A stretch of 64,000 nucleotides of DNA. It comes from Arcanobacterium haemolyticum. GTDB taxonomy: Bacteria; Actinomycetota; Actinomycetes; Actinomycetales; Actinomycetaceae. Position numbers and translations under genes: made by a program. The notes under the pieces are model-generated. The model saw nothing but the letters and a program-made list of their open reading frames with translations, searched no databases and was not told the DNA's origin. The DNA is taken from contig JADYUX010000001.1 in assembly GCA_021532125.1 (NCBI GenBank), positions 124,001 to 188,000 on the forward strand. Reading direction: 5' to 3'. Below are positions 1 through 64,000 of this stretch, one piece after another (positions within the stretch are counted from its first letter, which is position 1; each line of letters opens with the position of its first letter).

Positions 1-117
1 GGGATTAACCCTGACCTCAAGGAGCTCACCGCGGCGTGTATTGCGCGACCTCACATCGACATCGTCGGGCGAGTCCACGATTCCGCGGACGAGGTGCTCC
101 AGGGCATCAGCAAGCAT
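1..117 (-). CDS. khpA: KH-domain RNA-binding protein KhpA (N-terminal part)
   Basis: Only the first 39 residues are in the window; the gene runs off the left edge. The protein begins [20 protein letters not shown] and continues with VRSRNTRRGELLEVRVNP, the usual opening of the small single-KH protein KhpA (about 75-80 residues), which binds RNA with KhpB and affects cell shape and translation in Gram-positives. Its ATG overlaps the rpsP stop codon by one base (TGATG), so it is translationally coupled to rpsP, matching the common rpsP-khpA-rimM order. The KH GxxG motif is not visible because of the truncation, so the call rests on the N-terminus and context. Confidence 0.8.
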   Translation of the reverse strand, partial: MLADALEHLVRGIVDSPDDVDVRSRNTRRGELLEVRVNP

Positions 118-575
118 CAGGCTTCTTCTCCGTTCTCGGCCGGAGCTTCCTCAGCCTCGGTCTGCTCCGCAGCGGCTTCTGCTTCAGCCTTAGCCTTCGC
201 TTCGGCGGCGGCAGCGCGGCGCTTCTCTGCATCATTCTGAACGCTCTCAACGGCAGCCTTGCGGGCTTCCTCAACGTTGACAGCTTCCTTGACGCGCAGA
301 CGACCTTCGGCGCCCGGGAGGCCCTTGAACTTCTGCCAATCGCCAGTCACCTTGAGCTGAGCCTTGACGGCGTCCGAAGGCTGAGCGCCAACGGAGAGCC
401 AGTACTGGGCGCGCTCGGAATCGATCTTGATAACCGAAGGGTTCTCGGTCGGGTGGTACTGACCGATCTCCTCGATCACGCGGCCATCACGGCGCTTGCG
501 AGAATCGACGACGACGACACGGTAGAACGGCGCACGGATCTTGCCCATGCGCTTGAGACGAATCTTGACTGCCAC
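117..575 (-). CDS. rpsP: 30S ribosomal protein S16
   Basis: 152 residues. The conserved S16 core [20 protein letters not shown], then [23 protein letters not shown], is unmistakable; S16 binds 16S rRNA early in 30S assembly. I place the start at the GTG at 575, preceded by AGGAG eleven bases upstream, because an upstream in-frame start would add 17 residues absent from S16. Beyond the roughly 95-residue core is an Ala/Glu/Lys-rich tail ([18 protein letters not shown] and onward), typical of actinobacterial S16 and probably disordered. First gene of the operon with khpA. The region upstream (576-886) holds divergent promoters but no other gene. Confidence 0.96.
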
Positions 576-886
576 TTTTGTGGTCACTCCTGGTTCTAAA
601 TTGGGGCGAGGACATCGCAGCACCACGGGGGACGTGGTGATTGAGCCTCAGACAGGGGTTCGCGCAGGCATGAGAGGGCACCTGGTTGAGCCCGAGTACA
701 ACCGACAATTGTGCCAGATATACGGCACGTAAACAATGTAATTCCGCGCTTATGTTCGTGGGTTGGGGCACAAGCAGGCCATTTTCGGCATGTCACTCAG
801 ATTCGCGGCAGAGATTACGCCGCCACGATCCTCCGAGATTCGCCGTACCGAACAACGTGCCATTTGCCCCAATAGATGTTCTCACC

Positions 887-916
887 TTGGATAGTTTCCT
901 CCGCCCGTCCCACAAT
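887..916 (+). promoter_or_regulatory. Promoter of the CDF gene, probably leaderless
   Basis: TTGGAT (887-892), an 18-base spacer and CACAAT (911-916) form a SigA-type promoter. The -10 ends six bases before the GTG at 923, and there is no Shine-Dalgarno sequence, so transcription should begin at or next to the start codon. This is the main reason for choosing GTG 923. Bases 576-886 otherwise hold only the divergent rpsP upstream region. Confidence 0.6.
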
Positions 917-922
917 GGCGTA

Positions 923-1993
923 GTGAGTGAGCAGAAAAATTCTCAACAGTCGGACCCTACCCAACGAAGTAGCGCGCCTTCGTCGGTGAACTTGGCAGCC
1001 TTCGCCTGGCTCTCCATTGCTGCCGCTCTCGCAACAATTGCCCTCAAGACAGCCGCTTACGTGGTATCTGGGTCAGTTGGTCTCCTCTCAGATGCCGTTG
1101 AGTCTGGCGTCAACCTTGTCGCCGCTGTGATCGCGCTGATCGCCCTCAAACAGGCCGCCAAACCTGCAGACAACCGCTACACATATGGCCGATCTAAGGT
1201 GGAGTACTTCTCGGCCGCCGTCGAGGGCGCCATGATTTTCGCTGCGGCCGCGACGATTATTTTTACCGCGGTTATGCGGATTGCCTCCCCAACCCCACTG
1301 GATAACCTTGGACTCGGCCTCGCCGTATCAGTCGTCGCCTCCATCATCAACGCATTCGTCGGCTTCATCTTGCTGCGAGCAGGCCGCAAGCACCGCTCCC
1401 CCACATTGAGCGCCGACGGATCGCATCTCATGACGGACGTCATCACGAGTATCGGCGTTCTCATCGGGATAGGCCTCGTTGCACTCACCGGCTGGGAACG
1501 TCTCGACCCGATCATCGCCCTCCTCGTTGGCATCAACATCACCGTCACTGGAGTCCGCCTTGTCCGTTCCTCCCTCGCGGGTCTCATGGACGTGACCCTC
1601 CCCGACGAACAGAACAGGCTCCTCGTCGCCGTATTGGCCTCCCACACGACCGACGATGTTTCCTTCCATGGATTACAAACCCGCCAAGCCGGGCGTGAAT
1701 CTTTTGCCAACGTCGATATGCTCGTTCCAGGAAGTTGGAGCGTCCGCGAAGGTCACGAGCGCGCAGAAAACGTGATCGACGAACTTCGGCGCGCCGTCCC
1801 AGGCCTGCGAGTCCTCATCCATGTCGAACCAATTGAAGATCCTCGCTCCTATGACGATATTCCTGACGGCTTCATCCCCCTGCCCGCACCCCACGAAAGC
1901 ATTGAGGACGCATGCGGGGTTGGCACAGTTGCACCGCCGAGATTTTCTGGTGAGGACGTGACGACGAAACCCACACGTTCGTCGTCGCAATAA
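923..1993 (+). CDS. Cation diffusion facilitator (CDF) family metal transporter
   Basis: 356 residues. CDF proteins export divalent metals (Zn, Fe, Mn, Co) in exchange for protons. About six transmembrane segments occupy residues 25-215. The first metal-site region reads LLSDAVESGVNLVAAV in TM2, and the second HLMTDVITSIGVLIGI in TM5 has the HxxxD pair. The cytoplasmic C-terminal ferredoxin-like domain (around 225-310) contains SFHGLQTRQAG and ends with HVEPIEDP. TM2 has E and N in positions that are often both Asp in FieF, so the metal cannot be named. A hydrophilic tail of about 45 residues follows. It converges on the amidohydrolase gene. Confidence 0.88.
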   Translation: MSEQKNSQQSDPTQRSSAPSSVNLAAFAWLSIAAALATIALKTAAYVVSGSVGLLSDAVESGVNLVAAVIALIALKQAAKPADNRYTYGRSKVEYFSAAVEGAMIFAAAATIIFTAVMRIASPTPLDNLGLGLAVSVVASIINAFVGFILLRAGRKHRSPTLSADGSHLMTDVITSIGVLIGIGLVALTGWERLDPIIALLVGINITVTGVRLVRSSLAGLMDVTLPDEQNRLLVAVLASHTTDDVSFHGLQTRQAGRESFANVDMLVPGSWSVREGHERAENVIDELRRAVPGLRVLIHVEPIEDPRSYDDIPDGFIPLPAPHESIEDACGVGTVAPPRFSGEDVTTKPTRSSSQ

Positions 1994-2000
1994 CGATGTT

Positions 2001-3071
2001 TTATAGCCCGCGAATTCCGTCGATATACACCGCCGCCGGCCTGTGAACTTCAGCGATATCTTTTTCCGGATCGCCTGCATATACGACGAGATCCGCCGGC
2101 GCGCCATCCTCCCACGTCGGCAACCCCAACAGGGCGCGTCCACGATAGGACGCTGCTGCCATCGCGAGCGCAGCGGGCATCCCTAAAATCACGGCCATGT
2201 CGAGTTCGACGGGCAGGCCTCGTTCGGCGACATCCTCAGCCGTATCCGACCCCATGATGAAGTGCGTGCCTGCCTCGACGAGCATCGCAAGGTGTTCGCG
2301 GCGCCGCGCGTCCATCGAGAGCATGTGCTGCCGGTAGACCGGGTACTTCGTCGCCTGAGCAGCGATGTCCGGGAAGGTTGAGATCTGGCGCACCGTCGGA
2401 TCGACGAGGACACCACGCCGAGCAGCCTCCTTCATGTGATCGAAGGTCATGCCGGTGCCATGCTCAATGGAATCGACGCCTGCGGTAAGGGCATCGTCGA
2501 TCGTTTCAGTTGCAAACGTGTGCAGAGCAACGCGAGCACCTTCATCGTGGGCTGCACGCACCGCCTCAATGAGGTTCGTACGCGGCCAGAGGGGACGCAG
2601 ATCAGCTCCTTCTCCCTCCGAGCGGTCAATCCAGTCACCGACGATCTTGATCCATCCATCGGAACGTCGCGCCTGCCGCGCCGCTTCATAAGCAAGTTGA
2701 GAGGGCTCAACTTCCACGGGCATGTAGCGGATATAGCGTTTGACGCGGGCAATATGTTGGCCCGAACGAATGACTTTCGTACGCCCTGGTTGGGCGAGTG
2801 CCGATACGTCGCGCTGGGCGCCCATCTCCCTGCACGTCGTCACGCCCTGGGAACGCATGATGTCCAGTCTGCGCACGACCTCGTCGTCACTCGTGAGATC
2901 TGGCGTATGAGAGACGCCAGGATGCGCGTGTGCATCCACGAGGCCAGGGTAAATCCACCCCGAGACTTCCTCACACACAACCGCCGGTGCCGTGTGGCGG
3001 ATTTTTCCGTCAACAACCCACGCCTCAGTGAGGTCAGTTCCGCGGAGGGTTCCCGTGAGATGAAGAGCCAT
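2001..3071 (-). CDS. Amidohydrolase family protein (imidazolonepropionase-like)
   Basis: 356 residues. Metal-dependent TIM-barrel hydrolase. It shows YPGLVDAHAHPG (HxH metal ligands near residues 48-50), a histidine in VALHTFATE, SIEHGTGM (third His) and IMGSDTAEDV (catalytic Asp), in family order, and a C-terminal beta-sandwich strand PADLVVYAGDPEKDI. Such proteins hydrolyse cyclic amides or dipeptide-like substrates; the substrate cannot be read from sequence. The ATG lies five bases after the ffh stop with no own ribosome binding site, so it is probably translated by coupling to ffh. It converges with the CDF gene, seven bases apart. Confidence 0.85.
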   Translation of the reverse strand: MALHLTGTLRGTDLTEAWVVDGKIRHTAPAVVCEEVSGWIYPGLVDAHAHPGVSHTPDLTSDDEVVRRLDIMRSQGVTTCREMGAQRDVSALAQPGRTKVIRSGQHIARVKRYIRYMPVEVEPSQLAYEAARQARRSDGWIKIVGDWIDRSEGEGADLRPLWPRTNLIEAVRAAHDEGARVALHTFATETIDDALTAGVDSIEHGTGMTFDHMKEAARRGVLVDPTVRQISTFPDIAAQATKYPVYRQHMLSMDARRREHLAMLVEAGTHFIMGSDTAEDVAERGLPVELDMAVILGMPAALAMAAASYRGRALLGLPTWEDGAPADLVVYAGDPEKDIAEVHRPAAVYIDGIRGL

Positions 3072-3076
3072 GAGAT

Positions 3077-4651
3077 TCAGCGGAGGAATCGCTTGAGGTC
3101 GTCGACGTTGAAATCGGGAGCCGGTGGCTGCGCACCTGGTGTTGGCGCTCCGAAGGCACTCCCTGCAGCCGGGGCGGGCAAGCCGCGTTCTTCAAGATTG
3201 GCGCGTGCCGCTGCTTCAGCTTCCTGGCGGGCACGCTTCGCAGGATTACCCGAACGCCCCTTCTTGTTTCCTGACGTCTTCTTCTGGGCACGTTTCGATT
3301 TGCGTGAGCCACCACCCATGCCAGGCATACCGGGCATTCCTGGAATTCCGCCGCCACGAGACATCTGCTGCATCATCTTGCGCGCCTGCTCGAAACGCTC
3401 GACGAGTGAATTCACTTCCTGCACAGTCGTCCCCGAACCACGAGCAATGCGCTGGCGGCGCGAACCATTGAGGATCTTCGGGTCGTTACGCTCAGCCGGG
3501 GTCATCGACTGGACGATCGCTTCGATGCGATTGATCGAGCTTTCGTCGAAAGCATCAAGCGCCTCTCGGTACTGGCCCATGCCCGGTAGCATCCCCATGA
3601 GCTTCTTCATCGAGCCCATACGTCGAATCTGGTTGAGCTGATCGATAAAATCGGCGAGGGTGAAATCGCCGTGGCTCATCTTCGACGCGAGCTCGGCCTG
3701 CTGACGCTCGTCCCACGTGCGCTCGGCCTGCTCGATCAGGGTGAGAATATCGCCCATATCGAGGATGCGTGAGGCCATGCGATCGGCGTGGAATTGTTCA
3801 AAATCGGTGAGCTTTTCACCGGTGGAGGCAAAGAGGATGGGCGCACCGGTAACACCGCGAACGGAGAGTGCCGCTCCACCTCGGGTATCGCCATCGAGCT
3901 TCGAAAGCACAACGCCGGTGAATCCCACACCTTCTTTGAAGGCATTGGCGGTTGCGACAGCGTCCTGGCCGATCATCGCATCTACGACGAAGAGCACTTC
4001 GTTGGGATTGACAGCGGCGCGAATATCTATGGCCTGCTGCATCATCTCTTCGTCAACGCCGAGGCGGCCCGCGGTATCAACGATGACCACGTCGAATCCC
4101 TCTGAGCGTGCATGCTCGACACCCGAACCTGCAACAGCTACCGGATCGCCAACGCCGTTGCCAGGTTCAGGAGCCCACACGTCCACACCTGCGCGTTCGC
4201 CCACAACCTGGAGCTGGGTGACGGCGTTCGGACGCTGAAGATCAGAGGCGACGAGGAGAACCTTCTTATTTCGCTCGCGCAGCCACACGCCGAGCTTTCC
4301 AGCAAGGGTTGTCTTACCCGCGCCTTGAAGGCCAGCGAGCATGATGACAGTCGGCTTGGCCTGTGCCCACGAGAGCTCTCGGGATTCCCCACCAAGGATC
4401 TCCACGAGTTCGTCGTTAACAATGCGGATGACCTGCTGGGAAGGGTTGAGCGCTTGCGAGGCGAGCGCTCCTGTCGCTTTCTCACGCACCGACGCCGTGA
4501 AGGATCGGACGACGGGGAGCGCAACATCCGCGTCCAGCAATGCACGACGAATCTCGGAAACTGTCTGCTCAACGTCGCTTGCTGAGAGACGCCCCTTGGA
4601 GCGGAGATTCTTAAATGAACCAGTGATGCGGTCTGAAAGTGATTCGAACAC
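3077..4651 (-). CDS. ffh: Signal recognition particle protein Ffh (SRP54)
   Basis: 524 residues. GTPase that binds 4.5S RNA and signal sequences of nascent membrane proteins and docks with FtsY. N domain (1-90), then the G domain with P-loop GLQGAGKTT (107-115), DTAGR, and SKLDGDTRGG; the methionine-rich M domain (about 325-440) holds MGSMKKLMGMLPGM and SRRQRIARGSGT, the RNA-binding helix-turn-helix. The C-terminal extension of about 80 residues is basic, then Pro/Ala-rich, ending DDLKRFLR, longer than in E. coli (453 residues). Transcribed with the downstream amidohydrolase. Its partner ftsY lies nearby at 7183-8337. Confidence 0.97.
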   Translation of the reverse strand: MFESLSDRITGSFKNLRSKGRLSASDVEQTVSEIRRALLDADVALPVVRSFTASVREKATGALASQALNPSQQVIRIVNDELVEILGGESRELSWAQAKPTVIMLAGLQGAGKTTLAGKLGVWLRERNKKVLLVASDLQRPNAVTQLQVVGERAGVDVWAPEPGNGVGDPVAVAGSGVEHARSEGFDVVIVDTAGRLGVDEEMMQQAIDIRAAVNPNEVLFVVDAMIGQDAVATANAFKEGVGFTGVVLSKLDGDTRGGAALSVRGVTGAPILFASTGEKLTDFEQFHADRMASRILDMGDILTLIEQAERTWDERQQAELASKMSHGDFTLADFIDQLNQIRRMGSMKKLMGMLPGMGQYREALDAFDESSINRIEAIVQSMTPAERNDPKILNGSRRQRIARGSGTTVQEVNSLVERFEQARKMMQQMSRGGGIPGMPGMPGMGGGSRKSKRAQKKTSGNKKGRSGNPAKRARQEAEAAARANLEERGLPAPAAGSAFGAPTPGAQPPAPDFNVDDLKRFLR

Positions 4652-4799
4652 AGGCCTACCCTCGTAGTGGATGAAACTGCACTCAAGTCTACGTCAGAAT
4701 GGGATATTTCTTCCCCTCCGGCAGCTCTCATACGCCGGAAACGTAAGGATGACCTCGCTTGTCAGCACACTGCCCGCAACTTGCGGTTGTGGAAGGGCA

Positions 4800-6587
4800 C
4801 TAGTCTTTGGCAGGAGCGGTCGTCAAGAGACGAGGGTAGGCGCGACGAACGAGTGCATCGACAAGGCCAGCGCGCCATTCGTTCCAGACCTTCGGCTTAC
4901 ATGCGCGCGCGTCGGCTTGGCTGAGCATGTGGAGAGCATCAAGAATATCCGCACTTCCGCGGCATGCTGCGCTGATACGAGCGTACGTGGATTCGTCGTT
5001 CGGATCGGCCGAAGTTGCAAGTTCACCGAGCAGGAGATGGTGGGCGACGAGGCCCGTGACGGTACGGATGATGTCGTCACCGTATCCGAGGGCACCGAGG
5101 ATATCCGGAATCATGTCTGCGCCGCGTTCGCTGTGTCCGGGATGAGCGGGACGTTTTCCGATGTCGTGGAAGAAGGTCGCTACAAGGAGTGCGGTTCGCG
5201 TTGAGTCTGGAAGGTCCGCGAAGGTTGTTCCGCGGGCGCTTATACACGTGGGCAGGAGGGATGTCGCTTCAATTTGGTGGCGGTCCACGGTGTAGTGATG
5301 AATCGGGGAGCGTTGGGGCAGATTACGCACGTGCGCCCAGGGGGGAAGGATTCGGGTGAGAAGTCCTGCCACGTCAAGTGCCTCCCACACGGGAATTTGC
5401 GCTGCTCCACTCGCGAGGATGACCTCAAGATCAGCGCGGGCGTGAGGGGGCCATTGCTTCCCTCCGCGGAATGCTTCACCGAGGGGATCTGACGCACCGG
5501 CCTTCTTCATCGAGGCAAGGGTTGCGGGGCGAATCGGTGTATGTGTGCGTGCGCTCTCACGCGCAAATGCGAGAAGAATGTCCGGCGACGAGGGATCAAC
5601 TCCCGCTGGAAGGACGAGCTCTCCCCCGCGCCTGCCCACCCCCGGGACAACTTCGTCGAGGTGGGGAGGCACGTACCGCCCGCGTACCTTCCGCGGTATC
5701 GAGGTGGTGACCGGTTGGAGGTTGCGCCGAGCTACGCGCTCGGTAGCTTGGTAGGCGGCACGTATTATTCGGGAGGCTTCCGCCACCCGCGATAACAAGG
5801 CATCTCCAGGATCTCGCGATGTCTCCGTGTAACCAAGAATTCGGGCGACGTCGTCGTGGTAATCAATCCGAAGCACGGGCGTGTAGCGCCTGGTCACATT
5901 AGCAAGGGCGTCTCGGATATCGAGGAGGGAAGATTCAGCTTCGGCGTAGTTGATTTCGGGGCGTTCGACGAGCCACGAAGCGACGAGGGCACGGATGAGG
6001 AGCGCGTCACGCAAACCTCCGCCCGCTTCTTTAAGATTTCCTTCAATGAGGTACGGCAGCTCGCCATTACGAGCGATTCGTTCGTCGTGTTCGTCGACAA
6101 TCGTGTGGAATCGCCGGCGCGCCGCCGAGCGCCAATCCGCAAGTATGGCAGAGCGGGCACGGGAAAAAAGGGCATGGTCTCCTGCGATGAAACGCGCATC
6201 GAGCATCGAAAGACCAGCGGTGAGGTTCTCGTTGGCAATGTGGCGGCACTCATCGAGGGATCGCACGGCGTGGTCAAGGTCGATGTGGGAATCCCAGATG
6301 GGATACCAGAGCTGCGCCGCAAGTTCGTCGGCGAGATCTGCTTCGTCCTCGTGCATGAGGACGAGGTCGAGGTCTGACTCAGGCCCACAGTCGAGGCGTC
6401 CAAGTGATCCCACTGCCGCGAGAGCGATTCGTCGTCCCTTACCTGAGGTGTTACCCGCCGTGCGAATGTGTACTCGTTGCCACAGGTCACGAACAGCCTC
6501 GTCGGCGAGGCGCGACCATTCGGCTCGCGAGGCGGCGCCTCGTGGTTTGATGCCACGGCGCGCCTGTATGAGGGAGTCTATTTTCAT
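4800..6587 (-). CDS. glnD: PII nucleotidylyltransferase GlnD, without C-terminal ACT domains
   Basis: 595 residues, against roughly 800-890 for full-length GlnD. The enzyme modifies and de-modifies PII at Tyr51. The nucleotidyltransferase domain has VGSLGRLDCGPESDLDLVL (G60-S61, D72, D74), followed by the GlnD-type helical domain and an HD phosphohydrolase domain (FFHDIGKRPAHPGHSE). The protein stops after KVWNEWRAGLVDALVRR, which normally leads into two ACT domains that sense glutamine. Only 148 bases separate its stop from ffh, too few to hide them. Start ATG 6587 has GAGGAA upstream. Actinobacterial homologues adenylylate rather than uridylylate PII, so either nucleotide is possible. Confidence 0.9.
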   Translation of the reverse strand: MKIDSLIQARRGIKPRGAASRAEWSRLADEAVRDLWQRVHIRTAGNTSGKGRRIALAAVGSLGRLDCGPESDLDLVLMHEDEADLADELAAQLWYPIWDSHIDLDHAVRSLDECRHIANENLTAGLSMLDARFIAGDHALFSRARSAILADWRSAARRRFHTIVDEHDERIARNGELPYLIEGNLKEAGGGLRDALLIRALVASWLVERPEINYAEAESSLLDIRDALANVTRRYTPVLRIDYHDDVARILGYTETSRDPGDALLSRVAEASRIIRAAYQATERVARRNLQPVTTSIPRKVRGRYVPPHLDEVVPGVGRRGGELVLPAGVDPSSPDILLAFARESARTHTPIRPATLASMKKAGASDPLGEAFRGGKQWPPHARADLEVILASGAAQIPVWEALDVAGLLTRILPPWAHVRNLPQRSPIHHYTVDRHQIEATSLLPTCISARGTTFADLPDSTRTALLVATFFHDIGKRPAHPGHSERGADMIPDILGALGYGDDIIRTVTGLVAHHLLLGELATSADPNDESTYARISAACRGSADILDALHMLSQADARACKPKVWNEWRAGLVDALVRRAYPRLLTTAPAKD

Positions 6588-6642
6588 GGCAATTCCTCTA
6601 CCGCTTTGTTGCCGGCTTGATCGCTACGAATACTCAGCTCTC

Positions 6643-6981
6643 TTAGAGGGCCTCCTCGCCGGATTCTCCTGTGCGTACGCGGATAACCTCGTCGAGAGTG
6701 GTGATCCAGATTTTTCCGTCACCAATGCGCCCGGAGCGGGCCGCCTCGGCGATTGCCAGCGCGATGGGGCGAGCTTCGTCGTCGGCGCACACCACTTCGA
6801 TTTTGACTTTCGGTAGGAGATCCACGGTGTACTCTGCTCCGCGGTAAACCTCTGTGTGTCCGCGTTGGCGACCGTAACCGTTCACTTGTGTGGCGGTCAT
6901 TCCTTTAACACCGTTTGCCATCAGTGTTTGTTTGACTTCATCGAGCCGGTGGGGCTGGATGACCGCTGTCACGAGTTTCAT
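6643..6981 (-). CDS. glnB: Nitrogen regulatory protein PII
   Basis: 112 residues, the family length. Trimeric signal protein binding ATP/ADP and 2-oxoglutarate. The T-loop reads GRQRGHTEVYRGAEYTVDLLPK with the modifiable Tyr at position 51, the B-loop is ARSGRIGDGKIWI, and the C-loop has VIRVRTGE. AAAGGAG precedes the ATG by five bases. Downstream, 55 bases away, lies glnD, its modifying enzyme. In many actinobacteria amtB precedes this gene; here the next gene upstream is ftsY, with no ammonium transporter. The homologue is called glnK when paired with amtB, so glnB/glnK naming is a convention. Confidence 0.95.
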   Translation of the reverse strand: MKLVTAVIQPHRLDEVKQTLMANGVKGMTATQVNGYGRQRGHTEVYRGAEYTVDLLPKVKIEVVCADDEARPIALAIAEAARSGRIGDGKIWITTLDEVIRVRTGESGEEAL

Positions 6982-7116
6982 GAGTTCTCCTTTATCAACA
7001 CGCCGGCTGTCGTCTCGGCGTTGATGTGCGGCCGACGAGCGCGCGTCCCTCGTAGCTGGTGGATACGGTATCTAAGACCACTTTAATTGCAGCGCATATA
7101 TTTCCTGTAGATGAGA

Positions 7117-7142
7117 GGGGCCGTGCGTTTTCGCACGGCCCC
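7117..7142 (-). terminator. Hairpin downstream of ftsY
   Basis: Perfect 11-base-pair stem GGGGCCGTGCG (7117-7127) with CGCACGGCCCC (7132-7142) and a TTTT loop, 40 bases after the ftsY stop on the minus strand. The following minus-strand bases are only weakly T-rich, so termination strength is uncertain. Confidence 0.6.
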
Positions 7143-7182
7143 CACACAGTGCACACAGCGTGTGCGTCAGCGTCCCTCGGCG

Positions 7183-8337
7183 CTAAGCCAAGATCGCATC
7201 AACAAAGCCTTCAGGATCAAACGGCGCCAGATCATCCGGCCCCTCACCCAAACCAACAAACTTCACCGGCACACCAAGCTCACGCTGAACCGAAACCACA
7301 ATGCCACCCTTAGCAGTCCCGTCCAACTTCGTCAGAACAATGCCGGTAATCCCCGTCACCTCAGCGAACACCTGCGCTTGGCGCATGCCATTCTGCCCCG
7401 TGGTCGCGTCGAGGACGAGCAGCACCTCGTTCACGGGAGCCTTCCGCTCCATAACACGCTTAATCTTGCCTAACTCGTCCATAAGACCAGCCTTGTTCTG
7501 GAGACGTCCGGCTGTATCGACAAGCACGACATCAACGCCGCGTTCACGGGCTTCCTTCACTGCCTCAAATGCAACAGATGCGGGATCGGCTTCATCGCGG
7601 TCAGAACGAATAACATCAACGCCCACGCGCTCGCCCCACGTGGCGAGCTGATCAGCAGCGGCAGCACGGAAGGTATCAGCCGCACCAAGAAGAACGCTCT
7701 TTCCTTCCGCGACGAGCACACGCGCAAGTTTCCCAACAGTCGTCGTCTTCCCCGTGCCGTTAACACCAACCATGAGGACGCTCGCCGGCTCTGCTGAACC
7801 ATCTTCTCCTTCAGCGCGGGTGAGGTTAAGGGAACGATCCATGCTCGGATCGACAAGACTCAGGAGTTCCTCGCGCAAAATCGCCCGTACACGCTCAGGG
7901 TCCTGCGTGCCTTCAACCTTCGTGCGGGTGCGCAGATTCTCCATGATCTGCGATGTAGCTTCAAGGCCAACATCAGCGATGATGAGCGTATCTTCAAGTT
8001 CTTCCCAATCTTCCGGCGAGAGGTCGCCACGTGAGAGGATCGAAAGAAGAGCTTGGCCGAGACCACCCGAACGTGCGAGCCGGGCACGCAATCGCTGCAT
8101 ACGGCTCGGGATAGATTCGGGGAGTTCAACGGCGGGTACCTCGATCTCGTCGCCAGGAGCTTCCTCGGAAATCTCAGTTTCGGCGGGTTCGTTAACTTTT
8201 GTACCCGTCTCGATTTCCGGCTTCGCAAATGATTCTTCAAGCTCGTTCCGGCGGCGAGACATCGCGACAAAAGCTGCGATGGCGCCGAGCGCGACAAGAA
8301 CGGCAACGACGATGAGAGCAATGGTTGGAGTATTCAC
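7183..8337 (-). CDS. ftsY: Signal recognition particle receptor FtsY
   Basis: 384 residues. SRP receptor GTPase at the membrane, partner of Ffh. An N-terminal hydrophobic helix (residues 4-26, IALIVVAVLVALGAIAAFV) suggests direct membrane anchoring; an acidic linker (about 35-75) follows. The NG domain begins near 80, with P-loop GVNGTGKTT (191-199), DTAGRLQNK, TKLDGTAKGG and GLGEGPDDLAPFDPEGFVD at the C-terminus, all FtsY hallmarks. Start is GTG at 8337, with GGAG nine bases upstream. Confidence 0.97.
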   Translation of the reverse strand: MNTPTIALIVVAVLVALGAIAAFVAMSRRRNELEESFAKPEIETGTKVNEPAETEISEEAPGDEIEVPAVELPESIPSRMQRLRARLARSGGLGQALLSILSRGDLSPEDWEELEDTLIIADVGLEATSQIMENLRTRTKVEGTQDPERVRAILREELLSLVDPSMDRSLNLTRAEGEDGSAEPASVLMVGVNGTGKTTTVGKLARVLVAEGKSVLLGAADTFRAAAADQLATWGERVGVDVIRSDRDEADPASVAFEAVKEARERGVDVVLVDTAGRLQNKAGLMDELGKIKRVMERKAPVNEVLLVLDATTGQNGMRQAQVFAEVTGITGIVLTKLDGTAKGGIVVSVQRELGVPVKFVGLGEGPDDLAPFDPEGFVDAILA

Positions 8338-8385
8338 GCTCTCCAGTCTTCCCTACCCGTGCTGAGATTTCCAGCTTAGAAACGC

Positions 8386-8416
8386 AAAAAGCCTACGGCG
8401 TATGCGGTCGTCGTAG
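8386..8416 (-). terminator. Rho-independent terminator after the 216-residue membrane protein gene
   Basis: On the minus strand, CTACGACG pairs with CGCCGTAG (8409-8416 with 8393-8400, one mismatch), followed by GC and a run of five T (8390-8386). It separates the gene at 8434 from ftsY. Confidence 0.65.
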
Positions 8417-8433
8417 AAACGATCGACGAGATA

Positions 8434-9084
8434 TCAGGCAGCGCGTGAATCTTTCGCGCCCTCCGAGCGAAGCTTCGGTGCGTCTCCCGGCCAGATGCTT
8501 TCTGCGGAGCGGTCCGTCGTGAAGATCCTGGCGAACTCGTCGTGTGAATCCTCCAACGCCATATCAGGCACAGCATCGACATGCGGCTCATCAGTTTCAG
8601 CTACCGCCACTGCGCTCTCGTCGTTCTCCCCGGCGTCGCGTCGAGAAGGCGAAGCGTCCTGAGGGGCTCCGTCGGTCCCATCCGTCACAGTTTCACTGCC
8701 GGTCACCACAGCAGAATTTCCCTGCTCCTGCCGGCGTACGCGGCTAGCCACTTCCGTCACTTTCTCAACGACAGGGGCAGACGCTGCCTTGACATACCCC
8801 GATGCTTCACGCTCCATCGAGACCATCCGGTTCCAATTCTCCTCCACATCGTCGGGAGTGAGATAGTCCTCGGAGGCAACCGGGAACTTAGCGAAAACAT
8901 CCTCGACGGAAGTATCACGAACCTTGAGCTCAAAATCGTCGACATCAAGGCCATCGGAACGCCACGCATCGACAGAATCAGCGACCCATTCCTTAACATC
9001 GGTATCGCGCGACGTCAGGATAAGGGCATAGACACCTACTACGACGAGAACCACGAAGAAAACAATGACAATCGGGATGAGCAC
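8434..9084 (-). CDS. Membrane-anchored protein of unknown function
   Basis: 216 residues. One N-terminal transmembrane helix (residues 2-24, IPIVIVFFVVLVVVGVYALIL), then a mostly acidic, low-complexity soluble part rich in Asp, Glu, Ala and Ser (EKVTEVASRVRRQEQGNSAV onward). A folded segment may occupy residues 25-100 (VKEWVADSVDAWRSDGLDVDDFELKVRD). No catalytic motif is seen. It lies between smc and ftsY on the same strand and has its own terminator. I do not recognise the family; the topology suggests a short anchor with a cytoplasmic or extracytoplasmic disordered tail. Confidence 0.7.
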   Translation of the reverse strand: MLIPIVIVFFVVLVVVGVYALILTSRDTDVKEWVADSVDAWRSDGLDVDDFELKVRDTSVEDVFAKFPVASEDYLTPDDVEENWNRMVSMEREASGYVKAASAPVVEKVTEVASRVRRQEQGNSAVVTGSETVTDGTDGAPQDASPSRRDAGENDESAVAVAETDEPHVDAVPDMALEDSHDEFARIFTTDRSAESIWPGDAPKLRSEGAKDSRAA

Positions 9085-9217
9085 GCTTTTATTATCTCAA
9101 GATATGCGGCAAAGTCCTGTGGTGACTTTGGGGAGATTGGCCACGTTTCACCCATTCAGAACCTTTGCGTAGCTCCAGCGGCTGAGCCTGCCACGCAACT
9201 CTGCATTCGTGCCGGAA

Positions 9218-12200
9218 CTAGCGCTCAACGAGCTTGGCCAGCTCACTCATTCGCTGCGAAACAACCGTCGTCACGCCTTCCTCCTGCATCGTCACCCCAT
9301 ACAGGCAATCCGCGATCTCCATTGTGCGTTTTTGGTGAGTGACGACGAGAAGCTGGGACGACTTCTGCAATTCCTTAAAGATGTCGAGTAGGCGCGACAA
9401 ATTCACATCGTCAAGAGCCGCCTCGACCTCATCCATGACGTAGAACGGCGAGGGACGAGACATAAAGATCGCGACAAGGAAAGCAATAGCCGTGAGAGAA
9501 CGCTCGCCACCCGACAGCAGCGACAACCGCTTGACCTTCTTCCCTGGAGGCCGCGCCTCGATATCAATGCCCGTCGTCAACGGAGAATCCGGATCCGTGA
9601 GAACCAGACGGCCCTCACCACCGGGAAACAACGTGGCGAAGGTGTGCTCGAACGCCTCCGCAACATCCGCCAAGGCAGAACGAAGAACAGAATCAAGCTG
9701 AGTGTCGAGGTCACGCACGAGGCGCAAAAGATCCTCACGAGACTTCTTCAAATCGGCAAGCTGACCGGCAAGGTATTTCTGACGTTCTTCAAGGGCCGCA
9801 TGCTCCTCCAAAGCGAGAGGATTAATCTTCCCGAGACGTTGCAAATCACGCCGAGCTCGCGCCAGACGTTTCTCCTGCTCCTCACGCACATACGCGACCT
9901 CCCCATCCTCGGTAGGAACGAGGACGTGAGGACCATATTCGTCGACGAGCGTACCGGCCTCCGTGCCGAGCTCCTCCAAGCTCTTCGCAGCGAGCTGCTC
10001 GAAACGAAGCCTCAACTCCGCACGCGCCAATTCCTGACGATGCTGCGCATCATCCAAACGCCGTGAACGCTCCGAAAGCTCGTCAAGCCGCGAACGAGCC
10101 TCACGCAAAGCAAGCGCCCGCGACGCATTCAATTCCTCCGCAGCCTCACGCGCACGGCCAACACGCTCTCGAATCTCACGCACCGCATCCAAAGCTCGCT
10201 GCGCCTGATCTCCAATCAGACCAGCACGTGCACCAGCCTCTGAACGCCGCAAGGCAGCGCGTTCCTCACGCTCAATACGTTCAGCCAACGCCTGAGCACT
10301 GCGCTCAAGAGAATCAGCACGCCCAAGGATCGCCCTCAGACGCTCCTCACGCGTACGCAACGCAAGACGCGCCTCCGTCTCAACGCCACGCGCCTGCCGA
10401 GTAGCCTCATGCGCGCTATCGCGAGCCGCCGTCGACGCCGCGAGCTTCTCAGCAAGAGCCGTCGGATCAGCACTCGCCGCATCAAGCTGAACAGCAAGCT
10501 CATCGGCGGTGGCGCGCTGGCGGCCGATGTCATCGGCCAGCCCCTCGCGGCGCTCGGCTGTACGTTCCACTTCCTCGCGAGCGGCCGCGAGGGCTTGGCG
10601 CAGCGCGCCAAGGCGCGCCACCGCCGCCGCCATCTCTGCATCTCGTGCCGCGAGCTGTGCGCCGGAGGTGTCAAAGGCTGCCTGAGCCGCTGTGAGAGTG
10701 CTGTCAGCGGTTACCCGTGCTTGTGCCGCTGCCTCAAGTGTGTCCGCAGCGTTGTCGACGTGTTCCTTGGCGTCGATGTATGCGCTGTGGCGGGCGAGCG
10801 TGGATGCCGCAGTTTTCTGCCCTCCTGCAGCCCGATGCGCTTCGAGGACGTCACCGGTTGCGGTGACCACGCGGCGTGCTCCTCCTGCGAGGAGGTGGCG
10901 GGCAGTCACGAGGTCACGGGCAAGAATCGTGTCGGCGAGGATGGCGCGAATGGGCGCGGAGATGTCGTCGGTTGCGGTAATGGCATCGAGGGCCAGGATG
11001 GCGGCGTCGGCCTCGATTGTGCTCAATGCTGCACGTGCGCGGTTTAGTGCCGCATCGCCCTGTGCGGGGTGTGCATCCGTCTCCTGGGCTACGACGACGT
11101 CCAGTCGGCCGGCGTCCGCTTCCCTGACAGCACGGAGTGCATCGACCGCCGCTTCAATCCCATCGACGACGATTCCTTCTGCCCCTCCGCCGAGGGCAAC
11201 CTCAAGGGCCGCTTCCCAGCCTGCTGCCACACTGAGCTTGTCGCGGACAAGCTCACCAACGTGTGCACCCACGGCCCACGCAGTGGCATCTGCCGGTTCA
11301 AGTGAGAGCTCCAAGGCGTCCGCCGTCGCCGTCCACGACGCGAGGGCCTCTCGGGCAGCTTGTTCGTCGCGTCGAGCCTGAGCGAGCGCCTCCTTCGCTT
11401 GTTCGAGTGCTGCCGAGTTAGCTTCGTGGGTGTCACTCAGGCCGTCGTCGCCGTCACTTCCAGCGACGATCTCCTCCTCAAGTCGAGCACATTGTTCTGC
11501 CGATTCCTCGGCACGCGTCGTCGCCCCGTGCCAAGCTGTCTCAACGCGAGCCGATTCCTGCTCTAACGCTTCAAGACGTGATTTCGCTGCAGCAAGCCGC
11601 GCAGCCACACGGGCAGCATCTTCTTTGTGATCAGCGAGGGCACGGGACAGTTCCGCCACCTCACGTTCGAGACGACGCTCTACCGCTTCTTTTTCTTCAC
11701 GGTCGGCGATGGCAGCAGTAAGCTCGTCGCTGGCGCGAGTCACATCCTCCTGAAGTGCCTCTTCCTCGGCACGGGCTGCCTTTGCACGTTCCAATAAGTC
11801 TTCTGGGCGTTCGCCGCGTCCAACATTCGTCGTCACGCTCGCGAGCGAACGAACCCGCTCGCGAGCAAGTTGATGTAACGAGCGGTAGCGTTCCTCCAAT
11901 GTTGAGAGCCGCTCCCACATCTGGCTCAGACGAGCACGCTCGGGATGCGCGTCGCTCTCAGCCTTGTCGAGCACCGCAAGCTCATCACGAACCTCATGCA
12001 ATGCCTTATCAAGTTCTTTGCGGCGCTCGAGAATCTCCTCGTCATTGACTTCTTCAGCCTGCATACGTGCCTGCTGCTGCGCAATATCGTCGGCCAGGAG
12101 CCGCGCTTTGGCATCGCGTTCCTCGGCTTGAACGATCTGAGCACGCCGGGCCGCCTCGGCTTGCTTCGCCAATGGGCCAAGCTGCCGCCGCAGCTCCGCA

Positions 12201-12784
12201 GTTAAATCCTCAACTCGTGTGAAGGACGCCGTCATAGATTCGAGTTTGCGGAGAGTCCGTTCCTTCCGGCGACGATGTTTGAGGACACCCGCCGCTTCTT
12301 CGACGAAGCCGCGCCTATCTTCCGGGGTTGCGGTAAGCACCTGATCCAGGCGTCCTTGCCCGATGATGACGTGCATTTCTCGGCCCATACCGGTATCCGA
12401 AAGCAACTCTTGAATGTCGAGGAGCCTGCATGAGGTTCCGTTGATCGCGTATTCCGATCCTCCCGAGCGGAACAGTGTTCGCGAGATCGTCACCTCTGAG
12501 TAGTCAATCGGAAGAACGCCGTCTGTGTTGTCGATGGTCAGGGAGACTTCCGCGCGACCAAGAGCCGGGCGCTTCGACGTACCAGCGAAAATGACGTCGG
12601 CCATTGATCCGCCGCGAAGATTCTTAGCACCCTGCTCCCCCATGACCCAAGCGAGTGCATCAACAACGTTTGATTTCCCTGAACCGTTCGGACCAACGAC
12701 ACAATTAATCCCCGGCTCGAAGCGCATCGTCGTCGATTTCGCGAACGACTTGAAGCCGCGTAGGGTGAGGGATTTCAGGTGCAC
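9218..12784 (-). CDS. smc: Chromosome segregation protein SMC
   Basis: 1,188 residues, the bacterial SMC length. Condensin ATPase that compacts and separates chromosomes with ScpA and ScpB, which are not in this window. Walker A GPNGSGKS (31-38), two long coiled-coil arms (about 170-500 and 680-1010), a hinge around 505-670 (WAVGAHVGELVRDKLSV), the ABC signature LSLLSGGERSL near the C-terminus and Walker B PSPFYVMDEVEAALDD. The start is the GTG at 12784 (HLKSLTLRGFKSFA), six bases after a TAGGGT -10 element and without a ribosome binding site. Confidence 0.97.
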   Translation of the reverse strand: MHLKSLTLRGFKSFAKSTTMRFEPGINCVVGPNGSGKSNVVDALAWVMGEQGAKNLRGGSMADVIFAGTSKRPALGRAEVSLTIDNTDGVLPIDYSEVTISRTLFRSGGSEYAINGTSCRLLDIQELLSDTGMGREMHVIIGQGRLDQVLTATPEDRRGFVEEAAGVLKHRRRKERTLRKLESMTASFTRVEDLTAELRRQLGPLAKQAEAARRAQIVQAEERDAKARLLADDIAQQQARMQAEEVNDEEILERRKELDKALHEVRDELAVLDKAESDAHPERARLSQMWERLSTLEERYRSLHQLARERVRSLASVTTNVGRGERPEDLLERAKAARAEEEALQEDVTRASDELTAAIADREEKEAVERRLEREVAELSRALADHKEDAARVAARLAAAKSRLEALEQESARVETAWHGATTRAEESAEQCARLEEEIVAGSDGDDGLSDTHEANSAALEQAKEALAQARRDEQAAREALASWTATADALELSLEPADATAWAVGAHVGELVRDKLSVAAGWEAALEVALGGGAEGIVVDGIEAAVDALRAVREADAGRLDVVVAQETDAHPAQGDAALNRARAALSTIEADAAILALDAITATDDISAPIRAILADTILARDLVTARHLLAGGARRVVTATGDVLEAHRAAGGQKTAASTLARHSAYIDAKEHVDNAADTLEAAAQARVTADSTLTAAQAAFDTSGAQLAARDAEMAAAVARLGALRQALAAAREEVERTAERREGLADDIGRQRATADELAVQLDAASADPTALAEKLAASTAARDSAHEATRQARGVETEARLALRTREERLRAILGRADSLERSAQALAERIEREERAALRRSEAGARAGLIGDQAQRALDAVREIRERVGRAREAAEELNASRALALREARSRLDELSERSRRLDDAQHRQELARAELRLRFEQLAAKSLEELGTEAGTLVDEYGPHVLVPTEDGEVAYVREEQEKRLARARRDLQRLGKINPLALEEHAALEERQKYLAGQLADLKKSREDLLRLVRDLDTQLDSVLRSALADVAEAFEHTFATLFPGGEGRLVLTDPDSPLTTGIDIEARPPGKKVKRLSLLSGGERSLTAIAFLVAIFMSRPSPFYVMDEVEAALDDVNLSRLLDIFKELQKSSQLLVVTHQKRTMEIADCLYGVTMQEEGVTTVVSQRMSELAKLVER

Positions 12785-12796
12785 GGATTTACCCTA
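12785..12796 (-). promoter_or_regulatory. Leaderless-type promoter of smc
   Basis: On the minus strand TAGGGT (12796-12791) is followed by AAATCC and then the smc GTG at 12784, the spacing expected when transcription starts at the start codon. No clear -35 is seen. Confidence 0.5.
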
Positions 12797-12870
12797 GGCC
12801 ACAAAAGGCAAACGAGGGAAGTCCGCTGGCGTGTTCGCAACGATACAACCCTTCAATCCACGTGCCTCCA

Positions 12871-12882
12871 TACAATAGCCAC
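12871..12882 (+). promoter_or_regulatory. Leaderless-type promoter of the YdcF-family gene
   Basis: TACAAT (12871-12876) lies six bases before ATG 12883 and there is no Shine-Dalgarno sequence. It is back to back with the smc promoter, 75 bases away. The -35 region is unclear. Confidence 0.5.
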
Positions 12883-13923
12883 ATGGTTCTTTACCTCCCG
12901 TCTCTCGTCTTTCTCGGGCTCACGATTGCCTCGTCGATTCACGATCCGAGAAAAGTGCGCAACGGCATCTTCCTCCTCACGGCGATCTTCCTCGCAATCC
13001 CCGGACTTCTCGCCGCGCTACTCTCGCGCCTCTCATCGCTCATCCCCAACTCAGAAATATCCGCCTGGGCGTTCATCGGCATCTTCCTCGTTGTCTTCCT
13101 CGGTGTCTTCTCCCTTGGAATCATGCTCATCCTCAACGGCCTCACAGTCGTCCGCCGCGAGGGGCGTTCCCTTGGCCATCTGCTCTCCCTCATCCTCGGC
13201 GTCGGCATCATCGGATACATCGTCATCGGGATCGTCATGGCCGCAAGCTACCGCTCCAGCGGCCCATTACCATCGATTTTCGGGATCTTCTTCACCCTCG
13301 TCTTCCCGATCGCTTGGCTCGGTTACGGCCTCCTCGCTTATCTCCTGTGGTCCTGGATTTACGGTATTCTCGCCCCACGGATCGGCGGAGCCGTCGATGC
13401 CGTCATCGTCCTCGGCGCCGGACTGCGCCACGGTAACCTCACCCCTCTCCTCCGATCTCGGGTCGAACGTGGCATCGAATGGGCACGCCGCCCTGGACTC
13501 AGCAACAACCACCCCGTCCTTGTCATGTCCGGCGGCCAAGGCCCTGACGAGCCGCGTGCCGAGAGCGAAGCCATGGCCGAGTACGCCGAGAATCAAGGCT
13601 TCCCAAGCGCACTCCTCGTCGTCGAAAACCACTCCACAACGACAAACGAAAACCTCACGTATTCGTCGCAAATCCTCCGCGAGCGCGGCGACCTCACTCA
13701 GGTCGCTGTCGTCACAAGCAATTTCCATGCCTTCCGAGCTGCGCTTCTCATGCGTTCCCTCAACATTCCCGGGTATTCAGTCGGCGCTCCGATTGCCCGC
13801 TACTACTGGCCGACGGCGATGCTCCGCGAATACGTCGCCGTGCTTCGTGACAATATGCGAATCAACGTCGTGGGCCTTGTGATTTCGTGCCTTCCTCTTG
13901 TCATGAGCCTTCTGTCGCTGTGA
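12883..13923 (+). CDS. YdcF/ElyC-family (DUF218) membrane protein
   Basis: 346 residues. Five or six N-terminal hydrophobic helices (residues about 3-165) precede a DUF218 domain (about 170-330) with the family motifs AVIVLGAGLRHGNLTPLLRSR, LVMSGGQGPDEPRAESEAM, NHSTTTNENL and VAVVTSNFHAFRA. DUF218 proteins such as SanA and ElyC are linked to envelope integrity, but the biochemical reaction of this actinobacterial form is not established. The start ATG 12883 is preferred over an in-frame GTG seven codons upstream because a -10 element lies just before it. Divergent from smc. Confidence 0.85.
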   Translation: MVLYLPSLVFLGLTIASSIHDPRKVRNGIFLLTAIFLAIPGLLAALLSRLSSLIPNSEISAWAFIGIFLVVFLGVFSLGIMLILNGLTVVRREGRSLGHLLSLILGVGIIGYIVIGIVMAASYRSSGPLPSIFGIFFTLVFPIAWLGYGLLAYLLWSWIYGILAPRIGGAVDAVIVLGAGLRHGNLTPLLRSRVERGIEWARRPGLSNNHPVLVMSGGQGPDEPRAESEAMAEYAENQGFPSALLVVENHSTTTNENLTYSSQILRERGDLTQVAVVTSNFHAFRAALLMRSLNIPGYSVGAPIARYYWPTAMLREYVAVLRDNMRINVVGLVISCLPLVMSLLSL

Positions 13924-13977
13924 GACCGTTCCGGCGTTCTGAACCGCATACCGCAACGTTGTCAACGAGGATGGAAA

Positions 13978-14018
13978 ACGACGAAGGACGCGAACCACGT
14001 GGCCGCGCCCTTCGTCGT
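13978..14018 (-). terminator. Rho-independent terminator of the dhaKLM operon
   Basis: ACGACGAAGG (13978-13987) pairs perfectly with CCTTCGTCGT (14009-14018); on the minus strand the stem is followed by TTTCC. It lies 17 bases after the dhaM stop and may also end the convergent YdcF transcript. Confidence 0.75.
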
Positions 14019-14034
14019 TATGAAATTCCGTGCT

Positions 14035-14745
14035 CTATGCCTTGTGCTCCAAGCCCGCAGCAATCGCCGCAGCGACTTTACGCACAGCTTCCTCACCATC
14101 AGGGTCGGGACTCGACACAAGAACAGAATCGCCCTGCTTGATTCCGAGCAGGAGAATCTCCATCATCGAATCTCCCTCCACACCATTGATGAGAACCGTG
14201 GTGTCCTGCCCAGCCACGAGTTGCGCGAGCAGGGCAGCCGGGCGAGCGTGAAGTCCGTTCTCATCCACGACAGTCACCTGCGTCTGGAATCCGGAGTTCA
14301 CCCCCGCACTCGCTGAGAGAGGCTGAGCATCTTCCGCCTTGATCTGGTCTTTCCAGAAGTCGAGCGACGAAGCGATAGATCGAACAACCTCAGCGAGGCC
14401 AGCCCCGGCCTGTGCTGTCGCTGCACCTGCCACGCTCCCCTCAAGGAACGGGCCTGGCCCAAGAACACGACGAGGCGTGCCGTCGTCAGCTTCGCCTGTC
14501 ATCTCAATCGCCATCTCAGCGCCCATACGAGCCGACCCGAGATCAGCCATAAGAACCACGCGTTCACACGTCTGCTCGATAGCTTCACACGCTGCGAGGA
14601 CCTGCGCGACATCGGTACCAAACCCACCCGCGGCATCGCCACCAACGGTTTCGATACGCACGTCAGGTGCCATCTGAGCGGCGAGCTCTGCGACGGCGCC
14701 AGCTACGCTCGGCGAATGAGAGACAAGAACGAAACCAATACTCAC
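14035..14745 (-). CDS. dhaM: Dihydroxyacetone kinase phosphotransfer subunit DhaM (EIIA-HPr)
   Basis: 236 residues. Transfers phosphate from the PTS to ADP bound on DhaL. The N-terminal mannose-type EIIA domain has the phospho-histidine at position 10 (FVLVSHSP) and ADLGSARMGAEMA. The C-terminal HPr-like domain has its phospho-histidine in ENGLHARPAALLAQ and GIKQGDSVLV. It lacks the partial enzyme I domain of E. coli DhaM (472 residues), so enzyme I must act in trans. The start overlaps the end of dhaL by four bases. Last gene of the operon. Confidence 0.93.
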   Translation of the reverse strand: MSIGFVLVSHSPSVAGAVAELAAQMAPDVRIETVGGDAAGGFGTDVAQVLAACEAIEQTCERVVLMADLGSARMGAEMAIEMTGEADDGTPRRVLGPGPFLEGSVAGAATAQAGAGLAEVVRSIASSLDFWKDQIKAEDAQPLSASAGVNSGFQTQVTVVDENGLHARPAALLAQLVAGQDTTVLINGVEGDSMMEILLLGIKQGDSVLVSSPDPDGEEAVRKVAAAIAAGLEHKA

Positions 14746-15362
14746 TGTGCTGCCTTTACTGCTGCTTCCAAGATGTACGAGGTGGATACGGCACCTGGAT
14801 CGAGGTGGCCCACCGACCTGTCTCCAAGATACGACGCGCGCCCCTTCGTCGCCACCATGTCGAGTGTGGCCTGCGCACCCTCATGAGCTGCCTGCGCTGC
14901 AGCTTCGAGGACTCCACGCGCATCTGCCCCACTATCAGCCGCGGCGACGGCTGCGCGCCGAGCTGGCTCCCACGCGTCGACCATTGTTTTCTCACCCGGT
15001 TCTGCCTTGCCGCGCTTTTGCACGCCTGCGAGCCCAGCATCGATGAGAGCGACGATATCAGCCGCCTCCATCTGTGCTTTCGCAACGCTCGACATGTTCA
15101 TGAACGCCGTGCCATACAAGGGGCCGGATGCTCCGCCCACCTTCGTCACAAGCGTCATACCGACAGTGCGCAATACTTGTGCGGGATCGTCGGGAGCGCT
15201 CTCCATCTGCTTCATCACCTCGGCAAATCCACGATCGAGATTTTCGCCATGGTCGCCGTCGCCGATCGCCCGGTCAAGATCGATGAGCTCATCGCGATGC
15301 GCAGAGGCAGCTTCGGCCATGCGCGCAACCCACGCCTTGACCCACATAATATCCAGTGTCAT
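14742..15362 (-). CDS. dhaL: Dihydroxyacetone kinase ADP-binding subunit DhaL
   Basis: 206 residues. Carries a tightly bound ADP that is recharged by DhaM and phosphorylates dihydroxyacetone held on DhaK. The Mg/ADP ligands lie in LDRAIGDGDHGENLDRGF (D30, D35, D37), and SGPLYGTAFMNMS and ASYLGDRSVGHLDPGA match the family. It begins directly after the dhaK stop, and its end overlaps dhaM, so the three genes are coupled. Confidence 0.95.
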   Translation of the reverse strand: MTLDIMWVKAWVARMAEAASAHRDELIDLDRAIGDGDHGENLDRGFAEVMKQMESAPDDPAQVLRTVGMTLVTKVGGASGPLYGTAFMNMSSVAKAQMEAADIVALIDAGLAGVQKRGKAEPGEKTMVDAWEPARRAAVAAADSGADARGVLEAAAQAAHEGAQATLDMVATKGRASYLGDRSVGHLDPGAVSTSYILEAAVKAAQ

Positions 15363-16358
15363 TTAGCATCCTTTCCGCAGTGCAGCCGTATGAACAGGCG
15401 CATCCCACAGTTCGAGCATCTTGTCATCGACCTTCGCCAGCGTGACGGACACGCCTTCCATGTCGAGACTCGTCACGTAGTTGCCGACGAGGGTTCGTGC
15501 AATCACAATGCCGGCTTCGTCGAGGCGCTGGGCAACCCGCCGGAACACGATATCGAGCTGATACGCGGGCGTTGAACCCATACCATTGACGAAGGCAATA
15601 ACTTCGTCAGAGGCCGTAAGGTTCGCATCGGCAATAATGGCATCGACAAGCTGATCTGTGAGCTCGTCAGCCGTGGCCATCGCTACTCGAGCACGCCCAG
15701 GCTCGCCGTGGATTCCGACTCCCATCTCAACTTCCGATTCGGAAAGCTCAAAGCCCGGTGTGCCAATATGCGGGAGCGTACAGCCACGCAAGGCCAATCC
15801 CATCGAGCGGACAGATGCCGCCATTTCTTCGGCAATCTTTGCCACCTCATCGAGGCTATCGCCACGAGCTGCCGCAGCGCCGGCAACTTTTTCAACGAGC
15901 ACGGTGCCGGCAACACCTCGTCGCCCGGCCGTCCACGTGGAGTCCTCAACGGCAACGTCATCGGCGACGAGAACCGTCTTCACTGTATGGCCCGTCGCTT
16001 CGGCGAGCTCTCCGGCCATCTCGAAATTCATCACGTCACCCGTATAGTTCTTGATGACGAGGAGCACACCCTCACCATTATCGGTGCCTTCGATAGCAGC
16101 AAGAATGGCATCGGGTGTTGGCGATGTAAACATCGGGCCGGGAACAGCACCATCAAGCATTCCATCGCCGACGAATCCCGCGTGCAGCGGCTCGTGGCCC
16201 GAGCCACCTCCCGATACGATCGCTACTCCCGTGCGCTTCGTTGCACGCCCAACCCAATTCGGTTCTTTATGCAGTTCGACGATATCTGCGTTGGCTCGGG
16301 TGAAACCCTCCAGTGCTTCGTCGACGACATTCTGCGGATCGTTAATGAGACCTTTCAT
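15363..16358 (-). CDS. dhaK: Dihydroxyacetone kinase substrate-binding subunit DhaK
   Basis: 331 residues. Binds dihydroxyacetone covalently through a histidine, here in MGVGIHGEPG; VSGGGSGHEPLHAGFVG (about 48-64) forms the substrate pocket. It starts at ATG 16358, with AAGGAG seven bases upstream; an in-frame extension further upstream has no support. First gene of dhaKLM, which feeds dihydroxyacetone from glycerol into glycolysis at the expense of PEP. No dhaR regulator or glycerol dehydrogenase gene lies nearby. Confidence 0.95.
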   Translation of the reverse strand: MKGLINDPQNVVDEALEGFTRANADIVELHKEPNWVGRATKRTGVAIVSGGGSGHEPLHAGFVGDGMLDGAVPGPMFTSPTPDAILAAIEGTDNGEGVLLVIKNYTGDVMNFEMAGELAEATGHTVKTVLVADDVAVEDSTWTAGRRGVAGTVLVEKVAGAAAARGDSLDEVAKIAEEMAASVRSMGLALRGCTLPHIGTPGFELSESEVEMGVGIHGEPGRARVAMATADELTDQLVDAIIADANLTASDEVIAFVNGMGSTPAYQLDIVFRRVAQRLDEAGIVIARTLVGNYVTSLDMEGVSVTLAKVDDKMLELWDAPVHTAALRKGC

Positions 16359-16432
16359 TGTCTTCTCCTTACGAGCGATGATGTTCGCGAAGCCGGCAGG
16401 GCGCCGACCAGCGTTCCGCACCTTTGCGGAAA

Positions 16433-16456
16433 GTGGCGCGCCTCAAGGCGCGCCAC
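16433..16456 (-). terminator. Terminator of ndk
   Basis: Perfect 10-base-pair stem GTGGCGCGCC/GGCGCGCCAC with a TCAA loop, five bases after the ndk stop; the minus strand continues with TTTCC. Confidence 0.75.
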
Positions 16457-16461
16457 ACAAA

Positions 16462-16878
16462 CTAAGCAAACCAAATACCGATTTCCTTCTCGGCATTCTC
16501 CGGGCTATCCGAAGCGTGAATAATGTTTTCGATCCGATCTTCCTCAAGGGAACACGCCAGGTCGCCTCGGATCGTTCCCGGTGCGGCAGCCGTGGGATCG
16601 GTGGCACCAGCGAGCGAACGCACGCCCTCGATAACCCGAGCGCCCGAGAAGATTGCAGCAACCATCGGCCCCGACGTCATATAGTCCTCAATGGAAGGAT
16701 AGAACGGCTTATCGACGAGATCCGAGTAATGTTCGGCAAGCTGCTGCGGTGTAGCCTGCACATACCGAATATCGTTGAGTTTGTAGCCTTTAGTCTCAAT
16801 CCGGCGAAGGACCTCACCGACGAGGCCTCGGCGCACACCATCGGGCTTCACAAGGATGAGAATACGTTGTGTAGTCAT
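16462..16878 (-). CDS. ndk: Nucleoside diphosphate kinase
   Basis: 138 residues, the family length. Transfers the gamma-phosphate from ATP to NDPs through a phospho-histidine, here H121 in NIIHASDS. KPDGVRRGLVGE, MTSGPMVAAIFSG and AAPGTIRGDL are the nucleotide-binding landmarks. The start ATG 16878 (MTTQRILILVKPDG) matches the family N-terminus; 33 upstream in-frame residues are not expected. It lies between folC and dhaK with strong hairpins on both sides, so it is probably monocistronic. Confidence 0.97.
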   Translation of the reverse strand: MTTQRILILVKPDGVRRGLVGEVLRRIETKGYKLNDIRYVQATPQQLAEHYSDLVDKPFYPSIEDYMTSGPMVAAIFSGARVIEGVRSLAGATDPTAAAPGTIRGDLACSLEEDRIENIIHASDSPENAEKEIGIWFA

Positions 16879-16981
16879 ACGTGTATTCTCCCACGTGAAC
16901 TTCACTAGTGCGCCACGAGTACCCAAGTGCCCGCTTCTTCTTCCCTCAGGGCAGAAAATTCTCACAGCGGCCCACACAATA

Positions 16982-17011
16982 GTGAGGGGCGAACCTCCGT
17001 TCGCCCCTCAC
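16982..17011 (-). terminator. Hairpin terminator downstream of folC
   Basis: A perfect 13-base-pair stem GTGAGGGGCGAAC/GTTCGCCCCTCAC with a four-base loop, four bases after the folC stop. The T-tract on the minus strand is poor. Confidence 0.65.
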
Positions 17012-17015
17012 ACAC

Positions 17016-18596
17016 TCACTCAGCTCCGTCAGCCGCGGGCCGCCCCATCAAGGTTCGCGCCTGTGCCACCAGCTGGATCGACCCAAGCACGACAACAGCC
17101 GGATACGTCATCGGCTGGCTCGAATCGGAGTCCGCGAGCGCCGCGGCCTCGTCGATCGCGGTTGCCAGATCCTCCTCCACATGCACACGATCGTCACCGA
17201 AAACGTCCTCAGCGAGTTCAGCGAGTTCAGCCGCCGGCATCGCGCGGTCTGTCGGCATACCCGTCACGACGATCTCCGCAAACACTGGTTCGAGGATCCC
17301 AAGGAAGCCTTCAACATCCTTATCGGCCATCATGGCGACAACTGCGACGAGCCGCCCAGGGTAATACTCCTGCAACGCCTCAACCGTCGCTTGGGCGCCG
17401 TGGGGATTGTGCGCTGCATCAACGATGACAGTTGGCGAAGAACGCACAACTTCGAGACGACCTGGTGACGAGACCGCCATAAGCGCATGTTCGACAACGT
17501 CACCGGCCAGGGCGGCACCGCCAAAGAACGCTTCAACTGCAGCCAATGCCAATGCCGCGTTATCTCCTTGGAATGATCCTTTGAGCGAGAGCGGGATGTC
17601 GTCATACCTCGCTGCCGGTGTCTGAATCGACACGAGCTGGCCATTGACCGCCAGCTCGCGGCTTACGACGCCCAGGTCGCGGCCAGCTAGGATCAGCCGT
17701 GCCCCAACCTCAGCGCACCGCTCGGCCACAAGGCGAAGCACGCTCTCCTCTTGCTCCGCGCACACGAGCGTGGCACCGGGCTTAACAATCCCAAGCTTTT
17801 CCCTCGCGATATCTTCAACACTCGATCCGAGCCAGCGTTCGTGATCGAGTGCCACCGGGGCGAGCACGGCAACATCGGCATCAATAACATTCGTGGCGTC
17901 CCATTTACCGCCCATGCCGACTTCCACAACAGCAACATCAACCGGAGCGTTGGCGAAGGCAGCGTATGCCATCACGGTGAAAACCTCGAAGAAACTCATT
18001 CGTGGCCCGCCAGCTTCGAGCGAGCGTTCGTCGATCATCTCGACAAACGGAGCTACGTCCTCCCAGGTCTCGATGAAGTCCTCACGCGAAATCGCTCGCC
18101 CATCAATCGAAATCCGCTCGCGCACGCTCGTCAAATGCGGAGACGTAAAGCGACCCGTCCGCAAACCACGTTCGCGCAGCAATGCTTCAATCATGCGCGA
18201 TGTCGATGTCTTCCCATTCGTCCCCGTGATGTGAACAGCCCGGTAAGCTTTCTGCGGATTCCCCATCATGTCCAGGCAGTCGCGCACGCGATCGAGAGAA
18301 GGCTGGACTTTATGCTCTGGAGCCCGGGCGACGATCGACTGATAGATTTCTTCCACACGCTCATCGAGTTCGACCTTCTGAGCGAGCAGCGCCGTCGGGT
18401 CGCTTGCCGCACCCGCCTCGTCTTCGTCGCGGATCTCCTCAACAACACTCGGATCGGGACCAGCAATGAGCCCGGAAGAAATCACCGCCTTGAGTGCCGC
18501 ATCAAATTCGGCATCCTCGCGCTCTGCTCGTTCCTCGTCCTCACGACGGCTCTCCGAAACAGAATCGAGGCGCTTGTCGTCGTCAAAATGTGTCAT
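17016..18596 (-). CDS. folC: Bifunctional folylpolyglutamate/dihydrofolate synthase
   Basis: 526 residues. Mur-ligase-fold enzyme that adds glutamate to dihydropteroate and to folates. HITGTNGKTSTSRMIEALL is the ATP-binding loop, GRFTSPHLTSVRERI the folate-linked loop, and VEVGMGGKWDATN and VDAAHNPHGAQ the other family signatures. The catalytic core starts near residue 70; before it is an acidic extension (RREDEERAEREDAEFDA) not found in E. coli FolC. Start ATG 18596 has GGGGAG six bases upstream. It lies downstream of ileS on the same strand, with an ileS terminator between them. Confidence 0.93.
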   Translation of the reverse strand: MTHFDDDKRLDSVSESRREDEERAEREDAEFDAALKAVISSGLIAGPDPSVVEEIRDEDEAGAASDPTALLAQKVELDERVEEIYQSIVARAPEHKVQPSLDRVRDCLDMMGNPQKAYRAVHITGTNGKTSTSRMIEALLRERGLRTGRFTSPHLTSVRERISIDGRAISREDFIETWEDVAPFVEMIDERSLEAGGPRMSFFEVFTVMAYAAFANAPVDVAVVEVGMGGKWDATNVIDADVAVLAPVALDHERWLGSSVEDIAREKLGIVKPGATLVCAEQEESVLRLVAERCAEVGARLILAGRDLGVVSRELAVNGQLVSIQTPAARYDDIPLSLKGSFQGDNAALALAAVEAFFGGAALAGDVVEHALMAVSSPGRLEVVRSSPTVIVDAAHNPHGAQATVEALQEYYPGRLVAVVAMMADKDVEGFLGILEPVFAEIVVTGMPTDRAMPAAELAELAEDVFGDDRVHVEEDLATAIDEAAALADSDSSQPMTYPAVVVLGSIQLVAQARTLMGRPAADGAE

Positions 18597-18673
18597 ATTC
18601 ACTCCCCCTACAACGCACAATCTACCAAGTCATTCCCTCGGTCTATCGGTTGAGGCAACCCATCCATGCAGAA

Positions 18674-18713
18674 GCTCCCCGAGAAGGACACACAAGCATC
18701 CTCCCCGGGGAGC
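18674..18713 (-). terminator. Probable terminator of ileS
   Basis: GCTCCCCG (18674-18681) pairs with CGGGGAGC (18706-18713) about 12 bases after the ileS stop, with a 24-base loop; the minus strand then reads TTCTGC, a weak T-tract. Confidence 0.45.
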
Positions 18714-18725
18714 CACACATGCCTA

Positions 18726-21700
18726 TCAGGCTTCGATGCGCTTCACTGAAACGCCGAGCTTGTCAGCTTCCTCGACATGTGCCGAAAGAGCCAACGTCTC
18801 ACCACTAATGAACTCAAGATGCGTACGCACGGCATCCACATGCTCACCAGGTACACGAAGCGTGAGCTCGATACGGTCCGCAACATGCAGGCCGGCAGCC
18901 TTGCGTTCATCCTGGACGGCACGAACGACATCGCGCGCATAACCCTCGGCTTCAAGCTCCGGCGTCAGCGTCGTATCCAACGACACGAAGGAACCCGAAT
19001 CAAGAACCGTTGCCACCGAACCAGGCTCCGATACAACCTGAGTTGTGAGCGTGTACTGCCCTGGTGTCAGCGTCACCTCCGGATCAAGCTCAAGTGCAAC
19101 GCCTCCCTCAACCTCGTGCCAAGCACCATCACGTGCAGCCTTAAAGAGCTGAGACGTGAGCTTACGCATCGCTGGATCGAGTTCACGGGGAAGAACCGCA
19201 AGCTCGCGGCGCACTTCCATGCCACAATTCTCAGCATCCTTGAAAGCAACGTTCTTGACATTGACTTCTGACGCGATGAGATCAGCAAAAGCCCCCATAT
19301 CCAAACTCGAAACCACCGTGAGTGTCTGCAGCGGCTGGCGCACGCGCAGCTTATTCGCCTTACGCAACGAATGAGCAGCAGACACCACCGCGCGCACCTC
19401 GTCCATCTGGGCGACAAGCGCATCGTCAGCAACAGTCTCAGGGAGCACCGGCCAATCAGTCAGGTGCACTGAGCGTCCACCCGTGAGGCCACGCCAGATT
19501 TCCTCCGACACAAGCGGAAGAAGCGGAGCCGTCACCTGCGAGAGTGTGACGAGAGCCGTATAGAGGGTATCGAAAGCCTGCGTATCCTCGTTCCAGAAAC
19601 GATCACGCGACGTACGGACGTACCAATTCGTCAGGATGTCGATGTAGTCGCGCACGCTCTGGCACGCCGACGGAATATCGTACGCATCAAGCTGGCCACG
19701 CACCGTTTCCGAAAGAGCGCGTGTATGGGCAAGCAAATACCGATCCTGAACGTCAAGCGAAGCAACAAGCGCCTCGTCGTTCATATCGACCTGCTTCGCA
19801 AGATAACCGGCACCCTTACTGCACGTTCCAGCGTAAAGCGTGAAGAAATAGTACGAATTCCACAACGGAAGGATGATGTGGCGAACGGTATCGCGAATCG
19901 CATCCTCCGTGACGATAAGATTCCCGCCTCGCACCACCGGCGAGCTCATAAGGAACCACCGCATGGCATCCGACCCATACGAATCAAACACCTTGTTGAC
20001 ATCCGGGTAGTTCCGCAGCGATTTACTCATCTTGCGGCCATCGTCCCCGAGCACGATGCCGTGCGACACAACATTTGTGAAGGCAGGACGATCAAACAAG
20101 GCTGTGGCGAGCACGTGGAGCGTGTAGAACCACCCGCGTGTCTGGCCGATGTACTCGACGATGAAATCGCCTGGGTAGTGCGATTCGAACCATTCCTGAT
20201 TCTCGAAGGGGTAATGCACCTGGGCATAGGGCATTGATCCCGATTCGAACCAGCAGTCGAGCACGTCAGGGATGCGCCGCATCATCGACTTACCCGTCGG
20301 ATCATCCGGGTTCGGGCGCACGAGCTCATCAATGTAAGGACGGTGGAGGTTCGTCACCTTCACACCGAAATCACGCTCAAGCTCCGCGAACGAGCCATAC
20401 ACATCCGTGCGCGGATAGTTCGGATCGTCACTCACCCACACGGGGATGGGAGCACCCCAGAATCGGTTACGAGAAATCGACCAATCGCGAGCGCCAGCAA
20501 GCCAATTGCCGAAGATGCCGTCCTTCGTGTGTTCGGGCACCCAGTCGATCTGCTGGTTGAGCTCGACCATACGATCACGGATCGCCGACACCTTGACGAA
20601 CCACGAGGAGACCGCCTTGTAGATGAGCGGCTTACGGCAACGCCAGCAGTGCGGGTAGGAGTGAACGTACGACTTCTGCTGCACGAGAACCGCGCGTCGT
20701 TCCTCCGGAACGCGGGCAAGTGGCCCAGTGCCATCGCGAAGATCCTGCGTGATCGGCTTGTTTGCATCAAAGACTTGAAGGCCCTCGTAATCGGGAACTT
20801 CCGAAGTGAAGCAACCACCCTCGTCGACCGGGATGACCGGTTGGATGCCGACTTCCTGACAGACGAACATGTCGTCCTCACCGAAAGCCGGGGCGATATG
20901 AACAAGACCCGTACCGTCTTCGGTCGAGACGTAATCACCCGTGATGATCGTCCACCCCATCGGTCCAGGAGCGGCACCCTCAGCACGATGAGCCTCGTTA
21001 TCGTAGTAATCGAAGATCGGATGGTAGCGCTTACCCGCAAGATCCGAGCCGGTGAGCCGCGCGACAACCTCCGGCTCCTCACCCAGTTCTTTCGTATACG
21101 CGCCAAGACGCGCCTCAGCGACGACGACGTTTTCACCAGCCAACGGGGATTCGAGATCCTCCGCAACGTGGACGACAACGTAATCGATCTTCGGGCCAAC
21201 GGCCACAGCAAGGTTCGACGGCAACGTCCAGGGTGTCGTCGTCCAGATGAGAACAAGCTCGCCCTTATCCGAGCCAGGAACAAGTGGTTCCTCAAGGCGC
21301 ATACCGACCGTCACCGTGTTGTCTTGGCGATCCTGGTATACGTCGTCGTCCATCTTGAGCTCATGGTTCGACAACGGCGTGCGGTCGTGCCAGCAGTATG
21401 GGAGCACACGGTGCCCCTGGTAGGCAAGGCCCTTATCGTAAAGCGTCTTGAACGCCCAGATCACCGACTCCATGTACGTGGGATCGAGGGTCTTGTAATC
21501 GTTCGAGAAATCTACCCAACGAGCCTGACGAGTAACGTACTCCTCCCACTCGTTCGTGTAACGAAGAACCGACGAACGGCACGCCTCGTTGAAAGCCTTG
21601 ATTCCGATACCACCCTCACGGGTGATTTCTGTGACGTCGTCGATTCCAAGCTCACGCTGCGCCTCAAGCTCAGCAGGAAGGCCGTGAGTATCCCACCCGA

Positions 21701-21989
21701 AACGGCGCTCAACACGCTGGCCACGCATCGTACGGTAGCGGCCAACAACATCCTTGACGTAGCCCGTCAGAAGGTGCCCGTAATGCGGCAAGCCGTTGGC
21801 AAATGGCGGGCCGTCGTAGAAAACAAACTCGTTAGAGCCCTCCGAACCGGCTGGGCGGTTATCGATGGACGCCTGGAAGGTGCCGTCCTGCTTCCAGTAA
21901 GCGAGCACCTCCTCCTCGAGCTTCGGGAACTCCGGAGAAGCGACGACGTCGCCCTCGCGGTGGAGTGGATAATGCGCTTGCTCGCTCAT
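18726..21989 (-). CDS. ileS: Isoleucine--tRNA ligase
   Basis: 1,087 residues, the long form of the enzyme. The class I signature HYGH (69-72, within [17 protein letters not shown]) and [10 protein letters not shown] (KMSKS loop) are intact, with the CP1 editing domain between them ([28 protein letters not shown]). The C-terminal region after the anticodon-binding domain is long. Start ATG 21989 has GAGGAGA three bases upstream; an in-frame start four codons earlier overlaps that site and is less likely. Controlled by the T-box in its leader. Confidence 0.97.
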
Positions 21990-21990
21990 G

Positions 21991-22228
21991 TCTCTCCTCA
22001 ATGCGGATACGGATCACGAGGACGAGAATCGGAAGAATACTTCCGAAGCCGCGGTACCACCTCGCTTGCCACGCTGCGCGCAGCCGCTTCATTGAGGACG
22101 ATGACGAGTCCAACCGTCTGGTTCTAATAGGAGCTCACGCCTGCGGATTCACTGCGTTCCGAAGGAGGTTTGCTCTGTTCTTCCAGATGCTCGCCGGTGA
22201 TAGCCGGGTCAACGCAAGGAACATTGTA
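21991..22228 (-). promoter_or_regulatory. T-box riboswitch of ileS, with ATC specifier, and its promoter
   Basis: The minus strand carries the T-box core AGGTGGTACCGCG (22064-22052), which binds the tRNA acceptor end. Upstream, a short stem CCGG(CTATCA)CCGG presents ATC (22201-22199), an isoleucine codon, matching the ultrashort Stem I of actinobacterial ileS T-boxes. A -10 TACAAT lies at 22228-22223. No T-rich terminator hairpin is seen before the start; the GAGGAGA ribosome binding site lies right after the core. Translational control by uncharged tRNA-Ile is therefore the likely mode. Confidence 0.88.
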
Positions 22229-22311
22229 ACGTAGCGACGCAGGCGACGTCTGTGAGGTCCAACGCTCCACGCCGCCACGCACAACGGCGACTCAATCGCC
22301 TACTCTCGGTG

Positions 22312-23052
22312 CTACTTTCGGGCGACCGTCCACGAATTTGCTTGCGCAACTGGACGCACTGTCACCGAGTCGATATTGACGTGGCTCGGTCGCGAAAGCG
22401 TCCACACAATCACATCGGCAATATCGTCGGCAACTAGCGGTTCGTCCACTCCGGCATAGACCGCCTCGGCAGCTTCCTCACTTCCCAAACGATTCTTCGA
22501 GAACTCCGGCGTTTTCACCATACCTGGGGCAATCTCGATAATGCGCACAGGCTCGCCAAGCAACTCCAAACGCAACGTCTGCGGAATCATCAACTCAGCA
22601 TGTTTAGCTGCGGTATATCCCGCACCACCCTTGTACGCCTCGTGCGCCGCCGTTGACGTAATGAAAACGATGTCGCCGCCGCGCTCGCGGAAAGCGGGGA
22701 GCACCGCCTGAGTGAGACGCAGCGTGCCGAGGACGTTCTTTTCGTACATTCCAAGCCAGTCAGCGATCTTGCCGTCCGCCACCGAGTCAAGGCCGATTGC
22801 GCCGCCCGCGTTGTTGACGAGCGCCGTAAGTGGGCCGTTCTTTTCGGCGCATTCCGCGAGCGCGGCCACCTGCGCATCATCAGTGAGGTCGGCAGAAAAA
22901 TATTCGCAGCCGATATCATCCGCTAGTGCTTCGAGGCGTTCAGTGCGGCGCGCGGTAGCGATAACGTCGTAGCCTTCCGCTACAAGCCTGCGGCAGGTAG
23001 CCTCGCCGATACCCGTTGATGCTCCTGTGACAAGTACTCGTCCACGTGCCAT
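22312..23052 (-). CDS. Short-chain dehydrogenase/reductase (SDR)
   Basis: 246 residues. Classical SDR: TGASTGIGEAT (NAD(P)-binding TGxxxGxG, near residue 8), NNAGGAIG, and the catalytic YTAAKH (YxxxK) with ITSTAAHEA carrying the Ser. The helix after the first strand contains ARRTERL, basic residues suggesting NADP. It resembles the YdfG/serine dehydrogenase-like group (LGMYEKNVLGTLRLTQAVLP). The substrate is not readable. Start ATG 23052 follows GGAGGAG; an in-frame start seven codons upstream has no such site. Monocistronic, divergent from proC. Confidence 0.88.
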   Translation of the reverse strand: MARGRVLVTGASTGIGEATCRRLVAEGYDVIATARRTERLEALADDIGCEYFSADLTDDAQVAALAECAEKNGPLTALVNNAGGAIGLDSVADGKIADWLGMYEKNVLGTLRLTQAVLPAFRERGGDIVFITSTAAHEAYKGGAGYTAAKHAELMIPQTLRLELLGEPVRIIEIAPGMVKTPEFSKNRLGSEEAAEAVYAGVDEPLVADDIADVIVWTLSRPSHVNIDSVTVRPVAQANSWTVARK

Positions 23053-23270
23053 GTGCTCTCCTCCGCTCGTCAATTCGCCAACCGCTTTGGCTCGCGTCCT
23101 TCCATATTCCCACTCTCGATGAGCATTGCGCAGGATTGTTCAGAGGTACTCGTTATCGTGTCTGCCCTCGTGCCGCCGCGCTGCTATTCGTCGTCGGACT
23201 TCGTCCTGCCGGTCCCCCGATTTCCCTGGTAGCGTGACGTTTGGATTCATTCGCGACTTCGGGAGGTCAC

Positions 23271-24086
23271 ATGCTAGGTTTCATCGGTGCCGGTTCCATG
23301 GGTGGAGCGATTATTCGTGGCGTCATTGCGGCTGGAACGTACAAAGCGAGCGACATCGTCATCGTCGGCTCTACACCCGAGCGTTCCCGTGAACTTGCCG
23401 ACTCGTTTGGTACACAGGCTGCACGTGACGCCCGCGAACTGGTGGCGAAGGTGGGTTCGGGGGTCGTCGTTGTCGCGGTGAAACCGTACGCTGTTGCCGG
23501 AGTGCTTGATTCGATTCGCGACGAAGCAGCGAAGGCCGGTTCAATTATTGTCTCAGTTGCGGCAGGGACGACGATTGACGTGCTCACTTCGCATCTCGAC
23601 GATGGCCAACCCGTGGTGAGGACAATGCCGAACGTCAATGCGGCGCTCGGCCAGTCGATGACGGGGATCTGTGCAGCTCAAGGTGTGAGTGACGATCAGC
23701 TCGCAGCGGTTACCGAAGTTTTTGAGGCTGTTGGGGAAACGACGACGATCGCCGAGAAAGATTTTTCGGCATTTTCGGCGCTGGCTGGCTGTTCACCGGC
23801 CTATACCTTCGAGTACATCGATGCGCTTGCGCGTGCGGGCGTAAAGAACGGGCTCCCAAAACTTCAGGCCGTGAAGATTGCCGCTCAGGCAGTTCTAGGT
23901 TCGGCGCAGATGGTCTTGGCAGGGCTTGACTCTGGCGATACTCCAGCCTCTTTAGCCGATTCTGTGCAATCCCCTGGCGGGACGACTGTGGCCGGCGTAG
24001 TTGCCCTTGAGGAGGCCGGTTTTGGTGCCGCCGTTGTCAAGGGCGCGCAAGCCTCGATTGATCGCGACACGGAACTACAAGGCTGA
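23271..24086 (+). CDS. proC: Pyrroline-5-carboxylate reductase
   Basis: 271 residues. Last step of proline synthesis, reducing P5C with NAD(P)H. N-terminal Rossmann motif FIGAGSMGGAI, VVAVKPYAV, TMPNVNAALGQSMTG and the C-terminal signature GDTPASLADSVQSPGGTT are diagnostic. ATG 23271 has GGGAGG four bases upstream and begins right at the Rossmann strand, so it is preferred to the upstream in-frame ATG. No other proline genes are adjacent. Confidence 0.95.
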   Translation: MLGFIGAGSMGGAIIRGVIAAGTYKASDIVIVGSTPERSRELADSFGTQAARDARELVAKVGSGVVVVAVKPYAVAGVLDSIRDEAAKAGSIIVSVAAGTTIDVLTSHLDDGQPVVRTMPNVNAALGQSMTGICAAQGVSDDQLAAVTEVFEAVGETTTIAEKDFSAFSALAGCSPAYTFEYIDALARAGVKNGLPKLQAVKIAAQAVLGSAQMVLAGLDSGDTPASLADSVQSPGGTTVAGVVALEEAGFGAAVVKGAQASIDRDTELQG

Positions 24087-24099
24087 CGTATTTCTCAAC

Positions 24100-24147
24100 G
24101 AGGGCAGGTTCGGACAAGCAAACTCAGCAATGCCCGATCCTGCCCTC
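24100..24147. terminator. Hairpin between convergent proC and a membrane-protein gene
   Basis: GAGGGCAGG (24100-24108) pairs with CCTGCCCTC (24139-24147) across a 30-base loop. No good T-tract follows on either strand, so its role is uncertain. Confidence 0.35.
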
Positions 24148-24178
24148 ACTGGCAGATCAGCCATATTGTGGCGAGATA

Positions 24179-24517
24179 CTAGAAGAAAAATGCTATACCC
24201 ACGGTGATAAAAACCATTCCACCTAAGGCAACGAGAACAAGACGCGAGGATCGCTGTGTACGTTCCTCCGCGCTCATACGTTTTCTTTTCTTCTCCTCGA
24301 AGATAATAAGTGCTGACGCGAAGAAGTTATACGGCGAGAGGACGAGAAGTTCGTAAAAATCTTCCGAACCTATAAATCCTTGAAGCACACCTTCGGAAAA
24401 ATAATAGAGGACATAACTGATCAAGATTTCCGCGGAGCTCAAAAGAACAACAAGCCGGATATATCGTCGCGTATCTTTCGCTGTCCACCGTTCTAGCGGC
24501 TGATCGGCTTTGCTCAT
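24179..24517 (-). CDS. Small membrane protein of unknown function
   Basis: 112 residues. Three hydrophobic segments are likely: about residues 21-41 (LVVLLSSAEILISYVLYYF), 58-73 and 92-111 (LVLVALGGMVFITVGIAFFF), with a basic cytoplasmic loop EEKKRKRMSAEERTQ between the last two. No known motif. A weak AGGG lies upstream of the ATG. The gene stands alone, convergent with proC, and the 183 bases to the next gene on the same strand hold nothing I can name. Confidence 0.55.
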   Translation of the reverse strand: MSKADQPLERWTAKDTRRYIRLVVLLSSAEILISYVLYYFSEGVLQGFIGSEDFYELLVLSPYNFFASALIIFEEKKRKRMSAEERTQRSSRLVLVALGGMVFITVGIAFFF

Positions 24518-24700
24518 CGCACCCTGCCTTCGTCATCTCACGCTCGCCGCTGAGCCAATGGCCCCACATTCGACGAGCGCTACATTCACGGTAACTACGC
24601 CGGCCGGAGTATTCCTGATTCCCTGACGAAAGTCGGGTTCAGAGCACCGAAAAATGTGGTGGATCTTCAGGCCATCACGAGCACGCGGCCGGCGCTATCA

Positions 24701-25075
24701 CTACATCAGGGTGAAAACTGCCGCAGATACGATCACTCCGAGTGGGATAAGCCAGAGCAATCGCCGACTCCGCGAATCTGCTTCTCCTTCAGCGACTACT
24801 CGACCCTTCGTCGAAGCAACAACTAAAACCACTGACAAAACGAAGCCACTCACAACAAGAAGTAGCCAGTCCGCCGCAGAGAACGATGAGAGCACACCTC
24901 CAAGGCTCCCGGTATCCCTCCAGTACGCGGCAGAACTACCAATAAAACCGCCGAAAGCAATCAGGATCGTCCCGGCAATAACCTGCCCAATATGTTTCGC
25001 CCGCATCTCAGCCCCCTCGTGCATCATTGCACTTTTATCGTAAAGAAAATTGAGGCCGGCATAGAGGGTTTTCAT
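24701..25075 (-). CDS. Small membrane protein of unknown function
   Basis: 124 residues. Three transmembrane segments: about residues 29-50 (IGQVIAGTILIAFGGFIGS), 68-88 (LLLVVSGFVLSVVLVVA) and 107-124 (LLWLIPLGVIVSAAVFTLM), ending almost at the last helix. No recognised family. The start ATG 25075 lacks a clear ribosome binding site. It is similar in style to the preceding small membrane protein but not visibly homologous. Confidence 0.5.
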   Translation of the reverse strand: MKTLYAGLNFLYDKSAMMHEGAEMRAKHIGQVIAGTILIAFGGFIGSSAAYWRDTGSLGGVLSSFSAADWLLLVVSGFVLSVVLVVASTKGRVVAEGEADSRSRRLLWLIPLGVIVSAAVFTLM

Positions 25076-25145
25076 GTTACAGATACGTAACGGCTTAACC
25101 CTTCGCCGGAACTATGGCATGCCGAGGCAAAGATTTCTCTGGACA

Positions 25146-25700
25146 TTAATCTTCCCAATGCAACATTCCTACACCGCGAATAACTGCAACCGGGCACTCG
25201 TCGTTCGTATTTATGACAACGCCGGCAGCCGCAGCAAGAGCATCAACAACGGCTTCTCCACGCTCCGTCGCGAGGTCAATTCCAGCGCTACCAAGAGCAA
25301 TATCGCGCCGCCCGCGCCCGCGCCGGCGCTCGCGCTCGGACCCGCTAATAATCACCCCCGGCCGCCCGCCAAAGCGCGCCGCCAAGCCCTGCCGTATCTG
25401 TGCCGCGGCTTCGTCGCAATTCTCCGGACGGTAAAGGGCAAGCCCTCGCGGAATGGCACGAAACATCAGAAGATTCTTAGCGTCAAGCGCATCGAATTCG
25501 TCGGCCATATCCGCCTCGCGCTTTGTATACCGCCCTTGGGCCTTCGCCACGATTTTCCCCGCAATGACGACGATGTCGTCACCCCAGAGCGACCGCCCAC
25601 CATCGGGCCACACAAGAGAATTCAGCGGACCAGCAATAACGGCGGCAATATCGTCGTTCATGGAAACGGGCGGGATCCCGGATACCGGCATGATCATCAT
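25146..25700 (-). CDS. Short CofE-like protein (coenzyme F420:L-glutamate ligase family)
   Basis: 184 residues, against about 250 for CofE or the ligase domain of FbiB. The N-terminal PVSGIPPV and GDDIVVIAGKIVAKAQGR match the family segment that binds GTP/F420, and GVIISGSERERRRGRGRRDIALGSAGID corresponds to the conserved region usually read as ISDTFGRPWR...DVAIGVAG; the aromatic and proline positions are replaced by Arg-rich sequence. The end AAAGVVINTNDECPVAVIRG also fits. No other F420 gene is in the window, so it may be a repurposed or minimal member. A -10-like TATGTT six bases upstream suggests a leaderless start. Confidence 0.6.
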   Translation of the reverse strand: MMIMPVSGIPPVSMNDDIAAVIAGPLNSLVWPDGGRSLWGDDIVVIAGKIVAKAQGRYTKREADMADEFDALDAKNLLMFRAIPRGLALYRPENCDEAAAQIRQGLAARFGGRPGVIISGSERERRRGRGRRDIALGSAGIDLATERGEAVVDALAAAAGVVINTNDECPVAVIRGVGMLHWED

Positions 25701-25823
25701 GAAACGAACATAACAGAGCGTGATGCGTGGTCCCCTGAGCGCTCCCCACGAAATGAAGCGAATCTAACGAAAATACTGCGCTTCTCACCATGGATGGAGC
25801 CAAGAATCAGCACGGCCCAAGGA

Positions 25824-25836
25824 TAGAATAGGGATT
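25824..25836 (+). promoter_or_regulatory. Leaderless-type promoter of valS
   Basis: TAGAAT (25824-25829) lies seven bases before ATG 25837, and no ribosome binding site precedes the ATG. No T-box motif is seen upstream of valS, unlike ileS. Confidence 0.45.
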
Positions 25837-28500
25837 ATGACTGATTCCCAAGGCACGAATTTGCCCTCCGAGCTCCTCGATCACACGGAGGTTCCGGAGA
25901 AGGCAACACTTGAAGGACTAGAAGGCCGGTGGGGCGAAAGCTGGGAGAACAACCAGACGTACGCCTTCGACCGCAACGCAACACGTGAGGCCGTGTACTC
26001 TATCGACACGCCGCCGCCAACGGTGTCTGGCTCGCTCCACATCGGACACGTGTTTTCCTACACGCACACCGATACGGTAGCGCGATACCAGCGTATGCGC
26101 GGCAAGTCTGTGTTCTACCCGATGGGTTGGGACGACAACGGCCTGCCCACTGAGCGTCGCGTCCAGAACTACTTTGGTGTCCGTTGCGATCCTTCCCTCC
26201 CCTACGAGCCTAATTTCGTGCCACCGCACGACGGCGGCGACGGTAAGTCCATCAAGTACGCCGATCAGAAGCCGATCTCGCGCCGCAACTTCATCGAGCT
26301 GTGCTGGAAGCTCACCGCCGAAGACGAAGGGCAGTTCGAGGCGCTATGGCGCTACCTCGGCCTTTCGGTCGATTGGAAGCAGCACTACCAGACGATCGGC
26401 GCAAAGGCTCAGAAGGTCGCTCAGGCCGCATTCCTCAAGAACCTTGAACGCGGCGAGGCTTACCAGGCCCAGGCACCCGGCCTATGGGATGTCACCTTCC
26501 AGACCGCTGTGGCGCAAGCCGAACTCGAAGCTCGCGAGTACCCGGGCGCTTACCACTCCCTCGCGTTCCACGCCGAGGACGGCTCGGATGTCGTCATCGA
26601 AACGACCCGCCCCGAGCTCCTGCCCGCATGTGTGGCACTCATTGCCCACCCGGACGACGAGCGCTACCAGCACCTCTTTGGCACCACGGTGAAGTCCCCG
26701 ATTTTCGATGTGGAGCTCCCCGTGCTCGCCCACCCGGCAGCCGAAATCGACAAGGGTGCCGGTATCGCGATGTGCTGTACCTTCGGCGATATCACCGACG
26801 TGCAGTGGTGGCGCGAGCTTGACCTGCCCATGCGCTCCGTTCTTGGCAAGGACGGCCGTATCATCCGCGATACGCCGGAATGGATCACCTCCGAGCGCGG
26901 CCGCACCATGTACGAGGAGATGGCCGGAAAGACTACTTTCTCCGCACGAAAGGCCCTCGTCGAAGCACTCACAGCGTCAGGCGAAATGCTCGGCGAGCCC
27001 AAGCCGACGAACCGTATGACCAACTTCTTCGAGAAGGGCGATAAGCCCCTCGAAATCGTCACGTCCCGCCAATGGTACATCCGCAACGGTGGACGCGATT
27101 TCACGGAGGCTAACGGCAAGCAGCTACGCGAAAACCTCATCGAGGCGGGCAACGGACTTCAGTTCCACCCCGACTTCATGCACGTGCGTTACGACAACTG
27201 GGTTGGCGGCCTCAACACCGACTGGCTCATTTCCCGTCAGCGCTTCTTCGGTGTGCCGATTCCCGTGTGGTACAAGGTCTCCGAATCCGGCGAAGTGAAG
27301 TACGACGAGGTTATCGCCCCCGAGTTCGATCAACTCCCAGTCGATCCTTCCTCCGATGTCCCTGCAGGATACACGGCAGACCAGCGCGACCAGCCGGGTG
27401 GTTTCTCTGGCGAGGTCGACATCATGGATACGTGGGCAACGTCGTCGCTTTCCGCACAGATCGCCGCTGGGTGGCTCACCGATGACGATTTGTTCGCTCG
27501 TGTATACCCGATGGATGTGCGCCCGCAGGGCCAAGACATCATCCGCACGTGGCTCTTCTCTTCCATGGTTCGCGCCCACCTCGAGTTTGGGGAGAACCCC
27601 TGGAAGCACGCCGCGATCTCGGGATGGATTCTCGATCCCGACCACAAGAAGATGTCGAAGTCCAAGGGGAACGTTGTCACCCCGATGGGCCTCCTCGAAA
27701 AGCATGGTTCGGATGCCGTCCGCTACTGGGCCGCCAGTGCACGCCTCGGCGTGGATGCCACGTTCGACGAGCAGCAGATGAAGATCGGCCGTCGCCTTGC
27801 AATGAAGGTTCTCAACGCATCGAAGTTCGCCTTCGACGCTGCCGGCAAGGGTTCCCCGGTTCGTTTGGATCCGTCGCTCGTGACCGAGCCGGTGGATTGC
27901 TCGGTGCTCGCCGGCCTCGCCGATGTGGTTGAGCAAGCGACCTCGTCGTTTGAGGCATACGACCACACCCGTGCACTCGAGCTCACAGAAACGTACTTCT
28001 GGACGTTCTGCGACGATTATCTCGAGCTCGTCAAGGACCGCGCTTACGTGGATAGCCCCGAGGGGCAATCGGCTCGCGCAGCACTCAACATTGCTATTGA
28101 CACCTTCTTGCGGCTCCTCGCCCCCTTCATCCCCTTCGCTACCGAAGAGGTGTGGTCGTGGTATCGCTCAGGTTCGGTGCACCGCGCTGCGTGGCCAAGT
28201 GCCGACGACCTGCGTGCGGCCGCATCTGGCGGCGATGCTGAGGTGCTTCGCGTTGCAGGTGAGGCGCTTATGGTGCTTCGCAAGGTGAAGTCGGAAAACA
28301 AGGTTTCCCAGCGCACCACCTACAAGTTCGTCACGCTCTCCGTGGTTGAAGCGGATCGCGCCCGCTTGGATCTTGTTCTTGATGATCTTGTCCGCGCGGC
28401 GCACGTTGCTGGCACGCTCGGCATTGAGAATGTCGACGAGGCAGGCGCAGTAGCTGTAGCTTCGTACGAGCTCAATCCGCCGGAGCCGAAGAAGAAGTAA
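25837..28500 (+). CDS. valS: Valine--tRNA ligase
   Basis: 887 residues. Class I synthetase with HIGH as HIGH (68-71, PPTVSGSLHIGHVFSYTH) and KMSKS (about 605-609, DHKKMSKSKGN). The editing domain lies between (VIETTRPELLPACVALIAHPDDERY). It resembles the archaeal-like ValS lineage in its N-terminus (GWDDNGLPTERRVQNYFGVRCD) and ends without the long C-terminal coiled coil of E. coli ValS (951 residues). Followed by a strong terminator. Its upstream region has a leaderless-type -10. Confidence 0.97.
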   Translation: MTDSQGTNLPSELLDHTEVPEKATLEGLEGRWGESWENNQTYAFDRNATREAVYSIDTPPPTVSGSLHIGHVFSYTHTDTVARYQRMRGKSVFYPMGWDDNGLPTERRVQNYFGVRCDPSLPYEPNFVPPHDGGDGKSIKYADQKPISRRNFIELCWKLTAEDEGQFEALWRYLGLSVDWKQHYQTIGAKAQKVAQAAFLKNLERGEAYQAQAPGLWDVTFQTAVAQAELEAREYPGAYHSLAFHAEDGSDVVIETTRPELLPACVALIAHPDDERYQHLFGTTVKSPIFDVELPVLAHPAAEIDKGAGIAMCCTFGDITDVQWWRELDLPMRSVLGKDGRIIRDTPEWITSERGRTMYEEMAGKTTFSARKALVEALTASGEMLGEPKPTNRMTNFFEKGDKPLEIVTSRQWYIRNGGRDFTEANGKQLRENLIEAGNGLQFHPDFMHVRYDNWVGGLNTDWLISRQRFFGVPIPVWYKVSESGEVKYDEVIAPEFDQLPVDPSSDVPAGYTADQRDQPGGFSGEVDIMDTWATSSLSAQIAAGWLTDDDLFARVYPMDVRPQGQDIIRTWLFSSMVRAHLEFGENPWKHAAISGWILDPDHKKMSKSKGNVVTPMGLLEKHGSDAVRYWAASARLGVDATFDEQQMKIGRRLAMKVLNASKFAFDAAGKGSPVRLDPSLVTEPVDCSVLAGLADVVEQATSSFEAYDHTRALELTETYFWTFCDDYLELVKDRAYVDSPEGQSARAALNIAIDTFLRLLAPFIPFATEEVWSWYRSGSVHRAAWPSADDLRAAASGGDAEVLRVAGEALMVLRKVKSENKVSQRTTYKFVTLSVVEADRARLDLVLDDLVRAAHVAGTLGIENVDEAGAVAVASYELNPPEPKKK

Positions 28501-28513
28501 GCCCGAGGCTCGC

Positions 28514-28554
28514 GTGGGGTTCGTCGTTCCTTCGGCGAACCCCACTTTTCTTTT
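28514..28554 (+). terminator. Rho-independent terminator of valS
   Basis: GTGGGGTTCG (28514-28523) pairs with CGAACCCCAC (28536-28545), followed by TTTTCTTTT. It lies 14 bases after the valS stop. Bases 28,555-28,775 hold only the fadD promoter region. Confidence 0.88.
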
Positions 28555-28775
28555 CACGAACGACGATTCGCGGGAACGCCGATCGGCACGTTTGGCCGCG
28601 CTGTTCCCTCGTGTTTGTTGTGTGGAATGTCGACGAAGTTTTGCTCTTTCTGCCTCGTCGGGGGCGTATCGTGGTGGGAGCAGTGCCACAGTTTTCCTCG
28701 CTGCACCTCCCCCTACACTCGAGTAAGTTACGGTAGGGTAACTAGCGGTAAGATTTAGACAATCAAAGGTTGTAT

Positions 28776-30656
28776 ATGAGCACTCCGAGTAACGACGCAA
28801 CACACGCTTCCCTCGAAGCTCCCGAAAATACGCCGGAAACACTCACTCCGCAGCGCCGAGTCTCATTCACGCCGGGAAAAATCACGATCACCGACGAGAT
28901 GAGCATCCCGTGGTTCTTCCGCAACATCGCCCAAGATAAGCCCGACCACGTCGCTGTCGAACGCAAATCCTCCATTAATACCTGGATGCCCGTTACATGG
29001 CGCCAGTTCGAGCAAGAGATCCGCGCCGTTGGCCGTGGACTCATCGCCCTGGGCATCCAGCCTGGCGATAACGTCGCCATCATGTCCCATACTCGCTACG
29101 AGTTCACCCTTTTCGACATGGCATTGTGGTGGGTCGGCGCGCACGGCATCCCGATCTACGAAACAGATTCCGCCGAACAGGCACGCTGGATCATTGAGGA
29201 TGCCCACATTCGCTTCGCGATTGCTGAGACGAAGCAAATGGCCGAACTCTTGGCTCCCTCCCAGAAGGAATTTGATTACTTCGAGCGCACATTCGTCATT
29301 GAGAACGACGCCCAGGGAACCATCTCCGCAATGGGCAAGCTGGAGGACGATGCCGAGATCGATCGCCGAATCGACGCTCTGCGCGCCGACGATCTTGCGA
29401 CGATCATTTACACCTCGGGCACAACTGGCAAGCCCAAAGGCGCCCGTCTCACTCATCGGAATCTACTTCACGTCGCGGTCAACGGACCTCTTGACGACAA
29501 TCTCTCGAAGCTGACAAACGGATACCAGCGCACACTCCTCTTCCTCCCCCTCGCCCATTCGTTTGCCCGTTTCATCAACATCATGGCGCTCTACTGCGGC
29601 ACAATCGTGGGCTACTCCCCCGATGCCCGCAACCTCGTGGCCGATATGAAGTCGTTTAAGCCGACATATATCCTGGCTGTGCCGCGTGTATTCGAGAAGA
29701 TCTACAACGCCGCCGACGCCAAGGCGGGTCGCGGCCTCAAGCTCAAACTCTTCCGCCACTATGCCAAGGTAGCTATTGCGTATTCTCGTGCCCTCGACAC
29801 CTCTGAGGGTCCGTCTGCGCGCCTGCGAGCTGAGCGCGAACTTGGCGATCGACTTGTCTATCAACAATTGCGCAGTATCTGCGGAGGTAACCTCAAGTAC
29901 GCAATTTCTGGCGGCGCGCCCCTCGGCGAGCGTCTCGGCCATTTCTTCCGAGGCGCAGGAATCACCGTCCTCGAAGGTTACGGCCTGACCGAAACGTCAG
30001 CTCCGACAGCCGTTAACGTTCCGGGAGCTATCCGCATTGGTTCGGTCGGCCGCGCATACCCCGGTTGCCGCGTCAGTACCGACGACGACGGTGAGATTCT
30101 CGTCAAGGGCGATCACGTATTCGTCGGCTACCACAACAATGAGGAAGCGACGAAGGAAACCTTCACTCCGGATGGGTGGTACCGTTCGGGCGATCTGGGA
30201 ACGATTGACGAAGAAGGCTACGTGTGGGTCACGGGCCGAAAGAAGGAACTCATTGTGACGGCCGGCGGTAAGAATGTTGCGCCCGCTGTCCTGGAGGATC
30301 GCCTGCGCGGACACCCGATCATTTCTCAGGTTGTCGTTGTCGGCGATCAAAAGCCGTTTATCTCTGCCCTCATCACTCTCGATCCAGAGATGCTTCCGGC
30401 ATGGCTGGAGAACCACGGCTTACCGTCGATGTCGGCATCGGATGCTGGTCGGGATGCCCAAGTCATCGCTGCCCTTGATCGTGCAGTGAAGCGGGCGAAC
30501 GAAGCTGTTTCACGCGCTGAATCGATCCGCAAGTTCGAGGTTCTTCCCATTGATTTCTCCGTGCAGAATGGCTACCTCACCCCGTCTCTCAAGGTGAAGC
30601 GTGCAGCAATTCTGCGTGACTTCGCGGATGTGATTGACAGGATTTACGAAAGCTAG
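28776..30656 (+). CDS. Long-chain fatty-acid--CoA ligase (AMP-forming)
   Basis: 626 residues. ANL-superfamily enzyme that activates fatty acids via acyl-adenylate. Motif IIYTSGTTGKPKGARLTH (A3), GYGLTETSAPTA (A5), WYRSGDLGTIDEEGYVWVTGRKKE (A7-A8) and the hinge are complete; the C-terminal catalytic lysine lies in NGYLTPSLKVKR. It resembles mycobacterial FadD15. About 45 residues precede the catalytic domain, reading PWFFRNIAQDKPDHVA. ATG 28776 is chosen over an in-frame TTG two codons upstream. Monocistronic by context; a hairpin follows the stop. Confidence 0.92.
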   Translation: MSTPSNDATHASLEAPENTPETLTPQRRVSFTPGKITITDEMSIPWFFRNIAQDKPDHVAVERKSSINTWMPVTWRQFEQEIRAVGRGLIALGIQPGDNVAIMSHTRYEFTLFDMALWWVGAHGIPIYETDSAEQARWIIEDAHIRFAIAETKQMAELLAPSQKEFDYFERTFVIENDAQGTISAMGKLEDDAEIDRRIDALRADDLATIIYTSGTTGKPKGARLTHRNLLHVAVNGPLDDNLSKLTNGYQRTLLFLPLAHSFARFINIMALYCGTIVGYSPDARNLVADMKSFKPTYILAVPRVFEKIYNAADAKAGRGLKLKLFRHYAKVAIAYSRALDTSEGPSARLRAERELGDRLVYQQLRSICGGNLKYAISGGAPLGERLGHFFRGAGITVLEGYGLTETSAPTAVNVPGAIRIGSVGRAYPGCRVSTDDDGEILVKGDHVFVGYHNNEEATKETFTPDGWYRSGDLGTIDEEGYVWVTGRKKELIVTAGGKNVAPAVLEDRLRGHPIISQVVVVGDQKPFISALITLDPEMLPAWLENHGLPSMSASDAGRDAQVIAALDRAVKRANEAVSRAESIRKFEVLPIDFSVQNGYLTPSLKVKRAAILRDFADVIDRIYES

Positions 30657-31144
30657 TCGCTCATCAGACGTCGAAGGGCGTGAGGGTATTTCCTCATGCC
30701 CTTCGACGATACACACCATGACGTCGTCAGCACCCCACACTTCCCAATCTCGTCGTGGCATAAGAGACACAGGGAAGTCACATCTGCTATTCGTGCAGAT
30801 TCCACGCGTACCAGTGATGGGTGCGGCGATAATGACGTGGGCATGTCGGGATCCGGTAATTCAAAGTCGTAAAGTAATTCGCCGTCGCTGTCGCACATGT
30901 CGCCATTGGCTAGCGGAGACGCCCTGTTCATCGCGGAGAGAAGCCGCTGCTCAGCTTGTTCATCGACATTCGCACGATTGGCAACAAGATGACGGCACAG
31001 CTCGCTCAGTATTGCGTCACTCCATCTCACGCCCAATATGCCAGCTAAATCGGCATAGAGGAGAAAAACTCTCAGCACACGCGAATAGAGAATATTCGTA
31101 TCTAAAACAACGATCACTCGGGCAGCCCAAGCTCGTTTTCTCAA
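30653..31144 (-). pseudogene. PIN-domain toxin remnant, frameshifted
   Basis: 163-residue open frame. The first 98 residues are a PIN nuclease N-terminus: VIVVLDTNILYSRVLRVFL (first acidic site), LGVRWSDAILSELCRHL, and ELPDPD where the family has DPDDRHV. After DPD the frame is lost; the family continuation (HVIIAAPITGTRG, then CDFPVSLMPRRDWEVWGADDVMV) appears in another minus-strand frame from about 30,845 to 30,700. A small indel near 30,843 therefore disrupts the gene. PIN proteins of this type cleave RNA in toxin-antitoxin pairs. Its end overlaps the fadD stop on the other strand. Confidence 0.75.
30669..30708 (+). terminator. Hairpin after the acyl-CoA ligase gene
   Basis: 17-base arms starting CGTCGAAGGGC (30669-30685 with 30692-30708), one mismatch, six-base loop, 13 bases after the stop. 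There is no T-tract on the plus strand. It lies inside the PIN pseudogene's last codons. Confidence 0.55.
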
Positions 31145-31194
31145 GCAATAAGATCCGCCAAGCCCGAATCCGTCCGCGAAGCTTCATCGCGTTG

Positions 31195-31492
31195 TCAACA
31201 TTCGATCGAATCTCGCGAAATTCGATAATGCGCCATCCGAAAGTCGAGACATCTCTGTTTCATGAGTTTGCACATCGTCGGCCGCGAAATTCGACGCACG
31301 AGAGCGGCCTCAGCCCGCAAAAGTTCGCCGCAATACTGCGAAATGACGACATCGTGCACTTAGCGCTTTCACTTCCATGAGCTCACTAAGCCACACGACC
31401 GTTTCGCGAGATAGCGTCACATGCACCGCATCGTCGTCTTCGCCAAGTGCCTCGCCCATAGCAACGACATCACGTTCGAGGACAGCATTCAT
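31195..31492 (-). pseudogene. Excisionase-type antitoxin remnant, frameshifted
   Basis: The open frame from ATG 31492 gives 60 residues: MNAVLERDVVAMGEALGEDD, then AVHVTLSRETVVWLSEL, the usual N-terminus of MerR/excisionase-type antitoxins paired with PIN toxins. It then goes out of frame. A second frame, from about 31,316 to 31,195, reads RAEAALVRRISRPTMCKLMK, then LDFRMAHYRISRDSIE, the expected HTH part. At least one frameshift separates the halves. The neighbour downstream is the PIN remnant, so the whole pair has decayed. Confidence 0.7.
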
Positions 31493-31576
31493 GCTTCACC
31501 GCTAACCGCAATAAGTGGAACACGTGTGGCAAATGAAGCCTTGGTAAATTGCCGTAGCATGTGCCCTTGGCGCAAA

Positions 31577-32233
31577 TTACAGCCGCAGCGCGTACCTATC
31601 AGGGCGCACAAGCGTAGAGCTCACGGCAAGGATTGGCGATTCGCCCCAGCACTGTTCAACGCTAAGACAGGTCGCCCCCACCTCAACTTCAAGGATTTTC
31701 GCGTCGCGCTCACCGGCCTGAGTGGCCGTGACAACTGTTCCGGTAGCAGGAACGTTGTACCCGTTGAGGATGTCGGAAACGGACTGGGAGAGCTTGTAAG
31801 CAAGGAGTCCCTCAAAAGCCGAGGCGACGGCCGTCGTCGTCTGAACCCCCACAACCTTCCCCTCAACGCTGCGCGCGTGGACGAGACGATAGACGAATGC
31901 ATCGGGATCAACCTCAAGGCCGGGTACGTCGTTTCCCGCTCGTTCAAGGGTCGCGGAAATGAGGTGCGCGCTCGTATCGCTCAGGACGTCGGCGTGTGAA
32001 CGCGAGCGCGGCGGCCCCGCGACGAATGTTCCCTTACCTCGATGGCCGACCGTGCGCCCTTCGTTGGCAAGCATTTCAAGTGCGCGCCGGACAGTCATGG
32101 GAGCGACATTGAAATCCTCGGCAAGCTGCGTTTCGCTTGCGAGTTTGTCGCCGGGATTCATCGTTTCAATGCGCTGAACTAGCGCCTCATACACGGCAGT
32201 ATATTTTGGCTTCATCGTCATTCTTCGCTTCAT
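31577..32233 (-). CDS. GntR-family (HutC/UTRA type) transcriptional regulator
   Basis: 218 residues. N-terminal winged helix YTAVYEALVQRIETMNPGDK, then LASETQLAEDFNVAPMTVRRALEML and GRGTFVAG-like GKGTFVAG; C-terminal UTRA ligand-binding domain (about residues 85-215) with VVGVQTTTAV and VEVGATCLSVEQ. ATG 32233 (AGGA upstream) is used; ATGs at 32221 and 32215 are alternatives that keep the HTH. It is divergent from the hydrolase-transporter operon, and probably represses it until a small effector, likely a transported compound, binds. Confidence 0.88.
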   Translation of the reverse strand: MKRRMTMKPKYTAVYEALVQRIETMNPGDKLASETQLAEDFNVAPMTVRRALEMLANEGRTVGHRGKGTFVAGPPRSRSHADVLSDTSAHLISATLERAGNDVPGLEVDPDAFVYRLVHARSVEGKVVGVQTTTAVASAFEGLLAYKLSQSVSDILNGYNVPATGTVVTATQAGERDAKILEVEVGATCLSVEQCWGESPILAVSSTLVRPDRYALRL

Positions 32234-32300
32234 GAGATCCTGTGATGCGCTGAGGACTCTATGGTCACCAACGCCCAAGAAATCCTCAACTCTAGTAAAT

Positions 32301-32374
32301 ACCCTAGGTGAATCGGCAGAACATTGACAAGACCCCCACAACCACTCTAGGGTTATTTTCACCAACCATAGGTG
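32301..32374 (+). promoter_or_regulatory. Promoter and likely GntR operators of the hydrolase-MFS operon
   Basis: TTGACA (32324-32329), an 18-base spacer and TAGGGT (32348-32353) form a good promoter. ACCCTAGGTG (32301-32310) recurs as ACCATAGGTG (32365-32374), and the inverted ACCCTAG lies on the -10 (CTAGGGT, 32347-32353). Sites at the -10 and just downstream fit repression by the adjacent GntR protein. Confidence 0.5.
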
Positions 32375-32393
32375 TTTGGGTTTGGAGGTAACG

Positions 32394-34097
32394 ATGCCAC
32401 AACACCGTCTCTCACGCATCATCAGCGGTACTCGCACGCGCGGCACGATCGTCGCTCTGCACGGCGTCACCGACAGCGCCGCGTCCCTTTCGGACATCGC
32501 CAGCCACTGGAAGCACGAATGGGAAGTCATTTGTCTTGATTCGCTCGGGCATGGACTTTCGCCTGAATTTAGCGACGACGAACTTCACTCTCCTTTCGAT
32601 GCTCTAAGCGCTTACGCCCTCACAGAGATCGCTCAAGCCGTCCGCAACTCTGGCGCTCCCGTTGTCATCTACGGACACTCCCTCGGTGGAGCAATCGCAA
32701 CAACAATCGCACGCCGATACCCGGAGCTCGTGCGCGCCCTCATCCTCGACGATCCAGCACTCCTCACGGACGAACAGATCGCTCTTTACGCATCGTCAGC
32801 CCAGCAGCTCGCCGAACGCCAGGATCTCGTCTCAGCACACGTTGGCGATGCCATCGTCGAACTCATGAAGAGCTACCCGAACTGGCCGCCTGCAGAGTAT
32901 GGTCCGTGGGCTCAAGGAAAAGTTCTCGTCGATCGAGCCTTCGTACGCACAGGCATCGTCGGCACACCCCGCGCAGACCTCCTCGATAGCCTCACGGTTC
33001 CCACCTTGCTCGTCACGGGAGATGCAGACGATGTCCTCATCGGGCAAGAAGGGCTATCCGCCATCCAGAACAACCCCCACATTCACGGCGTCCTTATCCC
33101 TCACGCCACACACACCGTTCGCCGCGATCAACCAGCAACCTTCTACGAGCGCGCCGACTCCTTCCTCGATTCTCTCCCGCCAATCGAACGGCCAGACGCT
33201 TATATTGTCGACGAACTTGCCCACGTTCCTGGAGCCACTCCCCCGCAAACAACATGGGACGTACCCGCCCTGCGCGAACGCGGCGACAAGCTTCTCGGAG
33301 ATCCATTCCCGGACGACCCAGAAATCATCCGCGAAACGATCGAGTGGAACGGCGTTCCTATGTGCGTGAACCGCCCTGCCGAGGGCGAGATTCGCGCGGC
33401 CGTACTCTCGATCCATGGCGGCGGCTTCATCGCGGGCCGCGCTCGCTTCGATGACGAGCGTAACTCCGCCCTCAGCAAGCTCGTCGGCTCGGCCCTCGTC
33501 GTCAGCCCCGACTACCGACTCGCACCCGAGCATCCCTTCCCCGCTGGCGTCGAAGATTGCCTCGCGGCATGGGATTACCTAGCGCAGGAAGCACCCGGAG
33601 TGCCGATCATCATCTACGGCGACTCCGCCGGAGCTGGCCTCAGCCAACAAATCATTCAAGCTACGGCTCGTGCTGGAGTCCAACGCCGCCTCGACGCCGT
33701 CATCGCCATCGAGCCCTGCATTGATCCGGAGATGTACGCCCTCTCGTACACCACCTGTAAGGACGGGCCACTCTGGACAGCCGAAGCAGCGAAATATGCA
33801 TGGGCACACTACCTCGGAAAGAACACACATCCTTACGAGGTCTACGGCGCTGCGAGCATCGTGCGCGACATCATGCCACCTACGCTCGTCGTCGTTAATC
33901 CCACTGATCCTCTCCGCGACGAAGGGATCGGTTGGGCAACCTCCCTCGCCGATGCGAGCATTCCGGTCGAGCTCCACATGCTTCCTGGAACTATCCACGG
34001 CACGCCCGCAACGATCGGCACACGCACATGGGACAACCTGTGCACCCTCATTTCCACATTCCTCACGCCACTGACTGCAACAGGAGATAACAACTAA
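32394..34097 (+). CDS. Fusion of two alpha/beta-hydrolase domains
   Basis: 567 residues. The N-terminal domain (about 15-270) is a classic alpha/beta hydrolase: LHGVTDSA, nucleophile elbow YGHSLGGAIA (Ser), and late His in PHATHTVRRD. The second domain (about 310-565) is of the hormone-sensitive-lipase type, with the oxyanion loop LSIHGGGFIAG, nucleophile YGDSAGAGLS, and LVVVNPTDPLRDEG and MLPGTIHG carrying Asp and His. Both triads look intact. Start ATG 32394 has GGAGGT five bases upstream. Its stop overlaps the MFS start, so the two are coupled. Function is probably an esterase or acyl-hydrolase pair; substrate unknown. Confidence 0.85.
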   Translation: MPQHRLSRIISGTRTRGTIVALHGVTDSAASLSDIASHWKHEWEVICLDSLGHGLSPEFSDDELHSPFDALSAYALTEIAQAVRNSGAPVVIYGHSLGGAIATTIARRYPELVRALILDDPALLTDEQIALYASSAQQLAERQDLVSAHVGDAIVELMKSYPNWPPAEYGPWAQGKVLVDRAFVRTGIVGTPRADLLDSLTVPTLLVTGDADDVLIGQEGLSAIQNNPHIHGVLIPHATHTVRRDQPATFYERADSFLDSLPPIERPDAYIVDELAHVPGATPPQTTWDVPALRERGDKLLGDPFPDDPEIIRETIEWNGVPMCVNRPAEGEIRAAVLSIHGGGFIAGRARFDDERNSALSKLVGSALVVSPDYRLAPEHPFPAGVEDCLAAWDYLAQEAPGVPIIIYGDSAGAGLSQQIIQATARAGVQRRLDAVIAIEPCIDPEMYALSYTTCKDGPLWTAEAAKYAWAHYLGKNTHPYEVYGAASIVRDIMPPTLVVVNPTDPLRDEGIGWATSLADASIPVELHMLPGTIHGTPATIGTRTWDNLCTLISTFLTPLTATGDNN

Positions 34098-35503
34098 TGG
34101 CATCCAATAACAAACTACTTCAGGTGTCGGTGGCCGCCGCACTTGGAGGATTCCTCTTCGGCTTCGACGTGGCCGTCATCAACGGCACCGTCGGTTCCTT
34201 CTCTGGAACCGAGACCGGTTTCGGCCTCGACTCCCTCATGACGGGTGTCGTCGTCTCTATCGTGAGCCTCGGCGCCGCAGTGGGCGCTCTCATCGCCGGC
34301 GGTGCCGCTAACCGCTTCGGCCGCGTGCGCGTCATGATCACTGCTGCGATCCTCTTCGCAATTTCTGCACTCATGTCCGGCCTCTCGTTCGATGTGTGGT
34401 CGCTCATCGGGTGGCGTCTTGTTGGCGGTCTTGGTGTTGGCATCGCCGCTGTTATCGCACCGGCATATATCGCAGAAATCGCTCCGGCTGATAAGCGTGG
34501 ACGCCTCGGCACACTCCAGCAGCTTGCCATTGCTGTGGGAATTTTCGGTGCATTTATCTCCAACTTCATCCTCGTGAAGCTCACCGGTTCAGCCGATGCA
34601 ACCGCACTCTTTGGCCTCACAACCTGGCGTTGGATGTTCATCGTCGAGCTCGTTCCAGCTCTTCTCTATGGCCTGTTCGTCCTGCGTTTGCCTGAATCGC
34701 CTCGTTACCTCGTATCGATTAATCGCGACGAGGAAGCCGCCCGCATTATCGCAGAGACCGGCGCTGATTCCGATCCTGAGGGTCGCGTCCGTGAAATCAA
34801 GAAGTCGCTTGCCACTGACCATCGCCCGCGTTTCTCGGATCTCAAAGATCCGAAGTACGGCCTTCGCCCGGTTGTGTGGGTTGCTCTAGCTTTTGCCTTC
34901 CTCATCCAGATGGCCGGTATCAACAATGTCCTTCTCTACGCCACAGAATTGTGGGAGACGGTCGGATTCACGGGCAACACCGCCGTGTTTATTCCGGTTG
35001 TTACCTCGGTCATCGGTATTGTCATGACCCTCATCGGCATGGCCGTCATCGATCGTGTTGGGCGCCGCCCGCTCCTCCTCTGGGGTGCTGTGGGCATGTT
35101 CGCCATGATGATCCTCTCTGCAGTTTCGTTCATGCAGGGCGAGATCACTCCTGAGGGCACACTGAACCTCACGGGCGTGTGGGCAGCAATTGCGCTTATT
35201 GCAGTCCACGCCGTCTACGTCATTTTCTGTGGCACCTGGGGTGTTGTTTTGTGGGTCTTCCTCGGCGAGATTTTCCCGAACCAGATCCGTACGGCCGGCC
35301 TTGGCCTCGCCACCACTGGTAACTGGATCGGCGGCACGCTTGTCACGTTGCTTTTCCCTGTCCTGATGCAGCATCTCGGCCTAGCTGGCACCTACTTCTC
35401 GTATGCGGTTGTCGCGGCCATCCTCATCTGGCTTGTGGCACGCCATATCCCGGAGACGAAGGGCGTCGAGCTTGAAGATATGAGCTACGAAGCGCACAAG
35501 TAG
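34097..35503 (+). CDS. MFS sugar:proton symporter
   Basis: 468 residues, 12 transmembrane segments. Sugar-porter family: GGFLFGFDVAVINGTVG (TM1), RFGRVRVM (motif A), PESPRYLVS at the TM6-loop boundary, DRVGRRPLLL (second motif A) and PETKGVELEDM at the C-terminus, like XylE/GlcP proteins. The substrate cannot be fixed; the coupled double hydrolase suggests a carbohydrate or acylated sugar. Its ATG overlaps the hydrolase stop (TAATG). Followed by a strong terminator. Confidence 0.9.
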   Translation: MASNNKLLQVSVAAALGGFLFGFDVAVINGTVGSFSGTETGFGLDSLMTGVVVSIVSLGAAVGALIAGGAANRFGRVRVMITAAILFAISALMSGLSFDVWSLIGWRLVGGLGVGIAAVIAPAYIAEIAPADKRGRLGTLQQLAIAVGIFGAFISNFILVKLTGSADATALFGLTTWRWMFIVELVPALLYGLFVLRLPESPRYLVSINRDEEAARIIAETGADSDPEGRVREIKKSLATDHRPRFSDLKDPKYGLRPVVWVALAFAFLIQMAGINNVLLYATELWETVGFTGNTAVFIPVVTSVIGIVMTLIGMAVIDRVGRRPLLLWGAVGMFAMMILSAVSFMQGEITPEGTLNLTGVWAAIALIAVHAVYVIFCGTWGVVLWVFLGEIFPNQIRTAGLGLATTGNWIGGTLVTLLFPVLMQHLGLAGTYFSYAVVAAILIWLVARHIPETKGVELEDMSYEAHK

Positions 35504-35521
35504 TTGTGGGTTTCACGACGA

Positions 35522-35560
35522 GTGGGTGGGTGGTCACGGCCGCCCACCCACCTTTTATTT
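35522..35560 (+). terminator. Rho-independent terminator of the hydrolase-MFS operon
   Basis: GTGGGTGGG (35522-35530) pairs with CCCACCCAC (35543-35551), followed by CTTTTATTT, 18 bases after the MFS stop. Confidence 0.85.
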
Positions 35561-35641
35561 CCGGGCCATTGACGACGAAACAGCGCCTCACCTGGGAATG
35601 AGCGAGTTACTCACCGACGTAACGTCATTCAAGCGGGCTCG

Positions 35642-35959
35642 TTATTCGTCGTCCTGAGTCGCAGCGATTTCTTCGTGGTGACGGATAACTTCAGCTACAA
35701 CAAACTTGAGGAATTTCTCAGCAAAAACCGGATCGAGCCCTGAATCCTCCGCCAATGAACGCAAACGAGCGATCTGGCGTTCCTCACGGCCAGGATCAGA
35801 GGGCGGGAGCGCATGCTTTGCCTTGAACTGACCGACCTTCTGAGTACAGCGGAAGCGTTCAGCAAGGATATGAATGAGGGCAGCGTCCAGGTTATCGATC
35901 GTGTGGCGATAGGCAGCGAGCTCGGCAGGAATGTCCCATGCTTCAGTCTTATCGCTCAC
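35642..35959 (-). CDS. Chorismate mutase (AroQ type)
   Basis: 105 residues. Rearranges chorismate to prephenate for Phe/Tyr synthesis. All-helical AroQ fold: ELAAYRHTIDNLDAALIHIL, ERFRCTQKVGQFKAKHAL (active-site Arg and Lys), GREERQIARL and EVIRHHEEI. Start is GTG 35959 with GGGGAG eight bases upstream. It is 21 bases downstream of clpX on the same strand, so it is probably co-transcribed with it. Confidence 0.85.
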   Translation of the reverse strand: MSDKTEAWDIPAELAAYRHTIDNLDAALIHILAERFRCTQKVGQFKAKHALPPSDPGREERQIARLRSLAEDSGLDPVFAEKFLKFVVAEVIRHHEEIAATQDDE

Positions 35960-35980
35960 GGCATTCTCCCCTCACGATGC

Positions 35981-37246
35981 TTATGCACTTCGGCTTGACG
36001 ACTTCTTCTTTAAGACCAGTTTAGGTTGTGCGTTTCCTGCAACTGCAGCCGTATCATAAACAACCTCAGCGACATCCGAACGTGACGGCAGCTCGAACAT
36101 CTGCTCCCTCAAAAGCGATTCGAGAATTGCCCGCAGCCCACGCGCACCGGTGCCACGAGAAATAGCCTCATGTGCAATCTCGTGTAGGCCATCGTCGGTA
36201 ATCGTCAAACGCACTTTGTCGAGGTCGAACATCTTTTGGTACTGCCGGACAAGAGCATTCTTTGGCTTCGTCAGAATATCAACGAGGTCGTCCTCGTCTA
36301 GCGCTTCAACTGTTGCAAGCACAGGGAGTCGGCCTACCAATTCCGGAATCAAACCAAACTTGTGGAGATCATCCGGAGTGACGTCACTCATGATATTCGC
36401 AGCCGACTCCGCATCGTGGAGCTCCGCTCCAAATCCAATGCCACGGCGCCCTGCTCGGGACGAAATAATATCCTCAATACCAGCAAAAGCACCCGCGCAA
36501 ATAAAGAGAATATTCGACGTATCGATGTGGATAAGATCCTGCTGCGGATGCTTACGCCCGCCCTGCGGAGGAACCGAAGCCACAGTGCCCTCGATAATTT
36601 TCAGGAGAGCCTGCTGTACGCCTTCACCCGAAACATCGCGCGTAATCGACGGGTTCTCCGACTTCCGTGAAATCTTATCGATCTCGTCGATATAGATAAT
36701 GCCCATCTCGGCGCGCTTGACATCATCGTCGGCCGCCTGAATGAGTTTGAGGAGAATGTTCTCCACATCCTCACCCACATAGCCTGCCTCTGTGAGAGCC
36801 GTGGCATCGACGATCGTAAATGGCACGTCGAGCATGCGTGCAAGAGACTGAGCCAAGTACGTTTTTCCAGTGCCCGTTGGACCGATGAGAAGAATATTTG
36901 ATTTACCGATCTCGACATCGTCGTCGCCTTGGCTCCGCGGACTATTCTGTGCACGTACGCGTTTGTAATGGTTGTATACCGCAACCGAAAGCGTGCGTTT
37001 CGCCCCTGTTTGGCCAACAACGTATTCGTCGAGAAATGCGGCAATCTCCTGAGGCTTAGGAAGGGCATCGAGGGAGAAGTCAGACTTCTCAGCGCTGAGT
37101 TCTTCAGCGATGATCTCGTTGCACAGCTCCACGCACTCGTTGCAGATGTAAACGCCAGAACCCGTGATGAGTTTCTTCACCTGGCGCTGACTCTTCTGAC
37201 AGAACGAGCACTTGAGCATATCCGCTGCGTCTGCAGTACGGGGCAT
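35981..37246 (-). CDS. clpX: ATP-dependent Clp protease ATP-binding subunit ClpX
   Basis: 421 residues. AAA+ unfoldase feeding ClpP. The N-terminal zinc-binding domain has CSFCQK and CNECVE (C13, C16, C35, C38), for substrate recognition. Walker [16 protein letters not shown], Walker [11 protein letters not shown], the pore loop YVGEDVEN, and [13 protein letters not shown] with [10 protein letters not shown] complete the module. The ATG follows GAGGGAG. It lies 185 bases downstream of clpP2, with a hairpin between. Confidence 0.97.
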
Positions 37247-37387
37247 TCAGACTCCCTCAGTTTGGGCGGCCCTGGCGCCGCACACCTATTTCACACCATC
37301 GCATAGGCGAAGTCACGTGCCCACGCGGTACGTCTGCCGTGAAGCCGGACGCTCAGCCACGGGAAACTCCACCATGGAAAACACGTA

Positions 37388-37417
37388 GCGGGCCCCGCAC
37401 AAGAATGCAGAGCCCGC
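37388..37417 (-). terminator. Hairpin after clpP2
   Basis: GCGGGC (37388-37393) pairs with GCCCGC (37412-37417), 15 bases after the clpP2 stop; a TTTT run follows on the minus strand after six bases. Partial read-through into clpX is possible. Confidence 0.5.
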
Positions 37418-37431
37418 CACCAGTTGTGGAT

Positions 37432-38151
37432 TTATGCTTCGCGTTTGATCTTGCGGGATACAAGAACTTCGTCGACGAGGCCGTATTCCTTCGCCTGCTG
37501 AGCGGTGAGGATCTTATCGCGCTGGATATCCTTCGCGATCTCCTCCGACGTTTTACCCGAATGATGCGCAAGCGTATCGCAGAGCCAATCATTCATACGG
37601 TCGAGCTCGTCAGCAATGATCGCGATATCGGAAGCCTGCCCTTGCATACCCTCCATCGCAGGCTGATGAATAAGCACGCGAGCGTTGGGAAGGGCGAGGC
37701 GACGGCCGGGGCTACCTGCAGCGAGAAGCACCGCTGCAGCGGAAGCCGCCTGGCCGAGACAGACCGTCTGAATCTCGGGACGGATGTACTGCATCGTGTC
37801 ATAGATTGCCGTGAGTGCCGTGAAAGATCCACCAGGAGAATTGATGTACATCGTGATCGGCGAATCCGGGTCCATCGATTCCAGAACAAGGAGCTGAGCC
37901 ATGATGTCATCCGCCGAAGCGTCGTCCACCTGGACCCCGAGGAAGATAATGCGGTCCTCGAAAAGCTTGGCGTACGGATCTTGCCGCTTGTAGCCGTAGG
38001 GCGTGCGCTCTTCGAAATTCGGCAGAACGTATCGCGATGTTGGCATAGCCGGTGCTGTACCGCCAGGCATCTGGAGGTTCGGCATAGCGCCCGCCATCAT
38101 CGAGGGCAAGTTTCCTGCAGCATTAAAATTCATCGTCATTGTGTGCCTCAT
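37432..38151 (-). CDS. clpP2: ATP-dependent Clp protease proteolytic subunit ClpP2
   Basis: 239 residues. Serine protease that assembles with ClpP1 into a mixed tetradecamer in actinobacteria. Ser137 in [16 protein letters not shown] and His162 in [10 protein letters not shown] are the catalytic pair; the Asp lies in the region before [22 protein letters not shown]. The N-terminal 40 residues are probably a propeptide. The start ATG 38151 overlaps the clpP1 stop (ATGA), and ATGs at 38139 and 38133 are alternatives. Confidence 0.95.
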
Positions 38152-38753
38152 TCCTGCGACGATCCACCGATCATCGCCTGCGAGTTAGCGATGATGTGGT
38201 CGACGAAGCCGTACTCAAGCGCTTCCTGCGCAGTAAACCAATGATCGCGATCCGAATCAGCAATGATCTGCTCAACCGACTTGCCTGTGTTCTCGGCGGT
38301 GATTTCCGAGAGCTCCTGCTTCATCTTAAGAATAAGATCAGCGTTAATGCGAATATCTGTGGCTGTACCGCCAGCACCGCCAAGAGGCTGATGGAGCAGC
38401 ACACGAGCGTGCGGCGTGATGTAGCGCTTGCCCTTCGTTCCTGCCGAGAGGAGGAACTGACCCATCGAAGCGGCCATACCCATAGCGACCGTTGCGACAT
38501 CAGGCTTGATGTACTTCATCGTGTCGTAGATGGCCATACCTGCTGTAATGGAACCACCAGGTGAGTTGATGTAAAGATAAATGTCCTTATTCGGATCTTC
38601 AGCCGCGAGCAACATCATCTGCGCACAGATGATGTTGGCGTTCTCGTCGCGTACCTCGGAACCAAGCCAAATGATCCGCTCCTTGAGGAGACGGTTGTAG
38701 ACGGAGTCGCCAAGACCAAACCCTTGGTTCTGCTCCCCTGCCATCTGAGGCAT
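38148..38753 (-). CDS. clpP1: ATP-dependent Clp protease proteolytic subunit ClpP1
   Basis: 201 residues. Paired catalytic subunit of the Clp protease, with Ser96 in [15 protein letters not shown] and His121 in [28 protein letters not shown] and [18 protein letters not shown] are typical. The start ATG 38753 follows GGAGGAAGG; a longer in-frame start would add 45 residues that do not look like ClpP. First gene of the clpP1-clpP2 operon. Confidence 0.95.
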
Positions 38754-38948
38754 GTTCGTATTCCTTCCTCCGCCAGAATCGACACGTGGCCGACGGATTT
38801 TCAATGCCTTGACCTTATCGCGTGGCGGCTCCCAGATCTGGGTTGTAGGCCGCATTTTCGCTGAAGGCGCATGGGGCGCTCGCCGCACCCTGAGGTTGTC
38901 TGTCGCGGGGCGTGTCGTGCAGTCTCGCCGTACGACGAGACATCGTCC

Positions 38949-39707
38949 TCACTTCCGAGGGCCTTGCTCGCCGCCAGAATGTTCACTCGATGACGGGCTG
39001 GACGCCTGAGCCTCACGCTTATGAGCCTGTCGGGCGTTAATTTCCTCCATGAGCCCTGCTGTAATAATTCCCGAGGGCAGGGCAATCACCGCGATCCCCA
39101 TGAGCGCAGATATCATCGCCACGGCACGGCCGATATCCGTGGTTGGGAACAAGTCGCCATATCCGACCGTCGTGAGCGAAACTACTGCCCAATAGAGGGC
39201 GTCGAAGTATGACTCGAAAGTATCGGGCTCCACATTAAAGATGACGAGCGCACTGACGACGATATACGCAGCCGCCAATCCTGTCACGACAACAAGCGGG
39301 TCACGTTGTTTCGTGAAGACCCTCGCAACTGTGTCAATACTCTTTGAATATCGGATGAGTCGAAAGGCGCGCAGCGCTCGAAAAAGCCTCAATATCCGGA
39401 TTGCTCGCCATGCGGAGTTGATCGAGATGAATGTTGGCAGCATTGAGAGGAGATCAATCAGCGCCATAGGAGTGAACGGGTATAAGACGAAAGAAGCCTT
39501 GCCCTTGCCCAGCAAGAAATCTGCTGTGATCCACCGCATCACATAGTCGACGAGGAAAATGGCAACACACGCGTATTCGAGGATGCTGAGGACCATACTC
39601 TGGTTCTTCACGCAGAGCGGTAGCAAACTCACGACAATGACGATGCTCATGAGACGCCCATATATGGAATCGTCGTCGTAGAGAAGCTTCTGGATCCTTT
39701 TTCTCAT
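38949..39707 (-). CDS. Voltage-gated-type potassium channel
   Basis: 252 residues. Six transmembrane segments are likely. The S4-like helix RAIRILRLFRALRAFRLIR (101-119) carries an Arg at every third position, so it looks like a voltage sensor; the selectivity filter TVGYGD is at 180-185, between the last two helices. A soluble C-terminal tail of about 35 residues follows, without a visible RCK domain. Predicted to conduct K+ and respond to membrane potential. A -10 TAGCCT (39719-39714) lies six bases upstream of the ATG, so it may be leaderless. Confidence 0.88.
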   Translation of the reverse strand: MRKRIQKLLYDDDSIYGRLMSIVIVVSLLPLCVKNQSMVLSILEYACVAIFLVDYVMRWITADFLLGKGKASFVLYPFTPMALIDLLSMLPTFISINSAWRAIRILRLFRALRAFRLIRYSKSIDTVARVFTKQRDPLVVVTGLAAAYIVVSALVIFNVEPDTFESYFDALYWAVVSLTTVGYGDLFPTTDIGRAVAMISALMGIAVIALPSGIITAGLMEEINARQAHKREAQASSPSSSEHSGGEQGPRK

Positions 39708-39959
39708 TCTTGTAGGCTACTCCGCGTAGCTCTCGGAGACCGAGCGCACACGGTGCTGGCGGAACACACATTGTCGCCACGGCAGATATGGCCGCTACCC
39801 CAGATAGTCGCGACCCGGCCGAAGCCGCTGTGCCCCCGCGCCGCGGCCCCGCTACAACAGAGCGACGAGATTGCTCGAAACGTAAGAATCGGGGCTGACG
39901 TCGTGCAGGTGAAGGGTCCGCCGTGCAGTCTCGCCGTAGGTAACGTCAGATGACAAGCA

Positions 39960-40000
39960 AAAGGGAGGGAGGCGAGCCTAAGCTCGTCTCCCTCCCTTTC
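39960..40000 (-). terminator. Rho-independent terminator of tig
   Basis: A long stem AAAGGGAGGGAG...CTCCCTCCCTTT (18 pairs, one mismatch, 39960-40000), followed on the minus strand by TTGCTTGTC. It starts 14 bases after the tig stop. Bases 39,708-39,959 upstream of the channel gene hold its promoter and nothing else I can name. Confidence 0.88.
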
Positions 40001-40013
40001 AGCTCAATACCGC

Positions 40014-41609
40014 TCAGCCCTGCAGCTTCTCGATGAGAGTCTTGCGGGCCTTGCCAGCCTTCTCAGCTTCGAGGATGCGGGCCTTCTCAGCCTCATCCAC
40101 GCCAGCGACGTACGCGAGAACTTCGTCGACCTTAGCGGTTGCCGGGTCGAAAATCTCACCCTTAGCTGCCTCAGCCTTGTCGGACTTCTCAGCCTTCTTT
40201 GCCGGAGCCTTTGCCTTCTTCTCGGCCTTTGCAGGCTTCGCGGCGTTAGCGAGAGCGGCCTTCTTCTCAGCTTCAGCCTTCAGCTCAGCGAAATCAGGGG
40301 TGTTCTCGCCCTCGGGGGCTTCGCCAACAACATCGGTCACGCTAATCTCGGTGCCGTCAGCGCCCACGACCTTGGCCAGGCGCAGTGCCGAGATGAGGGA
40401 CTTGCCGCGGCGAAGCTCACCAGCGAAAGCACCAAGCTGGTTCGTCTGCACAGCGGCCTGGATGAACTGGTTCGGGTCCATGCCGTACATCTGGGCCTGC
40501 TCGATGAGGAACTGGTACAGCTCGTTCTGATCAGCTTCCGTGCCGAAGGCCTCAGCGAGAGTGTCAAGAAGGAACTGATCGCGCATCGACTCTTCGATCT
40601 CGCCACGAATTTCCTCGGCGTGCGGATCGTCAGAATCCTTGCCCTCACGCTGAAGGTGGTTGGCGATTTCAATTTCGACGACCGACTGCGGGAGCGGGAA
40701 GTCTGCTGCCTTGCGGAGCTCCTCAAGGAGGAGATCGCGAGCGGCGTACACCTGGTTGGTGCGCTTGTCCTTGACAACCTGCTCGCGCAGATCGTCACGA
40801 AGCTCACCAATCGTGTCGAATTCGGAGGCGAGCTGAGCGAAATCGTCGTCAGCTTCAGGAAGCTCCGACTCCTTGACATCCTTCACCGTCACGGTGACGT
40901 CCGCTTCTTCACCTTCGTGCTCACCACCAGCAAGGGTGTCCTTGAAGGACTTCGTCTCGCCAGCCTTGATGCCTTCGAGCTGCGCATCGAGGCCTGGAAG
41001 CATCGTGCCGGAACCAACCTTGTAGGAAACGCCAGACACCGAATCGATATCCTCGTCGCCAATCTTGGCTGCCATGTCGAGGGTGACGTAGTCGCCTTCC
41101 TTGGCGGCGCGGTCAACATCCTTGAGGGTGCCGAAGCGCTCACGAAGGGATGTGAGGCGCTCCTCCACATCCTCATCCGAAACTGCAACCGAATCAACCG
41201 TGAGGGTGAAATCAGCAGGGTTCGGGAGGACAACGACAGGACGAACATCAACGGTCACCGAGAAGGTGAGATCTGAGGTGTCGTTCTTCTCCACCGGAAC
41301 GTTGGTGACTTCCACTTCGGGGCGGCCGAGGGGAACAAGATCGTTCTCCTGCATAGCCGACGAGTAGTACGAATCAAGGTTGTCGTTCACTGCTTCCTGA
41401 ACGAGGGCACCACGGCCGAACTGCGCCTCAAGTACGCGAGCTGGCACATGGCCCTTACGGAATCCAGGAATCTGCACCTGCTTGCCGATCTCCTTGGCGG
41501 CGCGATCGATTTCAGGCTTGAATTCCTCGAAAGGAACCTCAACGGTCAGCTTGACCTTGGTCGGCTCGAGATGTTCGTAGGAGCTCTTCACAGGGGTTTC
41601 TCCACTCAT
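40014..41609 (-). CDS. tig: Trigger factor
   Basis: 531 residues, against 432 in E. coli. Ribosome-bound chaperone and prolyl isomerase. The ribosome-binding tail has IPGFRKGHVPARVLEAQFG (the GFRxGxxP signature), the FKBP-type domain lies near 150-245 (EGDYVTLDMAAKIG, SGTMLPGLDAQLEG), and the C-terminal helical domain follows. After about residue 435 comes a Lys/Ala-rich linker (KPAKAEKKAKAPAKKAEKSD) and a small folded-looking end VDEVLAYVAGVDEAEKARIL, then EAEKAGKARKTLIEKL. clpP1 lies downstream beyond the channel gene. Confidence 0.94.
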   Translation of the reverse strand: MSGETPVKSSYEHLEPTKVKLTVEVPFEEFKPEIDRAAKEIGKQVQIPGFRKGHVPARVLEAQFGRGALVQEAVNDNLDSYYSSAMQENDLVPLGRPEVEVTNVPVEKNDTSDLTFSVTVDVRPVVVLPNPADFTLTVDSVAVSDEDVEERLTSLRERFGTLKDVDRAAKEGDYVTLDMAAKIGDEDIDSVSGVSYKVGSGTMLPGLDAQLEGIKAGETKSFKDTLAGGEHEGEEADVTVTVKDVKESELPEADDDFAQLASEFDTIGELRDDLREQVVKDKRTNQVYAARDLLLEELRKAADFPLPQSVVEIEIANHLQREGKDSDDPHAEEIRGEIEESMRDQFLLDTLAEAFGTEADQNELYQFLIEQAQMYGMDPNQFIQAAVQTNQLGAFAGELRRGKSLISALRLAKVVGADGTEISVTDVVGEAPEGENTPDFAELKAEAEKKAALANAAKPAKAEKKAKAPAKKAEKSDKAEAAKGEIFDPATAKVDEVLAYVAGVDEAEKARILEAEKAGKARKTLIEKLQG

Positions 41610-41972
41610 TAGACGAGGGGGACGGATGGCCCGTCCGGTTTCACTTATTTCTGGAACCGGACATTTGAGACCGGTTCCGCTGACTGCGGGCGCTAAAGCG
41701 CATACCGTTAAATTCTACGGCATTGTTGGGATAGCCGCGATTCTCGGTTTAGTAAGCCCGCGCACGTCTGTTCTCTCCTGTTCATTGTTCGCCTCAATCG
41801 CCGCTCGACGGAAGGTGCACGCGCAGGGCACGTTCTTGCCGCGCTGCCCACCTCATAGACACGTCGCTTCGCCTGACCTCAGAACCCAATCTCCGTGAAC
41901 AGTGTGGGCCGCCCTGCGATCAGAGCGGCCCACACCGGTCACCCCTCGAACACATCGAGGGCGTTACTTAAC
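41610..41972. other. Intergenic region between tig and the alkaline phosphatase gene
   Basis: 363 bases. It holds the tig promoter region near 41,610-41,720 and two hairpins close to the alkaline phosphatase stop: TGTGGGCCGC/GCGGCCCACA (41903-41934) and CCCTCGA/TCGAGGG (41943-41961). Neither has a T-tract on the minus strand, but together they probably end the alkaline phosphatase transcript. No gene or RNA is recognised in the rest. Confidence 0.4.
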
Positions 41973-44900
41973 TTACTCAGCCTCAGCCTTCCGTCGTCCC
42001 GCAAGTACCAGCGCTCCGCCAATCGAAGCGACAAGCACAGCGCCTAGGCCGAATCCAACATTGGCACCAGTCCACGCGAGCTTCTTCGGCTTCTTCACGG
42101 CCGTAACGCCAGGCTTCGTCGTCGAATCTGCCGACGGGGAGACGTCGCTCGTCGGTTCAGCGCTCGGCTCAACGCTTGGCTCGGTCGACGAATCGCCGCT
42201 CGGCTCAACGCTCGGCTCGATCGACGAATCGCCGCTCGGCTCAACGCTCGGCTCGGGCGAGGTCGACGGTTCGGGCGAGGTCGATGGCTCGGGCGAGGTC
42301 GATGGCTCGGGCGAGGTCGACGGGTCCGGCTCGATGCTTCCCTCGGTGAACGAACCCGTCACCTCGACCTGCGACTTCTCCAGGTCGAGAGCATTAGCCA
42401 CAACATAGAAGAGGTCCGTCTGGTCAAGCTGACCCACAACGTTCTCAGCGCCTGGGCCCTCCGCAGCGATACGAAGCTGGCTACCCGTATGGCCCTGGCC
42501 ACCCGGCTTCTCGTTCGACGACGAGGTTGCGTAGTTGATGGTCATGGGATCGCCGTCAGCCGTCAAAAGGTTGACCGTCACGCCCGCTGTCGTGGTGCCC
42601 ACCGCCGTGATCTGCGACGTATGTGCGTGATCTGCAGTAGCAACAATGAGCGTCGGCTCCCCCGACTTCGCAACCCAATCGCGTGCCACCTGGATAGCAC
42701 GATCAAGATCGTCCAACTCACCAATCTGGCCACAGGCATCAGAGCCGTGATCCGCCTTGTCGATCGAGGCACCCTCAACCTGGAGGAAGAAGCCCGTATC
42801 GTCGCCTTCGTCGGAACGGTCAAGAAGTTCGATAGCCTTCGACGTCATTGCCGCGAGATCCGGGATCTCAGCCGTGCGCTCCGGGTTGATCTCACAACGC
42901 TGAGCTTCAGCCTTCGCACCATCGACCGTCGGCATAATCCCGACGAAGTTGCGCGGCAAGTTCCCTTGAGCGAACAGGCCAAGCACCGGCTTGTCCTGAT
43001 CCGCCGAGGTCAATGCGGCAAGTTCAGCAGAATTCGTCGCAACCTGGAAGCCCTGCGCCTTCGCGTTATCGAGGACGGACTTGCCGGCCTCCCACGTATG
43101 GGATGCCTCGCCATTCGTGAAAGTGCCTTCAGCTTCAACAAGGGCATCAAACGCCTTTGCGCCACCGCCAAGAGTCACATCCGCCCTCGTATCAACGAGC
43201 TGCTCTGAAATTGAACCCAAACCGCCATTAATACGCTGATCTGCGTCACACTTAGCCTTGTAGTCACCCGACGGAGCAAAGCACGAACGCGTGCTCACGT
43301 GAGCACCCATGACGGCCGGAGTCGCATCCTGAATCTCTGCGGTTGAGACATTACCCGTGCGCAGGTTCTTTGCCTTCGCAAGTTCAAGAAGGTTCGAGAT
43401 CGGACGGCCAGCCAGATCAACGCCAATGGCCCCGTTGTAGCTCTTTGCGCCTGTCGCCCAAGCTGTACCCGACGCGGCGGAGTCCGTCACGTAATCCGGG
43501 AGGATCTTGCCGTCCTGAGCCTTCAGCGAGAAATGCGTGTACGAACCGGTGTAAGGAAGCTCGTCGAGACCGGGCAGGCGCCCTTCAGCACCGTAAAGGT
43601 AATTACGCGCCGAGGTAATCTCCGAATCTCCCATGCCGTCACCGATGAAGAGAATAACGTTCGTCGCCTTCTCACCCGAGCGCCCGGCACCCTGCGTGCC
43701 GTACTGAGCACAAGCGCCCTTGCCGGATGCCACCGTGCCGTCGGCCTGAACCAGATAGCACGTGTCATTCACACCATCGGTATCACGCGGCAATGCGAGC
43801 GCACTATCCGTAGCCGCGGCACGCGTCGTCGATGCCTCACCGAGCCCAAGCGCGTTCTTGATCGTGAAGAACAGATCAGTCTGATCCGTCTGGCCAATAA
43901 CGTTCTCCGAACCCGGACCATAGGCCGCCACACGAAGCTGCGCACCAGTGTGCTGCATCGAACCGGAGCTCGTCCCGTCTGCCTTCGCCGGCTTCGTGCC
44001 GTAACCAACAGCCATCGTCGTACCGTCAGCAGTGAGGAGTCGCGTCGCGAGCGAGACGTTGTCACTGTTATCGTACGTAATCTGGCTCGTGTGTGAATGG
44101 TCGGCAGTTACGACAACCATCGTGTTGCCGTCCTTCTGCGCAAAATCGAGCGCCGTCTTGACAACCTCGTCGAGACGTCCCGTTTCGCCAATCTGGCCAC
44201 ACGCATCGGCGGAGTGATCGCGCTTATCAATCGACGCCGACTCAACCTGGAGGAAGAAGCCCTTATCAGAATTCGGCTGATCGAGGAGCTCAATCGCCTT
44301 CTTCGTCATATCAACGAGCTCTGGCTCGTCGCCAATGCTGTTCGGCTGGCATTGAACGGGATCAGCCTTAGCACCGCCGATCGTCGCAACTGTCGGCGCG
44401 AACTTCGTCGTCATATTGCTCTTGTGGAACAAACCAAGCAGCGGCTTCTCCTGGTTCGCTTCGGCGACGGCAGCAAGCTCATCGGCCGTGCGAACAACCT
44501 GGTAGCCGTTATGGACAGCATTCTCAAGGATCGAATCACCGGCCGTCCACGTGGTATCAAACTTTACTTCCTCCGAGAGGAACGGATTCGTGTTCTTGGA
44601 ATCAACCGCTACCGGCACATCGAAGGAAGCTGATCCACCGCCGAGCGTGACATCGGCGCGCGTATCAATCAACTGCTCCGAGATCGAACCCAAGCCACCA
44701 TTGATGCGCTGGTCCTTATCGCACTTGGCCGTGTTCGGCGCATAACACGACCGAGTACTCACATGCGAGCCCATCACCGCTGGGGTGGCGTCCTGAATCT
44801 CTGACGTCGTGACGTTGCCCGTGCGCATGCCGGCGTTCTTCGCGAGCTCGATGAGGTTCATTTCAGGACGGCCGGCAATATCAACTGCAATCGCCTTGTT

Positions 44901-45359
44901 GTACGCCTTCGTTCCTGTGGCCCAGGCCGTGCCCGATGCCGCCGAATCTGTTGCGTAGTTGAACGACCCATCCTTATTGATCGAGTGATGGGTGTACAAG
45001 CCGACATTCGGCAGATTATCGAGGCCCTCAAAGCGCCCACCGGCGCCCTTCAGATAGTTGCGAGCAGCAGTAATTTCCTGCTGGCCCATTCCATCCCCAA
45101 TCACAAGGATGACGTTCTTAGCGCGTGCATTCGTCCGGCCCTGACCTGCAGTTCCGTATTGTGCGCACGAACCGGGCTCAGTGTTGAGAGTTCCGTCGGG
45201 ATTAATTGTGATACAAGTTTCCGGTCCGTTTGGTTCATATACCGTTGAACGGCCCGTGGCATCCGCCGGAAGAAGGAGCGCGTTCGCGGCGACGACACCC
45301 GCCACAACAAACACCGCTCCGCCCCGCACGGCGCGACGGGCTTGAGATGATAGTTTCAC
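41973..45359 (-). CDS. Tandem alkaline phosphatase with cell-wall sorting signal
   Basis: 1,128 residues. Signal peptide at 1-35 (RRAVRGGAVFVVAGVVAANALL). Two complete PhoA-type domains follow (about 50-520 and 535-1005), each with VILxIGDGMG, the phospho-serine motif TDSAASGTAWATG, STRSC, EIQDATPAVMG, and TADH(S/A)HTSQ. Each normally hydrolyses phosphomonoesters with Zn and Mg. A Pro/Glu/Ser/Thr repeat spacer (EPSTSPEPSTSP) leads to LAWTG, a hydrophobic helix and RRKAEAE, a sortase substrate end. GTG 45359 has AAAGGA five bases upstream. The protein should display two active domains on the wall. Confidence 0.93.
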   Translation of the reverse strand: MKLSSQARRAVRGGAVFVVAGVVAANALLLPADATGRSTVYEPNGPETCITINPDGTLNTEPGSCAQYGTAGQGRTNARAKNVILVIGDGMGQQEITAARNYLKGAGGRFEGLDNLPNVGLYTHHSINKDGSFNYATDSAASGTAWATGTKAYNKAIAVDIAGRPEMNLIELAKNAGMRTGNVTTSEIQDATPAVMGSHVSTRSCYAPNTAKCDKDQRINGGLGSISEQLIDTRADVTLGGGSASFDVPVAVDSKNTNPFLSEEVKFDTTWTAGDSILENAVHNGYQVVRTADELAAVAEANQEKPLLGLFHKSNMTTKFAPTVATIGGAKADPVQCQPNSIGDEPELVDMTKKAIELLDQPNSDKGFFLQVESASIDKRDHSADACGQIGETGRLDEVVKTALDFAQKDGNTMVVVTADHSHTSQITYDNSDNVSLATRLLTADGTTMAVGYGTKPAKADGTSSGSMQHTGAQLRVAAYGPGSENVIGQTDQTDLFFTIKNALGLGEASTTRAAATDSALALPRDTDGVNDTCYLVQADGTVASGKGACAQYGTQGAGRSGEKATNVILFIGDGMGDSEITSARNYLYGAEGRLPGLDELPYTGSYTHFSLKAQDGKILPDYVTDSAASGTAWATGAKSYNGAIGVDLAGRPISNLLELAKAKNLRTGNVSTAEIQDATPAVMGAHVSTRSCFAPSGDYKAKCDADQRINGGLGSISEQLVDTRADVTLGGGAKAFDALVEAEGTFTNGEASHTWEAGKSVLDNAKAQGFQVATNSAELAALTSADQDKPVLGLFAQGNLPRNFVGIMPTVDGAKAEAQRCEINPERTAEIPDLAAMTSKAIELLDRSDEGDDTGFFLQVEGASIDKADHGSDACGQIGELDDLDRAIQVARDWVAKSGEPTLIVATADHAHTSQITAVGTTTAGVTVNLLTADGDPMTINYATSSSNEKPGGQGHTGSQLRIAAEGPGAENVVGQLDQTDLFYVVANALDLEKSQVEVTGSFTEGSIEPDPSTSPEPSTSPEPSTSPEPSTSPEPSVEPSGDSSIEPSVEPSGDSSTEPSVEPSAEPTSDVSPSADSTTKPGVTAVKKPKKLAWTGANVGFGLGAVLVASIGGALVLAGRRKAEAE

Positions 45360-45739
45360 TGGATTCCTTTCGAGATATACGGCAGTCAATCCAGGAGCCA
45401 TCCAACCGGGCGGGTATGACGATCCAGCACACATGGCGTTAACCGTGGGTAAAGAATGGGAGAACGACGAAGACGTGGCGCCCTCGGTGCTTGGCAGGAG
45501 TGGGTTACGTGGTGCAGGGCTTGGGGCGCGCCCTTGCAGGTCTGGCGTGGTCGTTACGCGGGCTTAGCGCACGTATCGCCGACGAATCCCGTGGATACGG
45601 CCGTTGCTACCAACGCAAAACTGCACGAGACCCCCATCGTCGGGAAGATTTCGTGCAGTTCACGGGTATGCCATCCATGCGTGTTGAGATATGCCCCTAG
45701 TACATCCATTATCCGCAATACCGGTAGCGACGAGGCGAC
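45360..45739. other. Intergenic region upstream of the alkaline phosphatase
   Basis: 380 bases between the phosphatase GTG and the DUF2254 stop. It should hold the phosphatase promoter (no confident -10/-35 or Pho-box repeat found) and the end of the DUF2254 transcript. Short open frames here lack ribosome binding sites and protein-like composition. Confidence 0.3.
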
Positions 45740-47068
45740 CTATTCACGCATGGCCCGATCATCCGACTGCAGCTCGCGCCGATCGTAAAAATCTTCCTTA
45801 ATCACATCGAGGTGCGCCACATCGAGTTCTGATTCAAGAGCCTCCCGGCAGGTCCGGTAGACGTACTGGGCGAATTCATCGATCTCGCGACGAACGCTTG
45901 GCTCAGCAATCATAGAGATGACGTAGATGGACTTGAGAACGGCTCGGCCAACCGCCGGCTCGTCTTTCGCGTAATACAAGATCTGACTGAAGGCGTGGTA
46001 AAGATCATCTGAAACAGAGTACGAATTATAGATAACCCGCGTGCCCTCGTCGTATGCCAGAAGAACGTGCCGGTTCGTCGTCGAAAAAAGCCGCCCCATA
46101 ATCAGCGAAAGTTTATCGATACACAAGATCGCTGTATTGGGGTCGTTAATTCCCGGACTCAATGCTTTGAGAGCAATCTCGACAAGGTTCGTCATCTCGA
46201 AATGGTAATCACGTTCCTCGTTTTTCGCCGTGTTGATAATGAAACCGTGGGAGATCTTCCCGGAGAGCTCCGCAATCTCAGCGTCGGACAGATCAGCTCC
46301 CTCCCCAAGAAATAGGGTCGCCACATACATCCCGCGAGGCACATATTCGCCAATTTTTCGGGTGATGACAAGATCCGCCGGGAGATCCCCAAGAGCATCA
46401 GTCATACACGTTTCATCGATGCCGTAAAGATAGCCGGTGGACTGGACATAAACACGTATCCCGTGAGAGCCTCCAACGGCAGACCGGCGAATTATCGCTT
46501 CAGACGCCGTGCGGCGTTCGGCTTCGCGTTCCGCAAGAGCCAGCGCCTTCTGCGCGACATCTTCAACAACGTTATCAACCTTAATGTCGATAAGCACACG
46601 ACGGACAAAGAGGATGAATGCAACCATTGATGTTGCTGCGTACGCCACGCCCACAGTACCGGAAATCACCATGTATTCCGGTGGCTCGTTCTGAAGAAAG
46701 AACAACGCGAGGACCGTGTAGAAGAAACCCCCAACAAAAATGCCAAAAAGGCTAAGAACGTTCTTTTTCTCGACGAAATCCTGAACAATACGAGGAGTGA
46801 ACGCATCCGAATGGTGATTAAGAATCGTCAAGATCGTCGTAAATGTAAACGTGGTGACAGTCAGGAAGACACCAGAGAGATTAAGGAGGAAGGATGTGGA
46901 TGTCTCCACTGAAAGCAGAAGCTGGTCAGGTACGTAGCTCTTGAGGGCGGGGAAACCGAGATCGATCATCCATGTCACGCTGAGGAGGACAAAGGAGAGC
47001 AGGAGATACGAGGCGATCCGAATAACATTCCGGTTATTCACAAAAACTAAGCCGAGTTTAGCTAACAT
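45740..47068 (-). CDS. DUF2254 membrane protein
   Basis: 442 residues. Four N-terminal transmembrane helices (about 13-35, 53-80, 105-125, 135-155), then a soluble domain. VFLTVTTFTFTTILTILNHHSDAFTPRIVQDF is characteristic of the DUF2254 family, and SPGINDPNTAILCIDKLS and LAYDEGTRVIYNSYS lie in the C-terminal domain. The function is not established; membrane location is clear. The ATG follows GAGGGGAG. It stands alone. Confidence 0.82.
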   Translation of the reverse strand: MLAKLGLVFVNNRNVIRIASYLLLSFVLLSVTWMIDLGFPALKSYVPDQLLLSVETSTSFLLNLSGVFLTVTTFTFTTILTILNHHSDAFTPRIVQDFVEKKNVLSLFGIFVGGFFYTVLALFFLQNEPPEYMVISGTVGVAYAATSMVAFILFVRRVLIDIKVDNVVEDVAQKALALAEREAERRTASEAIIRRSAVGGSHGIRVYVQSTGYLYGIDETCMTDALGDLPADLVITRKIGEYVPRGMYVATLFLGEGADLSDAEIAELSGKISHGFIINTAKNEERDYHFEMTNLVEIALKALSPGINDPNTAILCIDKLSLIMGRLFSTTNRHVLLAYDEGTRVIYNSYSVSDDLYHAFSQILYYAKDEPAVGRAVLKSIYVISMIAEPSVRREIDEFAQYVYRTCREALESELDVAHLDVIKEDFYDRRELQSDDRAMRE

Positions 47069-47108
47069 CCCGCTCCCCTCGCCCCCTTGCTCGGAGCCTC
47101 ATGACGTC

Positions 47109-47160
47109 TGCATCGAACGGGGCGCACGCCCAGGTGCATCGTACGGGGCGCACGCCCAGG
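47109..47160. repeat. Tandem 26-base direct repeat, two copies
   Basis: Positions 47109-47134 and 47135-47160 are identical except for one base (A/T at 47116/47142). Each contains GGGGCGCACGCCCAGG. They lie upstream of the DUF2254 gene. Bases 47,161-47,538 contain no recognisable gene; a plus-strand open frame of 86 codons there runs into the antisense of tRNA-Pro and is rejected. Confidence 0.7.
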
Positions 47161-47538
47161 CACAGAAACGAAAAATTCTCACTATCGACGCTTGTTCAGA
47201 TACTAGCCCACACTCGAGTATCGCCGGGCAGCCACGAACGGCCGACAATCAATAATGGCCTGCGCTGACAGGGAGGTTGTGCGAGTTTGAGGGCAGTTTC
47301 CCTGAGTCCTTTCACGGAAGCAGCGACATCAAGGCTTATCTCATCAATGGGGTGCCTGGTGTATGAGGGGCGACGATACGTGCCCGCGTGGCCGCATGTC
47401 GTGCTGGGCAGACTCCGAACCAGGGCGGCCTATGCAAAGATTTCACTACGGAGAATTCGCTACGCCTGCGAAGTACTGTCTGACGTGTTAGCTGAAAACA
47501 GAGGAAGATCAGAATCAACTACGTTCCTGATCGCTTGG

Positions 47539-47611
47539 TCGGGGTAGCGGGACTCGAACCCACGGCCTCCCGCTCCCAAAGCGGGCGCGCTACCAACTGC
47601 GCCATACCCCG
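47539..47611 (-). tRNA. tRNA-Pro(TGG)
   Basis: Folds on the minus strand: acceptor CGGGGTA/TACCCCG with discriminator A, D stem GCGC, anticodon stem CCCGC/GCGGG with loop TTTGGGA (anticodon TGG), T arm GTGGG-TTCGAGT-CCCGC. CCA is not encoded. Confidence 0.96.
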
Positions 47612-47816
47612 TCGTCCCGAATGGGACTCAACTAGTTTAGAGTATTCGACGCAAAATACCTATTCGGCTACGCCTCACTGCTCTAGTACACGCGACCATT
47701 CCGCCAAAACGCGCGCAAAACTCGGAGATTCCCTGCGATGCGTGAGCAGCCCCACGCTCTATACCAGCAGCCGAAGATGAACTTTCCCCCACGATGCTGG
47801 TATCCTCATTGGGCAC

Positions 47817-47890
47817 GCGAGTGTAGCTCAATGGTAGAGCCTCTGCCTTCCAAGCAGATTACGCGGGTTCGATTCCCGTCACTCGCTCCA
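47817..47890 (+). tRNA. tRNA-Gly(TCC)
   Basis: Acceptor GCGAGTG/CACTCGC, D arm with GCTC/GAGC, anticodon loop CTTCCAA (anticodon TCC), T arm CGGGT-TCGATTC-CCGT, and encoded CCA. Its 3' end is the likely integration site of the adjacent prophage, whose integrase starts 167 bases downstream in the same direction. Confidence 0.96.
47866..47890 (+). other. Putative attL core in the 3' end of tRNA-Gly
   Basis: The T arm and acceptor 3' strand, TTCGATTCCCGTC then ACTCGCTCCA, are a typical core for tyrosine-integrase attachment and lie just before int. The exact boundaries need the right junction, which is outside the window. Confidence 0.55.
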
Positions 47891-47896
47891 CTAGGA

Positions 47897-47935
47897 AAAG
47901 CCCGGCAGCAAGCCAAAAAGTCGCTGCCGGGCTTT
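47897..47935 (+). terminator. Terminator after tRNA-Gly
   Basis: AAAGCCCGGCAGC (47897-47909) pairs with GCTGCCGGGCTTT (47923-47935), followed by CTTC. It lies on the phage side of the presumed junction, so the phage supplies a terminator for the disrupted tRNA locus. Confidence 0.75.
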
Positions 47936-47985
47936 CTTCATACCCACACAAAAAACGGCCCAAAATGCGCCCAGAATGGTATACA

Positions 47986-48008
47986 AATGTGTAGACTAAT
48001 GTGTAGAC
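47986..48008 (+). repeat. Tandem AATGTGTAGAC repeat upstream of int
   Basis: Two copies of AATGTGTAGAC, at 47986-47996 and 47998-48008, with a 12-base period. They lie 48 bases before the int start, and could be integrase arm-type sites or an operator. Confidence 0.5.
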
Positions 48009-48056
48009 CTACCAACGAGAGGTATCAAAGACGATCAAAGATCTAGGGAAACAACG

Positions 48057-49364
48057 ATGGATAGCGACACGCCTACCCCGCAGCCTAAAAAGAATCACCG
48101 GACACGCTACGGCGAAGGATCTTTCCGCTACTCCACCTCACGAGGCCTATGGGTAGGCCGAATCGACACCGGCGAATACTCCCCCAAGGGCACACGCATC
48201 GTCATCGCAGTCTCAGCACGCGACGAAGACAAAGCCTGGCAAAAATTCGTCGCTGCCCGCAAAGACTTCCAGCTCAACGGCTACACGCTCGGACTCAAAA
48301 CCAATCAGACTGTGCGTGGATGGGCTGAGGAATGGCAGAAATCGAGACGGGGAACGGTGCGCGCGAAAACGCTCCAGACCGACGCCTCAAACATCAAAAA
48401 CTGGATCATTCCCACCATCGGTGGCACAAAGCTCTCGAAGCTCACGGCAGCACACATGAGGGCTGTAGGTGACGCTCCGCTAGAGGCTGGACGCTCACTC
48501 TCAACAGCCAATAGTGCTCAGCGCACCCTCTCGAAGCTCCTCCACGCCGCTGTCGCTGAGGGGTACAAGATCCCGGACATGATTTTCGCCGCCGAGAAAA
48601 AGCCTCTTGGGAAGACGACACGGACGGCCATGTCTATCGACGAACTCAAAGCCGTCATGGGCAAGGCGATTGAGCTGCACCCAGATGCTGTGCGTTTCGT
48701 GCTTGCCATCGTGTACGGGTCACGGCAATCCGAGGTGCTGGGATTGACATGGGATGACGTGAGGGTCGCTCCGCAGGCTCCTGACGCGCTTGTGGTGGGC
48801 ACGATTCGGCTTTGGCGGCAGGTTCAGCAGCTCCCCTACGACAAAGAACGGCGAGCCTTCCAAACGAAGCTCGCTGACGATGTGGAGCATATCGTCGACG
48901 CTTGGCATTTTGTGCCAACGAAGACTCTTGCCGGGCAGCGAGAGTTGCCGCTCATCGCGCCTGTTGCACTCATGCTCGAGCGTTGGCGGACGATGTGCCC
49001 CGCCGGCGCGGGGAACCCACACAACCTCGTTTTCCCACGCATCTCAGGCAAACCGCAATATATGGGCTATCCACGCTCAAAGCGTGCCGACATGGCCGAA
49101 TGGAAAGCCCTGCAGAAGGCGGCCAACGTGTACAAACGTCGCCCCAACCCTGCGGTTGAAGGCGACGAGGGAGATTTCTACCTGCTGCACGAGGCACGAC
49201 ACTCCATGATCTCGCTACTCGCGGAGGCTGGCGCGCCACGCCACGTCATCGAAGCGCTCGTCGGCCAGTCCAAGCTCGTCGACTCGTACGTCCACATCTC
49301 GGCTGAGGCGGCTGGAAGTGTCCTGAGTGACGTATTCATGCCGCTACTGCCGTCAGGAGAATAA
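48057..49364 (+). CDS. int: Phage integrase (tyrosine recombinase)
   Basis: 435 residues. N-terminal arm-binding domain (about 15-75, TRYGEGSFRYSTSRGLWVGRI), SAM-like core-binding domain (about 80-180, VRGWAEEWQKS), catalytic domain with Arg in YGSRQSEVLGLTW (near 222), HEARH (HxxR near 378-381), GQSK and Tyr in VDSYVHI (near 410). It integrates phage DNA at the tRNA-Gly site. ATG 48057 is weakly preceded by AGGGAA. It is the first gene inside the prophage. Confidence 0.94.
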   Translation: MDSDTPTPQPKKNHRTRYGEGSFRYSTSRGLWVGRIDTGEYSPKGTRIVIAVSARDEDKAWQKFVAARKDFQLNGYTLGLKTNQTVRGWAEEWQKSRRGTVRAKTLQTDASNIKNWIIPTIGGTKLSKLTAAHMRAVGDAPLEAGRSLSTANSAQRTLSKLLHAAVAEGYKIPDMIFAAEKKPLGKTTRTAMSIDELKAVMGKAIELHPDAVRFVLAIVYGSRQSEVLGLTWDDVRVAPQAPDALVVGTIRLWRQVQQLPYDKERRAFQTKLADDVEHIVDAWHFVPTKTLAGQRELPLIAPVALMLERWRTMCPAGAGNPHNLVFPRISGKPQYMGYPRSKRADMAEWKALQKAANVYKRRPNPAVEGDEGDFYLLHEARHSMISLLAEAGAPRHVIEALVGQSKLVDSYVHISAEAAGSVLSDVFMPLLPSGE

Positions 49365-49367
49365 GAG

Positions 49368-49540
49368 GGATATCCCCGCATCGCGGGGTCGGCCAGGCTC
49401 TCGGGAACGCGAACCACACCTGCGAAGGATCATCCCCGCGGATCATCCCCGCGGATCATCCCCGCATTGCGGGGTGGTTCCTTCGATGGCCCCGACCATG
49501 TCGTGTCCGCCGGGATCATCTCCGCATAGGCGGAGTGTAG
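49368..49540. CRISPR. Small degenerate CRISPR-like repeat cluster of type I-E architecture
   Basis: Three 28-base repeats at 49368, 49453 and 49513, plus a partly expanded one at 49427. Each begins GGAT(C)AT and holds a short palindrome: CCCCGC-GCGGGG (49374, 49460) or CTCCGC-GCGGAG (49520). The start-to-start distances are 59 (49368 to 49427) and 60 (49453 to 49513), close to the 61-base period of type I-E arrays, leaving spacers of 31 and 32 bases. The 13-mer GGATCATCCCCGC is triplicated at 49427-49465. The second stem change is compensatory. No cas gene is seen nearby. Direction unassigned. Confidence 0.55.
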
Positions 49541-49612
49541 TGCTTGCCGCCCCTAGAAATCGGAAGCGGAGCGGCAAGCCAGTAGAGTCAAAGACTCATT
49601 TACGATTGTAGC

Positions 49613-49825
49613 GTGTATGAGGTGTTTCTATCGCGTAGTGATATTGCGATTATGTATGGGGTCGATCCGTCGCAGGTGAGTCGCTGGATGCGTGGCACAC
49701 CGCTTGAACCGGATGTTGTAATTGGCGTTAATTCGCGGAGCGTTGAGGGTTATCGTCGTGCGCGTGTGGAGGCGTGGCGTGCGTCGCTTCCTAAACCGGG
49801 TGAACGAACAGATCTTAAAAAGTGA
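49613..49825 (+). CDS. Small HTH DNA-binding protein
   Basis: 70 residues. The N-terminal part SRSDIAIMYGVDPSQVSRWM is a compact helix-turn-helix (helix 2 about 8-15, recognition helix 19-25), followed by GTPLEPDVVIGVN and a basic C-terminus RRARVEAWRASL. The start is GTG 49613 with no clear ribosome binding site. It could be an excisionase-like protein or a small regulator. Position downstream of int and the repeat cluster fits either role; the sequence does not decide. Confidence 0.6.
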   Translation: MYEVFLSRSDIAIMYGVDPSQVSRWMRGTPLEPDVVIGVNSRSVEGYRRARVEAWRASLPKPGERTDLKK

Positions 49826-49831
49826 CCTAGT

Positions 49832-49946
49832 TCACCAACATAACTATGTAAATTGATTTGATACTGTTGCGTTGGTGAGGCTAACCTTTATTACATAAGG
49901 CAGCGAGACCGGAAGCCTCAAAGCCTGACTCCCAGACCGGAAGCCT
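49832..49946 (+). promoter_or_regulatory. Regulatory region with inverted and direct repeats
   Basis: TCACCAAC (49832-49839) and GTTGGTGA (49871-49878) form an inverted repeat around an AT-rich segment that probably holds a promoter. AGACCGGAAGCCT occurs twice (49906-49918 and 49934-49946) in the leader. It precedes the gene at 49980 and could bind the small HTH protein or a phage repressor. Confidence 0.45.
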
Positions 49947-49979
49947 GGGAAACAAAACAGTAGAGAAAAGGAAAGACTC

Positions 49980-50273
49980 ATGCAGACCATCGTCTACACC
50001 ACCGCAGAATACGCCCAGCTCAACGACGAGCAGCACATCACCATGGATGACACACGCGAGCGATTCCGCTACGACCTCACACAAGCCCTCGCAGGAAACA
50101 TCGACGACTACGACATCGACGCCATCCTCGACGACTACGTCGCCTACATCGAAACCGTCGACGACGAAGGACACGTCATCCTCCGCGCATCAGGCTTCGT
50201 TGCACGCACCAACATCGACCCCGCCTTCGACGAGGCAGCCTTCTGGGACCTCGTCGCCCGCTGCGAAAAGTAA
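49980..50273 (+). CDS. Small acidic protein of unknown function
   Basis: 97 residues, strongly acidic (MDDTRERFRYDLTQALAGNI, DDYDIDAILDDYVAYIETVDDEG). No recognised family. GGAAAG lies just upstream of the ATG. It is between the HTH gene and the second recombinase. Acidic small phage proteins often mimic DNA, for instance to block host nucleases; that is speculation here. Codon use is heavily GC3-rich (many GAC, CTC, ATC). Confidence 0.6.
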   Translation: MQTIVYTTAEYAQLNDEQHITMDDTRERFRYDLTQALAGNIDDYDIDAILDDYVAYIETVDDEGHVILRASGFVARTNIDPAFDEAAFWDLVARCEK

Positions 50274-50344
50274 CCACCACAACCACGGCCAGCCCCTCCG
50301 ACTCGGGAGGGGTTAGCCTCCCACACCCAGAAAGCCACACCACA

Positions 50345-51187
50345 ATGTCCATCTCCATCGACGACGCCGCACACGCCACATACCTCAACGGGCTACGCCG
50401 CACCCCCAACGCAATCTACAACGCCGCAGCCTGGGGACGATTCCTCGAAACACGAGGCCTCGACTGGCTCGAAGCAACCCGCGAGCACTACTCCGCCTTC
50501 CTCGGCGAACTCAACGCACGCGGCCTCCGCCCCTCCACCATCGCCACCTACATGTCCGACATCCGCGCCCTCTACCAATGGGCAATCACCTGCGGATACA
50601 CCAACATCGACCCCACAGCAGGATTCAAAGCCCCACGCCGCTCACAATCCTCCCCATGGGAATGGATCGGAGTCGACACCGCAAGGAAGGTCCTCGAAAC
50701 CGCACAAGCAGAACCCGACCAAAACCTACGCATGGGCATCCTGCTACCTCTCCTCGTCACGCTACGACGAGCAGAAATGTGGCGCGCCACCCGCGAGGAT
50801 GTCCGCCAACTCGACACCGGCATGTGGGTCATGCGCACCGACCGCGCGAAAACCGCCACCATCCAAGACCTCGCCATCCCCGAGGATCTCGCACAAGACA
50901 TCCTCGCCTCACCTACCCGCAAGCTCCTCACGGTCACTCCAGCACGCCTCTACCAGCTCATGGACGACTTCTCCGTGCGGCACGATTTCCCGAAAATCCG
51001 TCCGCACATGCTCCGAGCCACCTGCATCACCGTCGCCATCAAGGCAGACCTCGCGCCCTCGGACATCATGACCTCTGCCGGTCACCACTCCCTCGCACTC
51101 ACTGCACGCTACGACCTAGCCATCGCGAGCGTAGAGCGAGGCATCTCACCCCACGTCTACACCTACCTCACACAGAAAGCCGCCTGA
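50345..51187 (+). CDS. Second tyrosine recombinase/integrase
   Basis: 280 residues. N-terminal SAM-like domain (YNAAAWGRFLETRGLDWLEA and SAFLGELNARGLRPSTIATY, about 20-90) and catalytic domain with Arg in LVTLRRAEMWR (near 140), HMLR (near 221-224), GHHSLALTARY with the nucleophile Tyr near 255. All catalytic positions look present, so it is probably active. It lacks the arm-binding domain of the first integrase and is XerC/D-sized. RBS is poor. Role unknown: excision, resolution of dimers, or DNA inversion. Confidence 0.85.
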   Translation: MSISIDDAAHATYLNGLRRTPNAIYNAAAWGRFLETRGLDWLEATREHYSAFLGELNARGLRPSTIATYMSDIRALYQWAITCGYTNIDPTAGFKAPRRSQSSPWEWIGVDTARKVLETAQAEPDQNLRMGILLPLLVTLRRAEMWRATREDVRQLDTGMWVMRTDRAKTATIQDLAIPEDLAQDILASPTRKLLTVTPARLYQLMDDFSVRHDFPKIRPHMLRATCITVAIKADLAPSDIMTSAGHHSLALTARYDLAIASVERGISPHVYTYLTQKAA

Positions 51188-51201
51188 CAGGAGAGATAAT
51201 C

Positions 51202-51558
51202 ATGGGATATTTTGACGCTAAAGCCCGAGAAGAATGGGCACGAGTCGGTGGACGGCCTGACGCCGATCTGACCGCTATCGCCGAGTGGGCGCGCGTCCAT
51301 CGAGACGACGGACTCAATCAAGGGATCGTCGTCGACGAGGACGCACATATCCTCGCCCGATTCGTCCACACAGGAGGGTGGGTCACCGCCGATTATGTCG
51401 CCGACATCTACGACGTGCGCCTCGACCCCGAGCGATTCCTCATTCAAGATAAAGAGCTTGGATTCGCGATGGCACGCATGCGCTACGTCCTCAACGCGCC
51501 GGTTGTCGCGCTACGGATCTCTCACCTTGCGTTCGGCCAAGCGCCCAAAAGGGCATGA
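51202..51558 (+). CDS. Phage protein of unknown function
   Basis: 118 residues. MGYFDAKAREEWARVGGRPD, then VHRDDGLNQGIVVDEDAHIL and YVADIYDVRLDPERFLIQDKE; no family recognised and no signal or membrane segment. It starts at ATG 51202 with AGGAGAG seven bases upstream, only 14 bases after the recombinase stop, so the two are probably co-transcribed. It ends at a strong bidirectional terminator. Confidence 0.7.
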   Translation: MGYFDAKAREEWARVGGRPDADLTAIAEWARVHRDDGLNQGIVVDEDAHILARFVHTGGWVTADYVADIYDVRLDPERFLIQDKELGFAMARMRYVLNAPVVALRISHLAFGQAPKRA

Positions 51559-51603
51559 CGAAGGCCCCCTCCCGCACACGATATGCGAGAGGGGGCTTCG
51601 TTT
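51559..51603. terminator. Bidirectional terminator between early and lysis genes
   Basis: CGAAGGCCCCCTC (51559-51571) pairs with GAGGGGGCTTCG (51589-51600) with one bulge, and the plus strand continues TTT. It separates the rightward integration genes from the leftward lysis module. Confidence 0.8.
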
Positions 51604-52003
51604 AGTGGTTCTCGATTGCTTTCCAGATGCGCTCATGCTCAGACGCAGAGCGACGGTCGAGCGCCTGCCGTTCCTCAGCTTCACGCTCTTGCCGCTGATG
51701 CACCTCGCCGAATTGGTGATCCATGCGCTTGAATCCGTCGCGGATTTCGTCGCGCATAGTGTCCAGATCGTCGCGAAGGTTTGTCCCATGATCGTTGGAG
51801 ACCTGGCCGTTGACGGCCGTGAGTTTGTGCGCGGACTCAGCAGTGCGCTGATCCAACCTGTCGGTCTTCTGATCGAGGCTCGAAAATTTTCGTTGGATCC
51901 ATGCAGCGAGCGCGCCGATCGCACCGAGCACCGCTATGAGTGTGGTGGTGATCAGCTCGCCGATGCGTGGATCAGCTAAAGGGTGTACCGCAAGAATCGT
52001 CAC
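51602..52003 (-). CDS. Phage membrane/coiled-coil protein, lysis-associated
   Basis: 133 residues. One transmembrane helix (about residues 15-36, ELITTTLIAVLGAIGALAAWI) then a long charged coiled-coil region (FSSLDQKTDRLDQRTAESAH, DDLDTMRDEIRDGFKRMDHQ). It resembles small holin-accessory or DUF2746-like proteins placed next to holins. Start is GTG 52003, overlapping the holin stop by four bases. Last gene of the lysis cassette. Confidence 0.7.
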   Translation of the reverse strand: MTILAVHPLADPRIGELITTTLIAVLGAIGALAAWIQRKFSSLDQKTDRLDQRTAESAHKLTAVNGQVSNDHGTNLRDDLDTMRDEIRDGFKRMDHQFGEVHQRQEREAEERQALDRRSASEHERIWKAIENH

Positions 52004-52239
52004 GCGAGGTCAACACCCCCGCCGCCTGTCGTCACAGCCGTATCCGTACGACGAGGATCACCAATTGACGTGAGGATCGAGATCAGCGCGGCAGTCGCCG
52101 CGACACCAAACCCCTTCGCCCAGTCAAGATCCCACACCGCCGTACCAACAGCGAGGATCGCAAGAAACGCCTGCGCAAACGTTTTGATCGCACGCTCAGC
52201 AAGTCCAGACCAGAACGTTTTCGACTTATAGATTTCCAT
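52000..52239 (-). CDS. Phage holin (r1t type)
   Basis: 79 residues with two hydrophobic segments (about 19-37 AQAFLAILAVGTAVWDL and 44-62 GFGVAATAALISILTSI), starting MEIYKSKTFWSGLAERAIKT. The order WSGLAERAIKTFAQA is typical of the r1t holin family. Makes the membrane lesions that release the endolysins. ATG 52239 follows AAGGAGG by five bases. Overlaps the coiled-coil gene by four bases. Confidence 0.85.
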   Translation of the reverse strand: MEIYKSKTFWSGLAERAIKTFAQAFLAILAVGTAVWDLDWAKGFGVAATAALISILTSIGDPRRTDTAVTTGGGGVDLA

Positions 52240-52249
52240 GATTGCCTCC

Positions 52250-52960
52250 TTAACCACGTGCCTTGTCATAAGCGCGCTGGGTCTGCTGCTCATCATCAGC
52301 AAGCTCGTGTACGGCCTCTTGGATGAGGTACACGTCCTGTGGCGAGGCGTGGAAACGCGGGACACCGATGGCCGTCAACGCTTTGGCCTTCGCGTAGTCA
52401 ATCTGGATGCACGCGGTCGGCGTGACAAGGAAAGCGGCCTCATCGCCTGTACGGGAAACAATTCGCATGTCGTCTTCTCCTTCAATAGTTGTGTCGTTGT
52501 TGTCGTCTTCGATGTGTCTGCGGGCAGTCCACATGCCCGCAAGCTTGAGTAGGGTTGAGATGCGATTCCGATGCGGGCCTGGACGGTTCTCATCCCCATG
52601 TCCCCATGAGTAGCCGTCTCGGTCGTATACCTCGACATGGTCAACCGCGCGCCCACCATTACGTCCTGCACGCATACCCATGCCGATAATGTCGCCCTGT
52701 CGTAACTGGTCCTGGATAGCAGCAAAGTCCGCCGCTGTATGTCCTGATGCCACTTCGCGGCCTGTTGCAGCCTGCTCATCAGACATTCCCGGCAGGTCTA
52801 TCCCGACCTCCCGGTAAGCTGCGTCTACGACATCTGAGCAGTCAGCTGACGAGTGTCTGTCTGGGTCAAAATTGTCGTTATGGACATTTGCGTATGAGTA
52901 CTGCTCTTGATGAGTTTCGAACCATCGGATGATCTTTTGTCGATCTTCTTTAGCGCCCAT
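52250..52960 (-). CDS. Phage cell-wall hydrolase, NlpC/P60-like
   Basis: 236 residues. HSSADCSDVVDAAYREVGID carries a Cys (near 41) in the NlpC/P60-like Asp-Cys-Ser context, and GRAVDHVEVYDRDG carries the His; DIIGMGM lies between. It likely cleaves peptidoglycan peptides. About 100 C-terminal residues have no recognised fold (MRIVSRTGDEAAFLVTPTAC). ATG 52960 follows AGGAGG. It is a second lysin beside the amidase. Confidence 0.75.
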   Translation of the reverse strand: MGAKEDRQKIIRWFETHQEQYSYANVHNDNFDPDRHSSADCSDVVDAAYREVGIDLPGMSDEQAATGREVASGHTAADFAAIQDQLRQGDIIGMGMRAGRNGGRAVDHVEVYDRDGYSWGHGDENRPGPHRNRISTLLKLAGMWTARRHIEDDNNDTTIEGEDDMRIVSRTGDEAAFLVTPTACIQIDYAKAKALTAIGVPRFHASPQDVYLIQEAVHELADDEQQTQRAYDKARG

Positions 52961-52972
52961 TTATGCCTCCTC

Positions 52973-54019
52973 TTATGCGGTCGGATGAGTAGAGATTCCG
53001 AGCATGTGGCAGAAAGCTGCACCTGGCACCCCGTCAGCTACAGCCGTATAGCCTGTCCCATACACTGCCGTCACAGCATCCTGATACGTGCCGCGAAGGT
53101 TCGCTTCCTGAACGGCGCGGACGAGCGTCCCGGTGTACGGTCCGTAGTCGCCGTCAATTGCTACCTCACCGAGACGCTGGACAGCTTGCCAGCCGTTCAA
53201 TGCGCGCTGTAAATCCGCTACCCACAGGTGATGACGCTCCTCCAGCTGACCCCAATATCCATCCGAGAGGAGGTTCGGGTGGTAGCCCTGCCGCTGCTGG
53301 TAGGCGAGAACAGCCTGACGCGTATAGTCGCCGTCGATGCCGTCGACGACACGGTCATACAGGCCCATTGATGCCAGGCGACGCTGCACCTCGGCGACCG
53401 GCACGACATTGGTGTCCACGCAGCCTACGGATTTATCTGTAACCATCGGGGTAGGTGCAGTGACTGTGCCGCCTGCTGCACGCGCGATAAGAGCCGGGAC
53501 CTGCTTTACGCGATCCGGGCCGGGACAGACTTTGCCGACTGCTCCGGACCAGAGTTCTCCGCCCGTCTGTGAGACGCCCCGAGCCTTCTGAGTTTTATTC
53601 GCCGGGACGCCTTGCAAGTGGTAGCCAACGCCACGCTCGCCACGCCTGGAGGATCCCATGAGGGAGAGCGGGAAACCGTACATTGCCGACAGGTCCTTGA
53701 GCAGTCGGGCAAGAGAAGCAAGCTGAGCCTCCGTCCACTCACCGGTGGCCGCGCCCTGAGTCTCAATCGACAACAGGTGCGAGTCACCACGAACCTGCGC
53801 CCACGCCGTCAGATCCGTGTCCACGTACTGCTCAATAGTCCCGTCGTAAGCCACATGAAAATGCGAGGATGCGCCAGAGTTCGGGTTGTTGAACCAGCCG
53901 AACAAGGACGACGCGTTCGGTCCTGCAGATACGTGCAGGACGACACCGTCAGTACGCGCACGCCTAGAGTTAGTGAAGTTTCGGACGGGCTTCTTGATCG
54001 CATAGCTAAGCCAAGTCAT
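52973..54019 (-). CDS. Phage endolysin: N-acetylmuramoyl-L-alanine amidase with peptidoglycan-binding domains
   Basis: 348 residues. Amidase_2 domain (about 1-185): zinc ligands in VVLHVSAG, a second His in ERGVGYHLQ, and KVCPGPDRV at the end, cutting between MurNAc and L-Ala. Two C-terminal repeats like peptidoglycan-binding domain 1: VAEVQRRLASMGLYDRVVDG with YTRQAVLAYQQRQ, and WVADLQRALNGWQ with GPYTGTLVRAVQE. Of two adjacent ATGs, 54019 has better spacing (GGAGG, four bases). Confidence 0.88.
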   Translation of the reverse strand: MTWLSYAIKKPVRNFTNSRRARTDGVVLHVSAGPNASSLFGWFNNPNSGASSHFHVAYDGTIEQYVDTDLTAWAQVRGDSHLLSIETQGAATGEWTEAQLASLARLLKDLSAMYGFPLSLMGSSRRGERGVGYHLQGVPANKTQKARGVSQTGGELWSGAVGKVCPGPDRVKQVPALIARAAGGTVTAPTPMVTDKSVGCVDTNVVPVAEVQRRLASMGLYDRVVDGIDGDYTRQAVLAYQQRQGYHPNLLSDGYWGQLEERHHLWVADLQRALNGWQAVQRLGEVAIDGDYGPYTGTLVRAVQEANLRGTYQDAVTAVYGTGYTAVADGVPGAAFCHMLGISTHPTA

Positions 54020-54043
54020 CATTCCTCCTTAAAACTTTTTGGG

Positions 54044-54071
54044 TATAAAAAATCCACCCAAAATCGGGTGG
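54044..54071 (-). terminator. Rho-independent terminator before the lysis cassette
   Basis: On the minus strand CCACCC (54071-54066) pairs with GGGTGG (54059-54054), followed by ATTTTTT. It falls after the tail gene at 54091 and before the endolysin, dividing structural and lysis transcripts. Confidence 0.85.
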
Positions 54072-54090
54072 AGACAAAACACTGTATCTA

Positions 54091-55116
54091 TTAGTAGGGA
54101 TACGCATATTCATCTGGATCGATATACACATCATCACCATAAATAGGCCGCACATAACGGCACGTGAAAACATAGTTATAAAGACTCAATTGCGTCCCTG
54201 AATCTTGCCACGCCATGAGACCAACCTGATCACCTGAACGTAAATGAACATAATATGTTGGAGCTGTCACATATGAACCAGAATTACCCCCAAATCCCTG
54301 AACAAATGTTTCTGGGCCATCCTTGCTTCCATTACGGGAGAATCCGAGTCCGCGCCATCCATTTGATCCGCCCTCGTATGAGAATACAGCCGATGCGGTC
54401 AATTCATATACGCCGTCAATGAGTGCAACAAAACGACTACTCCCGTTGTAGTCAATGTTATTTCGTCCAAGTGGCTCAGAATTGAATGGCGCAACGTGCC
54501 GCCATGCCTTTTCAGATGAGATCATCATCTGTCCTGAATTCGATACCTGCCCGAACGGTGGATTCGACACCCAATTCCGCATCCAATCACTGACAAAAGT
54601 CTTCGCGGACGATCGACCTGTGAGAGGGGCAAACTTTTCGGCGACCATGAGCAGCTTCGTTGGCGTGATACCTTGCAAGCGGACCTGAGCAATCGGGTAA
54701 TACGCGACCGATGAACCATTGATGATCCTGCCTGAAGCCATCGGAGGTCCTGCCGTGCCAGACGTAGGCGTCCCGCGTAGTACCTCGATCGACGCAGACT
54801 CCACACCAGTCGAAACATTCCGCGTGTATTTGACGCACACATAATCCTTGCGGTTCATGCCGGACTGCCCGGACGTGATCGTCGCGGTCTCTGCCTGCGA
54901 GACGCGCACGAAGCGCCCGTCGACAAGCAGCTCCATGACGGGCACACGGACGTGATTCGCGTCGACAATCGTCAGCTCCGGATACGAACCATCTGGACGC
55001 TGCAGGACGAGTGCGTTAAATTCGCCAGCACCGAACGTCCCCCGATACAAAAGCCCCATATCCTCGCTCGAAATATGAGGCACGCCGGCTTTACCGGTAA
55101 CGAGTTCGACTGTCAT
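54091..55116 (-). CDS. Phage tail-tip/receptor-binding protein
   Basis: 341 residues. The N-terminal part (DMGLLYRGTFGAGEFNAL, DANHVRVPVMELLVDGRFV) resembles baseplate-proximal tail proteins. The C-terminal part (about 200-330: WRHVAPFNSEPLGRNNIDYN and NGWRGLGFSRNGSKDG) is clearly related to the end of the collagen-like protein at 55370, sharing SEPLGR, NGWRG and DSGTxLxxxNYxFT. Such beta-rich ends are candidate receptor binders. Overlaps the zinc-ribbon gene by four bases. Confidence 0.72.
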   Translation of the reverse strand: MTVELVTGKAGVPHISSEDMGLLYRGTFGAGEFNALVLQRPDGSYPELTIVDANHVRVPVMELLVDGRFVRVSQAETATITSGQSGMNRKDYVCVKYTRNVSTGVESASIEVLRGTPTSGTAGPPMASGRIINGSSVAYYPIAQVRLQGITPTKLLMVAEKFAPLTGRSSAKTFVSDWMRNWVSNPPFGQVSNSGQMMISSEKAWRHVAPFNSEPLGRNNIDYNGSSRFVALIDGVYELTASAVFSYEGGSNGWRGLGFSRNGSKDGPETFVQGFGGNSGSYVTAPTYYVHLRSGDQVGLMAWQDSGTQLSLYNYVFTCRYVRPIYGDDVYIDPDEYAYPY

Positions 55117-55358
55117 TCTGCCTTCTCCTCACCCGGCGTCTCTGCCGATGTCATAAACTGTGAAAACTCAATATCATGCCGCTGCTGTAATGGCCGCCAA
55201 ATCTTAAAACACGGATCACACAACAGATATTTAGCATCAGTATTCGACGCGTTAATCCGTCGAATATCATGCCAAAGACTTGTATTATCCCCGTCGGCGA
55301 TAATCTGATTAGTCCCACATCTATCACACGTATATCGTGTTAAATTCGATGTCCGCAC
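55113..55358 (-). CDS. Small zinc-ribbon-like phage protein
   Basis: 81 residues. Two Cys pairs, CDRCGTNQI (near 12) and CDPCFKIW (near 47), form a likely zinc site. The rest is short and polar. It lies between two tail proteins in the late operon, starting with GTG 55358 behind AAAGGA. A role in tail assembly, or as a regulator, is guesswork. Confidence 0.65.
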   Translation of the reverse strand: MRTSNLTRYTCDRCGTNQIIADGDNTSLWHDIRRINASNTDAKYLLCDPCFKIWRPLQQRHDIEFSQFMTSAETPGEEKAE

Positions 55359-55369
55359 GTTAGTCCTTT

Positions 55370-57397
55370 CTATGAGCGAAGAAGCTTCACCGTAAACCCA
55401 TAATTAGAAAACAAGAGTGTGCTACCTGAATCGTTCCATACGAGAAGCGACACTTTATCCCCTACCGCAAATTTCGCTTGAAATGGCATACCCGACTTAT
55501 AAATAGCTGAATTAGCTTCAGCATGATAAAACGTATCGGGGCCGATCTTGGTGCCGTTTTTCGCGTAATTAAATCCACGCCATCCGTTCGGGTTATTGTG
55601 GAAAGTGCCCCAGCACGTCATTTCATAAATACCGGGTTCTTGAATAATGAAACGCCCGGCAGAGTCATACCCGATTCTGTATCTACCTAATGGCTCGCTC
55701 GTGTAGTAGCCGATATGCCGCCATGACGACCCTGAGGCTACATTTGTGGACGACGTGCAGATGAGCTGCCCAAGCGGGATATCCGATGGCGTGCCAGGAT
55801 CCCCCTTGGGGCCTTGTGGGCCTGTGGCGCCGGTTGCTCCACGAGCACCGGTAGCTCCCGTATAGCCGCGAGGTCCCTGGATACCCTGAGGCCCCTGCGC
55901 ACCAGTAGCACCAGTGTCGCCCTTATCCCCCTTGATCCCCTGTGGGCCGCGTGGACCCTCCGTCAGCGTCAGCTGGGATTCTGTGCCATCCGTATACTCA
56001 ACGACCACTAGTGTGGAGGTGACTTGGTTTAGCTCTGTGATTCCGCGTCCGGCGGGGCCTTGTGCGCCTGTCGCACCACGAGCACCAGTCGCACCGGTAT
56101 ATCCTCGCGGACCCTGTGGCCCTTGGATACCTTGTGGTCCCGCCTCTCCTTGCGGACCAGCTGGACCAGTATCGCCTTTCACGCCGGTAGAGCCTGTGTA
56201 TCCTCGCGGGCCTTGCGGCCCCGGCTCCCCAGTGTCGCCCTTATCGCCTTTCGGGCCAGGCGGGCCTTGAGGACCGCGCAGATCAGTCAGGTCTTCAGCA
56301 GCGACCTCAGCGCTAATCTTGTTGTCCTGGATCTGGATACCTCGACCTGCCGTGTAGACCGCCGCTGCTCCCCCACCAGAGGACGAATACCCACCACTAG
56401 AGGTGGAAGCAGACTGTGCCGACGTGCCATCACCGACATCCACGGACACGGTCATGATGCCGGAGCGGTCGATCTTCACGATCTTTTTCACGACACGAGC
56501 CGACGCCATCACACCAGAGTGCGCATCCGACGCAGTCACGATATCTCCCACGTCGATGCCTGCCGCGTCGCCGATAATCTCGAGATCAACCGCGTCAGCA
56601 CCCGAGTTCAGCTCAGCAAGTTTTTTCTCCACGGCAGCGACAAGCTCCGCCCCCTCCTCGCTGGACAGCTCGTAGGTTGCCTGTACCTCGTCGACACCAT
56701 AAAACGTCTGGTAGGAGCGAATCTTGCCGTCACGATCGGTATACCGGTGGACGATCTCGCGTGCCGCTAGCTCGCCCTTGCCAAGGCCGATCAGGTGATT
56801 GACTGGTGAGCCGTCGTGAGCTGCTGTGAATGTGGCCAGTTCGGAGTCTGCTCGCACAGCCTCTGCGCGCTCGACGGACAGCAGGATCTTGTTGTCCGTG
56901 CAGGTAACGAGAAGTTTCCCGGACGTGCTTGTCAGGAGCTTCATGAGGCCAGCATGCAGGCTCACGTACCGGTCAAATTGGAACGCCGAGACACGTACCG
57001 GCGACGCGCTAGACGCAACCTCAAAGAGTGAGCCAAGCGACGCGGACGAGATGAGCTGCCTCAAAACGCTATTGAGGTCGCCTGAGACGACACGATAATC
57101 CTGCCCGTACGGTGGCTGGATAATCCTCGTCTGCAGAATTCCATGCCACGTCCTACCGCTGTACGTGTACTCACTAGCATCGGACGAGGACACTTTGATT
57201 TTGTCGATGATCCCGCCGTACCCGGTGCCGTCAATCCAGATCAGGCTTCCGGTCTCGAGCTTGGAGCCGGTGACTAGCTCGAAATCATTCTCGCTTTCGC
57301 CATACGCCAGATCGAGCGTGTACGAGACAAGCTCACGGATAGGCCGTCGCGCCGAGTCAGCCACCACCAGGGGCACACCATCACGCCTGATCACCAT
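55370..57397 (-). CDS. Phage tail protein with collagen-like repeats (Gp37-like)
   Basis: 675 residues. The N-terminal part (1-330) reads like a siphovirus tail-tip protein: IRELVSYTLDLAYGESENDF, WIDGTGYGGIIDKI, and a later hydrophobic beta-rich stretch. Two collagen-like blocks of G-X-Y repeats follow (about 372-451 and 478-533; GPQGPPGPKGDKGDTGEPGP in the first), forming a triple helix. The C-terminal 125 residues (WRHIGYYTSEPLGRYRIGYD) match the end of the 341-residue neighbour. Likely the fibre-bearing tip protein. Its start overlaps the next gene's stop. Confidence 0.8.
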   Translation of the reverse strand: MVIRRDGVPLVVADSARRPIRELVSYTLDLAYGESENDFELVTGSKLETGSLIWIDGTGYGGIIDKIKVSSSDASEYTYSGRTWHGILQTRIIQPPYGQDYRVVSGDLNSVLRQLISSASLGSLFEVASSASPVRVSAFQFDRYVSLHAGLMKLLTSTSGKLLVTCTDNKILLSVERAEAVRADSELATFTAAHDGSPVNHLIGLGKGELAAREIVHRYTDRDGKIRSYQTFYGVDEVQATYELSSEEGAELVAAVEKKLAELNSGADAVDLEIIGDAAGIDVGDIVTASDAHSGVMASARVVKKIVKIDRSGIMTVSVDVGDGTSAQSASTSSGGYSSSGGGAAAVYTAGRGIQIQDNKISAEVAAEDLTDLRGPQGPPGPKGDKGDTGEPGPQGPRGYTGSTGVKGDTGPAGPQGEAGPQGIQGPQGPRGYTGATGARGATGAQGPAGRGITELNQVTSTLVVVEYTDGTESQLTLTEGPRGPQGIKGDKGDTGATGAQGPQGIQGPRGYTGATGARGATGATGPQGPKGDPGTPSDIPLGQLICTSSTNVASGSSWRHIGYYTSEPLGRYRIGYDSAGRFIIQEPGIYEMTCWGTFHNNPNGWRGFNYAKNGTKIGPDTFYHAEANSAIYKSGMPFQAKFAVGDKVSLLVWNDSGSTLLFSNYGFTVKLLRS

Positions 57398-58230
57398 AGA
57401 TGCTGCCTCCTGTAATACGGAATAACGTCAAAATCGAACTCACCGGAGTACGCCACCTCAAGACGCTCAGGAGGCTGAGGCTCGAAAATATAACTCCCAG
57501 AGCCAAGCCCTCCCCCGCGCACAGCCCTATCGAAAACCGAGGTCGTCGCACCATTCGACGGGGTCAAGATCACCTCGCGCGTACGCGGATCCACCGTCAC
57601 ATACCCGCCATCCGGCACATCCGTCGACACCTGATAACGCGTCTCATTAATCGTCACAGCAGGATTCGAGCACGGACCATAAAAACGCAGACCCACCAGC
57701 ATATCCACAGCATCCAGGGGGTTACCGGCAGCCCCCACATACGCCGCCGACGACATGCCCGCATAGTCATGCTCAAAATCGTATTCATGATCCAACGCCA
57801 CCTCAGATTGAGCCGCACGCACAACACTCACCGTCTCGCCCGTATAGAGCCAGAAGCCCTCCAACAGAACGATCGTCATGGAAACGGTTGAAAGCCGTGG
57901 CCGCACATCACTCACATCGATCTTCGGCACCTGGCATTTCTGTTCCCAGCCATCCACACGGATACGCGCAGGAGCATCGTCCATCTGCACCGACGCCTCA
58001 CGCATGAGCCGTTTCAACGTCTGCACGCCCTCATCGCGCCACACCTTGACATCGAGCGTGATCTCGCGTGCTGGCCGGGCAAGCCCTGTAATCGACCGCC
58101 CAGCCAGCATATACATGTTCTGAAACCCGCGAAGAGGTGTAGCTGCCTCACCAAACAGACCATGCGTGCCGTCAAGATCGAACTCTTTCGGATTGAACTT
58201 GTCGCCAAAAATGAGACTAATAGCCTCCAT
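57391..58230 (-). CDS. Phage distal tail protein (Dit-like)
   Basis: 279 residues. MEAISLIFGDKFNPKEFDLD, then PAREITLDVKVWRDEGVQTLKRLMREA and DVRPRLSTVSMTIVLLEGFWLY resemble distal tail (Dit/ORF19.1) proteins between tape measure and fibre protein, and gene position supports it. Start ATG 58230 follows GAGGG; an in-frame extension lies inside the tape measure gene and is discarded. Overlaps the collagen protein start by seven bases. Confidence 0.75.
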   Translation of the reverse strand: MEAISLIFGDKFNPKEFDLDGTHGLFGEAATPLRGFQNMYMLAGRSITGLARPAREITLDVKVWRDEGVQTLKRLMREASVQMDDAPARIRVDGWEQKCQVPKIDVSDVRPRLSTVSMTIVLLEGFWLYTGETVSVVRAAQSEVALDHEYDFEHDYAGMSSAAYVGAAGNPLDAVDMLVGLRFYGPCSNPAVTINETRYQVSTDVPDGGYVTVDPRTREVILTPSNGATTSVFDRAVRGGGLGSGSYIFEPQPPERLEVAYSGEFDFDVIPYYRRQHLW

Positions 58231-58246
58231 ACCGCACCCTCTCTTG

Positions 58247-61174
58247 TTATCGGACTCGCGCAAGGTCACGTGCGGACATGACCGGCGTGTAGTCAGCAAT
58301 GAAGCCCGGCATCTCACGCCGAAGCGACCGCAGCTCGCCAACAACATCTGCTGTCTGTGAGTCACGTAGATCAATCGCTGCACGATACGCCGAGTCCGCA
58401 ACGAGTTGACCGGTCAAACCGTCGCCAAGACGTGCCGTATCCCACCCGTCGCTGAGAGATTGCGAAAATGCGCGGCTGATCGCTGAGGAATCAACAATCC
58501 GCGCATGGGCTTGCGACAAGGTCGAGTCAACAGCCTTTGAGACGAGGTTCGCCTTGTCTTGGATACCGTCAGCTAGTGCTTCAGCGATTGACCGGCCAGA
58601 ATACAGCGTCCACCCCTTCCCGGAAAATGGGCCTTCCTTAGCTGGGGAGAACGGCAGAAGGTTGCGGATACCGCCAAGGAAGCCACTGACTGCGTCTTTC
58701 GCCTTAGAGAACATACTGCCGATACCGTCAATCAGTCCCCCGATAATCTTCGTTCCCGACTCCCACAGCATCTTCCCTGCGTCGCCTATAGCGCCGACGA
58801 TAATGCCGGGGACTTCCTTCATCTTCGACATGATCTGCGGGAAGGATTTCCCGAGACCAGTAATCAGCTGGACGATTGCATCCATGCCAGCAGAGACGAG
58901 ACGAGGGAAGTTCGATGCGAGTGTGGACACTATCGTCGAGATGATCTGCGGGACCATACCCATCAGTTGCGGTAGCGCATTCACGAGGCCATTGATGAGG
59001 GCTATAAGCAGTTGGATACCCGTATTGATGATCATTGGCAGGTTCGATATGAGTGTGTCGACAACCGTGTTGATGATTGTTGGAAGCATCGCCATTAGCT
59101 GCGGGATAGCCGTAACGATTCCGTTAACCAGCATGATGAGGAGCTGGACACCCATCTCGAGGATCTGCGGCAGTGCCGATACGAGGAATTCGATCAGTGC
59201 CGTGATGATCTGCGGGAGTGCTTCTAGCAGTGTCGGCAACGCTTGAATCAGCCCTTGAGCGAGACCCATGATGAGCTGCAAGCCAGCCTCGAGTAGTAGC
59301 GGCAGCGCCTGTATGAGTCCCATGATGATCGTCGTGATGAGCTGAATAGCCATCGGGATCAGCGTCGGCAACTGCTGTGAGAGACCGGTGACGAGCGTCA
59401 GAATCACCTGTGCTGCACCCTGCAAAAGAGTAGGTGCTGCTGTGACGATTGCCTGCAGCAACGTCTGGATAACCTCACTGCCTGTAGAAATGAACTGCGG
59501 GAGATTTGCAAGTAACTGGTCAATGAAGCCTGTGATCATTCCAGGGAGCTGGCCTGCAAGCTCGGTAATCTGTCCGAGCATTTCCGCCCCGCCTTGCGAG
59601 ACGACAGCGCCAAGCCCGGCGACGAGTCCAGCAGCTACGGTTCCAAAAGAGAGAATCTTGAGGAATCGTCCCGGAGAAAACAGCGACGTGAACTTTCCGA
59701 GAATGTCTCCACCGAGTGATTGAATCTTCCCGCCAACCCCCATAAACGCGCCACCGAATGCGTCACCTAGGGCACCTGTAATCGTTGATCCGAACGACGA
59801 GATGCGGGACGTCACTGGTGAGAGGAAGCCGCCTATCTTGCCTCCCAGCGTTTGGAAAGGGGCAGCAATTTTTCCCCCGATAGTTGATGCGCCAGACATG
59901 ATCTTCGACCCGGCAGTCGAGAATGCGCCACCGATCTTCGACCCAAACGACGAGATTCGGGACGTTACCGGCTCAAAAAATGATGTGACTTTATCAGTGA
60001 TCGGAGACAAGCCCTCACCGAATAATGAGGCACGTGCGCCCATATCGCCACGAACTTTATCCAACGCGTCGAGAATCGGTTTCTTTTTTCCACTGATCTG
60101 GCTGGGGATCTTGTCAAGATTCCCGAAAATCCCATCGAGCGACGAAATGTTCGATAACGCTGGACCAGCAAACGAGATCGCCGCGAAACCACCAGCAATC
60201 TCACCTACACGTCGTTTGATGTCGTCAAGAGTGATCGTTCCGTCTTCGAGGCCCTTTGAGAACTCGCCGATCTTGGCGATCACCCCGTCCATCGCAGATG
60301 ATAGGGTTCCTCCAAATTGCTCGGATAATGGCGCGATAGCGTTAGTGAATCCATCTACGGCGGGAATGGCGGCGTTGAACAGATTCCGGGCATTCTCAAG
60401 GACGGGGTTCATGAATTTTTCGCCAAGGCGCGAGAGTGATGCTTTTGTGTTTGCGAGGGCACCGTCGAATGTTTCACCGGCTTTAAGAGCAGCCCCGCCC
60501 ATGCCTTCCTGCATCGCGTCGGCGAATGTTTGGAAATCAATCTTGCCTTTGGAGACCATCTCAGATACTTCTGCTGAGGTCTTGCCGAGGTGTTTTCCGA
60601 GCATCGCCAACACGGGGATGCCTGACGACATGAGTTGGAGCATGTCGTCACCCTGGAGTTTGCCGCGCGCTGCGACAGACCCGTAGATTGTCCCGATGTC
60701 AGTGAGTGAACGCCCTGAGATTTGTGCCGTATCCGCAACGGTTTTCAAGACGTTTTCGAGCTGAGCACCAGATTTAACACCTGCAGCAGACAATGATGCT
60801 GCAACCGATGCCGCGTCGCCTAGACCAAATGCTGTACCTCGCACTGATTTAAGCGCGTCATCCATGATCGCCTGGACAGAACTTGCGTCATGGCCAAGTC
60901 CCGCGAGCTTTGATTGTGCACGTTCGATATTCAGGGCGCGGTCAAAGCCACCCTTACCTGCGAGTCCCGCAATACCAGTGCCGATAGCTGTGACTGCTCC
61001 AAGGCCGATCTTCCCGATCTTCCCGAAGGCTCCTCCAGCCTTGGATACGAGGTCACCAAATCCTGTTTTTGATCCGGCTTTGACGGCAGAATCTACTTGT
61101 CCTTCAAGGCTTTTACCGAACCCTTGCCCTGAGGGGAGAACCTTCACGTAGACTGTTCCGACATCCTGAGCCAT
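58247..61174 (-). CDS. Phage tape measure protein
   Basis: 975 residues. N-terminal region: AQDVGTVYVKVLPSGQGFGK, then a tape measure-type domain (GHDASSVQAIMDDALKSVRG, SSGIPVLAMLGKHLGKT). Around 540-800 lie many hydrophobic near-repeats (LPTLLEALPQIITALIEFLV, AIPQLMAMLPTIINTVVDTL), the long membrane-active part. Length fits a tail of roughly 150 nm, by the usual 1.5 A per residue rule. GGAGG lies eight bases before the ATG. It is preceded by the chaperone pair. Confidence 0.93.
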   Translation of the reverse strand: MAQDVGTVYVKVLPSGQGFGKSLEGQVDSAVKAGSKTGFGDLVSKAGGAFGKIGKIGLGAVTAIGTGIAGLAGKGGFDRALNIERAQSKLAGLGHDASSVQAIMDDALKSVRGTAFGLGDAASVAASLSAAGVKSGAQLENVLKTVADTAQISGRSLTDIGTIYGSVAARGKLQGDDMLQLMSSGIPVLAMLGKHLGKTSAEVSEMVSKGKIDFQTFADAMQEGMGGAALKAGETFDGALANTKASLSRLGEKFMNPVLENARNLFNAAIPAVDGFTNAIAPLSEQFGGTLSSAMDGVIAKIGEFSKGLEDGTITLDDIKRRVGEIAGGFAAISFAGPALSNISSLDGIFGNLDKIPSQISGKKKPILDALDKVRGDMGARASLFGEGLSPITDKVTSFFEPVTSRISSFGSKIGGAFSTAGSKIMSGASTIGGKIAAPFQTLGGKIGGFLSPVTSRISSFGSTITGALGDAFGGAFMGVGGKIQSLGGDILGKFTSLFSPGRFLKILSFGTVAAGLVAGLGAVVSQGGAEMLGQITELAGQLPGMITGFIDQLLANLPQFISTGSEVIQTLLQAIVTAAPTLLQGAAQVILTLVTGLSQQLPTLIPMAIQLITTIIMGLIQALPLLLEAGLQLIMGLAQGLIQALPTLLEALPQIITALIEFLVSALPQILEMGVQLLIMLVNGIVTAIPQLMAMLPTIINTVVDTLISNLPMIINTGIQLLIALINGLVNALPQLMGMVPQIISTIVSTLASNFPRLVSAGMDAIVQLITGLGKSFPQIMSKMKEVPGIIVGAIGDAGKMLWESGTKIIGGLIDGIGSMFSKAKDAVSGFLGGIRNLLPFSPAKEGPFSGKGWTLYSGRSIAEALADGIQDKANLVSKAVDSTLSQAHARIVDSSAISRAFSQSLSDGWDTARLGDGLTGQLVADSAYRAAIDLRDSQTADVVGELRSLRREMPGFIADYTPVMSARDLARVR

Positions 61175-61200
61175 ACGAATGGCCTCCCCTCACTATGTAG

Positions 61201-61617
61201 TTATTCGCTTATATTGAAAAGCTCGTTGATACGGTCTCGTGCCGCAGCCTGTCCCGGTTCAATACGCGTGGATGGTGTCGGCCTGAGCGGGTCGAGATGA
61301 CGGTCAAGCCACGGACGATACGAGCGAGGCTTACCTTTAATACGCTTCTCTGCGGCTGCACGATCCCATGCTTCGCGCTCTTCCCCGCTTGGGATGTACC
61401 ACGCACCCGTAAGGGCAGCCCATGAATACGACTCGTGGTTCATCAGGATTGTCCGTGTGGCGACCCAAGCTGCACGCAAGTTCAACGCAGGGCTAGGTTC
61501 CTGTTTTCGTGCCCACTGCGCCCATGTTTGTGGTCGCCACACAAACCCATAGGTGGCTAACCAATCAGCTGCGAGAGCAGTCCGATGATTGAGCCACAGT
61601 TGGATTAAGACAATGCT
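61201..61617 (-). CDS. Tail assembly chaperone T extension, reached by -1 frameshift
   Basis: The open frame after the slip site gives 138 residues (SIVLIQLWLNHRTALAADWL, then FVWRPQTWAQWARKQEP), fused to the first 109 residues of the 61605-61943 gene, for a protein of about 247 residues. The part from 61542 could also start at a GTG there, but the upstream frame is open and the slip site is perfect. G and GT chaperones coat the tape measure during tail assembly. Confidence 0.8.
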   Translation of the reverse strand, partial: SIVLIQLWLNHRTALAADWLATYGFVWRPQTWAQWARKQEPSPALNLRAAWVATRTILMNHESYSWAALTGAWYIPSGEEREAWDRAAAEKRIKGKPRSYRPWLDRHLDPLRPTPSTRIEPGQAAARDRINELFNISE

Positions 61618-61943
61618 TTTGGGTCGATATCCGATTCATCTGCCCATGCCTTGACGGTTGCCGTCAGGTATTCCATCGGATGCCCCGATTTACGCAGAGC
61701 AGACCAGAAGTTCGGCTGCATCGATTCAAAATATGCGAGGAAGATCGACATGACCTGCGCCGAAGTCTCATCATCCATGACTGTCTTGGACTTGATAAGG
61801 AGCACTGCCTGTACGAGTTCGATGGGAAGGTTTGCTTCCTGCAGATTTGGTAGGTCAAGCTTCACGTCGAGGACATCGAGGTGTACAGGGTTGAGCTGCT
61901 CAGACTCATCGATATCGATAGCTACGTTCTTGTATTCAGTCAT
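61605..61943 (-). CDS. Tail assembly chaperone G
   Basis: 112 residues, mostly helical (IELVQAVLLIKSKTVMDDET, QVMSIFLAYFESMQPNFWSA), the usual small protein between major tail protein and tape measure. The gene stop TAA follows DPKALS. The frameshift signal lies at the codons for DPK. ATG 61943 follows AAGGAGAG. Confidence 0.82.
   Translation of the reverse strand: MTEYKNVAIDIDESEQLNPVHLDVLDVKLDLPNLQEANLPIELVQAVLLIKSKTVMDDETSAQVMSIFLAYFESMQPNFWSALRKSGHPMEYLTATVKAWADESDIDPKALS
61617..61623 (-). promoter_or_regulatory. -1 frameshift slippery site CCCAAAA
   Basis: On the minus strand the heptamer reads C CCA AAA in the zero frame of the G gene (GAC-CCA-AAA), a canonical X XXY YYZ site. After slippage the frame stays open for 139 codons, ending at the T-extension stop at 61201. 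This joins the two chaperone frames. Confidence 0.82.
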
Positions 61944-61954
61944 TGCGACTCTCC

Positions 61955-62569
61955 TTACTTACCTGTCGTAGAAACTGCTGAGCGTGCCGCGCCAGCCGTT
62001 TCGTTTTCAATGAAGCCGTAAAGGGAGAACATGTGTCCTCCTGCAGGCTTCTGCATACGGAACGTGACAGACATCGACAGCTGCTCCGTGTAGGAGAGGG
62101 TCAGATCGTCACGCTCGCCGACAGCGACCTTTGGTGCGTGGAGGACCATCGGCCTGCCCTTCTGGTCGAGAGCCGCGAGCACAAGCGATCCTCTGAACGG
62201 ATTCGAGGCGTCATCGACGTGGATGTCGCCGTTAGTTCCAGCTTCGACACCGAAGTACGCTTCAGCGATCGACTTCTTGCACTCGATGCCGGCGAGCTGG
62301 AGCGTCCAGTAGCCGCCGGACGATTCAGAGATCGTCACGTCGCCGTTATGTCCTTTAAGCTCGGTTTCTTCGCCGGCTTCTGGGTGGAGCACTGCGCCAT
62401 CTTCGGTTGAGTAGCCGATCGGTTTCACGCCGGTCGGTGGTGTCCAGTCAGCCGATGTTGGCTCTGCGGTGAGTTCGCCTTCCTTGAAGAGGAAGAGCGC
62501 GTATTGCTTGATGAGTTTGACGTTATCCGCATTGTTTGATGCGGAAATGTAATCGGTCTTCTCAGCCAT
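61955..62569 (-). CDS. Phage major tail protein
   Basis: 204 residues. MAEKTDYISASNNADNVKLI, GEETELKGHNGDVTI, SVTFRMQKPAGGHMFSLYGF; beta-rich tube protein in the usual place before the chaperones. Start ATG 62569 follows AAAGGGA. The end (AGAARSAVSTTGK) resembles the end of the major capsid protein (AGAAAARTTGK); both share a short alanine-rich tail, probably by chance or common linkage. Confidence 0.85.
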   Translation of the reverse strand: MAEKTDYISASNNADNVKLIKQYALFLFKEGELTAEPTSADWTPPTGVKPIGYSTEDGAVLHPEAGEETELKGHNGDVTISESSGGYWTLQLAGIECKKSIAEAYFGVEAGTNGDIHVDDASNPFRGSLVLAALDQKGRPMVLHAPKVAVGERDDLTLSYTEQLSMSVTFRMQKPAGGHMFSLYGFIENETAGAARSAVSTTGK

Positions 62570-62583
62570 GAGAGAGTCCCTTT

Positions 62584-62973
62584 CTAATCTGTGACGGTTA
62601 GCAGTAGCACCGCATATGCACTGCGGAGATTGTTGTCATCAACAAGCCGTATAGGTCCGGCGTCGATACTGCACGAGACGATGCGCCCTGGTAGACGCGC
62701 TAGTGTCTCGTATGAGGTTTCGATAATGCGTGCAGCTTCATCGAAATCAGAGGTGTGATCAGCTCGCATGACGGTTGCTGTGAGCTGGAGGCGCACGTAC
62801 CGCGAGATAGCGGTTGCATGCGAGGACGGGACAGGTTCGACAGCTATCTGCTTGTATGGAGGTTCGCGTCCAGAGACGAAGAAAGGCTCTACCTGGACAT
62901 CAGGTAGAACCTTCTGGATTTCGTCTCCAATGGCGCTGGTGAGGCCAGTCGTGAGGATGATCGGCTGATGCAT
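62584..62973 (-). CDS. Phage tail terminator-like protein
   Basis: 129 residues. SAIGDEIQKVLPDVQVEPFF, YVRLQLTATVMRADHTSDFD and AYAVLLLTVTD fit the small alpha/beta tail-terminator (gpU-like) proteins at this position. The start overlaps the upstream gene's stop by one base. No catalytic motif. Assigned by position and fold-like pattern rather than a signature. Confidence 0.6.
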   Translation of the reverse strand: MHQPIILTTGLTSAIGDEIQKVLPDVQVEPFFVSGREPPYKQIAVEPVPSSHATAISRYVRLQLTATVMRADHTSDFDEAARIIETSYETLARLPGRIVSCSIDAGPIRLVDDNNLRSAYAVLLLTVTD

Positions 62974-63206
62974 CAGCTCACCTGCACTCTCGCCAGCGCC
63001 TCCTGCAGCTTGCCTTTACGAGACGCTTTGCCGATAGCCACAACGCCGTTACGGTATCTACCTTCGCTCTGGTCACGGATCTTGATCGAATCGTCGCTAC
63101 CAATAGCTTGACGTAGCGCTGTTTTGCTCCGTGCCTGAATCTCCGTGTTTTTCAGGATCTGGTCAGAGAACGCTCCACGGTTGAGAACAAATTTTGTCGT
63201 GCTCAT
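62973..63206 (-). CDS. Phage head-tail joining protein
   Basis: 77 residues, basic (MSTTKFVLNRGAFSDQILKN, IRDQSEGRYRNGVVAIGKAS). The start ATG 63206 follows AAGGACGG and overlaps the upstream gene's stop by four bases. HK97 gp10-like proteins are larger; this looks like a short member. No domain is certain. Confidence 0.6.
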   Translation of the reverse strand: MSTTKFVLNRGAFSDQILKNTEIQARSKTALRQAIGSDDSIKIRDQSEGRYRNGVVAIGKASRKGKLQEALARVQVS

Positions 63207-63502
63207 GCCCCGTCCTTCCATTCGACAGTAACGACGAGGCCACGCACTCTCCCGGCTTTCGTCCGCCACAACTGCGGCAGACGCGTCACAGGAACACGAC
63301 GACCACGCACCTCAAGCACGTCACGCAGCTCAACACCCGGTGGAGAGTCAGACCGGATATAAAGCGTGTAACCGTACGTACGTGGCGCGCTAATCGTTGT
63401 CGCAGCCTCGTCGTTATCTGCAGGAGCAACAAGGGCAAGGAACTCACCCATGCCAGTAAGATTCCCTGCCCCGTCACTCCTGAACCAGCGGATCACTTCC
63501 AC
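63203..63502 (-). CDS. Phage head-tail adaptor (stopper-like)
   Basis: 99 residues. MEVIRWFRSDGAGNLTGMGE, YGYTLYIRSDSPPGVELRD, VLEVRGRRVPVTRLPQLW: a small beta-rich protein with the pattern of head-completion/stopper proteins. It overlaps both neighbours by four to ten bases. Confidence 0.6.
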   Translation of the reverse strand: MEVIRWFRSDGAGNLTGMGEFLALVAPADNDEAATTISAPRTYGYTLYIRSDSPPGVELRDVLEVRGRRVPVTRLPQLWRTKAGRVRGLVVTVEWKDGA

Positions 63503-63876
63503 GGAATGACACCCCCATCCATGTCAACCGCGAAAGCCCGCTGCCCAACCAGCCCAAGCGTCTGCCGCTCCGACTTGGTGAGATACAAATCCCCATCAGG
63601 GTTCGAAAACGTGTACGAGTCCGTGAACGGACCGTCCGTCTCCGACCGCTGTGTCACGCCCGCATACTCGCCTGAAAGCATGGCGCGCTTAACCATCTGA
63701 CATGCGACACGAGCAAGCCTCTCAGGAGGCAGAGACTCCCATCCTGAGCATGCCGCCTTGATGACATCGGTAGCGTCAGCAAGCAGTGCGCTAGCTTGGG
63801 TTTTCTCGACTGTTGTGAGTGAGTGCCACCGTGCCTCCAAATCCTCCACGGTGGCGAACACGGTGGTGTCACTCAT
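63493..63876 (-). CDS. Phage head-tail connector (Gp19/Gp15-like)
   Basis: 127 residues. VATVEDLEARWHSLTTVEKT, ASALLADATDVIKAACSGWE, then ARVACQMVKRAML and TDSYTFSNPDGDLYLTKSER match the connector family that follows the capsid gene (Phage_Gp19/Gp15/Gp42). ATG 63876 lies six bases after the capsid stop. Confidence 0.75.
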   Translation of the reverse strand: MSDTTVFATVEDLEARWHSLTTVEKTQASALLADATDVIKAACSGWESLPPERLARVACQMVKRAMLSGEYAGVTQRSETDGPFTDSYTFSNPDGDLYLTKSERQTLGLVGQRAFAVDMDGGVIPWK

Positions 63877-63881
63877 TTAGA

Positions 63882-64000
63882 TCACTTCCCTGTCGTGCGA
63901 GCAGCTGCAGCGCCAGCCGTCGCCTTGAGCACAGCGAACGCCTTCGGATCAATCACCGCGTACGACAAGAGAGCCTCTGTACGGTAAGCGATCTGGTTAT
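63882..64000 (-). CDS. Major capsid protein, C-terminal end
   Basis: The last 39 residues, NQIAYRTEALLSYAVIDPKA, then FAVLKATAGAAAARTTGK, end at TGA 63884-63882; the gene continues beyond the right edge. The motif RxEALLSYAVIDPKAFxxL is the usual end of HK97-fold capsid proteins, where the last strand folds back. Position before the connector genes agrees. Too short for a firm fold assignment. Confidence 0.75.
   Translation of the reverse strand, partial: NQIAYRTEALLSYAVIDPKAFAVLKATAGAAAARTTGK

Follow-up and report, generated by a model that had tools for sequence, protein, structure and literature searches.

A putative prophage-borne type I-E mini-CRISPR array with degenerate repeats and a spacer matching phage terminase genes

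Small CRISPR arrays that are not accompanied by cas genes have been described in viruses, such as the Sulfolobales viruses SPV1 and SPV2 (PMC6858448), and phage and prophage mini-arrays were reported by Faure et al. (2019), as cited in PMC6858448 and PMC7099407. Phage mini-arrays have been proposed as inter-virus weapons, and few of them can be linked to a temperate phage of bacteria, to a type I-E system that resides in the same host, and to a foreign target that can be named. Related elements are the phage-encoded repeat mimics called Racrs (PMC10651486) and the CreA/CreR mini-CRISPRs of CRISPR loci (PMC9458426, PMC12737573). In a prophage that extends beyond the window (the whole stretch of Arcanobacterium haemolyticum DNA that was analyzed, 64,000 nt), we examined three repeat units that surround two spacers. 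With a probability of roughly two in three, we interpret this locus as a cas-less type I-E mini-CRISPR array with two spacers that lends crRNAs to the host Cascade for use against competing phages.

Position and anatomy of the array

The prophage has a length of about 32.8 kb and is flanked by an exact 44-bp repeat of the 3' end of tRNA-Gly. Its gene content includes lysis, tail, portal, terminase, and repressor genes, and the array has the integrase gene on one side and a small helix-turn-helix (HTH) gene on the other (Table 1). The array is cas-less within the prophage, and the single cas locus of the genome, identified by a whole-genome search for Cas8e, is about 283 kb away. The same prophage contains a second, shorter tyrosine recombinase gene (50345-51187, 280 aa) 1 kb past the first integrase. 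Near its right end is a gene (L064 15207-16310) whose 367-aa product has an N-terminal HsdR domain of the type I restriction kind; this gene adjoins repressor-like and IrrE-like genes and is possibly further defence cargo.

Table 1. Coordinates of the array and of neighboring prophage features in the window
Feature	Position	Strand	Remarks
attL	47851-47894	plus	tRNA-Gly 3' end; exact copy at 80586-80629 in extended coordinates (L064 16586-16629)
Tyrosine integrase of the prophage	48057-49364	plus	Pfam PF14659/PF00589, PHROG 1; stop 2 bp before unit 1
Unit 1	49367-49393	minus	last repeat in crRNA direction; GCCGA-CCCCGC-GAT-GCGGGG-ATATCCC
Spacer 2	49394-49425	minus	32 nt; TCGCAGGTGTGGTTCGCGTTCCCGAGAGCCTG
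Tandem duplication	49427-49452	minus	26 nt; two extra copies of the 13-mer GCGGGGATGATCC
Unit 2	49453-49479	minus	degenerate I-E repeat; AACCA-CCCCGC-AAT-GCGGGG-ATGATCC
Spacer 1	49480-49511	minus	32 nt; GGCGGACACGACATGGTCGGGGCCATCGAAGG; encodes GGHDMVGAIEG
Unit 3	49513-49540	minus	first repeat in crRNA direction; CTACA-CTCCGC-CTAT-GCGGAG-ATGATCC
Small HTH protein, excisionase/regulator-like	49613-49825	plus	PHROG 597/66, weak matches

On the minus strand of 49367-49540, i.e., within 174 bp, three degenerate type I-E repeat units are arranged around the two spacers. All three units have a 6-bp stem, with loops of 3 nt in units 1 and 2 and of 4 nt in unit 3, and the unit 3 hairpin has a folding energy of -10.4 kcal/mol (z -4.2). 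The period is 60 nt from unit 3 to unit 2 and 60 nt plus the 26-nt duplication from unit 2 to unit 1, and the locus thus shows the type I-E architecture of a Cas6e hairpin, an 8-nt 5' handle, a 32-nt guide, and a period of about 60-61 nt. The base before the 32-nt spacer is C in the case of spacer 1 and T in the case of spacer 2. An initial sequence-only reading had described three units and a triplicated 13-mer (49427-49465), and both are found at these positions, with the plus-strand 13-mer GGATCATCCCCGC at 49427, 49440, and 49453, and GGATCATCTCCGC at 49513. The compensatory stem change that it had noted, from CCCCGC/GCGGGG to CTCCGC/GCGGAG in unit 3, is real. Of the spacer lengths of 31 and 32 bases, the 32 nt hold for one spacer, and the other also has 32 nt instead of 31. 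The proposed common GGAT(C)AT part corresponds to the handle ATGATCC in crRNA sense, which is complete in units 2 and 3 only, as unit 1 reads ATATCCC.

The stem and handle units in the array exceed chance expectation: the combination of a perfect 6-bp stem, a 3-5 nt loop, and a handle similar to ATGATCC is found at two array sites 60 nt apart and at one other site in the 64 kb, and Markov-shuffled windows of 64 kb contained a mean of 0.3 such stem and handle occurrences. The fold of the entire array RNA (z -2.2) is mainly due to long-range pairing and was set aside as evidence. No sigma-70-like promoter was found within 49300-49760, and no host-like leader was recognized at the array. Rfam gave no match to the prophage array, which is uninformative as the host array also has no match. 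Among the best matches of the whole locus in a blastn search against phages, there was only tRNA-Gly similarity.

As the units directly follow the integrase stop codon and form hairpins, they could in principle be arm-type sites of the integrase, which was the alternative offered by the sequence-only reading, or the hairpin of an integrase gene terminator. However, the att core (attL in Table 1) is about 1.5 kb away with the whole integrase gene in between, the units do not flank this core as short direct repeats, and no T-run terminator was found at the array. Moreover, 13 nt are exactly shared with the host CRISPR repeat, which arm sites would not copy, and one spacer has a phage match (see below). 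Arm-type sites are thus disfavored, and either form of this explanation is hardly credible.

Relation to the host type I-E locus and to other arrays

The same contig (L033) contains a type I-E locus with the gene order cas3-cas8e-cse2-cas7e-cas5e-cas6e-cas1-cas2, as assigned with Pfam, and downstream of cas2 a host array with about 13 repeats GTTGACCCCGCGTGAGCGGGGATGATCC at a 61-nt period (L033 about 12195-12960). The prophage units share the stem with this host repeat, and units 2 and 3 also share its full ATGATCC handle, whereas the 5' pentamer and the loop differ. In total, 20-22 positions match over 27-29 aligned positions per unit, and the identity is about 71-76% over 28-29 aligned positions. 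The 13-mer GCGGGGATGATCC is common to the host repeat and the prophage units and represents the conserved half of the host repeat. Cas6e recognition and the crRNA of I-E systems need the stem and the handle. As exactly these parts have been kept, their conservation looks like selection for processing and not like plain decay, and the prophage repeats appear to be compatible with the CRISPR-Cas type of the host.

The alternative to such selection is that part of a host CRISPR array was captured, carried along by recombination, and is now decaying without a present function. The degeneration of the repeats, the altered handle of unit 1, the tandem slippage of the 13-mer ahead of spacer 2, and the fact that a promoter is not visible are all in line with such a fragment. 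However, under decay, the stem and handle should not be spared when the loop and the 5' pentamer diverge, and a compensatory pair change is also unexpected. The spacers also remain exactly 32 nt long, and a relative prophage has a comparable three-unit array. A decaying fragment is therefore rather unlikely in our view.

The relative prophage is that of genome G213, which belongs to another genus with its own I-E locus and contains the closest integrase relative (55% identity). Its three hairpin units (L065 10905-11075; G213:C55 about 113904-114074) are about 60-64 nt apart, and their stems and handles are near, yet not identical to, the repeat GTGTTCCCCGCGCCCGTGGGGATGAGCC of that host. No target was found for the spacers of this similar, weaker, three-unit degenerate I-E-like array, which is therefore no more than suggestive; when compared with phages, they gave weak and unrelated phage matches only. 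A translated pattern of its spacer B matched a common freshwater-phage motif, which was rejected as a chance match because of a threonine in place of the serine of the spacer and because there was no fitting flank. Integrase relatives were searched for by peptide pattern in IMG/VR and GTDB contigs, and none were found.

A two-repeat I-E pattern retrieved 48 stretches from IMG/VR, mostly with 2-6 repeats and without a cas homologue in the stretch examined, and several of these mini-arrays adjoin head, tail, or integrase genes. Phage-borne I-E mini-arrays are thus not rare, and some of the contigs may be mis-assigned host DNA. In one IMG/VR contig (L096 5380-5561), a two-repeat I-E array lies about 200 bp from an integrase gene, a neighborhood as in the prophage described here.

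In the host locus, cas3 (L033 2550-5464) is split inside the helicase into two overlapping frames, one with the HD part and one with the C-terminal part, which is either a real frameshift or a draft error. Unless it is a draft error, interference in this strain may be off, and targets would then be bound but not destroyed. Upstream of cas3, there is a degenerate two-unit mini-array (L033 2229-2330 and 2435-2470; G000:C9 about 456228-456470). Its guide TAATGCGTCTTAGAGA matches two tandem pre-cas3 sites, AATAATGCATCTTAAAG and AATAATGCATCCTAAAG, with seed matches of 10/11 and 9/11, which makes it a candidate for a CreR-type autorepressor of the host I-E system.

The leader-distal spacer of the host array (L033 12891-12923) matches a prophage gene at 50163-50191 in 25/29 positions beside AAG, and an AA-type motif therefore fits this system. 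This match probably goes back to an earlier contact with a related phage, since escaped by mismatches. With a host spacer against this phage type, the prophage would profit from a decoy of the Racr kind, i.e., from repeat-like RNA that occupies Cas6e and Cas7 and thereby blocks host immunity. Two I-E Racrs have been shown to be inhibitory (PMC10651486), and the extra handle copies of the array could supply more binding sites. However, Racrs are defined as solitary units, and arrays as well as mini-arrays were excluded from that search (PMC10651486), whereas two properly sized spacers are present here, one of which matches a phage gene. A strict Racr, which is a solitary repeat with no partner within 100 bp, was rejected, as three units are found in 174 bp, and a decoy function in the wider sense is also quite doubtful.

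Spacers and candidate targets

In one reading frame, spacer 1 encodes the peptide given in Table 1, and we searched IMG/VR with a degenerate pattern for GHDMVGAIE. The exact spacer peptide is encoded in three IMG/VR contigs (L059-L061), in each case in the same gene and the same frame (VEANGGHDMVGAIEGNAAKAE), and PHROGs assign this gene as terminase large subunit. The DNA of these contigs matches spacer 1 in 28/32 nt beside an AAC motif (preceded by CCAA-C). As the peptide was fixed by the pattern, only the 7 positions outside the pattern count as independent, and 6 of these agree. A reversed control pattern gave no match, and the exact terminase peptide pattern had none in GTDB contigs.

When spacer 1 alone was used in blastn, the top matches were the terminases of the Mycobacterium phages Paphu and Gwendoluna (E = 2), with 26/32 matches over the guide in the case of Paphu TerL, preceded by CAA-C. 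The IMG/VR and Mycobacterium phage terminases are homologous (35% identity), and the spacer match falls on homologous residues. The AA-C motif is also present at the terminase site of a prophage in the same bacterial family (G025, L067), where guide positions 1-5 and 7-11 agree and the first mismatch is at guide position 6; Cascade leaves guide position 6 unpaired (PMC5904413). All spacer 1 terminase sites are preceded by AA, followed by C as the base before the 32-nt guide. The terminase of the carrier prophage is a different protein without a spacer 1 match, and the degenerate spacer 1 pattern, with up to 2 mismatches, found no other site in the whole genome. No one fact is decisive. As the best blastn E-value was 2, the argument depends on the combination of gene, frame, motif, and homologous position. 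Taken together, these matches make it very likely that a phage terminase large subunit gene is the target of spacer 1. As I-E interference in E. coli requires >18 bp of pairing (PMC5904413), the 28/32 match can suffice.

For spacer 2, nothing convincing was obtained by blastn against phages and plasmids, by three translated patterns in IMG/VR, or by a 3-mismatch scan of 213 family genomes. A lone pattern match (L084) was rejected, as its flanking motif was wrong and its reading frame implausible. The 26-nt duplication separates spacer 2 from the predicted Cas6e cleavage site of unit 2 and thus displaces this spacer by 26 nt. As two handle copies precede spacer 2, the guide of the second crRNA would begin in the duplicated handle, and spacer 2 is probably mis-set or inactive owing to these extra copies.

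The guide of the second crRNA that is predicted after the unit 2 cut starts with CGGGGATGATCC, which equals the 12 nt at the end of each host repeat, and in the host repeat this stretch is preceded by GAG. GAG is one proposed PAM for E. coli I-E (PMC5904413). It is conceivable that the handle triplication is functional and that the second crRNA guides the host Cascade to the CRISPR array of the host itself, where it would hamper transcription as an RNA-guided anti-CRISPR, but we regard this as highly improbable.

Partial guides could also make the array a crRNA-like regulator of the CreR/CreA kind that steers the host Cascade to repress cas or phage genes. Degenerate mini-arrays are known in that role (PMC9458426, PMC12737573), such a mini-array seems to be present before cas3 in this host, and spacer 2 has a 10/11 seed match at 49670 in the neighboring HTH gene. 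However, this site has CCG and not an AA motif, and we estimate that chance alone would give about 0.5 seed matches of this kind in the prophage. CreR control of cas by a guide that matches the cas operon promoter was rejected, as neither prophage spacer matches the region before cas3. A regulatory role of this kind is very unlikely.

Proposed action and comparison with known systems

In the mini-array interpretation that we prefer, the minus strand of the array would be transcribed, and the host Cas6e would cut at the unit hairpins, as suggested by the conserved stem and handle. crRNA 1 would then consist of the 8-nt handle AUGAUCCC, the 32-nt guide, and a hairpin, and could be loaded into the host Cascade. 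It would direct Cascade, with Cas3 where intact, to the matching terminase large subunit gene of distantly related phages, so that the lysogen would exclude competitor phages while the prophage's own terminase would be spared. Repeat degeneration outside of the stem and handle may help the array to resist spacer loss by recombination. Such resistance has been shown for the degenerate ectopic repeats of CreTA (PMC9458426), which offers a possible reason for the degenerate prophage repeats.

This interpretation is supported by the host I-E locus on the same contig, the maintained stem and handle, the exact length of 32 nt of both spacers, and the terminase matches of spacer 1. Points against it are that neither a sigma-70-like promoter nor a host-like leader was recognized, that only one of the two spacers has a target, that this target is imperfect (28/32), that cas3 is split, and that the handle of unit 1 is changed. 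The sequence-only reading had suggested two comparisons. That of the 28-mer with host I-E repeats was positive, as the array with a 61-nt period on the same contig shares hairpin and handle, and that of the spacers with phages was positive for spacer 1 (phage terminase) and negative for spacer 2. Its view of a type I-E phage mini-array thus gains support from the host repeat match and from the phage match of spacer 1.

If this interpretation is true, a dormant virus could use the immune system of the bacterium to keep competitors out, and the three elements that are rarely linked in phage mini-arrays (temperate phage, I-E system of the same host, and nameable foreign target) come together in one genome. 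If such degenerate repeats are processed, searches that demand 90% or full repeat identity miss a class of arrays, and small arrays could generally be kept stable by the degeneration of their repeats.

Compared with the I-E array of its host, the prophage array has the stem, the handle, and the 32-nt guide architecture in common, but it has no cas genes, no recognizable leader, only two spacers, and degenerate repeats. Racrs (PMC10651486) and the prophage array are both phage-encoded mimics of host CRISPR repeats, including those of type I-E, yet Racrs are solitary repeats without spacers, whereas the prophage array has three units and two full-length spacers. With the CreA/CreR mini-CRISPRs (PMC9458426, PMC12737573), the array shares ectopic degenerate repeats around a spacer that appear compatible with the host Cas6 and Cascade. 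However, CreA and CreR have partial matches to a local promoter and are part of the CRISPR locus, whereas the prophage array is phage-borne and its spacer 1 matches a phage gene lengthwise.

The anatomy fits the phage mini-arrays of PMC6858448 and PMC7099407. Like the virus-borne mini-arrays (PMC6858448, PMC7099407), which have 1-2 spacers, the prophage array with its two spacers is cas-less and is located in a viral intergenic region. As in these mini-arrays, the repeats fit the host system and a spacer is aimed at another virus and not at the carrier, and as in phage mini-arrays, no host-like leader is seen. Published mini-arrays mostly target close relatives, whereas the terminase targeted here is distant from the carrier's kind. 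In the account given in PMC7099407, the repeats of phage mini-arrays are identical to those of the host, which is a description and not a functional requirement, whereas the prophage repeats are strongly degenerate and include a compensatory stem change. Although it differs from the published account in how closely its repeats match those of the host, the prophage array is, judged by its sequence features, a phage-borne mini-CRISPR array in most defining features.
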